Part shown: one piece after another, positions 1 to 64,000 of the stretch | How the letters are laid out: each line of letters begins with the position of its first letter | How positions within the stretch are numbered: position 1 is the stretch's first letter | Assembly: GCF_014837145.1 (NCBI RefSeq) | Contig: NZ_JACYFS010000008.1 | Span: 1 to 64,000 of the forward strand | From: Chryseobacterium caseinilyticum | GTDB taxonomy: Bacteria > Bacteroidota > Bacteroidia > Flavobacteriales > Weeksellaceae | Length of the DNA: 64,000 nt | Reading direction: 5' to 3' | The notes under the pieces: generated by a model | The model's input: only the letters and a program-made list of their open reading frames with translations | Database searches by the model: none | What the model was told of the DNA's origin: nothing | Made by a program: the position numbers and the translations under genes

Positions 1-205
1 TTTTCAGTGGTGCAAAAGTAGAAACTTTTACATTCCCCACCAAACTTTTATTCATATTTATTTAACATAATTAAGCAACAGCCTGATTGTGTGGAGAGAA
101 AATATGTTGGAGGGTTGGAGGGTGCGGGTGAGATTTGAAATTTGATGTTTGAGATTTGAGATGCGCATCGTGGGATGGAGGATTATTTTAACTCGGATTC
201 AAATG

Positions 206-272
206 GCACTCCGATGGAGTGCGGTGATTTTGGAATGTGCTTTTCTACACAGATAGCACTCCTACGGAGTGC
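206..272. repeat. Pair of REP-like palindromes
   Basis: Two 17-nt palindromes, GCACTCC-gat-GGAGTGC (206-222) and GCACTCC-tac-GGAGTGC (256-272), share 7-bp stems and differ only in the 3-nt loop. The spacer gattttggaatgtgc plus ttttctacacagat is echoed at 335-370 (gattttggatgttc, tttctaaacagatgg), where the palindrome has decayed. This is the layout of short extragenic palindromic repeats in multi-copy arrays. A mobile or regulatory role is inference. Confidence 0.6.
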
Positions 273-526
273 CTGATAAGGGAAATATATTTTCTAAGCG
301 TGTACGGGGGAGATTGTGCGGCAGGCGGAGTTTTGTGATTTTGGATGTTCTTTCTAAACAGATGGCACACCAACCGAATGAAATGGAATACGGCGGTTTT
401 TTTTCGATACAAACGTTTTATTCCTTTGGAGTAAGTTGGAATTTTCTATTCTGAAAAGTGGAAAATTTTTGATTTTACAAAGATTCCTTTACGTTGCTGA
501 TCGGTAAAGCATGCTGCATCGGCATT

Positions 527-767
527 TTATTCATCCTCATTAACATAATCGTGTAAATCCAGATTAAAAACTCTTTACCGTAGCATATGAAAACCCAATT
601 CAGCTTTAAATTTTTAACTTTACGTTAATTTGGAATTTTAATTGTTGATCATTACCTCTTTCAAAACTTCTGTTTTACTTTCTAAAACCTCTGTTTGGTC
701 GTTTTAGATTCATTTGCACTCATTACTCCTGCAACTCCCAAAGCTGCTACTGATAGTAATTTTTCAT
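527..767 (-). pseudogene. Decayed small secreted-peptide gene (frameshifted)
   Basis: Reading the minus strand from an ATG at 767 and correcting one missing A in the first A-run gives MKKLLSVAALGVAGVMSA, a typical signal-peptide-like start, followed by NESK. A second frame continues with DQTEVLESKTEVLKEVMINN, ending at a stop at 638-640. Further on, another frame gives NLDLHDYVNEDE. At least two frameshifts and several stops interrupt it, so no intact product is possible. My recollection is that chryseobacteria carry families of short secreted proteins beginning MKKLLS.AALGVAG.MSA with an acidic repeat-like middle; that link is from memory and untested. Confidence 0.45.
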
Positions 768-981
768 AAACGTTAATATTTTATTTGTTTAACGTTTCAA
801 AACTAAAACTATCCAACTATTACAAAAAAAGTCTACTATTACATTATATTAACTCCAATTTATGAGATAAAACAGTTTAGTTAATTTTATCAAAATTCCA
901 TTATTCATAATCGTTTTTCAAACTAAAATACAGAAAAATAAAATGTTATAATATTTTAAATGAAATAGATCTTCCTGTTAC

Positions 982-1014
982 AAAAAAAATCCGCTCTCTT
1001 GCGAGAACGGATTT
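982..1014 (-). terminator. Rho-independent terminator of the str operon
   Basis: The stem aaatccg-c-tctc / gaga-a-cggattt (one mismatch, loop ttgc) is followed on the minus strand by a run of eight U. It lies 59 bases after the rpsJ stop and so ends the rpsL-rpsG-fusA-rpsJ transcript. Confidence 0.85.
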
Positions 1015-1072
1015 AGTATAGTTGCAAAGTGTAAAGCTAATTGCTATTAGCTTATAGCCATTGGCTAAATTA

Positions 1073-1378
1073 TCACACTTTAATTTCTACGTCAACTCCT
1101 GAAGGAAGTTCTAATTTCATTAGAGCATCAACAGTTTTAGAAGAAGAAGAGTAGATATCCATCAATCTCTTGTGAGCTGATAACTGGAACTGCTCTCTAG
1201 CTTTCTTGTTTACGTGCGGAGATCTCAACACTGTGAAGATTCTCTTGTTCGTTGGCAATGGAATTGGTCCGTTTACAACAGCACCAGTAGCCTTTACCGT
1301 TTTTACGATCTTCTCAGCAGACTTGTCTACCAAGTTGTAATCGTAAGATTTTAGTTTTATTCTGATTCTTTGTGACAT
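1073..1378 (-). CDS. rpsJ: 30S ribosomal protein S10
   Basis: This 101-residue protein has the usual S10 length. S10 sits in the small-subunit head and also takes part in NusB-dependent antitermination. The conserved S10 segment [19 protein letters not shown] lies at about residues 37-55, and the start [13 protein letters not shown] is typical. The gene follows fusA by 17 bases as the last member of the str operon. A strong terminator follows it directly. In many bacteria rplC, rplD and the rest of the S10 operon would come next, but here they do not. Identity is certain from sequence. Confidence 0.97.
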
Positions 1379-1395
1379 TTCTTTGATTTAAAAAA

Positions 1396-3513
1396 TTAAC
1401 CTTTTGCTTTAGCAATGATATCTTCAGCAACGTTTTGAGGAGTAGCCTGGTACTTCTCTAATTCCATAGAAGAAGTAGCTCTTCCTGATGAAAGTGTTCT
1501 TAGAGTCGTAACATATCCGAACATTTCAGATAATGGAACTGAACCTTTGATTACAACGGCACCGTTCTTCTCTTCCTGTCCACTGATTGTACCTCTTCTC
1601 TTGTTAAGGTCACCAATGATGTTACCCATATATTCTTCCGGAGTTACAACTTCCAGTTTCATAATAGGCTCCATAATTACCGGCTTAGCAGCACGTCCCG
1701 CTTCTTTAAATCCTAATTTTGCAGCTAATTCAAAAGAAAGTGCATCAGAATCCACCGCGTGGAAAGATCCGTCTTTAAGAGTAACTTTAATACCTTCAAC
1801 TTCGAAACCAGCCAAAGGACCGTTTTTCATTGCAGCTTTAAAGCCTTTTTCAATTGCAGGAACAAATTCTCTAGGAACGTTACCACCTTTGATTTCGTTA
1901 ACGAATTCTAAACCGATTTTACCTTCGTCAGCTGGTCCTAGTTCGAATACAATATCAGCAAATTTACCTTTACCACCTGACTGCTTTTTGTAAACTTCTC
2001 TGTGGCTTGCAACTTTTGTAAGATTTTCTTTGTACTCAACCTGAGGTTGTCCCTGGTTAACTTCAACTTTGAATTCTCTCTTCATACGGTCAACAATGAT
2101 ATCCAGGTGAAGCTCACCCATACCAGAAATGATCGTTTGTCCAGAAGCTTCATCAGTTCTCACTGTGAAAGTAGGATCTTCTTCAGCCAATTTAGCTAAA
2201 GCGTTACCCATTTTATCCTGGTCAGCTTTAGTTTTAGGCTCAACAGCGATACCAATTACCGGATCAGGGAAAACCATCGATTCTAAAATGATCGGGTTTT
2301 TCTCATCACACATAGTATCACCGGTTTTGATAGATTTGAAACCTACCGCTGCACCAATATCTCCTGCTTCAATATATTCTACAGGATTTTGCTTATTAGC
2401 GTGCATCTGATAGATTCTTGAGATTCTTTCTTTATCTCCTGAACGGGTGTTCAAGATATAAGAACCTGCATCAAGTCTTCCAGAGTATGCTCTGAAGAAT
2501 GCCAGTCTTCCTACGAAAGGATCGGTAGCAATCTTAAATGCCAAAGCCGCGAAAGGCTCTTTTACGTCTGGTTTTCTTGTGATTTCAGCGTCAGTTCTTG
2601 GATCTGTACCTTTGATATCATCTTTATCCAATGGAGAAGGCAAATATTTACATACTGCATCCAACATAAACTGTACTCCTTTATTTTTGAATGAAGAACC
2701 ACAAGTCATTGGGATAATAGAAAGATCGATAGTAGCAGCTCTTAATGCAGCATTGATTTCTTCTTCTGTAATTGAATCCGGATCTTCGAAGAATTTCTCC
2801 ATCAAAGTTTCGTCATATTCAGAAACAGCTTCTACTAATTTTTCTCTGTATTCAAGAACTTCATCCTTCATATCTTCCGGAATTGGAACTACCTCGAAAG
2901 TAGCACCTTGTCCAGCTTCATCCCAGATGATCGCTCTGTTTTTAATTAAGTCTACAACACCTTTGAAATCTTCTTCAGCACCGATTGGTAAAACGATTGG
3001 AACTGCGTTTGATCCTAACATCGTCTTAACCTGGTTTACCACGTTAAGGAAGTCAGCACCTTGTCTGTCCATTTTGTTTACGAATCCCATTCTTGCAACT
3101 TTGTAGTTGTCAGCAAGTCTCCAGTTTGTTTCAGACTGAGGCTCTACTCCATCTACTGCAGAGAAAAGGAATACCAATCCATCCAATACTCTCAAAGATC
3201 TGTTTACTTCTACTGTGAAGTCAACGTGTCCCGGTGTATCGATGATGTTGAAGTGGTAAGGTTTAGTGTCAGCTACCGGTTTACCCTGGTCTGTTGGGAA
3301 ATTCCAAGAACAAGTAGTTGCAGCAGAAGTAATTGTAATACCTCTTTCTGCTTCCTGCTCCATCCAGTCCATTGTAGAAGCACCATCGTGAACCTCACCA
3401 ATTTTGTGATTTACTCCTGTATAGAATAAAATTCTTTCTGTAGTGGTAGTTTTACCGGCATCAATGTGCGCAGCAATACCAATATTTCTTGTAAATTTAA
3501 GATCTCTACTCAT
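1396..3513 (-). CDS. fusA: Elongation factor G
   Basis: EF-G is the cytoplasmic GTPase that drives ribosomal translocation and, with RRF, ribosome recycling. At 705 residues it is full length. The G1 loop AHIDAGKT is at 15-22, switch 2 DTPGH at 92-96 and NKMD at 146-149. Later come the domain II-V regions, including GEL(H)LDII. The gene starts 6 bases after the rpsG stop, so it is cotranscribed and probably translationally coupled. Only one EF-G copy is in the window; flavobacteria may carry paralogues elsewhere. Confidence 0.98.
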
Positions 3514-3519
3514 TTCTAA

Positions 3520-3996
3520 TTAGAATTTAAAGTGTGAGAAAGCCTTGTTAGCTTCCGCCATTTTGTGAGTATCAGATTTTTTCTTGTAAGCAGCACCTTC
3601 TTCTCTTGAAGCAGCTACCACTTCGTTAGCCAATTTCAAAGCCATTGACTTATCATTTCTCTTTTTAGAGTAAAGGATTAACCATTTCATAGCCATAGAA
3701 ATTTTTCTGTCAGCTCTGATTGGCATAGGAATCTGGAAGTTAGCTCCACCTACTCTTCTGGAACGTACTTCTACGTGAGGCATAACGTTAGTTAATGCAT
3801 CTTTCCAGATTTCAAGGGCAGTCTTTTCAGTTTCTCCTTTTTTAGTTTCTACGATATCTAATGCATCATAGAATATTTTGAATGCGATTGACTTCTTACC
3901 GTCAAGCATCAAGTTGTTTACGAATCTAGTTACCAATTGATCATTAAACTTTGGATCTGGTAACAACGGTCTTTTTTTCGCTTTTGTCTTTCTCAT
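3520..3996 (-). CDS. rpsG: 30S ribosomal protein S7
   Basis: This 158-residue protein has the usual S7 length. S7 nucleates assembly of the 16S rRNA 3' domain and in E. coli represses the str operon. The N-terminal basic start [17 protein letters not shown], the S7 signature region [10 protein letters not shown] and the VGGANFQIP segment are all present. It lies between rpsL (23 bases upstream) and fusA (6 bases downstream), the classical order. Confidence 0.97.
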
Positions 3997-4019
3997 TGTT
4001 TCTGTACCTTATTTAATGA

Positions 4020-4433
4020 TTATTTTTTCTTTCCTTTAGCCGGTGCAGCTGCTGCCTGACCTGGTTTAGGTCTCTTAGCTCCGTACTTAGATCTTCTTTG
4101 AGTTCTTCCGCTTACTCCAGCAGTATCCAACGCACCTCTTACGATGTGGTATCTTACTCCTGGTAAATCTTTTACTCTCCCCCCGCGTACCAATACTATC
4201 GAGTGCTCTTGAAGATTATGTCCTTCACCTGGGATATAGGCGTTAACTTCTTTACCGTTTGAAAGTCTCACCCTTGCAACTTTTCTAAGTGCAGAGTTAG
4301 GTTTCTTAGGAGTGGTAGTATATACTCTCGTACATACACCTCGTCTTTGTGGACAAGAATCAAGGGCAGCCGATTTACTCTTCTTGGTAAGTGCGACTCT
4401 TCCTTTTCTAACTAATTGTTGAATAGTAGGCAT
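4020..4433 (-). CDS. rpsL: 30S ribosomal protein S12
   Basis: S12 is a decoding-centre protein of the 30S subunit. The 137-residue sequence contains [20 protein letters not shown] and [12 protein letters not shown], the two loops where streptomycin-resistance substitutions arise in other bacteria. The visible lysines are the usual (sensitive-type) residues. The C-terminus is a basic tail ending GKKK. It is the first gene of the str operon, with a well-matched flavobacterial promoter 24-53 bases upstream. Confidence 0.97.
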
Positions 4434-4456
4434 TTAATTGCTTTTATTTTAGGGTG

Positions 4457-4486
4457 CAAAAGTATGAATAATTTTTTAATCTGCAA
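4457..4486 (-). promoter_or_regulatory. str operon promoter
   Basis: On the minus strand TTG is followed by 19 bases and TACTTTTG, an exact match to the Bacteroidetes consensus TTG-N17-23-TAnnTTTG. Transcription would start a few bases downstream, leaving a short leader before rpsL. Confidence 0.8.
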
Positions 4487-4544
4487 GCAGTTGCAAATAA
4501 ATAATTTACATTCTTAAAAATTAGTTCACAGAAACTTACGTTTC

Positions 4545-6128
4545 CTATTTTATGATCACCTGAACATTTTTGTTCCATTTGAAATTCCGGATATTCGTTT
4601 TTAAAGTTTCCAAATCTCTGCTGTCAATAGAATAAACAGAAACTGTACTTCCGGCAGTATTTACGTTATCGCTGATTTTAAGATCTGCTGCTTTCTTCCA
4701 TGTATCCGGAATCTGACCGTTCAGCCAATGATCATATATAATGGCAACGTCAAAATTTTTCTCTTTTGTATACTGAGTAAGAAAATTTTTAAACCGGTAA
4801 TCAAACGTAACTTCATTACCATTAAAAGGAATGGTTTCAGCAGATCCCAATCCTACGATATCCAATAGATGAATATCCGTAAAATAGGTTACAGCTCCGA
4901 TATCATTAGCAACTACTTTTGCATCATTATAATAGGTATGAAGAAATTTCGCAGACTGAATTTGCTGCTCATAAATATTTTTATTCCCGAAAACCAGCAT
5001 TTTATGAGAAACAGAGGATTTGTAAATCATTAAAACGAAATTGGCCAAAAGAAAACCGCTGATCAGCACATTTTTAAACTTAAAAAAACTTACGAAAACA
5101 AAATCTCTTGAAATACGCTCAAACACAGCCATGGAAAATCCAACAATAATATAAGCCTCATACCTGAACATCGATTTGGTTTCAGCAAATAAACAGTGTA
5201 GAATAAATGTGCCTGACAAAACAATGAGCATAAAATTCTGCTTCAGAATATCCCTGAAAGATTTTTTCCGGTCTTGAAATACAAACCATGCGCTTATTAA
5301 AATAGGAAACAGCCCAATCTTATAAAGACTGTTACTGGAAATCAGTTTGTAATCTATGATACTGATCATTTCCCTGATAAAATTAGAATTAAAATGCACG
5401 GCGGTACCTTTTACCACGACAGAATTCGGAAACCAATAGCCCGATTGGGAATGATTAAAAAGACATAATATCGCAATTGGCAGAAATCCAAGAATCAGAA
5501 CAGCAATTCCGTACCTGAAATTTTTAATTAAAAAGAAAAGAAATGCCAGAACTACAAAGTAAAACATACTTTCAAACCTGATCAGTCCGAGGAAAAGCAG
5601 TGAAATGAAAAAGCCGTATTTAGCCCAGTTTTTCTGATTTAAATGATAAAAGAAAAAAACATTCAGAGCAAACACAAACACCTGAAACACATGTTCCATC
5701 CCGATCAGTACCTGTAAATGAAGTGTGACGAATAAGCAGGTGAAAACAACAGCCGAAATAATTTTTAAGTCTGATGAAAATAATTTTGAGTAAAATTTAT
5801 TTAAAATAAAAATAACCGCACCTGAAAAAACAATATTGAAGTGCAGCGGGATCAAATCATTATTGCCAAAAATTTTAATTAAAATCCCAATCATAAAAGT
5901 AAACAGCGGCGAAGATGAGCTGGAAGAAAATCTGTATTTCGTAACACCCCAAACATTGTGCAGCGCAAAATTTTTAGCCATTGCCAAATGAATGTAAGCA
6001 TCATCGATTACATATATATAATGACCGTCTGTTTTAGTCAGCGATAAAAAATAATATCCTGAGCAAACTGCCATAAACAGCAGCATTGAAATTAAAAATG
6101 TCTTAACAGGATTTATCGGAATATTCAT
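4545..6128 (-). CDS. Polytopic membrane protein, GT-C glycosyltransferase-like
   Basis: The 527-residue protein has about ten hydrophobic segments and a soluble C-terminal part of roughly 130 residues. Near the N-terminus, after the first membrane span, it carries IDDAYIHLAMAKNF (41-54). This acidic DD motif in the first extracytoplasmic loop is typical of GT-C enzymes that use polyprenyl-phosphate sugars, and it is followed by a serine run at 68-73. The likely role is transfer of a sugar to a lipid or envelope polymer, but donor and acceptor cannot be told. The gene stands alone, 111 bases from rpsL and on the same strand. Other multi-span envelope proteins remain possible. Confidence 0.6.
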   Translation of the reverse strand: MNIPINPVKTFLISMLLFMAVCSGYYFLSLTKTDGHYIYVIDDAYIHLAMAKNFALHNVWGVTKYRFSSSSSSPLFTFMIGILIKIFGNNDLIPLHFNIVFSGAVIFILNKFYSKLFSSDLKIISAVVFTCLFVTLHLQVLIGMEHVFQVFVFALNVFFFYHLNQKNWAKYGFFISLLFLGLIRFESMFYFVVLAFLFFLIKNFRYGIAVLILGFLPIAILCLFNHSQSGYWFPNSVVVKGTAVHFNSNFIREMISIIDYKLISSNSLYKIGLFPILISAWFVFQDRKKSFRDILKQNFMLIVLSGTFILHCLFAETKSMFRYEAYIIVGFSMAVFERISRDFVFVSFFKFKNVLISGFLLANFVLMIYKSSVSHKMLVFGNKNIYEQQIQSAKFLHTYYNDAKVVANDIGAVTYFTDIHLLDIVGLGSAETIPFNGNEVTFDYRFKNFLTQYTKEKNFDVAIIYDHWLNGQIPDTWKKAADLKISDNVNTAGSTVSVYSIDSRDLETLKTNIRNFKWNKNVQVIIK

Positions 6129-6234
6129 TTAAAAATGATTTACTGTAAAAATAGCAAAGATAATCATCATCAATCAGCCACACCCTTTTTCGGCATAATA
6201 TTTACAATTGAAATTGTCATTAGAAATTAATATT

Positions 6235-6711
6235 ATGAAAAATGCGAATATCATCGGCTTGCAGGAAGCCGACTGCCAGAAAATTTCAGAAAAACTAAAT
6301 ATACTTTTAGCCAACTACTCCGTTTTCTACCAAAACACGAGAGGATCCCACTGGAACATCAAAGGCGAACAGTTCTTTACCCTCCACCCGAAATTTGAGG
6401 AACTCTACAACAGTCTGGTTTTAAAAATTGACGAAATTGCTGAAAGAATCTTAACATTAGGAGCAACTCCGGCACACAACTATTCAGACTACCTTCAGGT
6501 TTCAACCATCAAAGAAAGCAGAGAAGTGAATAACGGAAACAAAAGTGTTGAGATCATTTTAAACTCATTCAAAGTGGTGATCGATTTACAACGGGAACTT
6601 CTAAACATTACCGATGAAGCTGGCGACGAGGGAACCAATTCCCAGATGAGCGACTATATTACCGAACAGGAAAAAGAAGTATGGATGTACAATTCTTATT
6701 TAGGAAAGTAA
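6235..6711 (+). CDS. dps: Dps/ferritin-like DNA-protection protein
   Basis: Dps proteins form 12-subunit shells that oxidise and store iron with hydrogen peroxide and protect DNA. I chose the ATG at 6235 (158 residues, normal Dps length) over an in-frame TTG at 6208. The signature SHWNIKG then puts ferroxidase ligands at His39, His51 (FFTLHPKFEELY) and Glu55, followed by DEIAERIL. No lysine-rich tail is seen, so DNA binding may be weak. The gene is monocistronic, with a terminator just after it. The family is certain, the symbol generic. Confidence 0.9.
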   Translation: MKNANIIGLQEADCQKISEKLNILLANYSVFYQNTRGSHWNIKGEQFFTLHPKFEELYNSLVLKIDEIAERILTLGATPAHNYSDYLQVSTIKESREVNNGNKSVEIILNSFKVVIDLQRELLNITDEAGDEGTNSQMSDYITEQEKEVWMYNSYLGK

Positions 6712-6739
6712 AAACCGAACAAAATTCAAGAGAATTTAA

Positions 6740-6775
6740 AAAATCGTCTTACATTTAGACGGTTTTTATTTTTAA
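6740..6775 (+). terminator. Terminator after dps
   Basis: The hairpin aaatcgtct-tacattt-agacggttt is followed by a T-rich run. It lies 30 bases after the dps stop and before pncB. Confidence 0.7.
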
Positions 6776-6780
6776 ATATT

Positions 6781-6788
6781 TAAATTTG
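6781..6788 (+). promoter_or_regulatory. -7 box of pncB promoter
   Basis: TAAATTTG matches TAnnTTTG exactly and lies 18 bases before the preferred ATG at 6806. No clear TTG -33 element is seen at the right distance. The position argues against the GTG at 6788, which would lie inside the -7 box. Confidence 0.4.
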
Positions 6789-6805
6789 TGTTAAAATTAC
6801 ACAAT

Positions 6806-7984
6806 ATGCAAAACATGACGTTTAACTCCATTCTCGACAACGATTTCTATAAAATTACCATGCAGAATGCAGTGGTAAAATTATTCCCAAGCCAAACCGT
6901 AAAATACGAATTCATCAACCGCGGAAAACATCATTTCCCTGAGGGTTTCGATGTTGCTTTGAAAGAAGTGGTCAGCAAAATGGCCGAACTGAAACTTACC
7001 CGGGAAGAAAAAAGATTTTTAGCTAAAACCTGCCCTTACTTAGATTTACCTTACCTCGATTTTTTAGAAGGCTATCATTACGACCCGTCTGAAGTAAAAA
7101 TTGTACAGACCGACAACGAGCTTTCCGTAACCGTGGAAGGACTTTGGTACAGAACGATTCTCTGGGAAGTGCCTTTGCTGGCCTTAATCAGCGAACTGCA
7201 CTACGAAATGAATCATCTGGAAAGAGACTCCAATGAAATTGTAATGAATAAAACGCTTGAAAAAGCAGATTCCCTGAACAAATTAGGAGTTAATTTCGCA
7301 GAATTCGGGACGCGCAGAAGACATTCCTACAAAGTTCAGAACCTTGTAATGGAAGCTTTGACCCGAAAAAAAGATTCCACATTTATCGGAAGTTCAAATG
7401 TTCATTTCGCAATGAAATACGGTGTAAAACCAATCGGAACCCACGCCCACGAATGGTTCATGTTCCACGGTGCCGAATTTGGATTCAAAATGGCCAACAA
7501 GCTCGCGCTCGAGCACTGGGTAGATGTTTACAGAGGTGATCTCGGAGTTGCACTTTCAGACACTTACACAACGGACGTCTTTTTTGAGCAGTTCGACAAG
7601 AAATTTGCAAAACTGTTCGATGGTGTCCGTCACGACAGTGGAGATCCTTTGGAATTTGCCGACAAAACAATCGCACACTATCAACGCCACGGAATCAATC
7701 CCCTGTTTAAATACATTATTTTTTCCGACAATCTGAATCTCGAAAAAGTAGAGGAAATCACAAACTACTGCAGAGGAAAAATAGGCGTTTCTTTCGGAAT
7801 CGGTACGAATCTAACTAATGATGTAGGTTTAAAACCAATGAATATTGTAATGAAATTAATCGGAGTTCAATCTTTAAACAAAGAATGGATTCCAACAGTA
7901 AAACTTTCCGACGAACACGGAAAATACACCGGAGATCCGAAAATGATTGAACTGGCGAAGGAATTTTTGAGAATAAAAGATTAA
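6806..7984 (+). CDS. pncB: Nicotinate phosphoribosyltransferase
   Basis: The enzyme converts nicotinate, PRPP and ATP to nicotinate mononucleotide, the entry step of the Preiss-Handler NAD salvage route. From the ATG at 6806 it is 392 residues, the normal size. The N-terminal motif DNDFYKITMQNAV, then EFGTRRRHSYK, GTHAHEWFM and VRHDSGDP, are the PRPP and nicotinate-site signatures of the family. An in-frame GTG at 6788 overlaps the promoter box and was not used. The gene appears to stand alone between the dps terminator and a repeat element. Confidence 0.95.
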   Translation: MQNMTFNSILDNDFYKITMQNAVVKLFPSQTVKYEFINRGKHHFPEGFDVALKEVVSKMAELKLTREEKRFLAKTCPYLDLPYLDFLEGYHYDPSEVKIVQTDNELSVTVEGLWYRTILWEVPLLALISELHYEMNHLERDSNEIVMNKTLEKADSLNKLGVNFAEFGTRRRHSYKVQNLVMEALTRKKDSTFIGSSNVHFAMKYGVKPIGTHAHEWFMFHGAEFGFKMANKLALEHWVDVYRGDLGVALSDTYTTDVFFEQFDKKFAKLFDGVRHDSGDPLEFADKTIAHYQRHGINPLFKYIIFSDNLNLEKVEEITNYCRGKIGVSFGIGTNLTNDVGLKPMNIVMKLIGVQSLNKEWIPTVKLSDEHGKYTGDPKMIELAKEFLRIKD

Positions 7985-7996
7985 AAATTAAGCTTA

Positions 7997-8140
7997 GATA
8001 TTATTTGGGCGCCTGTTTCCGCCCTCCGTTCCCGCTTTTTATTTCCAACGCTCAACCCTGCCAGCGTTTGAAACGCTGGCAGGGTTCTCCCCCACCAAAT
8101 AAAAAGAGCTCCACTCAGGTCGGGGCGCGTGCAATTCGCA
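7997..8140. repeat. Dispersed-type palindromic element with 16-bp perfect inverted repeat
   Basis: The centre is a perfect inverted repeat, 8054-8069 against 8071-8086, around one base; its inner part reads CAGCGTTTGAAACGCTG. Flanking segments pair imperfectly (gctttttattt at about 8035 with aaataaaaagagc at about 8096). The outer ends are GC-rich (gggcgcc, ggggcgcg), unlike the AT-rich neighbours. The minus-strand ORF at 7981-8163 lies wholly inside and is probably a by-product. From memory, similar blocks ending in agagctccactcaggtcgg recur between genes in chryseobacteria; this was not checked. Confidence 0.6.
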
Positions 8141-8292
8141 GCAATAAAAATTAAAAAATACAATAGGAAATCAAAATTTTCCCTTTTATCATTATTTTCA
8201 ATCAGTTTTTTGGTTCCGGCTCAGCAAAAAAAGGAGACGTTTCAAAATACAATCAAAAACTCGCCGATTCTTTAGGCTCCGACCAATACGGA

Positions 8293-8634
8293 ATGAAAGG
8301 CTACACGATTGTAATGCTCACCACCGGAACAGCAAAAATCGACGACAAAGAGAAAAAAGCCAATCTGATGAAAGGCCACATGGAAAACATCGGAAAACTT
8401 GCCAAAGAAGGAAAAGTGATTGTTGCCGGACCATTTTCAGAGAAAAATCAACGCGACTATCGCGGTATGTTTATCTTCAATACAAAATCGAAAGAAGAAG
8501 CAGAATCCTGGGTAAAAACCGATCCCGCCGTAGCTGCCGGAATTTTTAATTATGAAATATTCCCCTGGTACGGTTCTGCAGCGTTGCCTCTGTATCTGAA
8601 GCACCATGATGAAATTGCAAAAGAAAATCCTTAA
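8293..8634 (+). CDS. YciI-like (YCII) domain protein with lost or cryptic signal-peptide start
   Basis: The ORF from ATG 8293 gives 113 residues with a YCII-type fold pattern: GYTIVMLTTG, KGHMENIGKLAKEGKVIVAG, then FIFNTKSKEEAESWVKTDPA. The reading frame stays open upstream to a TAG at 8164-8166. That upstream part encodes a hydrophobic stretch (IKIFPFIIIFNQFFGSGSA) and then KKGDVSKYNQKLADSLGSD, which looks like a signal peptide and the start of a mature protein. It has no ATG, GTG or TTG. The original start codon thus seems lost, possibly when the adjacent repeat inserted. YCII proteins are small enzymes or binding proteins of unclear role. Confidence 0.65.
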   Translation: MKGYTIVMLTTGTAKIDDKEKKANLMKGHMENIGKLAKEGKVIVAGPFSEKNQRDYRGMFIFNTKSKEEAESWVKTDPAVAAGIFNYEIFPWYGSAALPLYLKHHDEIAKENP

Positions 8635-8652
8635 AAATTCAATAAAATTTTT

Positions 8653-9108
8653 ATGAATAAATATTTGAAAGGCTGTCTGATTATTCTTGGAATTTTACTG
8701 TTGATCGTTTCTATTATTGCAGGATTTTTTTATTATCAGATTTCTACCAGCAGAGAACGGAGTGTGGCTGACAATAGAGAATGTTCAGATAGTAAATATA
8801 TCTTTGATCAACCCACTATAGAAATTTCTGACAGTGTTATGACTAAAAGTGTGCGAAATATAAAACTGTATTTGATTCAAAATTAAAAGAAAGTTGATTC
8901 AATGGAAATCGCAAACAATTCTGAAGATAGAATCCAGTTTAATTTTCCATTTGAAAAAGTGCCATTGTCAAGCAACATCCGTATTAAAACCGAAAATCAT
9001 GAATTTTTGCTTCTAAACATGAAGTATTATAACAACGAAAAATGGGGAATGTTTGGATATTTAGGAAAAGACTGTCAATTTTTATATGAATATAAAATAT
9101 TAAAATAA
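8653..9108 (+). pseudogene. Small membrane-anchored protein interrupted by an in-frame TAA
   Basis: The first part (8653-8886, 77 residues) has one N-terminal membrane segment (CLIILGILLLIVSIIAGFFY) and ends at TAA 8884-8886. The same frame then continues without another stop through KKVDSM to 9108, giving a second piece (ATG 8902, 68 residues). Joined, the text NIKLYLIQN-stop-KKVDSMEIANNSEDR reads as one continuous domain, so I read it as a single gene of about 151 codons with a nonsense mutation. Two separate small genes or stop-codon readthrough are the alternatives. I do not recognise the family. Confidence 0.55.
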
Positions 9109-9164
9109 ATACAACCTCACAAAACCGCTGGCTTTTTCCTATCTTTATTTAAAACTAAACCAAT

Positions 9165-9920
9165 ATGAAAACCATCGAAGAAGTCCTGAAAAAATTAGAC
9201 GAAATCATCATCTGGAGCAAAGAAAATAAAAGCACAATCGGATATTTTGCCTGTACCTACAGAATTATGACCGCACAGGTTTTAAAAGGAATTCAGCAGA
9301 AAAAGTTTGAAGACAACCCAAGAATGACTTTGCTCGACATCGCTTTTGCAACAAGATATCTAGATGCCTGGGAAAACTATTCTAAAGGAAAAAAATGCAC
9401 CAACGCATGGTTTTTAGCTTTTGAAGCCACCAAAAACAAAGACCTTTTAATTCTTCAACACATATTTTTAGGCATGAATGCGCATATCAATCTAGATTTG
9501 GGAATCTCCGCCGCGTCGATAATGCCTTACAGAAAAATCAATCCGCTGAAAACCGATTTTGAAAGGATCAATTCTGTGATTGCTTCAATTAATCAAAACG
9601 TACAAGATTCTCTAAATAAAATTTGTTATCCCGTGAATTTAATCGACAAATTATCCAACGGAAAAGATAATGCAGTTTTAGATTTTGCAATTTCAAAAGC
9701 TAGAGATACATCATGGGCTACGGCTGTAATTTCTTCCAACACACCCAACTTTTTAAAAGAAAACGTCGTCGGAATTGTAGATTATGCAGCTGCAAAAGTC
9801 GCTTCACAAATTCTTTATCCTAAATTACTTTCTTCCAATTTGGCAAAAGAGCTTAAGAAATGCGAAAGCAGTGATGTGGTGAAAAATATTGAGATATTAG
9901 AGAAAACAAAAACCATATGA
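9165..9920 (+). CDS. DUF5995 family protein
   Basis: This 251-residue cytoplasmic-looking protein has no signal peptide or membrane span. The N-terminal pattern (VLKKLDEIIIW, IGYFACTYRIMTAQV, NPRMTLLDIAFATRYLDA) and the central HIFLGMNAHINLDLGISAA resemble the DUF5995 family, an all-helical family without assigned chemistry. The conserved H-I-N-D type residues in the NAHINLDL segment would suit a metal or active site, but this is inference. Its TGA overlaps the ATG of the next gene (ATGA), so the two are translationally coupled. Confidence 0.65.
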   Translation: MKTIEEVLKKLDEIIIWSKENKSTIGYFACTYRIMTAQVLKGIQQKKFEDNPRMTLLDIAFATRYLDAWENYSKGKKCTNAWFLAFEATKNKDLLILQHIFLGMNAHINLDLGISAASIMPYRKINPLKTDFERINSVIASINQNVQDSLNKICYPVNLIDKLSNGKDNAVLDFAISKARDTSWATAVISSNTPNFLKENVVGIVDYAAAKVASQILYPKLLSSNLAKELKKCESSDVVKNIEILEKTKTI

Positions 9921-10381
9921 TCATGAGAAATTACAAGTTAAACGAAGAGTTATACAAAGCTGATGTAGAAATTTTAGATAGATACCAAGCATTTTCTAAA
10001 GAACTAACAAGAATATCTTTAATCTGCATCGGAATAATGGGATTTTTATTAAAGAAGATTATCTTTGATCCACCTACTAACAATATATGCTTAGTTGACA
10101 ACTTTCACAAATTAAGCAGTATGTTGTATGGCAGTTTATTTTATTTAATAATATCAACAGCTTGCTCAATATTTCATTTATATTTTTCTTCAGATTCATT
10201 AACACACATCATAAGCATTTGTAGATTTACAGAAAATAAAAAATACGACAAGGCAGAAAAAGAGAAATCATTAAGAGACTTTGACTTCAAATTTTGTTCC
10301 TTCTTGTTATTGACATCTTGTAGCACCTTAATATTTGGGGTGCTTTTGGGAGCGTTCTTCTATTTTTATTTTATTCCTTAA
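9917..10381 (+). CDS. Small membrane protein, unknown
   Basis: This 154-residue protein has a charged N-terminus of about 30 residues and three hydrophobic segments (about 33-46, 68-90 and 130-152). A charged loop between the second and third (ENKKYDKAEKEKSLRDFD) probably lies in the cytoplasm. It starts inside the last codon of the DUF5995 gene, with a second possible ATG two codons later. No family was recognised. The coupling suggests it works with, or anchors, the DUF5995 protein, but only position supports this. Confidence 0.6.
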   Translation: MIMRNYKLNEELYKADVEILDRYQAFSKELTRISLICIGIMGFLLKKIIFDPPTNNICLVDNFHKLSSMLYGSLFYLIISTACSIFHLYFSSDSLTHIISICRFTENKKYDKAEKEKSLRDFDFKFCSFLLLTSCSTLIFGVLLGAFFYFYFIP

Positions 10382-10466
10382 TTTTTAAATCTAACTGATT
10401 TAAAACCTGTCAATTTGTAACATATAAATTTTTCTTCATCAGCTCATAGTTTTGTAATTTTGAAAA

Positions 10467-11843
10467 ATGGAAATCACTTACCTGATCATCGGCTGTTTTA
10501 TTGGAGGAATTTTAAGCTCAATAATCATTTATTTTTATCTGAAATCTTCGATGGTTTCACGAAATTCTTTTGATGAACTCAATCATTTAAATATTAAATC
10601 TAATGCAGATTTAGAAAATTTGAATCTTAAAATTCATGATTTAGAACAAATTATTCAAATTGAAAAAGAAAATAATCTTCAACAGGCTGACCTTTTGAAT
10701 GATTTAAAAAACGAATTTGCAAAAACTTCTGCCGAAAATACTTTTCTGAAAACTCAAAAAGAAGAAACAAAAAAAATTCAGGAAGAAGGAAAACTTCAGT
10801 TTGAAAATTTGGCTAATAAAATTTTAGAGGAGAAAACAGAAAAGTTTACTGCTTTAAATCAAAATAATCTTAAAAATATTCTTGAACCTTTTCAGGAAAA
10901 AATTAATGACTTAAAAAATAAGGTCAACGAAGCGTACGAAAAGGAAAATAAGGAACGTTTTTCACTTGGAGAGCGGGTAAAAGAACTCGCGTTACTCAAC
11001 CAGCAGATTTCTGAAGACGCCAAAAGACTGACAAAAGCATTAAAGGGCGAAAGCAAAACTCAGGGAAACTGGGGAGAAATGATTCTGGAAAGTATTCTGG
11101 AAAAATCCGGATTGGTAAAAGGTAGAGAATATTTTCTGGAACATGAGCTTAGAGACGAAGATAACAAAGCCCTATTTTCAGAATTTTCGGGTAAAAAAAT
11201 GCGTCCGGATGCCGTTGTAAAATATCCGGATGAAAGAAATGTAATCATAGATTCTAAAGTTTCTCTGACCGCTTTCACAGAATTGGTTGATGAAACAGAT
11301 CCTGAAATTTATCAGATTAAAATCAATCAGCATTTATCTTCCATAAAGAATCACATCAATCAACTCAGTCAAAAAGCATACGACGATTACGGAAAATCTT
11401 TAGATTTTGTCATGATGTTTATCCCGAGCGAGCCGGCTTACATCGCAGCCATGCAAGCCGACCAAAACCTGTGGAATTTTGCCTACGACAGACGGATTTT
11501 ACTTTTAAATCCAAGCAATCTAATTACTTCTTTAAAACTAATTTCTGATCTTTGGAAACGGGAATACCAAAACCGAAATTCTTTGGAAATTGCGGAACGT
11601 GGCGCAAAACTATATGATAAATTTGCCGGTTTCGTAGAAAATTTAGAAAAAGTTGGGAAGAATCTGGATCAGGCTAAAAATGTTTACAATGATGCATTCA
11701 AACAGCTTTCAACAGGTAATGATAATCTGATTTCTCAAACTCAGAAATTGAAATCTTTGGGAATCAAAAACAAAAAAGAACTTCCACAAAGTTTGATAGA
11801 CAGCTCCGATAACGATGAATTTAAACAGCTTTCCATTGAATGA
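10467..11843 (+). CDS. rmuC: DNA recombination protein RmuC
   Basis: RmuC is a membrane-tethered protein with a restriction-endonuclease-like fold that limits inversions at short inverted repeats in E. coli. The 458 residues show an N-terminal membrane segment (about 3-24), a long coiled coil (about 40-190), and the RmuC core with NWGEMILESILEKSGL, RPDAVVKYPDERNVIIDSK and FVMMFIPSEPAY. The D-and-K pair around VIIDSKVSL fits the nuclease-like core. Two overlapping TAnnTTTG boxes lie at 10447-10462 just before the ATG, though no -33 element fits. Confidence 0.93.
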   Translation: MEITYLIIGCFIGGILSSIIIYFYLKSSMVSRNSFDELNHLNIKSNADLENLNLKIHDLEQIIQIEKENNLQQADLLNDLKNEFAKTSAENTFLKTQKEETKKIQEEGKLQFENLANKILEEKTEKFTALNQNNLKNILEPFQEKINDLKNKVNEAYEKENKERFSLGERVKELALLNQQISEDAKRLTKALKGESKTQGNWGEMILESILEKSGLVKGREYFLEHELRDEDNKALFSEFSGKKMRPDAVVKYPDERNVIIDSKVSLTAFTELVDETDPEIYQIKINQHLSSIKNHINQLSQKAYDDYGKSLDFVMMFIPSEPAYIAAMQADQNLWNFAYDRRILLLNPSNLITSLKLISDLWKREYQNRNSLEIAERGAKLYDKFAGFVENLEKVGKNLDQAKNVYNDAFKQLSTGNDNLISQTQKLKSLGIKNKKELPQSLIDSSDNDEFKQLSIE

Positions 11844-11864
11844 TATAAATAAAAACTCGTAAAA

Positions 11865-12602
11865 CTATTTTTTCCGCTTTTGATATTGATCTAAAAAGGA
11901 CAACAGGTTATCCAAAGTACATGGCGAAAAATACTTTTTCTTTGTATCCGGATCTTCTGTACCACCAGAGACAATCCCAACTAATTTCCCATATTCGTCA
12001 ACTACAGGAGCACCACTTAAGCCGCCGAATTTTTCCGGAACAACAACATCCTTAAGCAACATTCTGTTATTGATGGTTTTGTAATACTCAAATTCATAAA
12101 CTCTTTGTGGGCCATCTTCCATTGTTCTGGTCCAACCAACAACATACAATTTCTCGCCGACAAGAAGCGGCTTATCCCTTATTTCTAATACTTCGACATC
12201 TGAATTATTTTGTTTAACTGAGAAAACAAGCCAATCGTTACTGTATGACGATTTGTCATTCAAATTTTCAGATTCATTTTTATTTAAAAGAGAATTCGTT
12301 GTAACGGTTTTATCTTTCTTATCCAATACATAAAATGACCAACTTTTGATGTGATTTTCAAATGCTAAAGTTTTCATTTCTTTTGGTTTTATTATCTGCA
12401 ATAAATGCTTGGCCGTAACAGCAAAGGTTTCATTATTATATTGCATCAAAAATCCACACGCAAACCGTGGCTGATTTAATTTATCATCATTAAAATCAAT
12501 TTTATTTACCAATGAAATCTCCTTAAATACCTTTTTTGAAGTTGCATTTTGACAACTGTACAATGAGAAAATAACGATTGCCAAAATATTAATGATTTTC
12601 AT
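11865..12602 (-). CDS. Lipoprotein, trypsin-like serine protease
   Basis: I start at ATG 12602 (245 residues) because this gives a clean lipoprotein signal, MKIINILAIVIFSLYSC, with the lipobox Cys at 17; an upstream ATG at 12629 adds nine residues. A chymotrypsin-like triad can be read as His66 (AVTAKHLL), Asp123 (YSNDWLVFSV) and Ser196 (GGLSGAPVV). It would therefore be a periplasmic or outer-membrane-anchored protease without a PDZ domain. It is convergent with rmuC and has no operon partner. The triad assignment is by motif only, and catalytic activity is unproven. Confidence 0.7.
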   Translation of the reverse strand: MKIINILAIVIFSLYSCQNATSKKVFKEISLVNKIDFNDDKLNQPRFACGFLMQYNNETFAVTAKHLLQIIKPKEMKTLAFENHIKSWSFYVLDKKDKTVTTNSLLNKNESENLNDKSSYSNDWLVFSVKQNNSDVEVLEIRDKPLLVGEKLYVVGWTRTMEDGPQRVYEFEYYKTINNRMLLKDVVVPEKFGGLSGAPVVDEYGKLVGIVSGGTEDPDTKKKYFSPCTLDNLLSFLDQYQKRKK

Positions 12603-12729
12603 ACCACAAGTTTTAGCTAATTTAAACAATTTACGTTATACTGCTTATGAATTTTCCGTCCGTATTAAAACTCAACCTAAAACAAATACTAATTTACTGA
12701 TGATGACAGGCGAGTAACTTTTAAAATCT

Positions 12730-12737
12730 TATTTTTG
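12730..12737 (+). promoter_or_regulatory. -7 box before the TrmH-family gene
   Basis: TATTTTTG matches TAnnTTTG and sits 29 bases before the ATG at 12767. No good -33 TTG is seen. Confidence 0.4.
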
Positions 12738-12766
12738 CATCAATTATCATTCATAACTGAGCAATC

Positions 12767-13534
12767 ATGATTATCGAGAGTTTTCAAAACGAGAAAATTA
12801 AACACATTACCAAACTTTTAACGGACAACAGATTCAGAAAAAAGGCTGATGTTTTTGTCGTGGAAGGTCAACAGGAAAACGAAAGAGCTTTGAAATACAA
12901 TTTTGAGCCAGTGGAATTTTATATTTGTGAAAACATTTTTAAAGGGAATCTTCCGAATGAAAAAACACATTTGGTCAATGATAAGGTTTATGAAAAAATT
13001 GCTTACCGCGGAACTTCCGAAGGAATAATTGGAGTTTATAAAACCAAAGAATCAGATTTAAATGATTTTAAACCTAAAGAAGATTCGACTGTAATTATTG
13101 TAGAGGGTGTGGAAAAACCGGGAAATTTGGGAGCAATTCTAAGAAGTTGCGAAGCTTTCGGTATTGATGCTTTGATTGTCGCCGACGGAAAAACAGATTT
13201 TTACAATCCAAATGTCATCCGTTCAAGCGTTGGCTGTCTTTTCGGAATGGAAATCTTTCAGGCAGAAAATAATGATGTTTATAAATTTCTCCAGGAAAAC
13301 GATTTCAGCATTTATACCACGATTATGGATGAATCATCTGATGACTTGTATAAAAAAGATTTCACCAAGCGCTCAGCGGTCCTGTTTGGCACAGAGCATT
13401 CCGGTTTAAGTGAGTTCTGGAATGGGAAAGGTCAAAATACTTTAATTCCGATGAGTGGAAGCATTGATTCTTTAAATTTGAGTAACGCCGTGGCGATTAC
13501 ATGCTACGAAACATTAAAACAAAAGAAGTCATAA
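12767..13534 (+). CDS. TrmH/SpoU-family RNA 2'-O-methyltransferase
   Basis: The enzyme transfers a methyl group from SAM to a ribose 2'-OH in rRNA or tRNA. The 255 residues show the N-terminal substrate-binding part and a SPOUT knot with motif 1 EKPGNLGAILRSCEAFG, motif 2 LFGTEHSGLS and motif 3 IPMSGSIDSLNLSNAVAI. The substrate cannot be told from sequence; RlmB-like and TsnR-like members share these motifs. It is monocistronic, ending at a bidirectional terminator. Confidence 0.88.
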   Translation: MIIESFQNEKIKHITKLLTDNRFRKKADVFVVEGQQENERALKYNFEPVEFYICENIFKGNLPNEKTHLVNDKVYEKIAYRGTSEGIIGVYKTKESDLNDFKPKEDSTVIIVEGVEKPGNLGAILRSCEAFGIDALIVADGKTDFYNPNVIRSSVGCLFGMEIFQAENNDVYKFLQENDFSIYTTIMDESSDDLYKKDFTKRSAVLFGTEHSGLSEFWNGKGQNTLIPMSGSIDSLNLSNAVAITCYETLKQKKS

Positions 13535-13556
13535 TATAAATCTTAATAATGAGCAC

Positions 13557-13592
13557 AAAAAAACCGTCTCGCTGAGCGAAACGGTTCTTTTA
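13557..13592. terminator. Bidirectional terminator
   Basis: The stem aaccgt-c-tcgc / gcga-a-acggtt (loop tga) is flanked by A-rich and T-rich runs. It lies between the convergent genes ending at 13534 (+) and 13611 (-), so it can serve both. Confidence 0.8.
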
Positions 13593-13610
13593 TTTTCAGT
13601 TCGTAACTGA

Positions 13611-13841
13611 TTAGTGAGCAGCTGGAGCAGCAACTTTAGCTGTAGAATCAACAGCAGCTTTAGCTGAATCAGCAGTAGCTTTAACTGAATCTTTACCTGC
13701 AGAAGCAGCAGAATCGATAGCTTCAACAGCTGAATCTTTGTTAGCTTCGATTGAATCTTTGTTAGTTTCAGTAGCATCTCCTTTTTTACAAGCAACTAAT
13801 GAAATAGCAGCGATAGCAGCTACGAATAATGACTTTTTCAT
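13611..13841 (-). CDS. Small Ala/Lys/Asp-repeat lipoprotein
   Basis: This 76-residue protein has a lipoprotein signal, MKKSLFVAAIAAISLVAC, with Cys18. The mature part is a low-complexity chain of Asp-Ser and Ala/Lys units (EANKDSAVEAIDSAASAGKD and similar), apparently a helical or extended spacer with a period of about 11. Such small abundant lipoproteins are common in this group. Its function is unknown and a structural envelope role is a guess. The leader of about 70 bases contains a TACCTTTG box at 13911-13918. Confidence 0.75.
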   Translation of the reverse strand: MKKSLFVAAIAAISLVACKKGDATETNKDSIEANKDSAVEAIDSAASAGKDSVKATADSAKAAVDSTAKVAAPAAH

Positions 13842-13910
13842 AATAAATTAAATTTAATTTGTTAATATTGTTTTTTAAAATCTCTTTTCTGTTCCGTTAT
13901 TTGAACAAGA

Positions 13911-13918
13911 CAAAGGTA
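13911..13918 (-). promoter_or_regulatory. -7 box upstream of small lipoprotein gene
   Basis: TACCTTTG (minus strand) matches TAnnTTTG, 70 bases before the ATG. A TTG is found only about 29 bases further up, longer than usual spacing. Confidence 0.4.
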
Positions 13919-14023
13919 TAGCAGATGAAAAATTTGTTTATGAAAAACAATTGTAATAACTTTGTAAAACAATTTTACAATTAAACTTAATTGAAAATCA
14001 ATACTTTAAATATATTTTAAAAA

Positions 14024-15193
14024 TTGACTGATCTGGATTTATTACACTTTGAGCAACTGAAAAAATCGGTTCAGGCTCAGTATTTAACCGAATATACCCC
14101 TTCATTTGATGAAATATCAAAATGGAAAGGTATTGATATCATCTACTTTCAGGAAGATCTGCGAAAAAAGGCGAAGGGAAACATCAGTGAAAAATCTTTT
14201 TACACTTATTTTAAATCTTCTCCAGTCACCAAACTTCCGAGAATCGACATGCTTAATTTGTTGAGTATTTATGCGGGTTTCGACTCATGGTACGATTTCA
14301 AAAAACAGAATCTTTTTGTCGGAGAATTACTGAAGGATGAGGAAGATTTAAGCGAAAGTGACCTGAAGGAATTAGAAAAAACGGTGTCGGCTTCAGTCAA
14401 CCTCGAGGAAAATCAGGAAAATACTGTTTCTACGGTGAAAACCGAGCCTGTTTTGAGTGATTTACAAAAATCGGATATTGATAATCAATCAGTTGAAGAA
14501 ATTCCGCAAAATAATGAGGTAACAGAAAATAAACGTTTTACACCAGCAAAAAAAAGCTACCAAAGAACTGCATGGATTGCAGCAAGCTCCGTTTTCGTGA
14601 TACTACTGGGACTTTTAGGATTTAAAGATGAAATTTTTCAGAAAACTTATACGTATCATTTTACTGACGCCGACCGAAATCAGGGCGTACAGAGTGATAT
14701 TGAAATAAAAGTTATCAAGGAAAATGAATCTCCTATTCTCTACAGAATAAAGCCAGGTGAAAAATTCGTGTATGCATCGAAGGATAAAGCAATAAAAATG
14801 CAGATCAGCTCGGCAGTGTATGAGAACCTGGAAGTCAACAGAAACCTTGAAAACGCCCCAAAGGAAGAAACCATTGAGCTGAAACCAGACGACTATAAAA
14901 TGGCACTCTACTATTTCTCCATCAAAGACATTAAAGGTGAAAATTCTGAGCAACTGATACAGCAGAAAAGAAAACAGCTCGAAAACCTGATCAGCAATGC
15001 CGCTGTGATTACTCAGGTGTATGACAGCGACATCTACGGTCTGGAAGCTCTTGACAAAGAAGATTACATCACCCTCGTAACCACACCGACAACATCCCTT
15101 AAAAACCTTAATGTTATCGAAATGAAAAAGGATAACAAAGGAAAAATTGTATCTATAAAATTTAAAATCTCAAACAATGAAAATAATCCCTAA
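14024..15193 (+). CDS. Membrane-anchored protein with cytoplasmic N-terminal domain (TTG start)
   Basis: The frame is closed upstream by TAA at 14018-14020 and the next in-frame ATG is about 75 codons in. The TTG at 14024 is therefore the likely start (389 residues). Residues 1-100 form a soluble domain (LLHFEQLKKSVQAQYL, ISEKSFYTYF, LPRIDMLNLLSIYAGFDSWY) that looks helical and could bind DNA or protein. An acidic linker follows, then one membrane span at about 183-200 and a periplasmic domain of about 190 residues. The topology suits a one-component sensor or anti-sigma-like protein, but no named family was recognised. It overlaps the next gene by 17 bases. Confidence 0.7.
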   Translation: MTDLDLLHFEQLKKSVQAQYLTEYTPSFDEISKWKGIDIIYFQEDLRKKAKGNISEKSFYTYFKSSPVTKLPRIDMLNLLSIYAGFDSWYDFKKQNLFVGELLKDEEDLSESDLKELEKTVSASVNLEENQENTVSTVKTEPVLSDLQKSDIDNQSVEEIPQNNEVTENKRFTPAKKSYQRTAWIAASSVFVILLGLLGFKDEIFQKTYTYHFTDADRNQGVQSDIEIKVIKENESPILYRIKPGEKFVYASKDKAIKMQISSAVYENLEVNRNLENAPKEETIELKPDDYKMALYYFSIKDIKGENSEQLIQQKRKQLENLISNAAVITQVYDSDIYGLEALDKEDYITLVTTPTTSLKNLNVIEMKKDNKGKIVSIKFKISNNENNP

Positions 15194-15758
15194 CTTTTTG
15201 TTTTTGACGATACTTCTTGGCATCACAGCGATTGCCTGCAAGAAAAAAGATGAAACCCCTACCGTAAGCGACCTTGAGAAGCTTAGAAACACTGAGAATA
15301 TTTCTGTGAAGATGGACAGCGCACAGGCAATCAATGCCATCACCATGCAGAAAGTACAGGACGTTCTGGATCTTTCGACTCTATATCTTTCCGGAAATAA
15401 AAAAACAGAGATCGACAAAGCCATCTACGCCAAAATCGAAAAGTACTTTGAAAAATCAGATTCTACAACGTTTCAGGGAATGTTTAAAGAGCTTGAAAGT
15501 CTGCAGGTGAAGAAAATAAAAGTGAGCAACATCAATGTTTTCAAACAAATCAAGGATCAGGACACCCTGGATTTTGCTAAATTTAATGTGGAATATCTCG
15601 ATTCTAAAAACAAATCTATCGGGATTTTTGAGAGAAACGCTCAATACACTTTGGTTTCAAAACCGGAACAGAAGAATAAAGAATTTAAGTTTTACTTTCT
15701 CAATTTTTACTCAAAACCTCCCTTAAAAGACAGCACATCGGTTGGTGTAACCAAATAA
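15177..15758 (+). CDS. Lipoprotein, unknown, coupled to the upstream membrane protein
   Basis: This 193-residue protein has a lipoprotein signal, MKIIPNFLFLTILLGITAIAC, and mature sequence starting CKKKDETPT. The rest is soluble, with alternating charged and hydrophobic residues and no recognised domain. Its start lies 17 bases inside the preceding gene, in another frame, which points to translational coupling and a shared envelope task. Its 3' end overlaps the convergent 5-formyl-THF cyclo-ligase gene by 52 bases. Confidence 0.7.
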   Translation: MKIIPNFLFLTILLGITAIACKKKDETPTVSDLEKLRNTENISVKMDSAQAINAITMQKVQDVLDLSTLYLSGNKKTEIDKAIYAKIEKYFEKSDSTTFQGMFKELESLQVKKIKVSNINVFKQIKDQDTLDFAKFNVEYLDSKNKSIGIFERNAQYTLVSKPEQKNKEFKFYFLNFYSKPPLKDSTSVGVTK

Positions 15759-16282
15759 TCTAAAGGAATATCGTCTTTCCAGACATCATCAATACATTCA
15801 TCGGGGTTAAAATAATTAACTCCGATTTTTTTTGAATCTTCAGATATACTTTCAAAAAAACTGTCATAGAAACCTTTGCCGTAACCTACTCTGTTTCCTT
15901 TTACATCGCAGTAAAGCAAGGGTGTGATAACAAAATCAAAATCTGAAATTCCTGAATCTTCAATAGAAACAGGTTCGGAAATTCCCCAATTGTTGATTTC
16001 AAATTGAGTTTCGCTAAAAATCTCAACTGAAATCAACTTCATATCCACAATTTTAGGTACAAAAACTCTGATATTTCGGGTTAAAAAATAATCAATAAAA
16101 ATATGAGTATTGATTTCATTAAACTTTTCAATCGGAATGAAAATGTGAATTTTCTGTCCGGATTCAGGTTTAAAATAATCGACAAAATTTGTAAATATCT
16201 TTTCAGAAAACACGAAAGCCTCATCATTTGACAAGGCTTTTCTTTTGTTTAAATACTTCTTTCTAAGTTCAGCTTTCAGCAT
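15707..16282 (-). CDS. 5-formyltetrahydrofolate cyclo-ligase
   Basis: The enzyme uses ATP to turn 5-formyl-THF into 5,10-methenyl-THF, returning a stored folate to the one-carbon pool. The 191 residues have the basic N-terminus MLKAELRKKYLNKRKAL, the substrate region FIPIEKFNEINT and the ATP/Mg signature NRVGYGKGFYDSFF. Its start is 4 bases after the trhO stop, so it is cotranscribed with trhO. The end overlaps a convergent lipoprotein gene, which may cause some antisense interference. Confidence 0.92.
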   Translation of the reverse strand: MLKAELRKKYLNKRKALSNDEAFVFSEKIFTNFVDYFKPESGQKIHIFIPIEKFNEINTHIFIDYFLTRNIRVFVPKIVDMKLISVEIFSETQFEINNWGISEPVSIEDSGISDFDFVITPLLYCDVKGNRVGYGKGFYDSFFESISEDSKKIGVNYFNPDECIDDVWKDDIPLDYLVTPTDVLSFKGGFE

Positions 16283-16286
16283 CAGT

Positions 16287-17651
16287 TTAAGCCTTTTCAG
16301 ATTCTAAAATTCTGTAGATTTTATCCGATAATCTTACTCTGAACGGAAGTTCAAAAGTAATCTGATCTCCTGCTTTTGCAGTTTGGCAAGAATTTCCATC
16401 AACATAAATTTCTGTAACTGCAACCTGCTGTTCTCCTGTTGTAGGTCCGGAAATTAATATTTTGTCTCCAACTGAAAGTTCCTTTTCCAGTAAAAACTGA
16501 GCGATTTTTGATTTTGAATAGTAATGTTCCGCTTTCCCGATCAAGGTTTTTTTAATCTTAATTTTTTGACGGATATCTTTGCTTTCGGCTTTCCCTAAAG
16601 TTTGTGTAGACAGATCACCTGAACTTTTAAATTTGAGTGCATCAGATTTTCCTTTTCTGAATACTTTGTTCCCGACTTTCAGTCCTTTTCTTTTGGCGAC
16701 CTGCTCTTCCCAAGGCAAATGAATAGTTTCAAGACATTCCGTTGAGCACGTATTCTCCATTGCAGCTTTACATTCATCACACTGGATAAACAGCAGATGA
16801 CAGGCATCATTGGCACAGTTGGTGTGATTATCACAGGGCTTTCCGCACTGGTGACACTGGGAAATAATGTCGTCCGTAATTCTTTCGCCCAGACGGTGAT
16901 CAAAAACAAAGTTTTTTCCGATGAATTTACTTTCAACGCCTTCTTCCTTGATCTGTCTTGCATATTCAATGATTCCACCTTCAAGCTGGAAAACATTTTT
17001 AAAACCCTGATGTTTAAAATAAGCACTCGCCTTTTCACAGCGGATTCCTCCGGTACAGTACATCAAAAGGTTTTTATCTTCTTTAAAATCCTGAAGCTGA
17101 CCATTGATAATCGGCAAACTTTCCCTGAAATTTTCTACATCCGGAGTGATGGCACCTTCAAAATGCCCCACTTCACTCTCATAATGATTTCTGAAATCGA
17201 CCACGATCGTGTTCGGATCTTCAAGCATATCATTGAATTCCTGAGCTTTCAGATGAATACCTTTATTGGTAACATCAAAGGTTTCATCATTCAAACCGTC
17301 GGCAACAATTTTATTCCGAACTTTAATGGTTAACTTTAAAAATGAATGGTTATCATGCACTACCGCAACATTTAATCTGATCCCTCTCATGAAATCGTAT
17401 GCTTCGAGCGTATCTTTAAAAGCTTCAAAATTGTCTGCCGGCACACTCATCTGAGCGTTTATTCCTTCATGGGCAACGTAAATACGTCCTAATGCATCAA
17501 GTGCGTTCCAGGCGATAAAAAGGTCGTTGCGGAATTTTTGGGGATCCTGAATTTTGGCATACGCATAGAAAGACAATGTAAGACGGTCCTTACCAGCTTC
17601 ATCGATTAACTTAGCTCTTTCTTCTGCGCTTAAGGTGTTGTACAGTTGCAT
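16287..17651 (-). CDS. trhO: tRNA uridine(34) hydroxylase TrhO (YceA) with C-terminal extension
   Basis: TrhO hydroxylates U34 of some tRNAs using oxygen, giving 5-hydroxyuridine. The N-terminal UPF0176 domain (about 1-100) is followed by a rhodanese domain with the loop MYCTGGIRCEKA, putting the catalytic Cys at 199. A cysteine-rich zinc-type cluster (CHQCGKPC to CSTEC) spans 266-306. The family is usually about 320-350 residues; this one has 454. The extra part, about 345-450, contains HYYSKSKIAQFLLEKE and VGDKILISGPTTG and resembles the small beta-barrel at the C-terminus of U32 peptidases. It is the first gene of a pair with the cyclo-ligase. Confidence 0.88.
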   Translation of the reverse strand: MQLYNTLSAEERAKLIDEAGKDRLTLSFYAYAKIQDPQKFRNDLFIAWNALDALGRIYVAHEGINAQMSVPADNFEAFKDTLEAYDFMRGIRLNVAVVHDNHSFLKLTIKVRNKIVADGLNDETFDVTNKGIHLKAQEFNDMLEDPNTIVVDFRNHYESEVGHFEGAITPDVENFRESLPIINGQLQDFKEDKNLLMYCTGGIRCEKASAYFKHQGFKNVFQLEGGIIEYARQIKEEGVESKFIGKNFVFDHRLGERITDDIISQCHQCGKPCDNHTNCANDACHLLFIQCDECKAAMENTCSTECLETIHLPWEEQVAKRKGLKVGNKVFRKGKSDALKFKSSGDLSTQTLGKAESKDIRQKIKIKKTLIGKAEHYYSKSKIAQFLLEKELSVGDKILISGPTTGEQQVAVTEIYVDGNSCQTAKAGDQITFELPFRVRLSDKIYRILESEKA

Positions 17652-17978
17652 GCTATAAACGTTTTAAGTGAGAAAATTTTTGCAAATATAAGCATTTAAA
17701 TCAATTTAATAATGCCAGAATTACCGTGTGACAGATTTTACAACGCAGGATTTAACTTTAGGCAGATGTCTGACATCTAAAATATGACAATTTGACTTTA
17801 ATAAATTTTTAAGTTTAGTTAAAGCAAGACTCAAATTACAACTTAAACTTTAAAATGCTATAAATGCAGTTAAATTTTAGTTAAAACTGAAACACTTTAA
17901 ATGAATTGATTACTTATTTAGCATTAAATTTGTTTACATAAAAATAACTTATTAATTATAAATCAAAGAAGATATACA
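17652..17978 (+). promoter_or_regulatory. Intergenic region with htrA promoter
   Basis: This 327-base AT-rich region lies between divergent trhO and htrA. The best promoter is TTG (17906-17908), 16 bases, TAAATTTG (17925-17932), pointing at htrA with a leader of about 40 bases; spacing is one short of the usual range. Around 17755-17790 there is a short imperfect palindrome (cagatgtctgacatctaa). Otherwise nothing recognisable. Confidence 0.55.
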
Positions 17979-19502
17979 ATGAAGAGTACTTTAAAAAAAC
18001 TATTACCTTTTGCAGTAGTGGGAGTTATCTCCGGAGCTACCACAGTTGGTGTTCAGCAGTATTTTAATGACGGCACCGGCATGACAGACCAATCTTACTT
18101 CACAAAATCAGGCAACACATCTTTTGTCGGAATGAATACCGCAGCCGTAGGCGACGATTTCACCAAAGCGGCCAAGGCTACTGTGCCTGCGGTAGTGAGC
18201 ATTAAAAATTATCAAAATAAAGCATCCAGCAGAGCTTCTGAGCAGGATATGTGGGATTTCTTTTTCGGCGACCCTATGGGTGGAAGAAATCAGCGCGGAC
18301 AAAGGCAGCAGGCACCGGATAATATGCCATCAGGAATGGGATCTGGTGTGATCATTTCTCCGGATGGATATATTATTTCAAACAACCACGTTGTGGCAGG
18401 AGCCAACAAGCTTGAAGTGGTTTTAAGCAATAAAAAAGCGTACATCGCAACTTTGGTGGGAACTGACCCGAATACAGATATTTCATTATTAAAAATCGAA
18501 GAAAAAGGACTTCCGTTCCTGAACTTTGCCAATTCAGATAATATTGAAGTTGGACAGTGGGTGTTGGCAGTAGGAAATCCTTTAGGTTTAAATTCGACAG
18601 TTACTGCAGGTATTGTTTCAGCAAAAGGCAGAGGAATTGGTATTCTGGGCTCTCAGGGGAAAGCAAGCAATCCTATTGAAAGCTTTATCCAGACCGACGC
18701 AGCGATTAATCCCGGAAACTCAGGTGGAGCTCTTGTGAATGCAAGCGGAGAACTTATCGGAATCAATTCTGCGATTCAGTCTACTACAGGATATTATCAG
18801 GGATACGGGTTTGCGGTACCTGCAAATCTTGCCAGAAAGATTGTTGAGGATATCAAAAAATTCGGTATTGTACAAAGAGGTTTCCTTGGAGTGATGACTT
18901 TAGACTTATCTAATGATCAGTTGGTAGCAGCCTACAACAAAGAACAGAAAACCAGCCTGAAAGCCGGAAACGGAATGTATGTAACAGGGTTCTCTGAAAA
19001 CAGCGGTGCTGAAGACGGAGGTGTGAAAAAAGGAGATATTATCACAAAAGTAGATTCATACACTATAACAGATTTTGCAGATCTTTCTGCAGCTGTGGGC
19101 AGCAGAAGACCTGGTGATAAAGTGCAGCTGACCTATCTGAGAAACGGTAAAGAAAATACAACTACGGTTACACTAAAAGATCAGAAAGGAGGTACTTCTA
19201 CCAGAACGAAAGCAGATCTGAGTGTGAGTGAAAAAATAGGATCAGACTTTAGCGAGCTGAGCGACAGATTCAAAACTGATTACGGACTTAACAGCGGTGT
19301 TGTTGCGAAAGGCGTAATCGAAGGTGGAGAAATGGCAAAAATCGGAATTGTAGATAATTACATTATCATCGAAATCAATGGCAAGCCGGTAAACTCGCAG
19401 GGTGATGTAGAAAAAATTCTTAACAACTACAAAGGTAACGTACAGGTGAAATTTGTAGACGAATATGGAAGGATATACACCAAAGGATTTAAAATGCCTT
19501 AA
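17979..19502 (+). CDS. HtrA/DegP-type periplasmic serine protease
   Basis: HtrA proteases degrade or refold misfolded envelope proteins. The 507 residues begin with a basic start and hydrophobic segment (1-26) for export. The trypsin-like domain has the triad His137 (SNNHVVAG), Asp167 (NTDISLL) and Ser248 (NPGNSGGAL). Two PDZ domains follow, at about 295-390 (FLGVM) and 415-507. A GGRNQRGQRQ-rich linker occupies the LA-loop position near 100. It is monocistronic, with a strong terminator after it. Whether it acts as DegP or DegQ cannot be said. Confidence 0.93.
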   Translation: MKSTLKKLLPFAVVGVISGATTVGVQQYFNDGTGMTDQSYFTKSGNTSFVGMNTAAVGDDFTKAAKATVPAVVSIKNYQNKASSRASEQDMWDFFFGDPMGGRNQRGQRQQAPDNMPSGMGSGVIISPDGYIISNNHVVAGANKLEVVLSNKKAYIATLVGTDPNTDISLLKIEEKGLPFLNFANSDNIEVGQWVLAVGNPLGLNSTVTAGIVSAKGRGIGILGSQGKASNPIESFIQTDAAINPGNSGGALVNASGELIGINSAIQSTTGYYQGYGFAVPANLARKIVEDIKKFGIVQRGFLGVMTLDLSNDQLVAAYNKEQKTSLKAGNGMYVTGFSENSGAEDGGVKKGDIITKVDSYTITDFADLSAAVGSRRPGDKVQLTYLRNGKENTTTVTLKDQKGGTSTRTKADLSVSEKIGSDFSELSDRFKTDYGLNSGVVAKGVIEGGEMAKIGIVDNYIIIEINGKPVNSQGDVEKILNNYKGNVQVKFVDEYGRIYTKGFKMP

Positions 19503-19533
19503 ATCAATCTTAAATCAATTTGGAACTAAATAA

Positions 19534-19570
19534 AAAATTGCCGCTTCATTACTGAAGCGGCAATTTTTTT
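19534..19570. terminator. Strong terminator after htrA
   Basis: A 14-bp perfect stem (aaattgccgcttca / tgaagcggcaattt) with loop ttac and a T7 run follows the htrA stop. The flanking A-run makes it usable on the minus strand for the gene ending at 19569. Confidence 0.88.
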
Positions 19571-20009
19571 ATGATTTAAGTTTAAGTCTTTTATTTTTTC
19601 GTTCGTAAATCACTGAAACAATTTTTCCCCCGAGCCAGGCAAAAGGAAAAAAGGTAAGAAATATACTTATCTTATAAAATGTAGGATGGTACGGAAAGAT
19701 GATGATATCCAGCATCGCAATAAAGAGCATAATAAAACCAATTAAGATTGCGTAAGCCACTTTTGCGTACTTCACTATCATGGCCGTAACAACACCTCCG
19801 ATCGTGGTCCCCAAACCTGAAATAAAAAGAAGAAAACCGAAAAAGGCATCCTCGCCCTTCATGCTTTCCAGAAAGCGCTGCCAGTGCTCAAACGGAGCAA
19901 AAGCATCGAAAGTAACCCATTGCGGAAATGCTCTTATCCCAAGAGTAATCATAAGCCCTGCAATTGCAAGACCTACCAGAACCGCTAATGTATTTCTTAG
20001 AAAATTCAT
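19569..20009 (-). CDS. Four-span membrane protein, unknown
   Basis: This 146-residue protein has four hydrophobic segments (about 5-25, 58-80, 85-107 and 112-135), short loops and a basic tail KNKRLKLKS. No named domain was recognised. Its ATG overlaps the stop of the ridA gene by one base, so it is translated from the same message. The pairing with ridA gives no clear hint of function. Confidence 0.7.
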   Translation of the reverse strand: MNFLRNTLAVLVGLAIAGLMITLGIRAFPQWVTFDAFAPFEHWQRFLESMKGEDAFFGFLLFISGLGTTIGGVVTAMIVKYAKVAYAILIGFIMLFIAMLDIIIFPYHPTFYKISIFLTFFPFAWLGGKIVSVIYERKNKRLKLKS

Positions 20010-20389
20010 TAATCCTGATGTGCAATCATTGAGATTTCGATATCAACATTTTTTGGCAGACATGAAACCTGTACAGTTTCTCTCGCCGGATAGCTTTCTG
20101 CGTCAAGATACGATGCGTAAATATCATTCATTACAGCAAAATCATCCATGCTTTTTAGGAAAATGGTAGCTTTCACAACATTTTTAAAAGTCATACCTGC
20201 TTCAGTAAGGATTGCTTCAAGATTTTTCATTACCTGATGTGTTTCCTTTTCGATTCCCTCTACCAGCTTACCCGTTGAAGGATCTACCGGAATCTGACCT
20301 GAAATATAAAGAACTCCGTTGGCAAAATTTGCCTGAGAGTAAGGTCCGATAGCTGCCGGAGCATTTTCTGTGTTGATAATTGTTTTCAT
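20009..20389 (-). CDS. ridA: RidA family enamine/imine deaminase
   Basis: RidA hydrolyses reactive 2-aminoacrylate-type enamines made by PLP enzymes to 2-ketoacids. At 126 residues it matches the family. It has the N-terminal NTENAPAAIGPYSQAN, the segment LYISGQIPVDPSTGKLV, and YPARETVQVSCLPKN, in which Arg binds the substrate carboxylate. It leads a two-gene unit with the downstream membrane protein. Confidence 0.95.
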   Translation of the reverse strand: MKTIINTENAPAAIGPYSQANFANGVLYISGQIPVDPSTGKLVEGIEKETHQVMKNLEAILTEAGMTFKNVVKATIFLKSMDDFAVMNDIYASYLDAESYPARETVQVSCLPKNVDIEISMIAHQD

Positions 20390-20502
20390 TATTAGATATA
20401 TTTCAAATATTTTGAAGAATTAAATTCTGCTTTAAAATCTGTCAATCCGTGATTTTAATTTGGCTGCAAATATAAAATTTCTATTTTAATTAAATGATGA
20501 TC

Positions 20503-23124
20503 TTAAAACGGAGCATTTGGCTGCGTAAAACTTCTGTCTTTGTACTTAAGAGCGTCACTTAAAATATTTGCTTTAATTCCGATAAAGAAGTCATACACTT
20601 TATACTGGCCAAAAGGAACCCAGTTGAAATTAATTGTAAAACTTCGCTGATCTCTTGCAAAACCGATTCTTGTGTAAGCTAATTTACCTGTAATCATGTC
20701 GTAGTGCGTGCTTCCGGTAACATTCCAAAATGGTGTAAGCTTCATATTTCCGTCTAAACCTACGGAGGCAATTCTTGTGCCTTCTCTTGTTAAATTTCTT
20801 GTGTAAGCATAACTTGCATTCACATTCAGACTCCACGTTTGCTCGAAGTGGGCATAGTTGTCATCATCAAAATAATAATTTTCATTACGGATCTCACCTT
20901 TTTTATTGTAAATTTTAGAAAGATCCTTTTTCTCATTTTTGTCCTGAAAAATCTCACTGCTTAAAGGATAAGACATTTGCACATTGAAACCCTGTACACT
21001 GAAAGACCCGAAATCTTCTGTTCTGATGCCGGTATCTGTACCAGGAACGAACAAAATTTTATAAGGTTCAATCGCAAGACTTGTATTGATGCTTAATTTA
21101 CTATCGAAAAGAGAAGTCTGTCCCGTTACGTTGATGATTGAAAATGGATGAGATTTGGCTAAGAAATTATAGTTACCATTAATATTGAGTGATTCAAATA
21201 TTTTAATCTTTTTTACGCCTGTAGAATCACTTTTAGATTTAATTTTCATCTCGATATTATTCGAAATATTGTATCCCATCGCTCCTACCTCGCCTGATAC
21301 AGGACTTCCGACAATTCCCATATCAAAAATTGAGTAAGGCGTCAAAGCACCTGCTGCATCATAATAATTTCTGAAATATCCAAAGCCCGGCGCACCAAAA
21401 TCCGGAGAATAAGAAAAGCTCAAACTCGGCATCATCATGTGACGGATTGCCTCTACTGCTCCACCTTTTTTAAAGTTTAGCATCCCGTAAAGCGTAGTTT
21501 GCAATGAAGCACTTGTGCTGAACGTAGAATATCCTGCAACTCTTTTATTCACCTGATCAACCACTTTATTTTCAATGGGATCATATGCTCTTGTAAGGGT
21601 TTTTGTAGTTAAAGCATTATCAATATTGGCTCCTAAACTGAAGGTAAAATATTTGGCAATCGTTGTATTGGTTCCCAAAGCAATATTGTTTCTCACACCG
21701 GTCTGCAGTTTATCCCACATGGCTTTGGTGAAAAGCTCGCCTTCTTCAGTGCTTACAGAGTTGGTAAGGTTAATCCCTGTATTTACGGTGATATTCTCCA
21801 GTAAACCCTGCCTCACTCCGGTTTTGGATCCGAATAAATAAAACTGGTTGATGGCAATATTCATCTGTGGAAGACGGAGATCCGCCAATCCTGTCGCGAA
21901 GTTCTGATTGTAGGAAGCCGTTCCGGTAATCGTGATCGGTAATGTTAAAAATCTTTTGGTAAGCGTGAGCGTAGAATTCTGCTGGGTTCTGAGCACGCTC
22001 TGATCCATAATATAATTATTGTTCACCGTATTGTTGTAGAACGTCTGGCTGGTAACATCCACTGAAGCAGAAAACGTTAGAAACGGATTAGCTTTGGTAT
22101 CCTGAGTATGTCTCCACGCGATTCTGTAGGTTCCTGTTTTGCTGTAATTATCAAGTCCTTTAATTCCGCGGACTGTATTACCAATATCTGCGGCGAAATT
22201 TCCGTTGTAACGGTATTTCTTGATATAATTCATTTCCGGTCTTAAATTCCAGCTTCCTTTTGTATAAATATCAGCCAAAACCCGAAGGTCAAAATGCTCG
22301 CCAATGGGCTGGTAATACCCCAAACCATTTAAGAAAAATCCAACATCTTCCCTTTCCCCGAAACTTGGAATCAAAATCCCCGCAGAACGTTTATCTGAAA
22401 ACGGAAGAATAGCAAACGGCATTACCAAAGGCGTTGGCACATCTTCTATATACATTTGTGCAGGACCTACAATTAAGGTAGAATTGCTTTTTCCTTTCTG
22501 CATTTTGATGTGTGAAGCCAAAAGATGGTAATCGGGCCGCTTGTCTTTTTTATCGATATAATATTTATCAGTTGTAAACTCCGCATGGCGCATTACGAAG
22601 ACAGAGTCGTTGTACTTTTTGGTTTTAATGGCCACAATCAGACCTTCGCTTTCCTCGGTTCTTGCGTTGTAGGCAATAGCTTCTCTTGTTTTGGTATTGT
22701 AGCTGAAGCTTTCCACTTCATATTTCTTTCCTGCCTGGTCAACCTGAGCCAGCTCTGTTATTTTCCCTAGAGAATCCAGTTTTCCTCTCGCGTAGATAAT
22801 ATTTTTCTCCTCATCAATCGAGATATAATCTGCATCAATCTGCATATCCTGATACTTCACCTGCGCATTCTGTACGAGATAAATCATTTTCTTCGGAACA
22901 TCTCTCCTTTTGGAATCGGCTTTTGTACGCAGTACATCTTCCAAAGACTCTTTTGGCAGAACTATTGTATCTTTTTTTGTGATGGTGTCACTTACCACTT
23001 TCGGTATGGTATCATTTATTACCGTATTTCTCTGCAATTTTTGAGGCACTGTCTGTGCTAAAAAACTGTTAAAAATTAGGATAATAAGAAATTGTAATAT
23101 ATTTTTGAAGACGGTTTTGTCCAA
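20503..23124 (-). CDS. LptD-like outer-membrane LPS-assembly protein (TTG start)
   Basis: In Bacteroidetes this family is taken to be the outer-membrane translocon that inserts LPS. The frame reaches to 23187, but only a TTG opens it there and that start would overlap the divergent amidase gene. I prefer the TTG at 23124, giving 873 residues and a signal peptide (KTVFKNILQFLIILIFNSFLAQ). An OstA/LptA-like periplasmic domain (about 60-230: MIYLVQNAQVKYQDMQIDADYI) is followed by a large beta-barrel rich in alternating aromatic residues. There is no in-frame ATG near the N-terminus, so TTG use is firm even if the exact codon is not. Confidence 0.82.
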   Translation of the reverse strand: MDKTVFKNILQFLIILIFNSFLAQTVPQKLQRNTVINDTIPKVVSDTITKKDTIVLPKESLEDVLRTKADSKRRDVPKKMIYLVQNAQVKYQDMQIDADYISIDEEKNIIYARGKLDSLGKITELAQVDQAGKKYEVESFSYNTKTREAIAYNARTEESEGLIVAIKTKKYNDSVFVMRHAEFTTDKYYIDKKDKRPDYHLLASHIKMQKGKSNSTLIVGPAQMYIEDVPTPLVMPFAILPFSDKRSAGILIPSFGEREDVGFFLNGLGYYQPIGEHFDLRVLADIYTKGSWNLRPEMNYIKKYRYNGNFAADIGNTVRGIKGLDNYSKTGTYRIAWRHTQDTKANPFLTFSASVDVTSQTFYNNTVNNNYIMDQSVLRTQQNSTLTLTKRFLTLPITITGTASYNQNFATGLADLRLPQMNIAINQFYLFGSKTGVRQGLLENITVNTGINLTNSVSTEEGELFTKAMWDKLQTGVRNNIALGTNTTIAKYFTFSLGANIDNALTTKTLTRAYDPIENKVVDQVNKRVAGYSTFSTSASLQTTLYGMLNFKKGGAVEAIRHMMMPSLSFSYSPDFGAPGFGYFRNYYDAAGALTPYSIFDMGIVGSPVSGEVGAMGYNISNNIEMKIKSKSDSTGVKKIKIFESLNINGNYNFLAKSHPFSIINVTGQTSLFDSKLSINTSLAIEPYKILFVPGTDTGIRTEDFGSFSVQGFNVQMSYPLSSEIFQDKNEKKDLSKIYNKKGEIRNENYYFDDDNYAHFEQTWSLNVNASYAYTRNLTREGTRIASVGLDGNMKLTPFWNVTGSTHYDMITGKLAYTRIGFARDQRSFTINFNWVPFGQYKVYDFFIGIKANILSDALKYKDRSFTQPNAPF

Positions 23125-23178
23125 TTTTTGTTTGCTATAATTTGGGGTCAAAATTAGTATAATTTTTAAAACTGAAAG

Positions 23179-24468
23179 ATGTACCAATCAAAATTTAAAA
23201 TAATTTTAGCATTTCTGTTCGTAGTTTTCTCCAGTATTGCATTTTCTCAAAAAAAATTCACCATAGTTTTGGATGCCGGACACGGCGGAAGTGACCATGG
23301 AGCCTACAGATCTTACAGCGATATCGGTAGAATTGCAGAAAAAGATGTTACCCTCGCCATTACGTTAAAATTAGGTGCTAAACTTGAAAAGAATAAAGAT
23401 TTTAAAATCATTTATACAAGAAAGATAGATGAATTTCCGTCACTTTCAGACCGTACCAACCTTGCCAACCGAAGTAAGGCTGATCTTTTCGTTTCTATTC
23501 ACTGTAATTCCGCAGCCAGAAATACTGCATACGGAACCGAAACATTTGTACAGGGTCCCAACCAGAACGGAGAAAATCTTGAGGTTGCCAAGCGTGAGAA
23601 TGACGTAATTTACCTTGATGAAAAGGATAAACAGACTTTCGGAACTTACAATGCTACCTCGCCAGAATCTCTTATCGCTTTAAAACTCCAACAAAGCAAG
23701 TATCTTGAAGCGAGCTCACTTCTTGGAGGTTTGGTAGAAGAAAATTTTGTGAACAGAGATAAAAGAGTTTCACGTGGTGTATTCCAAAAAAATCTACACG
23801 TTCTCAGAATGAATGCGATGCCGTCGGTATTAATTGAAACAGGATTCATCAATCATCCGGAAGAAAGTCATTATTTGGCATCGGATAAAGGTCAGGAAGA
23901 AATTGCTGAAAGTATTTTTCTTGCAATTATTGACTATAAGAAAGCCTATGACAGAAAAACCGGAAACTTAGCATCTAACAAAAAGCCAGAGCCTGAAAAA
24001 CCGGCAGAAGTTCCGTTAAAAAATGATTTCAGAATTTTATTAATGACCACATCTCTGAAGTATGATGAAAACGATCCTGCATTGCATGGTTTAAACTATA
24101 TTTTAACTCTGAAAGAAGGCGGTGTTTACAAATATTACTATAGCGTAACCAACATGGCTTCTATTAAGGATCAAAACATCAAAACAGCTAAAGATGCCGG
24201 ATTCAAAAACGCTTATGCTGTTGGTTTTATGCCAAATCAAAAGTTAAACACCGGATACTACAATATTGAAGTATACGTAGGAAAAGATAAACTGAGCGCC
24301 AATTCCCATATTTTGCAGACCCTGAAAGATGTAGAAAGAAATAAAATGAACGGAGTATTCTATTACACCTACGGAAAGGAGTATTCTTTGGAAGACGCTG
24401 TAAAGCTTCAGAAAGATCTGGAAGCCAAAGGAATTAAAAATACTACTATCCAAAAGATGTATAAATAG
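23179..24468 (+). CDS. Exported N-acetylmuramoyl-L-alanine amidase
   Basis: This zinc amidase (Amidase_3/AmiC type) cuts the bond between MurNAc and L-Ala, usually in daughter-cell separation. The 429 residues start with a signal peptide ending near IAFSQ (24). Zinc ligands are readable as His35 (VLDAGHGGSD), Glu54 and the His in FVSIHCNSA; the catalytic Glu is in VLIETGFINHP. A linker rich in Pro and Lys (about 260-280) leads to a C-terminal domain (about 285-429) that may bind septal glycan in the manner of a SPOR domain. It is divergent from the LptD-like gene. Confidence 0.92.
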   Translation: MYQSKFKIILAFLFVVFSSIAFSQKKFTIVLDAGHGGSDHGAYRSYSDIGRIAEKDVTLAITLKLGAKLEKNKDFKIIYTRKIDEFPSLSDRTNLANRSKADLFVSIHCNSAARNTAYGTETFVQGPNQNGENLEVAKRENDVIYLDEKDKQTFGTYNATSPESLIALKLQQSKYLEASSLLGGLVEENFVNRDKRVSRGVFQKNLHVLRMNAMPSVLIETGFINHPEESHYLASDKGQEEIAESIFLAIIDYKKAYDRKTGNLASNKKPEPEKPAEVPLKNDFRILLMTTSLKYDENDPALHGLNYILTLKEGGVYKYYYSVTNMASIKDQNIKTAKDAGFKNAYAVGFMPNQKLNTGYYNIEVYVGKDKLSANSHILQTLKDVERNKMNGVFYYTYGKEYSLEDAVKLQKDLEAKGIKNTTIQKMYK

Positions 24469-24478
24469 AAGAAAAATT

Positions 24479-24508
24479 TTGAAATGTAAAAGTTAATATA
24501 TATTTTTG
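24479..24508 (+). promoter_or_regulatory. Promoter of first tRNA-Glu
   Basis: TTG (24479-24481), 19 bases, TATTTTTG (24501-24508): an exact consensus match placed 14 bases before the tRNA. Confidence 0.75.
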
Positions 24509-24522
24509 CAACCTCAAAATCT

Positions 24523-24594
24523 GGTCTATTCGTCTAGTGGTAAGGACTCAAGGTTTTCATCCTTGCAACAGGAGTTCGATTCTCCTATAGACTA
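24523..24594 (+). tRNA. tRNA-Glu(TTC), variant copy
   Basis: A 72-nt cloverleaf: acceptor GGTCTAT / ATAGACT, anticodon stem CAAGG / CCTTG around TTTTCAT (anticodon TTC), and T-arm GGAGTTCGATTCTCC. The CCA end is not encoded in full. Its body differs from the two identical tRNA-Glu copies at 25261 and 25436. Confidence 0.95.
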
Positions 24595-24607
24595 CAAATT
24601 ATCAGAT

Positions 24608-24928
24608 ATGCCGGATTTTAAAATTCAGGAAGCCAAGTTGCTTTTTAAGAAAATCCACTCAGACCCAAAAAGTTATGATTTAAAAATCAATGAAGAAGGG
24701 ATTACAGGCAATGATGAGAAAATAAGTTTCAGGCTGAAACGGGAAGGAGACAGGATTATTTTTGAGGTTATTATCGATAATCTCACCTTTACCAACACCA
24801 CTGGAGACTGGAACAATGCAGTGATTATGCTTAAAAGCACAATCAGAAAAATAGAGAAAGAAAACGAAAATTTAAAAATAGAAATCGCAAGAGAAAAGCT
24901 CAGAAAATATTTATCTGAAGAAAATTAA
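24608..24928 (+). CDS. Hypothetical protein directly downstream of tRNA-Glu
   Basis: The open frame extends back through the tRNA to 24506, but the sensible start is ATG 24608, 13 bases after the tRNA end, giving 106 residues. It is soluble and charged, begins MPDFKIQEAKLLFKKIHSD, and ends in a helical coiled-coil-like tail (IRKIEKENENLKIEIAREKL). No family was recognised. It has no room for its own promoter, so it must be read from the tRNA transcript and freed by tRNA 3' processing. Confidence 0.6.
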   Translation: MPDFKIQEAKLLFKKIHSDPKSYDLKINEEGITGNDEKISFRLKREGDRIIFEVIIDNLTFTNTTGDWNNAVIMLKSTIRKIEKENENLKIEIAREKLRKYLSEEN

Positions 24929-24946
24929 AAATTTTTAAAAATAAAT

Positions 24947-24977
24947 TTGGCAGATAAAAAAAAAGTCTATACTTTTG
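24947..24977 (+). promoter_or_regulatory. rpsT promoter
   Basis: TTG (24947-24949), 20 bases, TACTTTTG (24970-24977), an exact consensus match ending 18 bases before the ATG of rpsT. It also argues that the start is 24996 and not the in-frame codon at 24975. Confidence 0.75.
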
Positions 24978-24995
24978 CACTCACATTTGAACGAT

Positions 24996-25250
24996 ATGGC
25001 AAATCATAAATCAGCACTTAAGAGAATCAGACAAAACGAAGTAAGAAGACTTCGTAACAGATATTACCACAAGACTGCAAGAACTGCATTAAAAGTTTTG
25101 AGAAGCGAAGAAAATAAAGCAGCGGCTACTGAGCAATTGCCAAAAGTTATCGCTTTGTTGGACAAATTAGCTAAGAAAAACATTATTCACAAGAATAAGG
25201 CAGCTAACTTGAAGAGCAAATTGACTAAGCACGTTAATAAATTAGCGTAA
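24996..25250 (+). CDS. rpsT: 30S ribosomal protein S20
   Basis: S20 binds 16S rRNA early in 30S assembly. From ATG 24996 it has 84 residues, all helical and very basic: [19 protein letters not shown], then [14 protein letters not shown] and the C-terminal [16 protein letters not shown] motif, in which HKNKA is the family hallmark. An in-frame codon at 24975 lies within the promoter and was rejected. Two tRNA-Glu genes follow and may share its transcript. Confidence 0.97.
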
Positions 25251-25260
25251 TTATATAGCT

Positions 25261-25332
25261 GGCCCGTTCGTCTATCGGTTAGGACCTCAGATTTTCATTC
25301 TGGTAAGAGGGGTTCGATTCCCCTACGGGCTA
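25261..25332 (+). tRNA. tRNA-Glu(TTC), copy 2
   Basis: A 72-nt cloverleaf: acceptor GGCCCGT / ACGGGCT, anticodon loop TTTTCAT (anticodon TTC) on stem TCAGA / TCTGG, and T-arm AGGGGTTCGATTCCCCT. It starts 10 bases after the rpsT stop. Confidence 0.96.
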
Positions 25333-25435
25333 CTAAACTTAATTGCTTCTAACCGGGCAAATAAAATAAGAGTTGAAACTTATAAAAACAAAAAACTAAC
25401 CCTGTAAATATTTATTTCTTTACAGTCTGGTAGAT

Positions 25436-25507
25436 GGCCCGTTCGTCTATCGGTTAGGACCTCAGATTTTCATTCTGGTAAGAGGGGTTCGATTCCCCTA
25501 CGGGCTA
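25436..25507 (+). tRNA. tRNA-Glu(TTC), copy 3
   Basis: Identical over all 72 bases to the copy at 25261-25332, with 103 unrelated AT-rich bases between them. A terminator follows at once, so it closes the tRNA/rpsT group. Confidence 0.96.
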
Positions 25508-25508
25508 C

Positions 25509-25541
25509 AAAACCATTGATTTATTTCAATGGTTTTTTTGT
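25509..25541 (+). terminator. Terminator after the tRNA-Glu group
   Basis: The stem aaaaccattga / tcaatggtttt is followed by a T7 run, right after the third tRNA. Confidence 0.85.
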
Positions 25542-25565
25542 TTTAGATAAATACTTGTAAGGCAT

Positions 25566-25601
25566 AAAAAACCGCAGTTAATTATTGAACTGCGGTTTTA
25601 A
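25566..25601 (-). terminator. Terminator after the superoxide dismutase gene
   Basis: A 12-bp perfect stem, aaaaccgcagtt / aactgcggtttt, with an A-run on the plus strand giving the U-run of a minus-strand terminator, about 20 bases past the stop at 25620. Confidence 0.85.
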
Positions 25602-25619
25602 AATTTCAGGTTTTTAAAA

Positions 25620-26294
25620 CTATTTTTTGCTTAAAGCTTCATCGTATCTTCTGCTGATTTCTTTCCAGTTGGTTACGTTCCAAATCGCAGTTAAATAATC
25701 AGCTCTTTTGTTTTGATATTTTAAATAATAGGCATGCTCCCAAACATCTATTCCGAAGATTGGAGTTCCTTTTTCTTCCACAACGTCCATCAGAGGATTA
25801 TCCTGATTTCCTGTCGAAGAAACAAATAATTTCCCACCTTTGTCTACAGAAAGCCAGGCCCAACCAGAACCGAAACGGTCTGCACCTGCTTTGCTCATCT
25901 TCTCTTTAAAAGCATCCATGCTTCCGAAAGTTGAAGTAATCGCTTTTGCTAATTTTTCTGAAGGTTTGGTGTCTTTCTGTGGCGTAAGAACCGTCCAGAA
26001 TAATTCGTGATTGTAATGCCCACCGGCATTATTTCTTACAGCCATTGGTAGAGTTCCGGCTTTTGAAAGAATCTCAAACAAAGTCTGCTTCTCCTGTGGA
26101 GTTCCCGCGATGGCTTTATTCAGATTGGCAACATATGCTGCTGCATGTTTTGAATAGTGAATTTCCATGGTTTCCGCATCTACATTGCCTTCCAAGGCAT
26201 TGTAAGCGTACGGCAAAGGCGTTTGCTTGAACTGTGCAAACGCAAACTGCGCCGCAAATACTGCAGTGAATGCAGCTACTTTAAAAATCTTCAT
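25620..26294 (-). CDS. Exported Fe/Mn superoxide dismutase
   Basis: The enzyme dismutes superoxide to oxygen and peroxide. The 224 residues begin with a signal peptide, MKIFKVAAFTAVFAAQFAFA, so this copy works outside the cytoplasm. The first ligand His is in HYSKHAAAYV, the second in GGHYNHELFW, and Asp and His in DVWEHAYYLKY. NNAGGHYNHE and GSGWAWL are family signatures. Metal preference (Fe or Mn) cannot be set reliably. It lies 88 bases downstream of the SCO gene on the same strand. Confidence 0.93.
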   Translation of the reverse strand: MKIFKVAAFTAVFAAQFAFAQFKQTPLPYAYNALEGNVDAETMEIHYSKHAAAYVANLNKAIAGTPQEKQTLFEILSKAGTLPMAVRNNAGGHYNHELFWTVLTPQKDTKPSEKLAKAITSTFGSMDAFKEKMSKAGADRFGSGWAWLSVDKGGKLFVSSTGNQDNPLMDVVEEKGTPIFGIDVWEHAYYLKYQNKRADYLTAIWNVTNWKEISRRYDEALSKK

Positions 26295-26382
26295 AACGTT
26301 TTTATGTAAGGTTAAACTTTTATAATTTGCTGGAAGATGAGTGCTGGAAAACCGAAGTTTACAACTCCCCTCTTCCTACTTC

Positions 26383-27069
26383 TTATTCTTTCAATAATTT
26401 CTTAATATCTGTAATCAGTTTTTCTCTGTCGGGATGAAATTTCCCGTTCAGCTGTGGATTTGTTCCTTCCGGATCGCCATAATTTAATCCTGAATAATAG
26501 AGGACTGGTTTGTTGTTTTTATCATAACGGCAACGCACATTTCCATCTTTATCTACCAATGCAATCATACCGCTGTGATTAAGGTTTTCGCTTTCATCCT
26601 CCTTATCGCCCACATAAATATCAAACTGATCGGCTAAATTTCCAATATACGCCCGATCACCAGTGAGAAAATGCCAGTTGGGAGATTTACCTCCAATTTT
26701 TTCGGCATGTTGCTTTAACAGTTCAGGCGTATCATTTTCAGGATCGATGCTTATTGAGATGATTCCAAAATTACTGTCGCTGATTTGATCTTCGATAAAT
26801 CTCATATTGCTGTTCATCACCGGACAGATTGTGGGACATTTGCTGAAGAAAAACTCTACCAGATACACCTTTCCAATCATACCTCTATTAGTGATCTGCT
26901 GATTGTTCTGATCTGTTAATTTAAAATCAGGAACTTTCATCACCGTAAAAAGGTTGGTTTTAAAATAATTTATTCCAAAACCGATTCCAAAAAACAACAG
27001 TGCGATCACTACAAGCGGAAGAATAATCTTCTTTTTTGTATTGCTTTCCGCCATCTTATTTTTGGACAT
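26383..27069 (-). CDS. SCO1/SenC family copper/thiol protein
   Basis: SCO proteins deliver copper to cytochrome oxidase or act as thiol reductants. The start ATG 27069 gives 228 residues; the longer frame to 27144 would run far into the YHS gene. One N-terminal membrane anchor (KKIILPLVVIALLFFGIGFG) leads to a thioredoxin-like domain with the copper motif KCPTICPV (CxxxC) and a later His in NLNHSGMIALVDK. The start overlaps the upstream YHS lipoprotein gene by 14 bases, so the two are coupled. Confidence 0.9.
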   Translation of the reverse strand: MSKNKMAESNTKKKIILPLVVIALLFFGIGFGINYFKTNLFTVMKVPDFKLTDQNNQQITNRGMIGKVYLVEFFFSKCPTICPVMNSNMRFIEDQISDSNFGIISISIDPENDTPELLKQHAEKIGGKSPNWHFLTGDRAYIGNLADQFDIYVGDKEDESENLNHSGMIALVDKDGNVRCRYDKNNKPVLYYSGLNYGDPEGTNPQLNGKFHPDREKLITDIKKLLKE

Positions 27070-27331
27070 ATTTCTCCGGATTTTTCTTAAACTCGTCCTT
27101 ACAGTAAGCACTGCAAAAACCGTACGTTTTATTTTTATAAACAAGAGTATGCTTCATATCCGGTTCGGTTTTCATATCACAGATCGGATCGGTTGCGTTG
27201 GCAAACTTCACAGGCTGGGTAGCGGATTTTGATTTGGTATTTTTTACTTTATGTTTTACTTTCGGGGTTTCCTGCGCACAGGCAATTAAAGAAACAGACA
27301 AAAATGCTGTTAAAAAGAATTTTGATTTCAT
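27056..27331 (-). CDS. YHS-domain lipoprotein
   Basis: This 91-residue protein has a lipoprotein signal MKSKFFLTAFLSVSLIAC (Cys18), a Lys-rich linker, and a YHS-type domain: DPICDMKTEPD, KNKTYGFCSAYCKDEFKKNP. YHS domains are found in metal-handling proteins, and the Cys pair (FCSAYC) with the first Cys (PICDM) could bind copper or another soft metal. Overlap with the SCO gene supports a shared copper-related task in the periplasm; this is inference from position and domain. Confidence 0.82.
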   Translation of the reverse strand: MKSKFFLTAFLSVSLIACAQETPKVKHKVKNTKSKSATQPVKFANATDPICDMKTEPDMKHTLVYKNKTYGFCSAYCKDEFKKNPEKYVQK

Positions 27332-27548
27332 TTTTATTTTAAATTGAAATTAATAAATTGATTGAATAAAACTGAGTAATGTTTAAACTAAATTTAATAT
27401 GAATTGGAAATCTGAACCATTAAGAAATTTAAATGGTTAAGTTTTTTTAAGAAAATCATATCGATTTAAGCAAGATGCAGATTAGTCTGTAGATTCAATG
27501 CTATGGAGGAGATATTGAACTCCAACGAAGAATTTAGTTTAAATAGAT

Positions 27549-27911
27549 TTAAGCTAACGGAGGATGGAATATTCTGAAGTGATATTCTGAAGTGTTAAAG
27601 TTAAGGTAGTCCGAATTTGGATTTTTCAATTGAAAATCAAGATTTAAACAATCTGAAAAAGACAGAATTTCGTTTGAAAGAAATACATCCAAACCTGCCA
27701 TTTTCACATTCTGAGAATTATTAGTTTGCTTCTCAGTTTTTGCCAGTTCTTTTCCAATATAACATTTTCCTTTACAATCGGAATCAATTACGTTTCTTTT
27801 TTCACAAAGATTTTTTACGATATAATCATAATTCATCGCGTAGTTGATCATCGGCAAAACGGGACGAATGGCGATGGTAAACACGATGAAAAAGGATACT
27901 AAGAACTTCAA
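27549..27911 (-). CDS. Small secreted/anchored Cys-containing protein, unknown
   Basis: This 120-residue protein has an N-terminal hydrophobic segment (MKFLVSFFIVFTIAIRPVLP), then NLCEKRNVIDSDCKGKCYIG, holding three cysteines in a C-x9-C-x3-C pattern (about 36-50). The C-terminal half is plain and ends YHFRIFHPPLA, a His-containing tail. No family name was recognised. Placement upstream of the YHS-SCO-SOD genes on the same strand suggests a role in metal or redox handling outside the cytoplasm. Confidence 0.6.
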   Translation of the reverse strand: MKFLVSFFIVFTIAIRPVLPMINYAMNYDYIVKNLCEKRNVIDSDCKGKCYIGKELAKTEKQTNNSQNVKMAGLDVFLSNEILSFSDCLNLDFQLKNPNSDYLNFNTSEYHFRIFHPPLA

Positions 27912-27974
27912 ACAAAAATCTTTACTACAAATATAGTGTAGAAAATTGATTTTAGGGTTTATTTATGATGAATG

Positions 27975-28045
27975 TCAGTCGCGGGTGCGGGTTTCGAGAT
28001 TCGAGATTCGGAGTATGAGTTCCGGGATGCGGTATGTGATGTTTT
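27975..28045. repeat. Short GA-rich near-repetitive intergenic sequence
   Basis: The stretch contains gcgggtgcgggt, then tcgagattcgagattcgga and gttccgggatgcggtatg. A similar word order (ggtgcgggtgagattt, gagatttgagatgcg) occurs at 118-165. The two intergenic sites look like members of one family of low-complexity dispersed sequence. Confidence 0.4.
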
Positions 28046-28109
28046 TTTTAAAGAACCGGTAACTTGCAATCGCAATTGATTTTTAAATTAAATTATTTAA
28101 ATTTATCCA

Positions 28110-28529
28110 ATGAAAGTTTTAATTGTAAACGGTCCGAATCTCAATTTATTAGGCACCAGAGAACCTGAAATCTACGGTCATATTTCTATGGAGGATTATC
28201 TGGAAAAGCTGAAATCTGAATTTTCTTCTCACGAAATCCTTTATTATCAATCCAATATTGAGGGGGAAATCATCAACCGTTTGCAGGAAGATGATTTTGA
28301 TGCTCTGATTATTAATCCCGGAGCTTTTACGCATTATTCTTATGCGATTGCGGATTGTTTAAAAAATATTCAGAAGCAAAAAGTGGAAGTTCACATCAGC
28401 AATATTTACAAGCGTGAAGAGTTTAGGCAAAAATCTGTGACGGCAGCCTGTACTGATGCGGTTTTGTCTGGTTTTGGGATGGATGGATATCGGTTGGCGA
28501 TTTTGAGTCTGAATTTGAATTTGAAATAA
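28110..28529 (+). CDS. aroQ: 3-dehydroquinate dehydratase, type II
   Basis: AroQ dehydrates 3-dehydroquinate to 3-dehydroshikimate in the shikimate pathway. At 139 residues it is typical of type II enzymes. Motifs are GPNLNLLGTREPEIYG (7-22, with the catalytic Tyr shortly before the flexible loop), INPGAFTHYSYAI and VEVHISNIYKREEFR with the catalytic His region. A hypothetical gene follows after 8 bases. Confidence 0.96.
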   Translation: MKVLIVNGPNLNLLGTREPEIYGHISMEDYLEKLKSEFSSHEILYYQSNIEGEIINRLQEDDFDALIINPGAFTHYSYAIADCLKNIQKQKVEVHISNIYKREEFRQKSVTAACTDAVLSGFGMDGYRLAILSLNLNLK

Positions 28530-28537
28530 TTCTCAAT

Positions 28538-29380
28538 ATGAAATTAGGTATTCAGGATCTTTACTTTAAAATACTGGAATTTGAAGGTGAATATATTTAC
28601 GAAAATCTGCTAAAAATATGGGCAGTCAAAAACGACTATGAAAATTATATAATACAACTTTCCGAAAAAATTTTTGCGGAGAAACACATTTTCTCTCAAG
28701 AGGATTTTTGGGAACTTTATGCCTTGTCACGAGTGCTTGATATTCTTACCCTTAGATTACAGCCCAATAATAACTCAGATGAATCAGAGTGGCATGGTCC
28801 AGATTTATCATCTTTAGAATACATAAAATTCTGTACCCTTATTGGATTACAGGTATCAACTCCAAGTTCATTTCATGATTTTGATTGTGAAATAATTGAA
28901 GCAAAGTCGGGCAAAATTAATTTTCAAATCGATGAATGCCTATTTCCGGCAATCAAATTAAAAAATTTAGTCATAAAACGTGCGGGATTAAGAGTTTTCC
29001 TTAATAATGAAAATTTTGATCTTAACCGTGTGAACAATTCAAAAATTTATTGGACATCGCGGCGCAGAAACAGACATTTTCATGACCTCTCAATCGGATG
29101 GGGAAGCAATTCACAATGGAGAACAAATTTTAGACTGGATATTGAAACCGAAGAAAATTTCATTTACAATTATCAAGGAAGAATAAATCTAAATCATCCA
29201 AAGGAAGAATATTCGGATCAATTGGATGATTTAAGCATTGGTGAAGCCATTGAACTTACTAAAGTAAGACACTTTATTCACTCAACAAAAGATGATTCTG
29301 ATTTATTTCCATATGATTTCAGATATGACGAAGATAAGATAACCGCTCAAAATAAATTACCTACAAGCCTTTTTTTATAG
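28538..29380 (+). CDS. Hypothetical cytoplasmic protein
   Basis: This 280-residue protein has no signal peptide or membrane span. The N-terminal half is helical (LYFKILEFEGEYIYENLLKI, EDFWELYALSRVLDILTLRL). The C-terminal half looks beta-rich with aromatic and charged residues (SIGWGSNSQWRTNFRLDIE, FIYNYQGRINLNH). No domain was recognised. The look is like proteins found as immunity or accessory genes, but no toxin gene is nearby. It follows aroQ by 8 bases and ends at a terminator, so it is probably cotranscribed. Confidence 0.6.
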   Translation: MKLGIQDLYFKILEFEGEYIYENLLKIWAVKNDYENYIIQLSEKIFAEKHIFSQEDFWELYALSRVLDILTLRLQPNNNSDESEWHGPDLSSLEYIKFCTLIGLQVSTPSSFHDFDCEIIEAKSGKINFQIDECLFPAIKLKNLVIKRAGLRVFLNNENFDLNRVNNSKIYWTSRRRNRHFHDLSIGWGSNSQWRTNFRLDIETEENFIYNYQGRINLNHPKEEYSDQLDDLSIGEAIELTKVRHFIHSTKDDSDLFPYDFRYDEDKITAQNKLPTSLFL

Positions 29381-29383
29381 ACA

Positions 29384-29413
29384 TAAAAAAGCCTCATCAA
29401 TCGATGAGGCTTC
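29384..29413. terminator. Bidirectional terminator between the hypothetical gene and pckA
   Basis: The stem gcctcatc / gatgaggc (loop aatc) has an A-run on the left and T-rich sequence on the right. It is placed between genes ending at 29380 (+) and 29426 (-). Confidence 0.8.
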
Positions 29414-29425
29414 ATTTCACTATTT

Positions 29426-31042
29426 CTAAATGGTCTGTTCCTGCAATTGAGGACCAGAAGCAATCAGCTTTTTGGCTTCGTCATTACCGCAGTACTGCTC
29501 GAAGTTTTTAATATATTTTGCAGCAAGATCTTTTGCTTTCTCTTCCCATTCTGCAACGTCGCTGTAAGTATTTCTTGGGTCTAAAATTCCTTCAGAAACA
29601 CTTGGTAACGAAGTTGGAATTTCAAGATTCATAACCGGAATCGTAGTTTTTTCCGCAGATTCAATAGATCCGTCGATGATCGCATCAATAATTGCCCTTG
29701 TATCTTTTAAAGAAATTCTCTTTCCGGTTCCGTTCCATCCTGTGTTTACCAAATATGCTTTTGCACCGTGTTCTTTCATTTTACCAATCAGTGTTTTAGA
29801 ATACATTGTTGGGTGTAATGTTAAGAATGCTTCGCCAAATGCAGGAGAAAAAGATGGTTCCGGTTCTGTAATTCCTCTTTCTGTTCCGGCTAATTTTGAA
29901 GTGTAACCGCAAAGGAAATGGTACTGAGCCTGATTTTCATCTAAAATAGAAACCGGAGGCAAAACTCCGAAAGCATCAGCAGAAAGATAAACAATCTTAC
30001 TTGCGTGACCTGCTTTTGAAGGTAAAACGATTTTATTAATATGGTAAATCGGATAAGAAACTCTCGTGTTTTCTGTGATTGATCCGTCTGCGTAATCTGC
30101 AATTCCGTCGTTCACTACAACGTTTTCAAGAAGAGCATCTCTTTTGATTGCTCTGAAGATATCCGGTTCTTTTTCTGCTGACAGGTCGATTACTTTAGCA
30201 TAACATCCGCCTTCATAGTTGAAAACGCCGTTGTTATCCCAGCCGTGCTCGTCGTCACCAATCAAATATCTTTTAGGATCTGCAGACAAAGTTGTTTTTC
30301 CTGTTCCTGAAAGTCCGAAGAATAACGCAACGTCTCCTTCCTCACCTACGTTTGCAGAACAGTGCATCGACGCCATACCTTTCAGTGGAAGATAATAATT
30401 CATCATGGCAAACATTCCTTTTTTCATTTCTCCGCCGTACCAGGTACCACCAATGATCTGAAGTTTCTCAGTAAGATTGAACATCACGAAGTTTTCAGAA
30501 TTTAAATCCTGCTCTTCCCAGTTCGGATTGGTTGTTTTAGAACCATTGATCACCGTGAAATCCGGCTCTCCGTAGTTTTCTAAATCATAATGAGAAGGAC
30601 GGATGAACATATTCGTAACGAAATGTGCCTGCCAAGCTACTTCAACAATGAATCTCACTTTTAGTCTTGTATCTTCATTGGTACCGCAAAATGTATCGAC
30701 AACATAGATTTTTTTGGCATCAGAAAGCTGGGTTAAAACTAATTCTTTACAAGATTCGAAAATTTCGGGAGTAGTTGGCAAATTTACTTTACCGTCCCAG
30801 AAAATAGTGTCTTTCGTAATATCATCCTGAACGATGTATCTGTCTTTTGGAGAACGGCCTGTAAAAATTCCTGTTTGTACAGAGACAGCACCAGATTCTG
30901 TGAGTTCAGCTTTTTCAAAACCTTGGTTCTCAGATGAAACTTCAGCCTGATACAATTCTTCATAAGAAGGATTGTAGCTTAAATGATAATTTCCTTTAAT
31001 CCCTAATTTTTCTAAATCCTGGATGATTTTAGCGTTTTTCAT
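29426..31042 (-). CDS. pckA: Phosphoenolpyruvate carboxykinase (ATP)
   Basis: PckA converts oxaloacetate and ATP to PEP, CO2 and ADP, the first step of gluconeogenesis. The 538 residues match the ATP-dependent class. The P-loop (kinase-1a) is [13 protein letters not shown], followed by the kinase-2 metal site LIGDDEHGW and the substrate loop [12 protein letters not shown] near residue 59. It is monocistronic, with a near-consensus promoter upstream. Confidence 0.97.
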
Positions 31043-31110
31043 TTTACTTATATTTTCTTTTTGCTTTTTGTTGGTTTATCAATTCATATTAACTAATTGT
31101 TAAACTTCGA

Positions 31111-31140
31111 TAAATATAAACATATAAGCGAAAATGGCAA
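31111..31140 (-). promoter_or_regulatory. Probable pckA promoter
   Basis: On the minus strand TTG, 19 bases, TATATTTA; only the last base differs from TAnnTTTG. The leader would be about 65 bases. Confidence 0.5.
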
Positions 31141-31171
31141 ATAAAAAACAGACCTTTTAATAAATTGAAAA

Positions 31172-32074
31172 TCAATCAATTAAATCATTCCATTCGAAAA
31201 TAGTAGTAAAACCTCTGCCCCAAAAATAGTCCTTGTAGCCGTCAAATTTTGCACTCATCACAAAATCTCCGCCCCAGGCACCTAAACTTTTGACAAATTT
31301 TGCACAATCTTCAAAGAAAATCGATTTAACTGTCGGAATTCCAATAAAATCAGAAATACGTTGTTCATGTATCATCATTAGTTCAGAAAAATTATCTAAT
31401 TCATCACACAATAAAATATTCTTTGTGAGATTAGAAAATTCATCGACCAAATTCTGAGACTTAATTTTAGACCTGTAAAGATCAATTGCTGCACGGCTGT
31501 CCTGCTTCTGATTTAAGTGAATGAAAATCAGTTCATTATTAAATTCAGGATTGAAATCTATCTTTTCAAAATGGATTTGTGGTTTGTTCTGAAAGAGAAC
31601 CGCCGATTTGGCTTTTGCCACGGCAATGTCGTAACCGCTGCCGCCTAAACTGATGGTATTTAAATTGAAAGGATCAATATCAGACCATTCAGCAAGGTTG
31701 TTCATTAAAGTAGAACTGCTTCCAAGACCGTAATCTGCGGGAAACTGAAGATTTGTTTTTAAATTGTAGGAATCTGTGCCTTTAAATTTAATTTCAGAAA
31801 GACTCTGAACATTTTTTAACGTTTTAAGAATAAACTCAGCACTTGAAGTAATGTTGGTATCGAGGATCTGCCAGTCTTTATAATTGATGACAGCTTTTAA
31901 CCATAATTTGTTCTGATGATACGCCTCCCAGAAAATGAGCGATTTTGCATCTGCTATTTCATCAAAAAAAAACTCCTGTCCCAGCTTGGTAGGTACCGCC
32001 AGGACAAGAGCTCCGTCTACAGCGAAATATTCTGAAGTAAGCATCAGCTTTCCCGGTGAATAGATCTCGCCCAT
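31172..32074 (-). CDS. GYDIA-type GHMP kinase
   Basis: This 300-residue small-molecule kinase is related to mevalonate and galactokinase-type enzymes. It shows the N-terminal YSPGKLMLTSEYFAVDGALVL, the ATP loop LQFPADYGLGSSSTLMN, and the motif GGSGYDIAVAKAKS that names the subfamily. In flavobacteria it probably serves the mevalonate route or a related step, but its substrate is not known to me. It lies 12 bases downstream of fabD, last in the porin-bshC-LysM-fabD unit. Confidence 0.85.
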   Translation of the reverse strand: MGEIYSPGKLMLTSEYFAVDGALVLAVPTKLGQEFFFDEIADAKSLIFWEAYHQNKLWLKAVINYKDWQILDTNITSSAEFILKTLKNVQSLSEIKFKGTDSYNLKTNLQFPADYGLGSSSTLMNNLAEWSDIDPFNLNTISLGGSGYDIAVAKAKSAVLFQNKPQIHFEKIDFNPEFNNELIFIHLNQKQDSRAAIDLYRSKIKSQNLVDEFSNLTKNILLCDELDNFSELMMIHEQRISDFIGIPTVKSIFFEDCAKFVKSLGAWGGDFVMSAKFDGYKDYFWGRGFTTIFEWNDLID

Positions 32075-32086
32075 TTTATTTAAATT

Positions 32087-32962
32087 TTAAATTGCCGAAG
32101 CTGATGTTACTTCGCTGTCAATTTTCTTAATTAATCCCTGAAGAGTTTTTCCGGGACCCACTTCCACAAAGTTGGTTGCACCGTCTTTAATCATATTCTG
32201 TACAGACTGAGTCCATTTTACAGGGCCTGTCAACTGTGCGATCAGATTATTTTTGATCTGCTCAGGATCAGTAACTGCAGTCGTTGTGATATTCTGATAA
32301 ACAGGAATGGTTGCTTTTCTGAATTTTGTTTTCTCAATTGCTGCCGCCAGTCTTTCCTGCGCCGGCTGCATCAAAGGTGAATGGAAAGCTCCGTTTACAG
32401 GCAGAAGCAAAGCTCTTTTTGCTCCGGCTTCTTTTAATTTTGCACAAGCTTGCTCAACCGCAGAAGTTTCTCCGGAAATCACCAACTGCCCCGGACAGTT
32501 GTAATTTGCAGGAACCACGATTCCGCTGATGGATGCGCAGATTTCTTCCACTTTAGCATCATCTAAACCTAAAATCGCTGCCATGGAACTTGGATTGGCA
32601 TCACAAGCCGCCTGCATTGCTTTTGCTCTTTCAGAAACCAGCTTCAGACCATCGTCAAATGACAATACTCCGTTGGCAACCAAGGCTGAGAATTCTCCCA
32701 AAGAATGACCGGCAACCATTTCGGCGCCAAGACCGTTTACCGCTTTCAGAGCAGCAACAGAATGTATAAAAATTGAAGGTTGTGTAACTTCTGTTTTCTT
32801 AAGATCTTCATCTGCTCCATTAAACATAATGGAAACAATATCAAATCCAAGGATTTCGTTGGCATACTCCATCAGGTCTTTGATGTCTTTTCGGGAATCG
32901 TATAATTCTTTTCCCATCCCGACAAACTGTGAACCCTGCCCAGGAAATACAAGTGCTTTCAT
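32087..32962 (-). CDS. fabD: Malonyl-CoA:ACP transacylase
   Basis: FabD moves malonyl from CoA to acyl carrier protein, feeding fatty-acid elongation. The 291 residues include FPGQGSQFVGMGKEL (6-20), the nucleophile elbow AGHSLGEFSAL with Ser87, and the catalytic His in VNGAFHSPLM. The rest of the fab cluster is not here. It follows the LysM gene by 35 bases. Confidence 0.96.
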   Translation of the reverse strand: MKALVFPGQGSQFVGMGKELYDSRKDIKDLMEYANEILGFDIVSIMFNGADEDLKKTEVTQPSIFIHSVAALKAVNGLGAEMVAGHSLGEFSALVANGVLSFDDGLKLVSERAKAMQAACDANPSSMAAILGLDDAKVEEICASISGIVVPANYNCPGQLVISGETSAVEQACAKLKEAGAKRALLLPVNGAFHSPLMQPAQERLAAAIEKTKFRKATIPVYQNITTTAVTDPEQIKNNLIAQLTGPVKWTQSVQNMIKDGATNFVEVGPGKTLQGLIKKIDSEVTSASAI

Positions 32963-32997
32963 GTATTTATTTAAATATTATAAAATAGTTTCTAAAA

Positions 32998-34695
32998 TTA
33001 CGGTGTAAGTCTAATGACTCTGAAACCTTTGTTGATATAGGCTCCGTTGGCTTTCACTCTTTCAAACTCAAATTTGGTAGCAAGCTGAGTCTGTACCTTA
33101 TTCATCTGTTTAAAGATTTCTCCTTTTTTATTTTCTCTCGTCAGCATATCATTTACTACATCAAACCCGATTACCGCATATTTGCCAGGAGTTTTACAGT
33201 ATTTTGCTTTGTAAGCTGCAAGAATTTCTTTTTCAAAATTTCCGTCAGGATCAATCTTTCTGTCCATTAGATAAACAAGATTTGCCATCACCAAATCATC
33301 AGCTTTCTTTTCGAAGCTTGACACTGAATACATACTGAATGCTTTCAAACCCTGAACTTCTTTGGAAAGTGCAATTACTCTGTTTGCAAATGCTTCTCCC
33401 ACAGCGTCGTTATCATTTGCCAGTACGGCGATTACCGGGGCAGACTGTCCCGTCATCATATTCTGATCCAACTGGATTTCTGCTGCTGAGTTTACAACAG
33501 TAACCGTGGCATTTTTCAGTGTTTTTTCGAAACCGGCCTTCAGATAATTGGCATTGTCTTTCTTGGCGTCGGCAACGATATAAATTTTCTGATTGGAGTA
33601 CACCGCTTTTACTTCTTCAACAATTTTGTCGGCATAAGTCTGATCGCTTGTTTCAAGAATCACCAGATTGCTGTAATTATGCAGTTCCGGAGCATTCGCA
33701 AATGGAGAAACAACAGGGATTTTTTGATTTTTTGTAAAATCAAGAAGATCAACGACATTTGATTTAAAGAACGGCCCAATGACCAAATCGGTATTGTTTG
33801 GATTGATCTGAGTAAGCGAATTTCTGAACGAAGCTTCACTTCCTGAGTCAACGATTTTTACATCCAATTTCTGTCCGTTTCCTGCATTTCTTTCGATGGC
33901 TAATTTAGCACCTGTAAGAAAATCCAAGGCCATGGCTCTGTACTGAGAATCGTTTGCACTGTATCCGAAAGGCAGCATCAATACTACATTTAAAGCATCT
34001 CCGTTTTTCTTTACATAAGCAGGATCAAGCTTTTTGATTTTCAAAACCATTCCGGTTTTCAGACCTTTTGCCAGATCGGGATTGAGGGCTATAAGTTCAT
34101 CGATTGTAACTCCGTATTTGTTAACGATGGAGAAAACAGTGTCGCCGGATTCAACGGTGTAAGTTACATATTCGTCGTTTTGAACAGATGAAGAAGTTCT
34201 TTCGTTTCCGCTGTCAATTTTTGTTCTGTTATTTGTAGGAGTAACAGTAACAGGCTGTTCAACAACGGCTGTCTGAGTTCCTCCATACTTTTTAATGCTG
34301 TCTAAGGGAAGCGTAATCTCGTCTCCTATTTTTGTGTGCGAATCAAGATCGGGATTCAGTTTTCTGAGATCTGATTCGGAAATTTTGTACTGTTTTGTAA
34401 TGCCGTAAATGGTCTGCTTTGGCTGCAGAACTATTTTCCCAAACTCTTTAGCCTTAGGCTCAGAAGTCTGAACTTTCGGTGCTGTAGCGGAAGAAGATTT
34501 CACATTAAGAACCTGCCCTATTGCCAGAGATCCGTCTTTGGTTTTTGGGTTTAATTTATAAAACTCGTCAATGGTGATGCCGTATTTTTTTGCAACATTG
34601 TACGGAGTATCACCTTTTACGACTTTATGGGTCTTCTGTGCAGAAAGCCCAATAAATGCGATTAATCCGGATAAAACGAAAAGCTTTTTAATCAT
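32998..34695 (-). CDS. LysM-repeat protein with periplasmic-binding-protein-like domain
   Basis: The 565 residues begin with a signal peptide (to about 19). Three LysM peptidoglycan-binding repeats follow, at about 23-65 (VKGDTPYNVAKKYGITIDEF), 88-130 (KQTIYGITKQYKISESDL) and 177-220 (VESGDTVFSIVNKYGVTIDE). The C-terminal 330 residues resemble a type I periplasmic binding fold, as in branched-chain amino-acid binding proteins or LpoA. By analogy with LpoA it may be a wall-bound regulator or sensor; this is inference. It is in an operon between bshC and fabD. Confidence 0.82.
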   Translation of the reverse strand: MIKKLFVLSGLIAFIGLSAQKTHKVVKGDTPYNVAKKYGITIDEFYKLNPKTKDGSLAIGQVLNVKSSSATAPKVQTSEPKAKEFGKIVLQPKQTIYGITKQYKISESDLRKLNPDLDSHTKIGDEITLPLDSIKKYGGTQTAVVEQPVTVTPTNNRTKIDSGNERTSSSVQNDEYVTYTVESGDTVFSIVNKYGVTIDELIALNPDLAKGLKTGMVLKIKKLDPAYVKKNGDALNVVLMLPFGYSANDSQYRAMALDFLTGAKLAIERNAGNGQKLDVKIVDSGSEASFRNSLTQINPNNTDLVIGPFFKSNVVDLLDFTKNQKIPVVSPFANAPELHNYSNLVILETSDQTYADKIVEEVKAVYSNQKIYIVADAKKDNANYLKAGFEKTLKNATVTVVNSAAEIQLDQNMMTGQSAPVIAVLANDNDAVGEAFANRVIALSKEVQGLKAFSMYSVSSFEKKADDLVMANLVYLMDRKIDPDGNFEKEILAAYKAKYCKTPGKYAVIGFDVVNDMLTRENKKGEIFKQMNKVQTQLATKFEFERVKANGAYINKGFRVIRLTP

Positions 34696-34735
34696 TCTGT
34701 GATCTTAAATAGTTTACAAAAATACTTCTTTAAAA

Positions 34736-36322
34736 TTAAATGGCAACAATTATTAGTTTTGATTCTGTCACATCCATTTCTCTGTAGCACGTCTCAATCC
34801 ATTGTGTGCCGTGATCCGCAAAAAATACACTAAAATTAAGCACTCTTTCCTGCCAGATTTTTGCGGGATTGATTTCCATGAACAGAGTTTCAAGCCTGTC
34901 TAAAAGTTCGCCCTGCTTGATTTTTTCAGCCTTTAACAATCTTTTTCTGAGCCTGTCAAAAGATTTCATCTGTCTCACTTCCTCACCTTTCACCATGTTT
35001 CCAAAGGACTTTTCGGCTTTTTCAGCAAGAAGTTTAAGGTTTTCAAAATGAGATTTCAACAGTTTCTCCTTTTCATTCAAAGTCTTTAAAATTTCATTAT
35101 CATCAAGGATTTTTCTGTTGATAACCTTGGTGAAATTTCCGAAAAAATCTTCGATATTTAAATCTAAATGATCAATTTTCCCCAATACTTTTCCGTCAAC
35201 AAAAACCATTGAGTTTCTAGGAATAAGAATTGGAAACGGAATTTGTAATGAGTCAAAATAATCTTTCAGCTCCAGCCAGTACATGATTTCTGCATTTCCG
35301 CCGATGTAAGCCAGATTGGGAAGAATCTTTTCTTGATAAACCGGTCTCGTTAAAGCATTTGGACTGAACTTTTCCGGAAAACTATTCAGTTCTGCAACAA
35401 TTTCATCTCCGGAAAGAGAAATTTCAGTGTCATTCACCAAAAATTTATCCTGAAAAGGATCAATTCTGTTTCGGGTTTCAGAAAGATAAAAAAGGTTGAT
35501 ATCCCGGGGGTTTACCTGTACTTTACCATATTTTTCTGTCAGAAAATCAACTTTTTCTTTTGATTTTTTATTTAAAGAAGAATTTAAAATTTCATCTTTA
35601 AAAATACCGGTCATCTGAGCTTTTAAAGCTTTCGAATCTCCGTCAATAATGAGTAATCCGTATTCTGAAAAAAGTCTGTTGACTAAAATTTTAATAGATT
35701 CAGTTAAAGTTTTCCCAGACTGATAAGCTTCTTTCAGCATTAAAATCAGTTCGGTTCCAAAAATATGATCTTTAAACTCACTTTCAAACTCTGAAATAAA
35801 ATGAGTGTCTGTCAGTTTGATTTTGCCAACAACGCCACCACTTTTCTCATTAATTTCGTAGAAACCGTTTTTCGTTTTGAAGTGATTGATCTCAGCAAAA
35901 TCATGATCTTCCGAAGCCATCCAGTAGACAGGCACAAAATTCTGCTCCGGAAAGTGTTCCTTCAGATAGACACACGTTTTTACGGTCTGTAAAATTTTAT
36001 ATATGAAAAATGCCGGACCTGTAAAAAGATTGAGCTGATGCCCGGTTGTGATGGTGAAAGTTTCAGAATTTTTAATTAAATCAAGATTTCTTTTCTGAAG
36101 ATCTGAAAGTTTTAAATCTGAAAGCTGTGCATTTAATTCATCAAATAAAATCTGTCTCTGCTCATCTGAGAAAGATGCTTTTTTGTTTTGAATCTGCTTC
36201 TGAAAATTATTTTTTGAAAAAGTATATTCTTCAAATCCTTCGATTTGGCTACCGACAAAATCTTTAATCAGCTGCGGAATACTTTCTATATTTTTAAAAT
36301 CTAATGTTTTTAAAGTTCTCAA
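34736..36322 (-). CDS. bshC: Bacillithiol biosynthesis cysteine-adding enzyme
   Basis: BshC adds cysteine to GlcN-malate to finish bacillithiol, a low-molecular-weight thiol. The 528 residues fit the family, with TITTGHQLNLFTGPAFFIYK near residue 110, FVPVYWMASEDHDFAEINHF, and a long coiled-coil insertion in the C-terminal third (NEKEKLLKSHFENLKLLAEK). It starts 11 bases after the putative porin gene. Its presence implies bshA and bshB elsewhere in the genome. Confidence 0.92.
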   Translation of the reverse strand: MRTLKTLDFKNIESIPQLIKDFVGSQIEGFEEYTFSKNNFQKQIQNKKASFSDEQRQILFDELNAQLSDLKLSDLQKRNLDLIKNSETFTITTGHQLNLFTGPAFFIYKILQTVKTCVYLKEHFPEQNFVPVYWMASEDHDFAEINHFKTKNGFYEINEKSGGVVGKIKLTDTHFISEFESEFKDHIFGTELILMLKEAYQSGKTLTESIKILVNRLFSEYGLLIIDGDSKALKAQMTGIFKDEILNSSLNKKSKEKVDFLTEKYGKVQVNPRDINLFYLSETRNRIDPFQDKFLVNDTEISLSGDEIVAELNSFPEKFSPNALTRPVYQEKILPNLAYIGGNAEIMYWLELKDYFDSLQIPFPILIPRNSMVFVDGKVLGKIDHLDLNIEDFFGNFTKVINRKILDDNEILKTLNEKEKLLKSHFENLKLLAEKAEKSFGNMVKGEEVRQMKSFDRLRKRLLKAEKIKQGELLDRLETLFMEINPAKIWQERVLNFSVFFADHGTQWIETCYREMDVTESKLIIVAI

Positions 36323-36333
36323 CTTTTTAGTTT

Positions 36334-38262
36334 TTAGTTGAACAAATACCAGACGATTCCGAGATTGAGTCTGAAATCATATACCGGATAATGTGGAAAA
36401 GCGTACGCTGTGTTGGGCGCGATAAGGTTTCCGATCTGCTGTCCTTCGATGAAGAAAAACATTTTTTTCACCTTTAAATTAAAATAAACATCAGCAATCG
36501 GCTTCCCTCCGATGGAGAAAGAATCGCTCCCCGGAAGAATATATTCGTTTAAGATCGGAAAATATTCTCTCGAAGCAAATTTAGTAAAATAATATACCTT
36601 AACGCCGGCCTGAATTTCTGCAGCATTTTTGAATGCTCTGGACTGGAAGAAAAGATTTCCACGACCGATAAAAGATGGCAGAGGCAGAAGATCTCCGTTA
36701 GATAAAACATCCTGAAACTGCAGTCTTGTATTAAAATGAAATTTACCGTAGCTGAAAGTGGCATCGCCTCCAATCTGAGTAACATTCACTGATGCATCGC
36801 TCTGCATCGGCTGTGAAGAAGAGTTGAAATAGGCATAATTGTCGATTCTGAAATAGTTGGCAAAGAGCTGTGTTTTAAACCATTTCAGATTTACACTTCC
36901 ACCAATATCTGTGATTGCCTGATTCCTCGGATCCTGCATCAGGTAATTGAATCTTCTGTAAATGGAAGTATTTGCGAGATAATTAAATGAAGGTGTTGCT
37001 GTCTGAAAATTGACATGGGCATCTACAAAATAGTCTTTGATGGGTTCAAATTTCACATTGTTTGTCGTTTTCAGATAGCTTCCAAACTGGCTTCCGTTGG
37101 AGAATTCCAGAAATGATTTCAGGTCAAATTTATCAAAAAGATTAATCTGAAGATTTCCTACAGCTCCTATTCTGCTTTCTTTCATTTCGGCAGGAACCGA
37201 TAGGTTAGAAAGATTAATTTCATTTAAACCAAACTTCAGCATCTGATAACGAAGTCCGGCATCCAATTTAAATTTGGTATTATCAAAAACCAGACTTACA
37301 GTATTGCTGAAATTGTCAGAATATTTTTTGGTGGAAGCAGGAAAACTGTTCACCAGCTGCGCCGGAAGATCATACCAGAAAGGATCTGCACCTCCTTGGG
37401 TATAGTAATATTTGTTACCCTGATGTGAGAGTGTATGTCTTATGCTGAACGGAAATTTCTCCGAATTGAAAGGCGAAAACTGATGGCTCAGATAATATCT
37501 TCTGTATGAAAACTGCGAACTTGAATTCTGCAGATTGACCTGTGCATTCCATTTGTTGCTGTAATCTGAATCTCCCGCCTGAAAAAGGTTGTCATCCACG
37601 ATTCCACCGTTTTCCTGATTGTTGACATTCTGATGAAGGTAATGTGCAAACAATTCGTACTTACCACTTTTTGAGATATAATGACCCGAAAAAATGGTGT
37701 TGTTATTGGAAGCAAGATAATTTCTGTAAATTCCCTGAGATCTTAATCCTGAATATTCTAAAGCAAAATTGAATTGTTTCCCGATATTCTGCGTGTAAGT
37801 AGAACGAAGCGCAGCACCATTTCGCATGGCGTTATGATAAATGAATGATGCTGTCGGCGTTTTTACATCGTAATACAAAACATCATCCGCACCTAAAAGA
37901 TTGTAGGCTTTATTGGTAGGCACAAGCGAAAGATTCTGCTCAGCCATCACTTCATAAGACAATGGATTAAATCCAGCCCCAATGTTTGAAAACTGTACTT
38001 TACCAAAATTATCGCGGTTGTTGTATTGTGAAAAAATATAGGTTTTGTCGGCGGTCATGATTGTATCAAAGATTTTTTTCTCTCCAAACTGCTTTTGGAT
38101 GAGATAATCGTTGATGGTAGGTTTGAAGATCTCAAGAGAGTCTTTTTTTCCTGAGTCCACAATAATAGTGTCTGAATCGGTCTTTCCTACCAAAGTGTCC
38201 CTCACAATCTGAGCATGCAGGTTTACACCAAAAAATATAATTAAGAGAAATAGGTATTTCAT
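36334..38262 (-). CDS. Putative outer-membrane porin
   Basis: I start at ATG 38262, five codons inside the longest frame, because it opens a clean signal peptide MKYLFLLIIFFGVNLHAQ. The mature part of about 620 residues starts with an Asp/Ser-rich stretch, then long alternating beta-strand sequence rich in Tyr, Phe and Asn, ending in the aromatic strand LGIVWYLFN. This is the pattern of the Bacteroidetes 'putative porin' family (about 650 residues). The cargo is unknown. It heads the operon that continues into bshC. Confidence 0.75.
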   Translation of the reverse strand: MKYLFLLIIFFGVNLHAQIVRDTLVGKTDSDTIIVDSGKKDSLEIFKPTINDYLIQKQFGEKKIFDTIMTADKTYIFSQYNNRDNFGKVQFSNIGAGFNPLSYEVMAEQNLSLVPTNKAYNLLGADDVLYYDVKTPTASFIYHNAMRNGAALRSTYTQNIGKQFNFALEYSGLRSQGIYRNYLASNNNTIFSGHYISKSGKYELFAHYLHQNVNNQENGGIVDDNLFQAGDSDYSNKWNAQVNLQNSSSQFSYRRYYLSHQFSPFNSEKFPFSIRHTLSHQGNKYYYTQGGADPFWYDLPAQLVNSFPASTKKYSDNFSNTVSLVFDNTKFKLDAGLRYQMLKFGLNEINLSNLSVPAEMKESRIGAVGNLQINLFDKFDLKSFLEFSNGSQFGSYLKTTNNVKFEPIKDYFVDAHVNFQTATPSFNYLANTSIYRRFNYLMQDPRNQAITDIGGSVNLKWFKTQLFANYFRIDNYAYFNSSSQPMQSDASVNVTQIGGDATFSYGKFHFNTRLQFQDVLSNGDLLPLPSFIGRGNLFFQSRAFKNAAEIQAGVKVYYFTKFASREYFPILNEYILPGSDSFSIGGKPIADVYFNLKVKKMFFFIEGQQIGNLIAPNTAYAFPHYPVYDFRLNLGIVWYLFN

Positions 38263-38327
38263 TGAATTTAAAATCAAAACTTTTCTGAATAAGATTGACG
38301 AGGCAAAAATAAGAAATAAAGCGCAAT

Positions 38328-38356
38328 AAAAAACCCTGCAAAAAATTTGCAGGGCG
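38328..38356 (-). terminator. Terminator after susD
   Basis: The stem ccctgcaaa / tttgcaggg, followed on the minus strand by a U-rich run. It lies 30 bases past the susD stop and isolates the susCD unit from the porin operon. Confidence 0.82.
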
Positions 38357-38386
38357 GTATAAAAAATAATTCAAAAATATGATTCT

Positions 38387-39937
38387 TTAGTAACCAGGGT
38401 TTTGTTGCGCATTAGGATTTGCTGTTATCTCAGCAAGAGGAATTGGCAATGTATACTTGTGGCTACCATTTGCTAAATTTGAAACCGTAACGATATCATC
38501 TGTTTGATTTCTATCCATGGTAACACCTGCTTTTATGGCAAGACGTTTCAAATCTATGTATCTATGACCTTCCAATGCCAATTCGATTCTTCTTTCTTTC
38601 AAGATATCCGCATAAGCAACTTGTGCACTTGTATAAACAGGCGTAGTAGCAGTTCCTAAATAGTTTCTGGCAGCTCTTACTGATTGTACATAACTTGCAG
38701 CTAGTGTAAGATCAGCAGGCACAGCACTTTCTGCTAAAATAAAATACATCTCAGAAAGTCTGAATATTTTCAAATCATTTCTTGTTGTAGTACTGGTTTT
38801 ACCTGGGTATTTATCAACAACCAATACGTCGCTGTTTCTAGGATCTGGACTGGTCATGTAGTTATTATCTACAACCGATGATGGATCTACATAAGAATAT
38901 CTTCTTATATCTCCATCTTTATAGAATAAATTAAAAAGATTTCTACCCCAGTTCCACATATTTACTCCACTATAATTTGATGCATTTGTATTATAATATG
39001 TACCTACAGCTACTCCCACACCATTAACCAATCTGTTTAAAGAAAAAATTGATTCGCCTCTCGCATTATCTGTCCACATATTTCTATAAGGATTAAATGA
39101 AGAAGCTGTAGCATAAAATGCTGCATTCCAGGTTGGACTACCAATCGCACCACTACTTGCTGTAGTAATCGGCGTTGCTAACGCAAGACCATATCCACAG
39201 TTAGTAATTACATCTTGAGCATACTGTCTAGCTAAAACTGTGTTTCCTCTGTACAAATTAAATCTTGCTGACACGGCGTTAACAAATCCTCTATCAACAT
39301 AATACCTGTCTGATGAGTAGGTAAGAATACTTCTAGCGTAATCTAAATCAGCATTTATAACATCATAAACCTGCTGATTAGTGGATCTTGGCGTTCTGTC
39401 TGTTGATTCTGCTACAGATGTGGAGATAATAACTCCCAGAGCAGAAGGATTTGCCATATCTGGTGAGAAATAGGTCTCTAACTGCAAATAGCTATACGCT
39501 CTAATCGCTCTTGCCTGAGCAATAACCCTGTTATATAAAGCTACATCTGTTGCTGGAGGTGTAAAATTTGCTGCACCTTCCAAAAGTCTGTTTACCCTGT
39601 TAATTACTCTATAATTTTGATACCAGATTGATCTTGTATAAGGATCTGTATTATCTAAAAAAAGTCTGTGGAGCTGAAACTCCTGTCCACCACTGCCTCT
39701 TCCTGGTTTTACTTCGTCGGTAAGAACTGCTGTTAAATACATTTCATAACTAGGTTCCATACTTGCATAAACGGAACCTACAAGATAAGAATTAAGGTTT
39801 GTAGCACTGGTAAACAATACATCATCTGTAATGATTCCCGGTTGTTCTAACTCAACTGAATCCTGACAACTATTTAAAAACATTGTTGTAGACAATAGAC
39901 CTAAACCAACAACCGAACTAAATATTATTTTTTTCAT
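38387..39937 (-). CDS. SusD/RagB family nutrient-binding lipoprotein
   Basis: SusD proteins are surface lipoproteins that form a lid on the SusC channel and capture glycans or peptides. The 516 residues start with a lipoprotein signal whose lipobox is FLNSC (Cys24). The N-terminal TPR-like region and the C-terminal segment SEMYFILAESAV, then ILKERRIELALEGHRYIDLKR, are family hallmarks. It is 12 bases downstream of susC. No glycoside hydrolase or peptidase gene is adjacent, so the substrate is unknown. Confidence 0.93.
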   Translation of the reverse strand: MKKIIFSSVVGLGLLSTTMFLNSCQDSVELEQPGIITDDVLFTSATNLNSYLVGSVYASMEPSYEMYLTAVLTDEVKPGRGSGGQEFQLHRLFLDNTDPYTRSIWYQNYRVINRVNRLLEGAANFTPPATDVALYNRVIAQARAIRAYSYLQLETYFSPDMANPSALGVIISTSVAESTDRTPRSTNQQVYDVINADLDYARSILTYSSDRYYVDRGFVNAVSARFNLYRGNTVLARQYAQDVITNCGYGLALATPITTASSGAIGSPTWNAAFYATASSFNPYRNMWTDNARGESIFSLNRLVNGVGVAVGTYYNTNASNYSGVNMWNWGRNLFNLFYKDGDIRRYSYVDPSSVVDNNYMTSPDPRNSDVLVVDKYPGKTSTTTRNDLKIFRLSEMYFILAESAVPADLTLAASYVQSVRAARNYLGTATTPVYTSAQVAYADILKERRIELALEGHRYIDLKRLAIKAGVTMDRNQTDDIVTVSNLANGSHKYTLPIPLAEITANPNAQQNPGY

Positions 39938-39949
39938 TTTTTTACTTTT

Positions 39950-42808
39950 TTAAAATTCAACGTTAGCACCTACTGAAATTGTCTTTGAATTTGGATAGAT
40001 ACCTAATGAATATGTTCTTACAGGCTCTGGATCAAACCCTTTCCAATCTGTCCACGTAAGAAGATTTTCTGCTTGCGCAAAAATTTTCAGACCTTTGATT
40101 GGTAAATTTTGTAACTGCTGTTTTGTAAAAGCATATCCTATAGAAACATTTTTCAGTCTTATAAAATCTGTTTTGTACAAAAATCTGTCAGACGAACCAG
40201 AACTTCCAATATTGACTGCTTTCATATTTGGAATATCTGTATTTGTATTCGTAGGCGTCCAAGAATTTAACAGGTCGCTTGAAACATTCAAACCATTAGC
40301 TGCATAGGTGGGATTCATCATCCAAGAATACAAGTTATCATACGACCAAGCTCCTGCCTGAAATGTAAACATTACATCAGCAAAGAAACCATGATAATTA
40401 CCATTTAGACCAAATCCTCCGGTATATGGAGCGTATATAGATTTGCCAGTAAGTTTTCTATCATTTGACGTTGGCGCTTCCGTAATATTTCCGTTTGTAT
40501 CTAAGAATTGTTGTTCACCAGTTGCAGAATTTACTCCTACATAGTGATACAGATTCCATTGTGCAGCAACACCGCCTATAGCATTTACGTTATCACCAGA
40601 TAAATTTTCATTCTGCATTGTGATAATTTTGTTTCTGTTGTAAGAACCATTTACGTACACTGATAATTTGTAATCTGCCTTATTCAGTATATTCGCTCTA
40701 ATTAACGCTTCAATACCTCTATTTTTCATTTTACCAAAATTACCTTTCAACGTTTGCTGCCCAACTGGTCCGGATAAACTTATATCAGTATACATATCAG
40801 ATGTTGTTTTTTCATACAAGTCTACAGTACCTTCAATAATATTTTTGTAATTATAATCTAAACCAAAATTTGTCTGTGTGATCTGCTCCCATCTTAAGCC
40901 ATTATTTCCCAGCACAGATAAAGCATATCCTGGTAGATTCTGGTAACCGGTGTTAGAATTATTAATAGTACTTGCTAAGTTGGCATCTAAAAACAACAAG
41001 TTAGTATTATTTGCAGCTTGGCTCACATTTTGGTTACCTTGCGTTCCACGAGATACTCTAAGTTTTAACAGTCTAAAGCTAGAATCTGCCATAAAATCTT
41101 CCTGATCGATATTCCATCTGGCAGCAACCGCGTAAAAATTATCCCATCTATTTTCTGAAGAAAAACGATAAGAACCATCTCTTCTTACAGTACCACTTAC
41201 ACCATATTTACCATCATAATCATAATCTAAAGTAGCAACATAAGCCAATGTACCTGCATTAATTTTTAAAGCACTTACTGCTGGGTTATAAATTGTGGGA
41301 GTAGCCTGATTGAAAGGTATATAACCTGTACCCGCACCAAAAGACCAATTCAGAGGATTTAAACCATTTTGCGTATATGATTTAGACATGTAGTGAGCTT
41401 TCAAATAATCAAAAAATACAGAAGCTGTAACCGAGTGCCTTCCAAAAGTCTTATTAAAGGTCACATCTGTAACCGAGTTAAAAGTAAAATCTTTTATATT
41501 ACCCTGTACTTCTGATCCACCATACTGTATACCCGCATTTGCGGCTACTACCACTGAAAGATATCCAACAGGATCTCTTGCGAATATCCTGTCATTTTCT
41601 TTGAATTCAAGACCGGTTCTGTTACCTACAGATAACCATGGTGTTAATTTGTACTTAGCGTTAACATTGGACGTAACACTTGTTTGCGTATATCTATTTC
41701 TAACCCCGCCTCTGATATTGTCATATAGGATGTATGGTCTAAATGCAGCACTATTACCACCTAACTGATTATACATATCCTGACCATTAATAAAATAATA
41801 TGGCCTCATAGAAGGATCACTCAAAATACCCCCGAACAAGACATTTTGCAATGAATTAGAACCTACGTTTGCTGAGTTTTCTTCCTCATCCAGCTGGTTT
41901 CTTTTGGAATAACCTAATCCTAAATTTACACCATACTCAAATCTTCCATCTTTAGATTTTCCATTAAGATTATTTCTAAATGTAAATCTTTGGAAATCTG
42001 TAGATTTTATAGCTCCCTCACTATTAAGATATCCTAATGAAGAGAAGAATCTGGCATTTTCGCCTCCTACGGTAATTCCTACGTTATGCTGTTGAGTTAC
42101 GCCAACACGGAAAAATTCTCTATTCCAGTCAGTATCGATAGCGTAGTTATTAATTTGATCTTGTGTAAGAGTAGTACCTAAACCTCCCGCTGCAAAATTT
42201 TTCTGTACCTGTAGATATTGCTTTGCATTAGCAGGATTATACTTCGTATCCGGATAACTTGAAAAAGACGTTTGAGCATCATAAGAAAACTTTAATGGGC
42301 TTTTATACTTACCGCTTTTGGTAGTAATAATAATAACTCCACCTGCAGCTCTACTTCCATAAATAGATGTAGCTGCCGCATCTCTTAAAACACTCGCAGA
42401 TTCAATATCGTTAGCATTCAGGTTTCTAAATTCCGAACCAGATGTTGCAAGACCATCAATAATGTACAAAGGGTCATTGGCAGCTGATAATGATGAAAGA
42501 CCACGGATAAGTACGTTTGTTCTACCAGAACCAGGTGAACCTGAAGCTTGGTTAATTTGTACCCCCGGAGCTGCTCCCTGTAGCGAACTTAAAAATGAAA
42601 TGTTAGGACGATTTTCAAAATTTTCTGCACTGACAGTTGTTGAAGCTGCCGTCGTTCTAGCTTTAGTTGTGGTTTTACTATATCCCAAAATAACCACTTC
42701 CTCAATCTTCTGCTCTGTACCTAAGGTATCATTTTTTTTCTGAGCTTGCATTGAGCTTGCCATAAAAAAAATTACACCAGCACTCAATACTTTTAATTTC
42801 ACATTCAT
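39950..42808 (-). CDS. SusC/RagA family TonB-dependent transporter
   Basis: This 952-residue outer-membrane transporter has a signal peptide (to about 22), then KIEEVVILGYSKTTTKA, the SusC-type TonB-box region. The plug domain has LIRGLSSLSAANDPLYIIDG and LRDAAATSIYGSRAAGGVI, and a large beta-barrel ends VGANVEF. It lacks the N-terminal carboxypeptidase-regulatory-like domain of longer SusC proteins. With SusD it imports an oligomer using TonB energy. A sigma/anti-sigma pair is not adjacent. Confidence 0.94.
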   Translation of the reverse strand: MNVKLKVLSAGVIFFMASSMQAQKKNDTLGTEQKIEEVVILGYSKTTTKARTTAASTTVSAENFENRPNISFLSSLQGAAPGVQINQASGSPGSGRTNVLIRGLSSLSAANDPLYIIDGLATSGSEFRNLNANDIESASVLRDAAATSIYGSRAAGGVIIITTKSGKYKSPLKFSYDAQTSFSSYPDTKYNPANAKQYLQVQKNFAAGGLGTTLTQDQINNYAIDTDWNREFFRVGVTQQHNVGITVGGENARFFSSLGYLNSEGAIKSTDFQRFTFRNNLNGKSKDGRFEYGVNLGLGYSKRNQLDEEENSANVGSNSLQNVLFGGILSDPSMRPYYFINGQDMYNQLGGNSAAFRPYILYDNIRGGVRNRYTQTSVTSNVNAKYKLTPWLSVGNRTGLEFKENDRIFARDPVGYLSVVVAANAGIQYGGSEVQGNIKDFTFNSVTDVTFNKTFGRHSVTASVFFDYLKAHYMSKSYTQNGLNPLNWSFGAGTGYIPFNQATPTIYNPAVSALKINAGTLAYVATLDYDYDGKYGVSGTVRRDGSYRFSSENRWDNFYAVAARWNIDQEDFMADSSFRLLKLRVSRGTQGNQNVSQAANNTNLLFLDANLASTINNSNTGYQNLPGYALSVLGNNGLRWEQITQTNFGLDYNYKNIIEGTVDLYEKTTSDMYTDISLSGPVGQQTLKGNFGKMKNRGIEALIRANILNKADYKLSVYVNGSYNRNKIITMQNENLSGDNVNAIGGVAAQWNLYHYVGVNSATGEQQFLDTNGNITEAPTSNDRKLTGKSIYAPYTGGFGLNGNYHGFFADVMFTFQAGAWSYDNLYSWMMNPTYAANGLNVSSDLLNSWTPTNTNTDIPNMKAVNIGSSGSSDRFLYKTDFIRLKNVSIGYAFTKQQLQNLPIKGLKIFAQAENLLTWTDWKGFDPEPVRTYSLGIYPNSKTISVGANVEF

Positions 42809-43114
42809 ATTAACAAATTTTAATATTTAACCCTGCAAATATGTTAAAAATTATTTACAGAAAAAATTCATTATTTAGTGATAATTAATAATTTTAAACA
42901 ATTTAAACAAGCATTTAAGTTGATTAGTGTGAAATATTTAACAAAAAACCAATCAGATTGAATAATTTTTAACATCATACAACTGCTAAAAAACATTAAC
43001 AGTTTTTAACTAAACATATTTTTATTATCAAGAATTATTCTAAATTAGGTTCAATTCAAAAAAAGACCGCAATCCTAAGATTGCGGTCTATCATTTATTT
43101 ATGCGATGAATAGC
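42809..43114. other. Intergenic region between susC and infB
   Basis: This 306-base AT-rich region contains the infB terminator (43057-43091) and the leader of susC. A near-consensus -7 box CATATTTG (minus strand, about 42837-42844) could drive susC but no -33 TTG fits. No ORF or other structure was seen. Confidence 0.5.
43057..43091 (-). terminator. Terminator of the rimP-nusA-infB operon
   Basis: An 11-bp perfect stem, agaccgcaatc / gattgcggtct, with loop ctaa; on the minus strand a U-run follows. It lies 24 bases past the infB stop. Confidence 0.88.
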
Positions 43115-46102
43115 TTATTTCAGCTTTTTCTTCACTGCTACCTCTTCGTATACTTCAAGAATATCATTTTGCTCAATGTCGTTGTAACCTTTAAGGTTTA
43201 ATCCACATTCGTAGCCTTTTGTCACTTCTCTTACGTCGTCCTTGAAACGTTTTAAACTTTCAAGTTCGCCGTCAAATTTCACGATACCGTCTCTCAGCAA
43301 TCTTACCTTAGACTGTCTCGTTACTTTTCCGGTAAGAACCATACAACCTGCAATAGTTCCAACCTTAGAAATTTTGAAGACTTCTCTGATTTCTACGTTA
43401 CCAATCACCTGCTCCTGAATTTCCGGAGAAAGCATTCCCTCCATCGCTTCTTTTACTTCATCGATAGCTTTGTAGATAATAGAATACGTTCTGATTTCAA
43501 TTTCTTCACGGTCTGCAAGTTCTTTAGCATTTGCTCCAGCTCTTACGTTGAATCCGATGATAATAGCATCTGATGCTGCCGCTAAGTTGATATCAGATTC
43601 AGTGATCTGTCCAACACCTGAATGAAGGATTTTCACGCTGATTTCTTCTGTAGATAATCTTTGTAACTGATCAGAAAGTGCTTCCACTGAACCATCCACG
43701 TCACCTTTAAGTATAATATTCAATTCCTTGAATTCTCCTAAAGCAATACGTCTACCCAATTCTTCAAGTGTCGTATGTTTCTTGGTTCTGATAGAAAGTT
43801 CCCTTTGTAGCTGTTCTCTCTTGTTAGCAATAGCTTTACCTTCACTTTCGTCGGCATAAACTCTGAACTTGTCACCAGCTGTAGGCGCTCCGTCAAGACC
43901 TAAGATTGTTGCCGGAATAGATGGACCTGCTTCTTCAAGATTTTTCCCTCTTTCATCAAGTAAAGCTTTCACTTTACCGTGGTTTTTACCTGCTACTACA
44001 TAGTCTCCAACTTTTAAAGTTCCGGTCTGTACTAACATTGTTGCTACGTAACCTCTACCTTTATCTAAAGATGCCTCAATTACAACTCCGTTTGCTGAAC
44101 GCTCAGGATTAGCTTTCAATTCAAGCATTTCAGCCTGAAGTAAAACTTTCTCTAAAAGGACATCCATATTGTTACCCATTTTAGCAGAAATTTCCTGTGC
44201 CTGAACATTTCCACCCCATTCTTCCACCAAAATATTCATTCCGGAAAGTTGCTGACGGATGTTATCAGGGTTTGCATTTGGCTTATCTACCTTGTTAATT
44301 GCAATAATCATTGGTACACCTGCAGCCTGTGCGTGAGAAATTGCTTCCTTCGTCTGTGGCATCACGTCATCATCAGCAGCGATCACAATAATTGCAATAT
44401 CGGTAACCTGTGCACCTCTTGCTCTCATCGCGGTAAACGCTTCGTGACCCGGTGTATCTAAGAATGTAATTCTCTGACCATTTTCCAGTTTCACATTGTA
44501 AGCTCCGATGTGTTGGGTGATTCCTCCAGATTCACCAGCGATAACGTTGGTTTTTCTTATGTAATCCAGTAATGAAGTTTTACCGTGATCTACGTGACCC
44601 ATCACCGTTACGATTGGAGCTCTTGAAACAAGAGTATCTTCTGAATCGACTTCATCATCAGCTTCTGTATCTTCAAGATCAGCATCCGAGAATTCAATTT
44701 TATAACCAAATTCGTCTGCCACCAATAATAATGTATCAGCTTCTAATCTTTGGTTCATGGTAACCATTACTCCAAGAGAGAAACAAGCTGAAATTACTTC
44801 AGTTGCACTCACGTCCATCAAACTTGCCAATTCACCTACTGTGATGAATTCAGTAACTTTTAATGAAGTGTCTCTTGCATCGGCTTCCTGCTGAAGATTA
44901 TCCTGTTCTCTACGGTAAGATCTTTTATCTTTTCTGTGTTTAGCAGATTTAGATTTACCTCCTTTATTGGTTAATTTTTCAAGAGTTTCCTTGATCTGGT
45001 TTTTAACCTGCTCGTCTGTTAACTCAACAGGCATGGTTCTCTGACCCGGTCTGTTGTTGTTTCCGAAACGGTTTCCGCCACCCTGACCCGGACCGCCTGG
45101 ACGGTTTCCACCTTGTCCTGGAGGACGGTTACCCTGAGGGCCACCCGGACGGTTCTGACCACCCTGACCCGGACCGCCTGGACGGTTACCCTGATAGCCA
45201 CCCTGACCTGGCGGACGGCTTCCTCCAGGACCATTCTGACCTTGAGGACGGTTTTGTCCACCCTGATTATTTCCACCTTGCTGGTTGTTTCCTGTATTTT
45301 GATTAGGACCGCCTGGTTTTTCTATTCTCTTACGTTTTTTCTTGGCTCCCGGACCTGTTTTTGGTGCAAACTGAGTTAAGTCAATTTTTTCACCAACGAT
45401 TTTAGGTCCGTCAAGTTTTTGATAAACGGTTTCAATTTTTTGAGATTCCGGTTCAGCAGGAGTTTCAGTTTTTGTTCCTTCCTGCTTCACTTCTGCAGGC
45501 TTTGTTTCCACGGGTTTCACTTCCGCCTTCACTTCAACAGGTTTTGGAGTTTCCTTTACAGGCTCAGCCGGTTTTTCAACTGCTTTCTTTTCTTCCTGTT
45601 TAGGCTGTTCTTTTTTAGCCGGTCTGTTTCTTGACTCTATTTGTGAAAGATCAATTTTATCAAGAACTTTAAATTCCTGTTTTTCCGGAACCGCTTTCGG
45701 CTCAGGAGTTTCTTTTTGCTGCACAGGTTCTTCAACCTTTTCTTCCACTTTTTGTGGTTCCGGAGTCACAGCTTCCGGCTCTGGCTTTTTACCTTCCAGA
45801 TCTATTTTACCTAAAATTTTAGTTTCAGGTCTGTTTGATTTAGCTCTTATTACTTCAGGGGTTTTCTTTTCCTCGATTTCCAGTTTTTCTTCCGGAACTT
45901 TGGTGATCACCACCTCATGGGAAGCCTTTCTCTGCTCGCCGTCTTTGGCAAACTCAGCTTCCAATGCAGAATATGCCGCTTCTTCTAATTGAGCGTTAGG
46001 ATTGGCTTCAACCTCAATACCCTTCGACTGTAAAAACTCTACTAATCTGGATGTTGAAATATTGAATTCCTTTACCGCTTTATTTAATCTAATTTTTGGC
46101 AT
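43115..46102 (-). CDS. infB: Translation initiation factor IF-2
   Basis: IF-2 is the GTPase that places fMet-tRNA on the 30S subunit and promotes subunit joining. The 995 residues have an N-terminal IF2_N domain ([20 protein letters not shown]), a long Pro/Glu/Lys region to about 230, and a Gly/Gln/Asn/Pro-rich segment at about 270-360 with PGGPGQGG-type repeats. The G domain follows ([16 protein letters not shown] near 500, [14 protein letters not shown]), then domains II to IV. It is last in the operon, 73 bases after nusA. Confidence 0.97.
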
Positions 46103-46175
46103 CTAATATTTTTACTGTTTTCTAATTTTTAAAATTAAAGTACTTTCTACTTTTTATCAGGATATCAACTCATGA

Positions 46176-47411
46176 TCAGTCTTCAAATTCTTCTTTCAGA
46201 ACTCTCTTCACATCTTCAATTGTTTCCTCTTCAAGATCTACCATATTCAGTAAAGTCGATGTATCTTTATCCAATACCGATTTTGCCGTGGTAAGACCCA
46301 CTTTCCTGAATTCTTCCAATACCCATGCTTCGATATCGTCATCAAATTCTTTCAATTCTACGTCATCATCTTCACTGGCCTCTCTGTACACATCAATTTC
46401 GAAGCCACTCAGCCAAGAAGCTAATCTGATGTTTTGTCCCTGCTTACCAATCACCTTAGAAATTTCTTCCACCGGTGTATAAACCAATGCATAATTGGTT
46501 TCTTCGTTGATGTCTATTTTATTGATAATTACATTCCCTAGCGCTCTTTTTACCAAAAGCTCAGGATTTTTTGCCCATTGGATAACGTCGATGTTTTCGT
46601 TTCTCAATTCTCTTACAACTCCGTGAATTCTAGAACCTTTTACACCAACACACGCTCCTACCGGATCTATTCTGTCGTCGTAGGCATCTACGGCGATTTT
46701 TGCTTTTTCACCTGGAATTCTCACAACCTTTTTCAGCATGATTGTTCCGTCCTGGATTTCAGGAATTTCCAGTTCAAGTAATTTCTCCAAAAATTTAGGT
46801 GCTGTTCTTGAAATGATAATTTGCGGTTTAGAACCTTTAAAATCAACACTTTCAACAATAGCTCTGATGCTTTCTCCTTTTTTAAAGAAATCTGAAGGAA
46901 TCTGATTTTCTTTTGGAAGGATAAACTCATTTTCTTCATCATCCAGAAGAATAACGTGCTTGTGACGGATATGGTGAATTTCACCAATCACGATTTCCCC
47001 GATACGGTCTCTGAACTGCTCATACAACATGGCGTTGTTGTGCTCCTGCAGTTTTGTTGCCAAAATCTGCTTCAAAGTTAAAATATTTCTTCTTCCAAGC
47101 TGAGCTACAGGAATTTCCATTGTAAAATCTTCGCCTACCTCGAATGTAGGGTCAATTTTCTTTGCTTCAGAAATTTCAATTTCAAGATCATCATCTTCAG
47201 ACATTTCGTCTTCCACGATTGTTTTATTCAAAAAGATTTGAAAATCTCCCTTATCAGGATTTACAATTACATCAAAATGATCATCAGAATCATATCTTTT
47301 TCTCAAAAGAGTCTTCAGAGCATCCTCAATAATTGCCATAAGATCAATCTTACTGATCCCTTTTTCGTCTTTAAAATCACCAAAGGATTCAATCAACGCT
47401 ATATTATCCAT
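46176..47411 (-). CDS. nusA: Transcription termination/antitermination factor NusA
   Basis: NusA binds RNA polymerase and nascent RNA and tunes pausing, termination and antitermination. The 411 residues contain the N-terminal polymerase-binding domain, an S1 domain (about 130-200) and KH domains with GACVGVKGSRI and VIGKQGQNIRLAS. The acidic C-terminal repeats of E. coli NusA are reduced to a short acidic tail, normal for this phylum. The gene is in the middle of the operon and is the candidate ligand for the leader hairpin upstream of rimP. Confidence 0.96.
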   Translation of the reverse strand: MDNIALIESFGDFKDEKGISKIDLMAIIEDALKTLLRKRYDSDDHFDVIVNPDKGDFQIFLNKTIVEDEMSEDDDLEIEISEAKKIDPTFEVGEDFTMEIPVAQLGRRNILTLKQILATKLQEHNNAMLYEQFRDRIGEIVIGEIHHIRHKHVILLDDEENEFILPKENQIPSDFFKKGESIRAIVESVDFKGSKPQIIISRTAPKFLEKLLELEIPEIQDGTIMLKKVVRIPGEKAKIAVDAYDDRIDPVGACVGVKGSRIHGVVRELRNENIDVIQWAKNPELLVKRALGNVIINKIDINEETNYALVYTPVEEISKVIGKQGQNIRLASWLSGFEIDVYREASEDDDVELKEFDDDIEAWVLEEFRKVGLTTAKSVLDKDTSTLLNMVDLEEETIEDVKRVLKEEFED

Positions 47412-47481
47412 ATCTGTATTATAATTGATAAATGATGAATGATTATTTTTCTTTTAAATCAATAACCGTTCACCTTTTTAG

Positions 47482-47949
47482 TTAAAATTTAATTACTACC
47501 AGTGCTTTTTTGATTTCAGTGTAAAGAATTTCTTTTTCTTCCACTGCATCCACTTTGCCCTTACCTACCTCTTTCGGTTTTCTGTAACGGAGAATCAATG
47601 TAATTTTTTCACCGTCTACCTTTGCCAGTTCACCTTCAGTTTTTTCAGAATTTTCAAACATCACTTCGATTTCTCTTCCAATGTTTTTCTGAAACTGTCT
47701 TGGCGTTACCAAGGGCTCGCTCAATCCCGCAGACATTACCTGAAGGCTGAAATCGTGCTCTTCACGGTCCATGTTAAATTCAATCGCGCGGCTTGCATCC
47801 AGGCAGTCCTGCACCGAAACTCCGTTGTCTCCATCCAGGATTACCGTGATATCGTCTCCTGTTGAGATTTTTAAATCTATTAAAAAAAGATCTTCTCTTG
47901 TTGCGAGAAATTCATTTAATAAGTCTTCAATTTTTTTTCTAAACTCCAT
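47482..47949 (-). CDS. rimP: Ribosome maturation factor RimP
   Basis: RimP is needed for late 30S assembly. The 155 residues show the N-terminal alpha/beta domain (DLKISTGDDITVILDGDNGV, DCLDASRAIEFNMDREEHDF) and SAGLSEPLVTPRQFQKNIGR, the family signature. A C-terminal Sm-like domain follows. It heads the operon. Its leader carries a good promoter and a terminator-like hairpin. Confidence 0.95.
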   Translation of the reverse strand: MEFRKKIEDLLNEFLATREDLFLIDLKISTGDDITVILDGDNGVSVQDCLDASRAIEFNMDREEHDFSLQVMSAGLSEPLVTPRQFQKNIGREIEVMFENSEKTEGELAKVDGEKITLILRYRKPKEVGKGKVDAVEEKEILYTEIKKALVVIKF

Positions 47950-47975
47950 ACGTTATACTACTGGTTTACAGTACG

Positions 47976-48002
47976 AAAAAAGGCTTTCTTTTCGAAGCCT
48001 TT
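47976..48002 (-). promoter_or_regulatory. Terminator-like hairpin in the rimP leader (possible attenuator)
   Basis: On the minus strand an 8-bp perfect stem AAAGGCTT / AAGCCTTT (8-nt loop) is followed by six U. It lies between the promoter at 48027-48057 and the rimP ATG at 47949, so every transcript must pass it. In E. coli the matching nusA operon is autoregulated by NusA; an attenuator here would fit, but this is inference. Confidence 0.65.
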
Positions 48003-48026
48003 CCATTTTTTCCCGTAAATCTTGTG

Positions 48027-48057
48027 CAAATATAAGATATTTTTTAAGAAAATACAA
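48027..48057 (-). promoter_or_regulatory. rimP-nusA-infB promoter
   Basis: On the minus strand TTG, 20 bases, TATATTTG: an exact consensus match, giving a leader of about 70 bases before rimP. Confidence 0.8.
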
Positions 48058-48254
48058 ATAAGTCTAATTATCAGAATGATATATGTAGCGAGATATCAGC
48101 CGTTTCCTCAAATTTAATTTAAAATTCATAATAAAAAAGCCATTTGCCAAAAATCATCACTTTAATTAAATATCATTTAACAGCTTTGTAACAGTGCCGT
48201 AATCTCAGGATGGTAGTTTTGGCCAATCAAAAATTAAATCCTAAAACCGCTTTT

Positions 48255-51008
48255 ATGAAACATTATCTACTGCTGCTGTGCTGCTTTGTCACAAGCTTAT
48301 GCTTTGGGCAAACCATAGTTCCGTATCTTCAAAACCCCACCCCCAATTCAATGATTGTAAACTGGAAAACGTCTTCCAACAATGAGACAACGGTTTTCTA
48401 CGGAACTTCACCCACCAACCTCAACGTTACTGTTACCGGAACCACAAATATCTTTACAGATACCGGATACAGCAACAATTATTATTATCACACCGCGAAA
48501 ATTACCAACCTGCAACCCAACACAAAATATTATTACAAAACCAAAACAGGAACCTCTGAATCTGCAGTGTACAATTTCCGTACGCTTCCACTTCCGGGAC
48601 AGGCTGTAACTGCCAACGGAAAAATCAGATTCCTGATTATGGGAGACAACCAGTTAAAGAACGAGCCGAGATACGATTCTTTAAACCTCCATGCCTACAA
48701 AAAGATTAAAGAAAGATTTGGAGCAAATAATGATCCTTCAGACAATATTGCTCTTACTTTCATGGTGGGAGATCAGGTGGATGTCGGTACACTTGATCAT
48801 TATGAAAATGTACACTTCAAGAAAAACCAAAAACTTTCGCCTTATCTTCCGATTCAAACCACTGTTGGTAATCATGAAACGTATGGAACTTTAGGAATGA
48901 GTTCTTACTACGCACATTTTTTCATTGACGAGCTGAGTTATAAAAATATCAGTTCAGGAAATGAAAATTATTATGCCCAACAGGCCGGAAATGTTTTGTT
49001 TGTAAGTTTATGCTCAGAACACACCGGATCTGCACAACAACAGTGGCTTCAACAGATTCTTGCAGCCGCAGCGACTGACAGCACAGTTCAGTGGATTATT
49101 TCTTTAAGCCACAGACCTTACCAGGCAGAACAATATGTAGGAGATATTTCTACATGGGTGAGAAATACAGCCGTACCAATGTTAACAGCTTCAGATAAAT
49201 ATGTAATGCACATCGGCGCTCACCACCACCTTTATCACAGAGGTCAACTGAAAAATTCTCCCAATTACCAGATTATTTCTGGTGGAACTGCGTGGGATCA
49301 ATATTGGGGAATGTCTAACGAGCAGGATTTTGACGATGTACAAAAAACTTTGACAGACTGGACTTACCAAATTATCGAAGTTGACGTAAACACCGGAAAG
49401 ATGGATATTGAAAGTTATTCCATAGGAAGTATTTACCAGCAGAAAAACAGCGTGACTGTCGACAGCTTTCACAGATATAAAAATCAGGCTAAACCGTCTA
49501 AACCATCTGTCACCAATACGTTTACAGCACCAGTGACACTCCCACTTACTTTGAACGGAAGCGCTTTTGCTACCACTACTCCAGAATTACTTAATACGAC
49601 ACAGTTTCTTATCAGTAAAACGGCTGATTTCTCTGTGATTGACAAAGAATTCTACCGTGATTTTGAAAACTGGTACGGGAAAGACGGAAACGGAAACCCT
49701 GATGTCACCAAAAACCAGAATGCAGGTGTAGATATTACGAAAGCCACCATTGCGGCCAACTCTATTACCAACGGGATTTATTATGTAAAAGTAAGATACA
49801 GAGACCGTAATCTTGAATGGAGCGACTGGAGTGATGTGAAATCTTTTGAAGTAACCGGAAGTGTTGTTTCGAATCCTGCTTTAACTTTAAATAAAACAGA
49901 ATATCTGCAGAATGAAGCCATCCTTGCCACTTACACCGACGGTCCCGGAAATCAGCAGGACTGGGTAGGAATTTATAAAAAAGGACAAAATCCATCCGCA
50001 GTAACATCTCAGGGATATAAATACACCAACGGACAGACTTCCGGAACAGCCAATTTCAATACTGGTCTTGCTACAAAAGGACAATATTTTGCAGGTTTCT
50101 TTGCCAATAACGGATATACAGAAATTACAGGAAGAAAAAGTTTCTACGTTGGACCAAAAGTAGTTCTTCAAACTACCGCAGATTCTTATCCGGTAGGCGG
50201 AACAGTAGTGGTAAATTACTCCAACGGACCGAATTTGACGAATGACTGGATCGGAATCTATAAAATGGGACAGGTTCCTGGATCAGCCAATCCATCTGCA
50301 ACCTGGAGCTATGTAACCACCGCTGCAGGAACTAAGAATTTCACAGGATTGCCGAAAGGATATTACTACGCAACTTACCTTCTGGAAGACGGCTACACGC
50401 AGATCGGAGAAAAAGTTTTCTTTAAAGTTGGAGATATTGTTACTGATCTCTGGATCAACAAACCTGTCTATACTTTAGGAGAAAACATCACCGCTTCATG
50501 GACCGATTCTCCGGGAATCATCAAAGACTGGCTGGGAATTTACCCACAATCTGTACAGACTCCAAACGATCAGTTTACGTCTTATACTTATTTTGACGGC
50601 GTTACACAGGGCAACAAAACCATCACAGGAAACGTAAACGGTGTACCGACAACTACCGGAAATTATTACATGGTGATGTTTACCAATGATTCCTACACAG
50701 AAGTTTCAAACAGAGTTTCTTTTCAGGTCATCAACGCTAATTTGGGAACAAACGAAGCTCACAGCTCCACCGAAAAGAATGTGATCCTTTATCCGAATCC
50801 TTCAAAGCCGGGACAGCCTACTTTCATTAAAAGCGACTATCCTATCGAAAAAATTCAGCTTTTGTCCGCTGCAAGACAGCTTTTGTACGAAACGAAAAAT
50901 GTGAACGATCAGAAATTTACTTTAGTCAATGAAAATCTACCGAAAGGCGTTTACTTCGTGAAAGTTCATACCAGAAAATTATTTACTTTAAAACTGATTG
51001 TGGAGTAG
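48255..51008 (+). CDS. Secreted metallophosphoesterase with Ig-like repeats and T9SS tail
   Basis: I use ATG 48255 (917 residues), which opens the signal peptide MKHYLLLLCCFVTSLCFGQ; an ATG at 48210 adds 15 residues. A purple-acid-phosphatase-like fibronectin domain (about 20-110) precedes the calcineurin-like core with MGDNQLKN, MVGDQVDVG, VGNHETYG, SLSHRPYQ and GAHHHLYHRG, which give the two-metal ligands. Three repeats with a D-W-x-G-I-Y core (QDWVGIYKKG, NDWIGIYKMG, KDWLGIYPQS) follow, at about 560-820. The last 75 residues (VILYPNPSKP to KLIVE) form a type A T9SS sorting domain. It would be a secreted phosphohydrolase or phosphodiesterase. Confidence 0.88.
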   Translation: MKHYLLLLCCFVTSLCFGQTIVPYLQNPTPNSMIVNWKTSSNNETTVFYGTSPTNLNVTVTGTTNIFTDTGYSNNYYYHTAKITNLQPNTKYYYKTKTGTSESAVYNFRTLPLPGQAVTANGKIRFLIMGDNQLKNEPRYDSLNLHAYKKIKERFGANNDPSDNIALTFMVGDQVDVGTLDHYENVHFKKNQKLSPYLPIQTTVGNHETYGTLGMSSYYAHFFIDELSYKNISSGNENYYAQQAGNVLFVSLCSEHTGSAQQQWLQQILAAAATDSTVQWIISLSHRPYQAEQYVGDISTWVRNTAVPMLTASDKYVMHIGAHHHLYHRGQLKNSPNYQIISGGTAWDQYWGMSNEQDFDDVQKTLTDWTYQIIEVDVNTGKMDIESYSIGSIYQQKNSVTVDSFHRYKNQAKPSKPSVTNTFTAPVTLPLTLNGSAFATTTPELLNTTQFLISKTADFSVIDKEFYRDFENWYGKDGNGNPDVTKNQNAGVDITKATIAANSITNGIYYVKVRYRDRNLEWSDWSDVKSFEVTGSVVSNPALTLNKTEYLQNEAILATYTDGPGNQQDWVGIYKKGQNPSAVTSQGYKYTNGQTSGTANFNTGLATKGQYFAGFFANNGYTEITGRKSFYVGPKVVLQTTADSYPVGGTVVVNYSNGPNLTNDWIGIYKMGQVPGSANPSATWSYVTTAAGTKNFTGLPKGYYYATYLLEDGYTQIGEKVFFKVGDIVTDLWINKPVYTLGENITASWTDSPGIIKDWLGIYPQSVQTPNDQFTSYTYFDGVTQGNKTITGNVNGVPTTTGNYYMVMFTNDSYTEVSNRVSFQVINANLGTNEAHSSTEKNVILYPNPSKPGQPTFIKSDYPIEKIQLLSAARQLLYETKNVNDQKFTLVNENLPKGVYFVKVHTRKLFTLKLIVE

Positions 51009-51111
51009 TCAAAAGTATAGTCCGTATTTAAAATAATATTATTTTCAGCAATTGCTGAATTCAATTCAGATTTAAAACATATCTGATTCATTAAATCATT
51101 AAATCAATATC

Positions 51112-51152
51112 AATCCGCTTTGCAGTAAATTTTGCAGGGCGGATTTTTTTTC
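51112..51152 (+). terminator. Terminator after the phosphoesterase gene
   Basis: The outer stem aatccgc / gcggatt encloses an inner gca / tgc pair and is followed by a T8 run, about 100 bases past the stop. Confidence 0.75.
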
Positions 51153-51287
51153 AGTTGATCTTATTTTGAGAACAGTTGCCGCAAAGCCTAATCATTTAGA
51201 AAAGAAATAATTACAGTAAAATAAGTCCTGATTTTTTTGCAGAAAATCAGAATTATGATTAATTTTAACTAAACTAAAATCATAACC

Positions 51288-51776
51288 ATGGCACTAAATG
51301 CATATTTAAAACTGAAAGGACAGAAACAGGGAGACATCAAAGGATCTGTAACACAAAAAGGCAAAGAAAACAAGATTCAGGTGATTGCCGTGAGCCACGA
51401 CCTCAGTTCTCCACGGGACGCCGCGACAGGTCTCGCCAAAGGAAGGAGAATGCATAAACCATTTATTATTACCAAAGAAACCGACAAAGCCAGTCCTCTG
51501 CTGTATAATGCTCTGGTAAATAATGAAGCTATAACTGAGTTTGAACTTCAATTCTGGACGCCGCAGACCTCAGCCTCAGCCGGCATCGGAAAAGAAAAAC
51601 AACATTATACAATCAGGCTGACCAACGCCAGCATTTCGGATATAAAATTCAGGATGCTGAATAACAAAAATCCTGAATTAGCCATTTTTACAGAGTTCGA
51701 AGAGATCTCATTTACATATCAGAAAATTGAGTGGACCTGGATGGACGGCTCTATCACAGCAATGGATGATTGGTGA
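51288..51776 (+). CDS. Orphan Hcp/TssD-like type VI secretion tube protein
   Basis: Hcp forms hexameric rings that stack into the T6SS tube and carry effectors. The 162 residues fit the Bacteroidetes TssD family: MALNAYLKLKGQKQGDIKG, VIAVSHDLSSPRDAATGLAKGRRMHKPF, HYTIRLTNASISDIKF and the end FEEISFTYQKIEWTWMDG. No other T6SS gene (sheath, VgrG, ATPase) is in the window. It may serve a locus elsewhere or act as a carrier for a private effector. No signal peptide is present, as expected. Confidence 0.82.
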   Translation: MALNAYLKLKGQKQGDIKGSVTQKGKENKIQVIAVSHDLSSPRDAATGLAKGRRMHKPFIITKETDKASPLLYNALVNNEAITEFELQFWTPQTSASAGIGKEKQHYTIRLTNASISDIKFRMLNNKNPELAIFTEFEEISFTYQKIEWTWMDGSITAMDDW

Positions 51777-51879
51777 ACTGACCTTATATAAGGAGAGGAA
51801 AATTCTGTACGCAAATCTCCAGTTCTTATCATCATCTGTTTTGATTCTGTTTTTTTTCAGCAAAAATTACAGTGGTATT

Positions 51880-51934
51880 ATGGTGCCTTTATCATGCCTT
51901 TATCATGCCTTTACCATGCCTTTACCATGCCTTT
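51880..51934 (+). repeat. Five tandem 11-bp units
   Basis: Units at 51880, 51891, 51902, 51913 and 51924 read atggtgccttt, atcatgccttt (twice) and accatgccttt (twice). The invariant part is catgccttt in the last four. The unit is one helical turn long. Confidence 0.9.
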
Positions 51935-52472
51935 CAAGCCGAAGTAAAAAATGGGCAGGTTTTAAGACAAAAAACAGATCACTTCAGCATCGTTATTTTT
52001 TATTCTGCACTCCAACACTAAGCAAAATGTGGTGATTTAGGACAGCCAAACTTCAGCTGGTTCGCTGAAATAAAAATTTCACATGTCCATAATAATCAGC
52101 TCTTTTAAATTAAATCCAAAAAAATAAGGAATCCTGTCAGAAATTTGTCCGGCGAGAGATAATTTGCAGGCCTGAACATTTCAATACTAAGGACTCGGGT
52201 TATTAAAAAAAACATGTGTAGCAAAATCTTTTTCCGTCAAAAAATTGGTTATCAAAAAACTATACAGCAGAAAGTTTAAATTGCAAAAAAACATTTTCTT
52301 TCATCACTTTTTAATGTATTCAATTCATTTTCGAAATACTTTTTTGAAGGATTTTTCTATAAATCATTTACCAAATTTTTATCACTAAACAAGTCAATCT
52401 CTACCGAAATCTGACCCAAAAACATCCCTTTCGAAAAAATACTTTGTGACTGTTTCGTCAACAAACTGAATT

Positions 52473-52504
52473 GATTTTTCAAAAAAGGAATTTTTCAAAA
52501 AAGG
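52473..52504 (+). repeat. Direct duplication of a 16-mer
   Basis: gatttttcaaaaaagg (52473-52488) is followed directly by aatttttcaaaaaagg (52489-52504), one mismatch in 16. Confidence 0.85.
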
Positions 52505-52630
52505 AGAGACCTCAATGTTTAATCACTGGTAAACAATACATTAACACAAAATGGGGTAATGATAGTGTACGCCATTTTTGCCTGATCTATTTAGGTGTTA
52601 TTCATTTGCATATCAATTTGATATTCACCC

Positions 52631-53251
52631 ATGAAAATAAACAACACAAATGATGAGAGCATCAACTCAAAGTTTTTATCTGTCTGGATAAAAACTTTGA
52701 GTATTTCACTTCTGTGTTTTTTTAATTTTCACAGTGCCAGGAATCTTTCAGACGATAACGTTATTCACGTTAACGGCGGTGCACAAATCGTCACAGAAAA
52801 CAAGACTGAAAACTTAGAGCAAGCCAAAATATACGTTACGTCAGGTGCAACAGTTTCAGAATACTCAGAAAACAATTTTGAGATTGTAAAAATCAGTAAT
52901 GCTGAAAAACGCATTACCTCCAAAAGCAAAACAACTGCAAAACTAAAGCATAAAAAGGCAGAAGCTGAGCCCGCAAAACAAGAAGTGGCTCACAAGCTGC
53001 CGAAAAATGAGGAAACATTCACTTCAGGATCTGAATCAGATTACGCTTTCTGTGCTCATCAGCATCACAGCACTGCTTTTGCCCAAACACAGAATCCGGT
53101 TTTTAAACATTTTCTTAAGATCGGTTTTACTTACCTTCATACTTATGTTTTAGATTCCTCTAAAATGAAAATACCAAACGGTCTTACGCATTTCACAGGT
53201 AAGATCTATTCTGAGTCTTATTCTGTAAGGCCACCTCCTGCATTTTCATAG
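52631..53251 (+). CDS. Small secreted/anchored protein, unknown
   Basis: This 206-residue protein has a charged N-terminus of 16 residues and then a hydrophobic segment (VWIKTLSISLLCFFNFHSA) serving as signal or anchor. A beta-rich part follows (NVIHVNGGAQIVTEN, AKIYVTSGATVSEYSENNFE), then a Lys/Glu/Ala-rich linker (about 95-130) and a C-terminal part with CAHQHHSTAF, a short Cys/His cluster. It ends SVRPPPAFS. No family was recognised. It lies upstream of the large surface-protein gene but is separated by 332 bases. Confidence 0.55.
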   Translation: MKINNTNDESINSKFLSVWIKTLSISLLCFFNFHSARNLSDDNVIHVNGGAQIVTENKTENLEQAKIYVTSGATVSEYSENNFEIVKISNAEKRITSKSKTTAKLKHKKAEAEPAKQEVAHKLPKNEETFTSGSESDYAFCAHQHHSTAFAQTQNPVFKHFLKIGFTYLHTYVLDSSKMKIPNGLTHFTGKIYSESYSVRPPPAFS

Positions 53252-53583
53252 ATTCCTTATTATTAAAAATCACTGCTGTATATTTTACAGCAAAGGGAAA
53301 TCAGATATTTCCCAGCACATAACTACATAAATGTAGACACACATCCTTTCTCATTGTTTTAAGACCATCAATTCGACGTGGTAATTTATAGTGCAATAGA
53401 AAAGGCAAAACAAATAGGCCAAGGTTACTCTAAAGAACGATGCATACAATATTATTACCAGTTTAAAAACCTGCGTGCTTTGTAAAGATGAAGCCTAGTA
53501 ATTAACACAGATACTAAATAACGTAAATATTGACTTCTAAAATCCGAACTAAAATTTAAGATTTAACTAACATTAAAAAAAAG
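53252..53583. other. Intergenic region upstream of the large surface protein
   Basis: These 332 bases hold a small hairpin (gggaaatcagatatttccc, 53295-53313), a weak one before it (gctgtatattttacagc), and a start-less reading frame at 53363-53485 that looks like a gene relic. No clear consensus promoter was found for the gene at 53584. Confidence 0.5.
53363..53485 (+). pseudogene. Possible gene relic (start-less 40-codon frame)
   Basis: Between TAA at 53360-53362 and TAA at 53483-53485 the frame reads DHQFDVVIYSAIEKAKQIG and then QGYSKERCIQYYYQFKNLRA. This protein-like amphipathic sequence has no ATG, unlike the AT-noise around it. It could be the remaining C-terminus of a lost gene. I do not know the family. 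Confidence 0.3.
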
Positions 53584-56500
53584 ATGAAAAACCTTTACAA
53601 TTTTCCACACAAAAAAATCCGGCTTTTGCTGGGATTGTGGATGGTACTCTACGGAGTGCCTCAGATGATGGGGCAAAACCTTTTAACGGAGAGTTTTAAT
53701 TACCCTAACGGAACAGCACTTACATCTGCTAACTGGATTCAGCTAAGCACTGGAACACCTGCAGTATCTGTATCTTCCGGAAATTTATTATATCCAAACA
53801 CCATTGGAAATGGGATTGGAAATAAAACTCAACTGTCTAATACGGGACAGGATGTTTACCGTATATTTACCAGTACCGCTTTAAACGCAACTACACAGGC
53901 ATTATACGCCAGTGCCACGGTAAATGTTACAACAGCAAATGCTACAGGCGACTATTTTTTAACATTAAATAATACTAATGCTGCCCTCTATATTAAATCC
54001 AACGGTTCAGGATTTAGTTTTGGTATTCAAAAGGTTGCCGGAGTCGGAACTGTAGTCTATGAATCTACTGTAAGACCTTTCAACACCAATTTACTTGTCG
54101 TTTTGAAGTATGAATTTGTATCCGGTACAACAAACGATTTGGTTAAATTGTACGTAAATCCTGCTACCGCTGCAGAGCCATCTACACCAGATGTTTCTTA
54201 TACCACCACAGGAGCTGGTAGCGGAAACGATAATAATTCATTTAGTTATGTAGTCCTTTGGCAAGGTACTGCTGCCAATGCCCCCACCCTTCAGTTGGAT
54301 GGGTTAAATATTGCAACAAGCTGGGCAGGAATTACAACTCCAATTCATGACTTCGGAGATACACCGGTGAGCTATGACACCAGCAAAGACAATGTTTTTA
54401 TTCCGGCTAACCATTCTCTTCTTTCCGGATTATCTTTGGGAAGCATAGCCCCTGATCTTGAATTTAGTCCTGCAAATGTACCTTCAGGAGCCGATAATAA
54501 CGGTAATAATGGTGATGGCACAGATGAAGATGCTTTCACACCTGCATCAAATCCTATCAGAAAAGGGCTACCTTATGCTATTTCAGTTCCCGTTACTAAT
54601 CCGTCAGCCACCTCAAGATATTTATATGCCTGGATTGATTTTGATGGAGATGGAAAATTTGAATCAGGAGAAGTACAAACTGTCAATATTCCTGCTTCAA
54701 TAGGAACCACTAATCAGACGGTGACATTTACTCCTGCTCAGACTTCTTTGATTTCCGCGGGAGCAACGAAACTCTATATGAGACTCAGGTTATCTACGGT
54801 CAGCCTGCTGGATAATACCTCTGATTCCACTTTAGATGAGAGAAGTATCGGAAACGGTGCAGCTGCCAGCAACAGTTCTGCAGATGCAGGTTCATATTCT
54901 ACGGGAGAGGTTGAAGATTATCAGATTGATGTGGTTAATACATATGAATTTGGAGATGCTCCTTTGTCTTACGACCAGCCAGCCGGAACATTGGTATCTG
55001 CACGTCAATTGGGAAATACAACATTAATGCTGGGCACAACCATGGACATTGAAAGCAATCCACTGAATGTTACAGCCGGAGCAGATAACAACGGAAGTAA
55101 TGGTGATGGGGATGATGAAGACGGGATAAATACCGTGCCCAATCCTATTACCCCAAACACACCATATTCAGTAAATATATTGGTGACCAATACCACAGGT
55201 TCTCCAAAAATATTATACGGATGGATTGACTTTAATAACAATGGCATTTTTGAAAGTACAGAAGCTGTTACTACAAATGTTCCCAATAATGCTGCTTCGG
55301 CTACATTAACGTGGCCTGCAACATCTACCGTAAATGCTATTGGTACAAACCTGTACATGAGGCTTAGAATGAGTTCTGCCGCATTGGCTGACAATAGTGT
55401 TACAGCAAATTATGATGAAAGAGCTATTGGAGATGGTCTGAATAGCGGTATCTATGGATCAGCTCCCGGAATAGGAGAAATTGAAGACTATAGAGTTGCC
55501 GTCATTCCGGTGTATGATTTTGGCGATACACCTGTTTCTTACGACCAGCCGGCAGGTATTTTGGTTCCGGCACGTCAGTTACCGGGTGGTGCATTAGGCC
55601 TTGGTGCAACTGCAGATGTAGAAAGTACAGTACAAAGCGTGGCTACCGGAACTGATAATAATGGAAGTAATGGCGACGGTACCGACGAGGATGGTATAAA
55701 CCCGGCATCGTATACCATAACACCTGCTTCAGTTTTCACTCTACCTGTCAGTGTTAGAAATACTTCCGGAGCAACAGGTACATTACACGGATGGCTTGAT
55801 CTTAATAACAATGGTGTATTTGAAGTTGGAGAAGCTGTTTCAATCAGTGTTCCCAATAATTCCACCACTGTAAATTTATCCTGGACTGCCGCACAGACAG
55901 GACTGATTTCAAGTTCAAATGTGTACTTACGTTTGAGAATTACTAATATCGCTTTGGCAGACAATTCTGTTACAGCTTTCTATGATGAAAGGGCTATTGG
56001 AGATGGTTTATCTACAGGTGCTTACAGCACAGCTCCTGGCAATGGGGAAGTTGAGGATTACCGTCTGTCTGTAAATGCTGTTTTTGATTTTGGAGATGCC
56101 CCGAATACATTTGAGTTTAATAATAATATTACCATCACACCGGCCAGACATCTTCCTGATGCTACACTTTATCTGGGAAGTACATTTGATATTGAATCCG
56201 GAAAGAATGCAGTAGTACCGGGCGCAGATAATGGAGGTACAAACGGTGATGGAGCAGATGAAGATGGAATCAGTGGAATATTGCCTCAATTCAACAGTAA
56301 TACGACCAGCTACAGTGTGAATGTAAATGTTTATAAAACGGCAGCAGGAACTGCGACACTACACGGCTGGATTGATATGGACGGAGATGGCCGTTTTTCC
56401 ACCTCCGAATACACCTCAGCTACAGTTACAGGAACTACAGGAGCTCAAACAGTTGCCCTTACCTGGGCTTCACCATATTATTTTGACACATCAGCTGCAC

Positions 56501-58641
56501 GCAGCTACATGAGACTTCGATTTACTACGGCAACCCTCACAGATAATACAGCAACACCATTATTTGATGAGCGCTCCATCGGAGATGGCTTAAGCACAGG
56601 AAATCATGGTACGGTCTATCCTAATGGTGAGATTGAGGATTATCCGGTACCACTTCCATCACCAGTAGTAGTGGATCCTAATCTGGATTCGGATGGAGAT
56701 GGAGTAAAAGATGTAAATGATCTGGATTCGGATAATGACGGGATTCTCAATAGCACTGAAGGCCCCGTTTCTTTTAATGATTCTGCTTTCAGACTGTATA
56801 ATACAGTCAATTACCAAGGTACTACAGCAGAAAAGTGGGTAATATATGTAACAGGAGTTGCTGGTACAGTTGTAACTTATACCCCGTACAATGGTTCTGC
56901 TACCACAGCAACCATACCAGTATCAGGAATTTTACCCATTACTTTAAGCAGTTCGCAGGTACCCAATTGGCCTTTAAATCAGGTAACAAGCGGAAAGTAT
57001 GTGTCCCTTACATCTTCTGCTCCTGTCTCTATTTTACAGGAAATTTTTGGAGACCCTTACTTTGCACAGGATATAGCTGTAGTTTACCCAAAATCAGTAT
57101 GGGGAACAAAATACACCGTTAACACGCACTATTATACTGGCAATGCTCAGAATAACACCGGTCTTACGATTATTAGCGCTGTAAATAATAATGCAGTGAC
57201 TGTGAAAAATAAAGCAGGTGCAACAATTGCGTCCTTCACCTTGAATGACGGACAAAACTATGTTTTTAATCAAGGAGGTACTGTGGATATAAATGGTTAC
57301 ACAATCACATCCAGCCAAAATGTAGGTGTAATGGTGGCAGTTTCGTGTGCAAACAGTCCTGGAAGTACATGTGATAACACGTTGGAATACCTTTTACCTG
57401 ATCGGCTTTTGGGAACTAAATTTTTAACAAAAAGTTCAGCTCACCAAGGGAAAATGATAATTACGGCGACCCAGAATAATACGCTTATAAAAGTTAACGG
57501 CGCTGTGATGTCAACATTAAATGCAGGTGATACCTATAACTATATTCAGAATGTGAATACAGCTGAAATTGTGGAAACAAACAAAGCGGTGCAATTTACA
57601 AAGGTTGTCCCGTATAGTGGTGGAGAAGACCCATCTGTTACAACGATTTTGGATATCACCAAAGCAACATTAGGACCTGCGCTGCTCACTATTCCTCCAT
57701 TGATGACAATATCTAATGACTTAGTTATCTTTGTAAGAACATCTGAGACAAGTAAAATGCTTTATAATGGAAACCCAACAACCGGATGGACGCCATTCAG
57801 CCAAGATCCTTCCTATTCATATACCACAATTACAAATTCAAATGGTATTGTGCCCGGCGCTGTTTCCACAGTAAGTTCTACAACAGGTGATGTGCCGTTC
57901 TTTACAGATTGGTATGGAGTAGGAAATGATGTTTCAGATGCGACACCTTTATCAATAGGAGGTGTAAATTTAGCTTCGGGAGCACCTTCTGCAAACAGTC
58001 TGAAGGATACCGACGGCGATGGCATCCCGGACTATCTGGATCTGGATTCTGATAATGACGGATGTCTGGATGCTTTGGAAGGAGATGAAAATGTCACTTC
58101 TTCGATGCTCGTCAATGCAGCTCCCGGTTTATCTGTTGGTACAAATTCTACTGCACTTAATAAAAATCTTTGTGCTGGTACAGGTTGCCGGGATGCCAAC
58201 GGAATTCCGAATGTTGTAAACTCTGGTGGAGCAGCCGATATTGGTGGCGATTTAGGGCAGGGAACAGGTACATCTATAAACGCGCTTATTCAGGATGCGG
58301 TTTGTCTTATTCCACCTTTCTGCTACAAACCTGCTGCTACAGGTACTGCATTGGAAACGAAACATGGGATCACCGCATTAGCGCGAGCTGCCGAAAGCAA
58401 CAGCAACTGGCCCATGGTGCGCTCCGGTGCATGGACGGCGCTCGAATCTAAAGAAAAAGGATTTGTAGTAAACAGGGTCGCTACCACTGCCGGTTTAAGT
58501 TCAATCACAAATCCTATTGAAGGAATGATGGTTTATGATCAGGAAGCAGCTTGTTTAAAAGTTTACACCATCAAAGAAGGTGAAACTGCAGCAGCCTGGC
58601 ATTGCATGACAACTCAGACCTGTCCGGACACCACTAACTAA
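53584..58641 (+). CDS. Large secreted surface protein with four GEVED domains and TSP3 repeats
   Basis: The 1685 residues begin with a long signal peptide (to about 31, ending PQMMGQ) and an N-terminal lectin-like beta domain (about 32-250). Four tandem GEVED units follow, starting near 254, 454, 643 and 834. Each opens FGD(A/T)P, carries DNNGSNGDG-type acidic Asp/Gly/Asn loops, and closes with GEVEDY or GEIEDY. A thrombospondin-3-like calcium motif (DSDGDGVKD, about 1035) precedes a region of about 400 residues like IgGFc-binding domains (VAVSCANSPGSTCDNTLEYL). A second TSP3 motif (DTDGDGIPDYLDLDSDNDG) is near 1475. The C-terminus, with EGMMVYDQEAACLKVY and CP near the end, is not a type A T9SS tail. 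It is probably a calcium-stabilised adhesin. Confidence 0.85.
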   Translation: MKNLYNFPHKKIRLLLGLWMVLYGVPQMMGQNLLTESFNYPNGTALTSANWIQLSTGTPAVSVSSGNLLYPNTIGNGIGNKTQLSNTGQDVYRIFTSTALNATTQALYASATVNVTTANATGDYFLTLNNTNAALYIKSNGSGFSFGIQKVAGVGTVVYESTVRPFNTNLLVVLKYEFVSGTTNDLVKLYVNPATAAEPSTPDVSYTTTGAGSGNDNNSFSYVVLWQGTAANAPTLQLDGLNIATSWAGITTPIHDFGDTPVSYDTSKDNVFIPANHSLLSGLSLGSIAPDLEFSPANVPSGADNNGNNGDGTDEDAFTPASNPIRKGLPYAISVPVTNPSATSRYLYAWIDFDGDGKFESGEVQTVNIPASIGTTNQTVTFTPAQTSLISAGATKLYMRLRLSTVSLLDNTSDSTLDERSIGNGAAASNSSADAGSYSTGEVEDYQIDVVNTYEFGDAPLSYDQPAGTLVSARQLGNTTLMLGTTMDIESNPLNVTAGADNNGSNGDGDDEDGINTVPNPITPNTPYSVNILVTNTTGSPKILYGWIDFNNNGIFESTEAVTTNVPNNAASATLTWPATSTVNAIGTNLYMRLRMSSAALADNSVTANYDERAIGDGLNSGIYGSAPGIGEIEDYRVAVIPVYDFGDTPVSYDQPAGILVPARQLPGGALGLGATADVESTVQSVATGTDNNGSNGDGTDEDGINPASYTITPASVFTLPVSVRNTSGATGTLHGWLDLNNNGVFEVGEAVSISVPNNSTTVNLSWTAAQTGLISSSNVYLRLRITNIALADNSVTAFYDERAIGDGLSTGAYSTAPGNGEVEDYRLSVNAVFDFGDAPNTFEFNNNITITPARHLPDATLYLGSTFDIESGKNAVVPGADNGGTNGDGADEDGISGILPQFNSNTTSYSVNVNVYKTAAGTATLHGWIDMDGDGRFSTSEYTSATVTGTTGAQTVALTWASPYYFDTSAARSYMRLRFTTATLTDNTATPLFDERSIGDGLSTGNHGTVYPNGEIEDYPVPLPSPVVVDPNLDSDGDGVKDVNDLDSDNDGILNSTEGPVSFNDSAFRLYNTVNYQGTTAEKWVIYVTGVAGTVVTYTPYNGSATTATIPVSGILPITLSSSQVPNWPLNQVTSGKYVSLTSSAPVSILQEIFGDPYFAQDIAVVYPKSVWGTKYTVNTHYYTGNAQNNTGLTIISAVNNNAVTVKNKAGATIASFTLNDGQNYVFNQGGTVDINGYTITSSQNVGVMVAVSCANSPGSTCDNTLEYLLPDRLLGTKFLTKSSAHQGKMIITATQNNTLIKVNGAVMSTLNAGDTYNYIQNVNTAEIVETNKAVQFTKVVPYSGGEDPSVTTILDITKATLGPALLTIPPLMTISNDLVIFVRTSETSKMLYNGNPTTGWTPFSQDPSYSYTTITNSNGIVPGAVSTVSSTTGDVPFFTDWYGVGNDVSDATPLSIGGVNLASGAPSANSLKDTDGDGIPDYLDLDSDNDGCLDALEGDENVTSSMLVNAAPGLSVGTNSTALNKNLCAGTGCRDANGIPNVVNSGGAADIGGDLGQGTGTSINALIQDAVCLIPPFCYKPAATGTALETKHGITALARAAESNSNWPMVRSGAWTALESKEKGFVVNRVATTAGLSSITNPIEGMMVYDQEAACLKVYTIKEGETAAAWHCMTTQTCPDTTN

Positions 58642-58754
58642 TCATTTAACTTTCTCACGCTTACTCTCTTTTAAAAAATTTGGAAATCTGTAATTTTAAC
58701 ATTTAAAAAATTCTGAAACCGGAGAGTAAGTGCGGGAAACAAAAGCGTAATACA

Positions 58755-59387
58755 ATGAAAAAATTAATCATAACATTAATCATATTGTCGGCTACTCCAC
58801 TGTTTTCGCAGGTAGCAATAGGCAAAAACTCAACTACTGCAGGATCTAATGTTTCTCTGGAATTCTATGATAATGCAGACAACCAAAAAGGAATAATTGT
58901 ACCGTGGGTATCCACTGTTGCAGGAAATCCTGTTGCTTACAATGCAACAACGGGTGCAGGTTACCGAGGTATGCAGGGAACAGTGGTCGACGGAACGATC
59001 ATTTTTGACCTTTCGGACAAAAAGATGAAATACAGAAAGGCAGGCAACTGGTTTGACCTCACAGGCAGTCCTACTTTTCCTTTAACTGTAGAGGATGCCA
59101 ACAGTACTAATGTCGTTTTTACACAGTTCAATGCCATTAATTCTTCACTACAGGATAATATTAAAGAACAGGAAAATGCGAAGGCTGCGATCGGAGCCAA
59201 CGGTACTACCGATACTACTGCAGGAATTCTTGTACTGACGGATACCGACAAGGCCATGGTGTTACCAAAAGTGGCAAGTCCACATCTGAATATAAAGAAT
59301 CCCTCGCCGGGACTGATGGTTTACGATACTGCAAAGAGACAACTTGCTGTGTTCAACGGAACAGTATGGAGTTTCTGGAAACCTTAG
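58755..59387 (+). CDS. Small secreted protein, surface-protein accessory
   Basis: The 210 residues start with a signal peptide, MKKLIITLIILSATPLFSQ, then VAIGKNSTTAGSNVSLEF. The C-terminus PSPGLMVYDTAKRQLAVFNG matches in style the EGMMVYDQEAACLKVY end of the 1685-residue protein, so both probably use the same terminal fold. No enzyme motif is present. It lies 113 bases after the large gene and 39 before the next, consistent with one transcript. Confidence 0.7.
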   Translation: MKKLIITLIILSATPLFSQVAIGKNSTTAGSNVSLEFYDNADNQKGIIVPWVSTVAGNPVAYNATTGAGYRGMQGTVVDGTIIFDLSDKKMKYRKAGNWFDLTGSPTFPLTVEDANSTNVVFTQFNAINSSLQDNIKEQENAKAAIGANGTTDTTAGILVLTDTDKAMVLPKVASPHLNIKNPSPGLMVYDTAKRQLAVFNGTVWSFWKP

Positions 59388-59426
59388 CTTACAATTCAAT
59401 ACTTATTCACTGTAATTTTAATAAAA

Positions 59427-59900
59427 ATGAATACAAAAATAATTTCAATCCTATCATTTCTTCTTTTCATATTTCTCTTCAATCCGCTTCGTGGGCAGCA
59501 AAATACACCGCCATTTTTTGCACATTTTGAGGGCATTGGTTTTGTAGGCACAGGATCAACGAAAAATATGAAACTCTCGATGGTGACTATTGGGAGTACA
59601 CATCCTGAAAACTTTAAAGTCGAAAACAACAAAGCTTTTGTGGGGAAAAATGGGGTGTATAAAATCTCGGTTTCCAGTGGGGTGACAGGCAATGATATAG
59701 CATCACAGGGATTAGGATACGCAGTGTACGTTAACAACATCTTAGTAGCGTCGGCTACTTCATCAACCATTCCTACGACAGGTATTTATGAGATTCAGAA
59801 AAGCCTAAATCAGGGAGACGTTATCGTAGTGAGTGTAACAAAAAACTTTGACTTTCCATCCGATGCGGGAGAAAACAAAGTTTATCTGACCAAGATTTGA
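59427..59900 (+). CDS. Small secreted C1q/TNF-like beta protein (tentative)
   Basis: The 157 residues have a signal peptide ending near PLRGQ (24). The rest is beta-rich: NFKVENNKAFVGKNGVYKIS, GYAVYVNNILVASATSS, then LNQGDVIVVSVTKNFDF. The order of strands and GVYKIS-type motifs resembles C1q/TNF-like modules, often found at the ends of surface fibres. That assignment is by eye. It closes the surface-protein group; a hairpin follows at 59961-59990. Confidence 0.55.
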   Translation: MNTKIISILSFLLFIFLFNPLRGQQNTPPFFAHFEGIGFVGTGSTKNMKLSMVTIGSTHPENFKVENNKAFVGKNGVYKISVSSGVTGNDIASQGLGYAVYVNNILVASATSSTIPTTGIYEIQKSLNQGDVIVVSVTKNFDFPSDAGENKVYLTKI

Positions 59901-59960
59901 GTTTAATTTTCACTGAAATCAAATTCTAATCACTTTTGTTAAAGTTTAGCAGAAGTGTTA

Positions 59961-59990
59961 AAGCGGATAGATTTTTACATCTATCCGCTT
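59961..59990. terminator. Perfect 10-bp hairpin, probable terminator
   Basis: aagcggatag / ctatccgctt with a 10-nt loop, about 60 bases after the stop of the last surface-group gene. The following T content is weak. Confidence 0.6.
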
Positions 59991-59992
59991 CT

Positions 59993-60027
59993 TTGTGATA
60001 TAATATTTACCTGATTTAATATATTTG
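59993..60027 (+). promoter_or_regulatory. Probable promoter of the TPR regulator
   Basis: TTG (59993-59995), 24 bases, TATATTTG (60020-60027). The -7 box is exact; the spacer is one base above the usual range. Confidence 0.45.
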
Positions 60028-60079
60028 TGATATGTTATTACATGACATCATTTTAAAAAAACTAAACTTATCAAACTGA

Positions 60080-61576
60080 ATGATTCTGAAAAAATCTTTT
60101 CACATAAAAGTATTATTACTCTTCATGTTTCTGCTATGCATTTCGTGCAGTGACCCTCAGAAAGAGAGTGACAAAAAAATAGATTCGCTGATTCAAAAAG
60201 CACACAATGGTATGGTCACTTTAGAATATTTAAAGACGATAAAATACGCTAAAGAAGCAGAATCTATTGCCTTAAAAACGAATAACAAAAAAAAACTGCC
60301 TTACATTTATTTAGAATTGGCTCATGGTTTTTCCTCTCTGGAGTTTCAAAAAGAGAGCATTACTTATCTCAACAAAATAATAACGTTTGATTTCGATAAA
60401 AAACCAAAAGAATTCAAAGCCAGAGTGAACCATATTTACTCCTGGAATTATATGGAACTTGGTCTAGGTAAACAGGCGTTGGAATATAACAGAAAAAATG
60501 TTCTTTTACTTAAAAACAGTAAAGATTCGGTAGAACTAAAACATTTGGCCCAAACCTATGAGGACATAGCATTTCACTATTACGCGGAAGAAATTACGGA
60601 TTCTTCTTTCTACTATTTTAAGAAACAGGAAAATATTCTCAGGAAATTTCCGGAAAAAGAAACGTTCTTAAGCAATGCCACCATTTACAGTATTAAAGGA
60701 TATCTCTTTTTAGAACAGAAGAAACAGAAAGATTCTGCCAGGTTATATTTCCAAAAGGCTCTTGCACTAAGAAAAAAATACAATGACAATTATCTGGACC
60801 GTGAATATTTAGGTTTGGGTGAATGTAGTTTTTTGGAAGGTGACTATAATAAAGCATTAGAATATTATTTGAAAGCCGAAAAAAACATACAAGAAAAGAA
60901 TGCTGAATTTAATGAAAACAATGACATTAACCAAGTATTGGCAAAGGTATATGAAGCACTGAACGATACAGAAAAGCAAACCTATTACTTAAAAAAAAAT
61001 AAGCAGTTTAACGACAGCTTAAAAGTTGCCCACAAACAAAATACAGATGAAGCAGTAAGCTTAATGATGAACAAAAAAACGGAAGAAAACACTTCCGTTA
61101 AGAAGAATTATACAGCCTTATTAATTGTAATATTGGTTGCCCTTTCAGTAACAGGAATTTTTATCTACAGATATTTTAAAAAAAGAAAAATAGATTCTGA
61201 CAAAACGGAAGAACTCCTCGTAGAAAAAGAAATTCTGCTTTCTCAGAAAGAAGAAGAAACACAGGATCTCAGACAAAAAGTAAACGAATCTTTTGAAGAA
61301 GTAGTACAGCTGGCCAAAGACAACAGCCCTGAGTTTTTTACCCGTTTCACAGAGGTTTATCCCGATGTTGTATCCAAATTACTGGAGAAGGATTCCCGAC
61401 TCCGTGTAACAGAACTGACATTATGCGCTTACTTTTACTTAGGATTTACCTCAAAAGATGTGGCTTTGTACACCTTTAAAGCTGTGAATACCGTAAGAAA
61501 CCGCAGACAGAATTTAAGAAACAAATTCGATATCCCTGCTGACAAAAACATGGAATTGTGGCTGAAGAATCTGTAA
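60080..61576 (+). CDS. Membrane-tethered TPR protein with C-terminal helix-turn-helix
   Basis: The 498 residues have an N-terminal hydrophobic segment with a lipobox-like end (LLCISC). TPR-type helices span about 40-320 (QALEYNRKNVLLLKNS, KALEYYLKAEKNIQ), then a membrane span at about 343-365. A coiled coil (EKEILLSQKEEETQDLRQK) and a LuxR-like DNA-binding end follow (VTELTLCAYFYLGFTSKDVA, KAVNTVRNRRQNLRNKF). The TPR part would be outside and the HTH inside, fitting a signal-sensing regulator. It lies between the surface-protein genes and the polysaccharide genes and could control either. Confidence 0.78.
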   Translation: MILKKSFHIKVLLLFMFLLCISCSDPQKESDKKIDSLIQKAHNGMVTLEYLKTIKYAKEAESIALKTNNKKKLPYIYLELAHGFSSLEFQKESITYLNKIITFDFDKKPKEFKARVNHIYSWNYMELGLGKQALEYNRKNVLLLKNSKDSVELKHLAQTYEDIAFHYYAEEITDSSFYYFKKQENILRKFPEKETFLSNATIYSIKGYLFLEQKKQKDSARLYFQKALALRKKYNDNYLDREYLGLGECSFLEGDYNKALEYYLKAEKNIQEKNAEFNENNDINQVLAKVYEALNDTEKQTYYLKKNKQFNDSLKVAHKQNTDEAVSLMMNKKTEENTSVKKNYTALLIVILVALSVTGIFIYRYFKKRKIDSDKTEELLVEKEILLSQKEEETQDLRQKVNESFEEVVQLAKDNSPEFFTRFTEVYPDVVSKLLEKDSRLRVTELTLCAYFYLGFTSKDVALYTFKAVNTVRNRRQNLRNKFDIPADKNMELWLKNL

Positions 61577-61596
61577 AACATCTGATACTTTTTAAA

Positions 61597-61629
61597 CTGA
61601 AAACTTCAACAGATTGAAACAGTTTTCAG
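61597..61629 (+). other. Stem-loop between the regulator and ugd
   Basis: The outer stem ctgaaaact / agttttcag and the inner ttcaa / ttgaa close around caga, with a two-base bulge. No T-run follows, so a terminator role is doubtful. Confidence 0.5.
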
Positions 61630-61692
61630 ACAGATAACCAATCTTCCATATCAACTTACTGTTAATTTAAAAGACTATGAAAGTATTTTTAG

Positions 61693-61700
61693 TATTTTTG
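61693..61700 (+). promoter_or_regulatory. -7 box before ugd
   Basis: TATTTTTG matches TAnnTTTG and ends 25 bases before the TTG start of ugd. No -33 TTG was found at proper distance. Confidence 0.4.
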
Positions 61701-61725
61701 TCAAAATTTATTAAAACATACAATT

Positions 61726-63054
61726 TTGAATATTACGATAGTAGGAACGGGGTATGTAGGTTTGGTTACCGGAACCACACTTGCAGAACTGGGAAACTCG
61801 GTGTACTGTGTAGATATCGATGAAAAGAAAGTAGAAGGCATGAAGCAGGGCATTGTCCCGATCTATGAGCCGAATCTTGAAGAAATGTTCCTCAGAAACA
61901 TACAGTCAGAAAGACTGTTTTTTACTACAAATCTTAAGGAAGCTTTGGATAAAAGCGAGGTTATATATCTCGCATTGCCTACTCCGCCTGGTGAAGACGG
62001 ATCTGCAGATCTTTCCTACGTTCTGAAAGTTGCCAATGATATTGGTGAAATGATGACGGAATATAAAGTTATCGTAAATAAAAGTACCGTTCCCGTTGGT
62101 ACTGCAGACAAAGTAAGAGAAACTATTTCTGCAAAAACCAATATCAGCTTTGATGTAGTATCCAACCCTGAATTTTTACGCGAAGGTTTTGCTGTAGAAG
62201 ATTCTATGAACCCTGCAAGAGTGGTTGTAGGAGCAAGTTCAGAAAAAGCAAAAGATATTATGGCTCAAATCTACCAGCCATTTACCAATACCGGAATTCC
62301 TATTATATTTATGGATGAGAAATCATCTGAATTAACGAAATATGCATCCAACTCATTTTTAGCGGTAAAAATCACGTTTATGAACGAGATTGCCAACTAC
62401 TGTGAAAAAGTGGGTGCCGATGTCGATAAAGTGAGACTTGGCATGGGCAGCGACGACAGAATCGGCCACCGTTTCCTTTTCCCAGGAATCGGATATGGCG
62501 GAAGCTGTTTTCCTAAGGATGTTAAAGCTTTAATTAAATCAGGAAAAGATGACGGATTTAATTTCCAGATTTTAGAGGCTACCGAAAATGTAAACACTTC
62601 TCAGAAAGTAATTCTGGTATCTGAAATTGAAAAATATTTCAGAGGAAACCTTGAAGGAAAGAAAATTGCGGTGTGGGGACTTGCATTTAAAGCCAACACA
62701 GACGACATCAGAGAAGCTTCTTCTTTAGACAATATAAAACTTCTTCTTGAGAAAGGTGCACAAATCGTTGCATACGATCTTATTGCTGAAGAAAATGTAA
62801 GAAAACTTTTAGGCGACAAAATATCCTACGCCAATACCATGTATGATGCACTGGAAGGCGCAGACGCATTATTTATCGCAACAGAATGGCCAGAATTTAA
62901 AAATCCGAATTTTGAGATGATGGCTAAAAAAATGAACGGTAAAGCGATATTTGATGGCAGAAACATGTTCCCGCTGGAAATTCCTGAGCAGAATGGATTT
63001 TTCTATAAATCTATAGGAAGGAAAACTGTTTTGCGAGAGCCAGAGCAAAAGTAA
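61726..63054 (+). CDS. ugd: UDP-glucose 6-dehydrogenase (TTG start)
   Basis: The enzyme oxidises UDP-glucose to UDP-glucuronate with two NAD+, supplying acidic sugar for capsule or exopolysaccharide. The first codon is TTG; starting there gives the complete Rossmann motif NITIVGTGYVGLVTG, and no ATG precedes it. The 442 residues include VNKSTVPVGT, SNPEFLREG and the active loop GYGGSCFPKDVKAL with Cys261. The last residues (REPEQK) are encoded by the first copy of a direct repeat that continues downstream, so the native end may have been changed. Confidence 0.94.
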   Translation: MNITIVGTGYVGLVTGTTLAELGNSVYCVDIDEKKVEGMKQGIVPIYEPNLEEMFLRNIQSERLFFTTNLKEALDKSEVIYLALPTPPGEDGSADLSYVLKVANDIGEMMTEYKVIVNKSTVPVGTADKVRETISAKTNISFDVVSNPEFLREGFAVEDSMNPARVVVGASSEKAKDIMAQIYQPFTNTGIPIIFMDEKSSELTKYASNSFLAVKITFMNEIANYCEKVGADVDKVRLGMGSDDRIGHRFLFPGIGYGGSCFPKDVKALIKSGKDDGFNFQILEATENVNTSQKVILVSEIEKYFRGNLEGKKIAVWGLAFKANTDDIREASSLDNIKLLLEKGAQIVAYDLIAEENVRKLLGDKISYANTMYDALEGADALFIATEWPEFKNPNFEMMAKKMNGKAIFDGRNMFPLEIPEQNGFFYKSIGRKTVLREPEQK

Positions 63055-63102
63055 GAAGAGTCATTCAGAAGAGCCAGGGTAAAAGTAAAAAGAGCCAGGT
63101 GC
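63037..63102 (+). repeat. 24-bp direct repeats overlapping the ugd 3' end
   Basis: The 24-mers at 63037-63060 and 63071-63094 share gagccag..., aaaagtaa and aagag blocks (three mismatches). A partial third copy, gagccaggtg, begins at 63093. The first copy contains the ugd stop codon. Confidence 0.8.
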
Positions 63103-63118
63103 GAATGAACTGGTTTGA

Positions 63119-63320
63119 TACCGGAAACCGGAAGTTTGGAATCGACGAAGGGTTTCAATCTTAATATCTGCAGGTGAAACCTGTGGTAATTGACAAAAAA
63201 AATATTCAGAACCCGATAGGGTTCAACAATAATAACCATGGATGAAACCATGGATGAAGTACAAAAACAAGTCGGAACCCGGCAGGGTTCAATATGAATA
63301 ACTGCAGCTGAAATCTGCAG
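63119..63320. repeat. Array of about 66-bp units built from covarying hairpins
   Basis: Two hairpin types alternate. Type A: GAACCC-gata-GGGTTC (63209-63224) and GAACCC-ggca-GGGTTC (63275-63290), with a half-copy gggtttc at 63150. Type B: CCGG-aaa-CCGG (63121), CAGGT-gaa-ACCTG (63171), CCATGG-atgaaa-CCATGG (63236) and CTGCAG-ctgaaat-CTGCAG (63302). The starts of A are 66 apart and of B 65-66 apart. Stem bases of B change between units while pairing is kept, and a gaa/gaaa core is kept in the loop. Confidence 0.85.
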
Positions 63321-63336
63321 GAAATGCATAAACACT

Positions 63337-64000
63337 ATGAAAAACATTATCATCACCGGAGGTGCCGGTTTCATTGGTTCACACGTTGTTCGTGAATTTG
63401 TAAAAAACAATCCGGATTCTAAAATCATCAATCTTGATGCGCTGACCTATGCCGGAAATTTAGAAAATCTAAAAGACATCGAAAACGAACCCAATTATGT
63501 TTTCGAAAAAGCAGATATCACCAAACCTGAAGAATTAAGAAAGGTTTTTGAAAAATACAATCCTGATGCTGTGGTGCATTTAGCCGCTGAATCTCATGTT
63601 GACAGAAGCATCACAGATCCCAATGCATTCATCAATACGAATGTGAACGGAACTGCAAACCTGCTGAATCTTTGTATCGAATTCTGGACTTTAAACCCGG
63701 ATCACACGCACGGAAGATTTCCAAATGAGCCAAGAAAAAACTTATTTTACCACGTTTCCACAGATGAAGTGTATGGAAGTTTAGGGGAGACAGGCTTCTT
63801 TCTTGAAACAACGCCTTACGATCCGCAATCTCCTTATTCTGCATCAAAAGCTGCTTCAGACCACTTGGTAAGAGCTTATGGAAATACTTATGGAATGCCG
63901 TTCATCCTATCCAACTGTTCAAACAATTATGGGCCGAACCATTTCCCTGAGAAGTTGATCCCACTTTGCATTTCAAATATCATCAATGAAAAACCATTAC
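63337..64000 (+). CDS. rfbB: dTDP-glucose 4,6-dehydratase, partial (runs off the window)
   Basis: The enzyme turns dTDP-glucose into dTDP-4-keto-6-deoxyglucose, the second step to dTDP-rhamnose. ATG 63337 opens a frame with no stop to the window end (221 codons seen of about 360). The Rossmann motif [12 protein letters not shown], then [12 protein letters not shown], the [10 protein letters not shown] motif with the catalytic Asp-Glu pair, and [12 protein letters not shown] (YxxxK) are all present. An insertion [13 protein letters not shown]-like region is normal. It follows ugd after the hairpin array, as part of a polysaccharide cluster continuing to the right. Confidence 0.95.

Follow-up and report, generated by a model that had tools for sequence, protein, structure and literature searches.

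The hairpin array between ugd and rfbB in Chryseobacterium caseinilyticum is probably a locally amplified, head-to-tail copy of a REP-like two-hairpin element whose enzyme is a HUH/Y1 transposase (TnpA) of subclass 1.2, single-copy and vertically inherited. Together, the two-hairpin repeat and its resident transposase point to a genomic repeat system that is widespread and, it appears, has not been described before. The anatomy of the array, the dispersal of its units, the linked gene with its inverted flanking elements, the polarity and matched stems of these elements, and the presence or absence of arrays at individual loci were all read directly from the data.

Results

Anatomy of the array

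The window, which is the 64,000-nt stretch of contig NZ_JACYFS010000008.1 analyzed here, contains in positions 63139-63320 three units, each made of a hairpin A, an 11-nt linker and a hairpin B. The features of the region are as follows.

61726-63054, + strand: ugd, nucleotide sugar dehydrogenase (UDP-glucose 6-dehydrogenase); TIGR03026, 450 bits, cut-off 189.8
63121-63131, + strand: hairpin CCGGAAACCGG, possibly a decayed B (unit 0); from reading of the sequence, no match to covariance model R1
63139-63156, + strand: A1, decayed A hairpin; 3' arm GGGTTTC retained, 5' arm degenerate
63157-63167, + strand: linker AATCTTAATAT, 11 nt; offset and pattern as in the genus unit set
63168-63186, + strand: B1 hairpin, CTGCAGGT-GAA-ACCTGTGG; sequence and covariance model
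63209-63224, + strand: A2 hairpin, GAACCC-GATA-GGGTTC; sequence and covariance model
63225-63235, + strand: linker AACAATAATAA, 11 nt; sequence and covariance model
63236-63253, + strand: B2 hairpin, CCATGGATGAAACCATGG; covariance model
63254-63274, + strand: inter-unit spacer; from reading of the sequence
63275-63290, + strand: A3 hairpin, GAACCC-GGCA-GGGTTC; sequence and covariance model
63291-63301, + strand: linker AATATGAATAA, 11 nt; sequence and covariance model
63302-63320, + strand: B3 hairpin, CTGCAGCTGAAATCTGCAG; 16 bp 5' of the rfbB start codon
63337-64000, + strand: rfbB, dTDP-glucose 4,6-dehydratase, 5' part, leaving the window; TIGR01181 (see below)

The best NCBIfam match of rfbB is TIGR01181, with 280.8 bits on the truncated frame, the cut-off of 365.1 applying to the whole protein. 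Unit spacing is regular, at 70 bp from A1 to A2, 66 bp from A2 to A3, 68 bp from B1 to B2 and 66 bp from B2 to B3. The R1 match at 63145-63186 spans the 3' part of A1 together with B1. Neither an A partner nor a linker was found near the CCGGAAACCGG hairpin at 63121-63131, which may be a decayed unit.

As + strand RNA, the 282-nt region 63055-63336 has a fold z-score of -4.8 that none of 200 shuffles equaled, and as - strand RNA its fold is weaker (z -1.8, equaled by 10 of 200 shuffles). The core at 63139-63320 gave z-scores of -5.2 as + strand RNA and, as DNA, of -4.7 for the + strand and -5.0 for the - strand, each with 0 of 200 shuffles reaching the value. A preliminary description of this DNA had proposed an array of alternating A and B hairpins, and this array is real, with three units and a fold beyond that of shuffled sequence; the GAACCC/GGGTTC stem ascribed there to type A is kept by A2 and A3 only, A1 having decayed. 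A search of 61000-64000 against Rfam 15 with E up to 1 matched no known structured RNA family. No intrinsic terminator was found on the coding strand of the array, and four weak terminator-like sites lie on the minus strand only.

Two further hairpin or repeat elements were seen in the window. A second dispersed repeat, AAGAGCCARG..AAAAGTAAAA..AAGAGCC, occupies 63036-63097, overlapping the 3' end of ugd; its pattern has 12 exact matches in the C. caseinilyticum genome against 0 for a reversed control, and by eye several inspected copies lie directly 3' of stop codons. Judging from the sequence, this repeat appears to have altered the C-terminus of ugd relative to that of its relatives. At 199-271, a hairpin pair (minus strand CACTCCGTAGGAGTGCTATCTGTGTAG) resembles hairpins of another TnpA clade (loci L121-L123) and is the fourth R1 match in the window, a weak one (E 0.027).

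Hairpin grammar, loops and pairing

Hairpins were compared across the genus and at 79 named loci, the latter being the best matches listed to a Chryseobacterium-centered query (seven are Chryseobacterium; many are MAGs, some possibly misbinned). Hairpins at these loci split into two kinds, C-closed (A) and T-closed (B). Where a C-closed hairpin is followed by a T-closed neighbor, the gap measures 11-15 nt in 23 of 26 named-locus cases and 35 of 36 genus cases, and TA[AG]C immediately precedes B or opens it in all 26 named cases, which were chosen regardless of linker. Genes with both kinds number only 26 of 79 at the named loci and 30 of 50 in the genus, and the neighbor pairs at named loci comprise 32 CC, 12 TT, 26 CT and 18 TC; with both kinds in a minority of the named genes and same-kind neighbors frequent, part of the clades may therefore use one kind.

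Among 199 A hairpins of the genus, selected for a perfect GAAC/GAAT stem with AA after it, 185 have GNA or GNNA loops. PMC4686876 attributes extraordinary stability to DNA minihairpins with such loops, a stability bonus that is absent from the ViennaRNA DNA parameters, under which a GNA loop gets no advantage. Pairing in B, assessed on units chosen by A and linker alone, was 67.8%, whereas shuffles averaged 59.1 and peaked at 62.1; likewise, 99 of 144 A regions chosen by the linker form a flawless stem of 6 bp, and permutation gave 28.5 on average and 41 at most. The fold is thus conserved while the stem changes, as the preliminary description had held, and the stem diversity that it regarded as unusual is instead the rule in this two-hairpin family. 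Covariation counts on alignment A3 are too high, its units having been picked for pairing.

Strand marking through G-T wobbles in B was considered and dropped, the minus strand pairing equally well, and GTRG within many B stems was rejected as a hidden REP foot, as it co-changes with its partner. At the foot of the hairpins, GTRG occurs in 12 of 196 and CGTC in none. The A/B arrays inspected run head to tail, and an inverted-pair form is known for clade 3 hairpins in genome G078, where an element with ends ATTAACAGGTCGC...GCGACCTGTTAAT lies at two unrelated places (L278 and L279) with interiors about 76% alike; it is possibly a non-autonomous element of the clade 3 TnpA.

A family dispersed in the genome and the genus

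A similarity search of the C. caseinilyticum genome with window positions 63050-63340 found arrays like that of the window at several loci. For model R1, 25 of 30 candidate units were used; the candidates came from 16 loci outside Chryseobacterium in four phyla as named in the records and had been pre-selected for pairing, loop and TA[AG]C. Although it contains other genera only, R1 ranks the three units of the array first to third in the 64-kb window, with rough E-values of 7e-9, 2e-6 and 2e-4. In the whole genome it gave at least 30 matches at E<1e-3, with 150 of 570 candidates scored; R1 counts per genome are lower bounds throughout.

Co-occurrence with TnpA was counted in 148 genomes of the genus, with TnpA fragments and one broken copy included and phylogeny ignored. 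All 36 genomes with a clade 1 or 2 TnpA have R1 matches (median at least 12.5, minimum 2), and unit copy number in carriers is low, at 2 to 37. R1 matches were also found in at least 46 of the 112 genomes lacking a TnpA of these clades (median 0, maximum 10), and this persistence of units counts against our preferred explanation; among genomes without any subclass 1.2 match, at least 6 of 27 have them, at most 4 each. The plain GAACCC hairpin pattern was present in 33 of the 36 carriers versus 18 of the 112 other genomes. A strict correspondence of GAACCC with clade 1 and GAACCA with clade 2 was rejected, as either clade has both types.

Lacking a TnpA of clades 2 and 4, the C. caseinilyticum genome itself nonetheless has GAACCA-type arrays and hairpins of the clade 4 type. 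The clade-4-type A/B units at L286 and L287 (GCCCTGAAAGGGC) are possibly orphans left after enzyme loss. Two observations on individual arrays may be recorded here: by eye, an extended variant resembling B, its core similar to TGAAATCGAGGMACGRGATTCGGC, lies in or before several arrays (L091, L089, L102, L021), and the array at L094 1278-1366, minus strand, is near a TPP riboswitch (Rfam RF00059, 70.9 bits).

The transposase gene

A genome search found one IS200-like HUH/Y1 transposase gene only (147 aa) in C. caseinilyticum, and this sole copy is flanked by arrays: an (A-B)n array ends about 20 bp 5' of the start codon, and an inverted A-B-A unit lies 3' of the gene. The protein matches Pfam Y1_Tnp at 1.5e-27. 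Its closest HMM is NF033573, IS200/IS605 transposase (77.3 bits, cut-off 55), its score against NF047646, REP_Tyr_transpos, is 31.6 bits and below the cut-off of 80, and the nearest solved proteins are the TnpA of ISDra2 and ISHp608. The Y motif in L002 reads YIKNQKEHH. Across eight aligned members (alignment A1), HUH and Y---Q--HH are invariant (Y114, Q118, H121, H122), and Y---Q--HH is present at 77 of the 79 named loci (best matches listed). Ratios of dN to dS for tnpA are 0.06-0.16 (six of seven ungapped comparisons computable, three with dS above 1), and on these sequence comparisons the gene is under purifying selection.

Genomes of the genus mostly have 1-5 TnpA matches. One genome, G012, has 14, far above its relatives. 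Where neighboring genes were compared (longest downstream frame, names assigned by eye), clade 1 tnpA precedes the same acetyl-CoA-synthetase-like gene in 17 of 18 fetched loci, clade 2 precedes carB in 12 of 12, clade 3 an acyltransferase gene in 6 of 6 and clade 4 metH in 6 of 6. In these loci, tnpA of each of clades 1-4 thus holds one chromosomal place. The eighteenth clade 1 locus, L024 in G139, has two full TnpA copies in tandem with an array before each. At eight loci outside clades 1 to 4 (L111-L114 and L121-L124), the downstream gene varies.

Polar, matched hairpins flank tnpA

In the flanks of 50 tnpA genes of the genus, 58 GNA-loop hairpins lie upstream on the coding strand and none on the opposite strand; downstream the counts are 11 and 81, respectively. 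These 11 belong to nine clade 2 genes, with sense units before carB, and two others. The downstream unit of clades 1 and 2 is inverted, so that it runs antisense to both tnpA and the gene that follows.

The same polarity extends to the 79 named loci (best matches listed), which are mostly from Bacteroidota and also from Verrucomicrobiota, Planctomycetota and others, with no cyanobacterium among these matches. Here GNA/GNNA hairpins number 107 on the coding and 13 on the opposite strand upstream, and 19 and 89 downstream, compared to 4.0 and 0.8 upstream and 2.6 and 1.8 downstream in shuffles. Counted by gene among these best matches, at least one upstream hairpin of this class occurs on the coding strand in 54 of 79 and on the opposite strand in 9 of 79 (25 of 79 have no upstream coding-strand GNA/GNNA hairpin), and at least one downstream hairpin in 13 of 79 and 55 of 79, respectively. 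The hairpins are concentrated near the gene: for the 52 named loci with full flanks, the four counts are 74, 8, 14 and 67 near the gene versus 4, 3, 6 and 3 in the far flanks. Of 42 genes with hairpins on both expected sides, 25 have an identical inner stem on both sides, whereas permuted partners reached 2.9 on average and 12 at most.

Presence, absence and orientation of arrays

The ugd gene adjoins rfbB in 28 of 30 loci examined (L055-L084, that of C. caseinilyticum included). Arrays lie between the two genes in G000, G115, G088 and G060, the last being the longest, and remnants are found in G067 and G094; the remaining 22 of the 28 loci have no array, their intergenic distance being at most 72 bp. 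Outside the 30 loci, G011 has a GAACCA-type array 5' of its rfbB (L231). Because it is missing at 22 of 28 loci, the array is no conserved signal of the ugd-rfbB operon; it is most likely a by-product that the operon tolerates and not a regulator that it needs. The earlier suggestion of a recoding or processing site in a polysaccharide transcript is unsupported for the same reason.

An allelic series was found at the SDR locus, which has no unit in G067 and G001, A-B in G139, A-B-A in G094 and A-B-A-B-A in G000 and G011. The exact insertion boundary could not be recovered there, as the flanks are too diverged, G060 is unalignable and G026 has other sequence, and among the loci compared no empty site is near enough to fix the boundary or target of an A/B array insertion. 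A one-unit copy difference at the L086 locus, guessed from match spacing, was disproved by alignment, which showed that the flank differs instead. Some arrays hold their place: arrays at argC persist in several species, with B stems changed yet pairing. Turnover is therefore slow or some arrays are useful.

Orientation was scored for 61 loci in 23 ortholog groups, with genes called by an open-frame rule and groups by flank similarity. In 17 groups the array lies in sense between co-directional genes, and the others comprise 2 antisense, 3 convergent and 1 mixed, giving a sense bias of 17 of 19 (p=7e-4). The next frame mostly begins within about 100 bp of a sense array. These features would also be expected if the hairpins served mainly as RNA, as sense mRNA stabilizing, processing or insulating elements under selection for which the transposase is merely the source. 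This reading, which also draws on the strong + strand RNA fold of 63139-63320 and on the persistence of pairing at argC, is unlikely in our view. The array is dispensable at most ugd-rfbB loci, the downstream unit of clades 1 and 2 is antisense to both of its neighbors, and in several phyla it is the transposase gene that the hairpins flank. The sense bias itself may reflect how the coding strand is exposed, or a loss of antisense copies: read on the minus strand, these resemble weak terminators, which would do harm within operons.

Replication slippage that tandemly duplicates a neutral palindromic spacer, without any enzyme, is less probable still as the whole explanation. Spacers are similar inside several arrays and different between arrays, and one array (L101) has two-unit duplications; local copying therefore occurs, and slippage may be how arrays lengthen once seeded. 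However, the copies dispersed over unrelated loci, the near-constant linker, the hairpin types shared across phyla and the stems matched to tnpA need more than slippage.

Discussion

A comparison of the present system with the REPtron, the pairing of REP/BIME repeats with TnpA_REP (RAYT), shows both a common organization and some significant differences. As in the REPtron, a Y1 HUH gene, usually in few copies and under purifying selection, has short hairpins on both flanks and more of them scattered between genes, and the hairpin types vary by enzyme clade. In contrast, TnpA_REP/RAYT (class 2) has Y---NP where the enzyme described here has Y---Q--HH. The GT[AG]G foot of canonical REPs is confined to the few hairpins counted above, and the repeats further differ from REPs in having two hairpins per unit, near-constant spacing, head-to-tail arrays and GNA/GNNA loops. 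BIMEs and REPINs are inverted REP pairs, unlike the A/B arrays inspected here. The preliminary description had likened the array to REP/BIME repeats, possibly spread by a TnpA-REP transposase. The likeness stands as far as a dispersed REP-like array with a Y1 transposase gene beside copies is concerned, and falls short in that the array has no GT[AG]G foot and runs head to tail, and in that the enzyme is of subclass 1.2 and not a RAYT.

The Y---Q--HH motif is given in the consulted part of PMC6006769 as the signature of TnpA_Y1 subclass 1.2, with which the genes found here also share low copy number and occurrence in Bacteroidetes. The same text places the subclass mostly in Cyanobacteria and Bacteroidetes, ascribes to it a specific conserved C-terminal domain, and reports it as generally lacking typical terminal IS200 structures; that part of the main text names no REP partner for it. 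Genes of this signature here have polar flanking hairpins. PMC6006769, in the same part, describes REPtron-like genes with non-GTAG hairpins and atypical secondary structures for class 3 and subclass 2.6, which resemble our system in this respect and, compared by motif alone, differ in the Y motif (Y----Q, with a CnGA foot, and YIH[QN]NP, respectively). No description of subclass 1.2 repeats was found in the open-licence literature searched; the supplement of PMC6006769 may list hairpins of the subclass. The consulted part of PMC11194056 reports RayT genes close to a resistance gene in Chryseobacterium and does not mention repeats, and that of PMC3733652 covers GTAG and CGTC repeats, whose foot is mostly absent from the hairpins described here.

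IS608 and ISDra2, of the IS200/IS605 family, have a homologous HUH/Y1 enzyme, and their substrate consists of hairpins in single-stranded DNA. They are mobile insertion sequences, in which (subclass 1.1) gene and ends move as a unit and occupy several sites, whereas clades 1 to 4 of the gene described here are fixed in the loci examined. That tnpA and its flanking hairpins form a normal IS200/IS605 insertion sequence, with the arrays as its decayed ends, is very improbable: the IS200/IS605 HMM is the closest, hairpins in inverted orientation bound the gene, G012 has its 14 protein matches and the downstream gene is variable outside clades 1 to 4, but in the loci examined clades 1 to 4 keep their downstream frame with a single exception, units recur without the gene, and IS608-type ends are not known to be inverted.

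In our preferred reading, the resident TnpA acts on A-B units exposed on one strand, and the matched stems, the polarity and the loop class support this. Weighing against it, besides the units in genomes lacking a clade 1 or 2 TnpA, are the GAACCA-type arrays and clade-4-type hairpins of C. caseinilyticum, the low copy numbers, the arrays that hold their place at argC, the many genes without both hairpin kinds or without an upstream coding-strand GNA/GNNA hairpin, the equal pairing of B on the minus strand, and the lack of a GNA-loop advantage under the ViennaRNA DNA parameters. HUH/Y1 enzymes of the IS200/IS605 family bind hairpins formed by single-stranded DNA and cleave next to them. By analogy, TnpA would recognize A and B as single-stranded DNA hairpins, the GNA/GNNA loop would mark the strand, and the enzyme would cut in or near the linker. 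We infer that A-B units are cleaved and mobile in this way; cutting would copy units to new sites and enlarge arrays, with spread or amplification taking place as single-stranded DNA, and arrays may lengthen by slippage after seeding, as their common spacers suggest.

More broadly, we lean, with some reserve, towards regarding the subclass 1.2 TnpA as the enzyme of a separate and ancient REP-like system present in at least four phyla. Its bipartite single-stranded DNA substrate would consist of a C-closed GNA hairpin, a linker ending near TAGCC, and a T-closed GNA/GNNA hairpin; the strand would be marked by loops rather than by a GTAG guide, the stem would co-evolve with the enzyme, and units would be spread or amplified in operons while the enzyme gene stays put, as it does in at least the four clades examined.

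The bipartite, polar and enzyme-matched hairpin set provides a testable candidate substrate for subclass 1.2 TnpA, to which the consulted part of PMC6006769 assigns none, and the system would add to that of the RAYTs another kind of REP system linked to an enzyme. This hairpin family may explain a class of dispersed palindromes in the intergenic regions of Bacteroidota. It also appears to show selection for GNA/GNNA loops in nature; such loops are familiar mainly from DNA chemistry.
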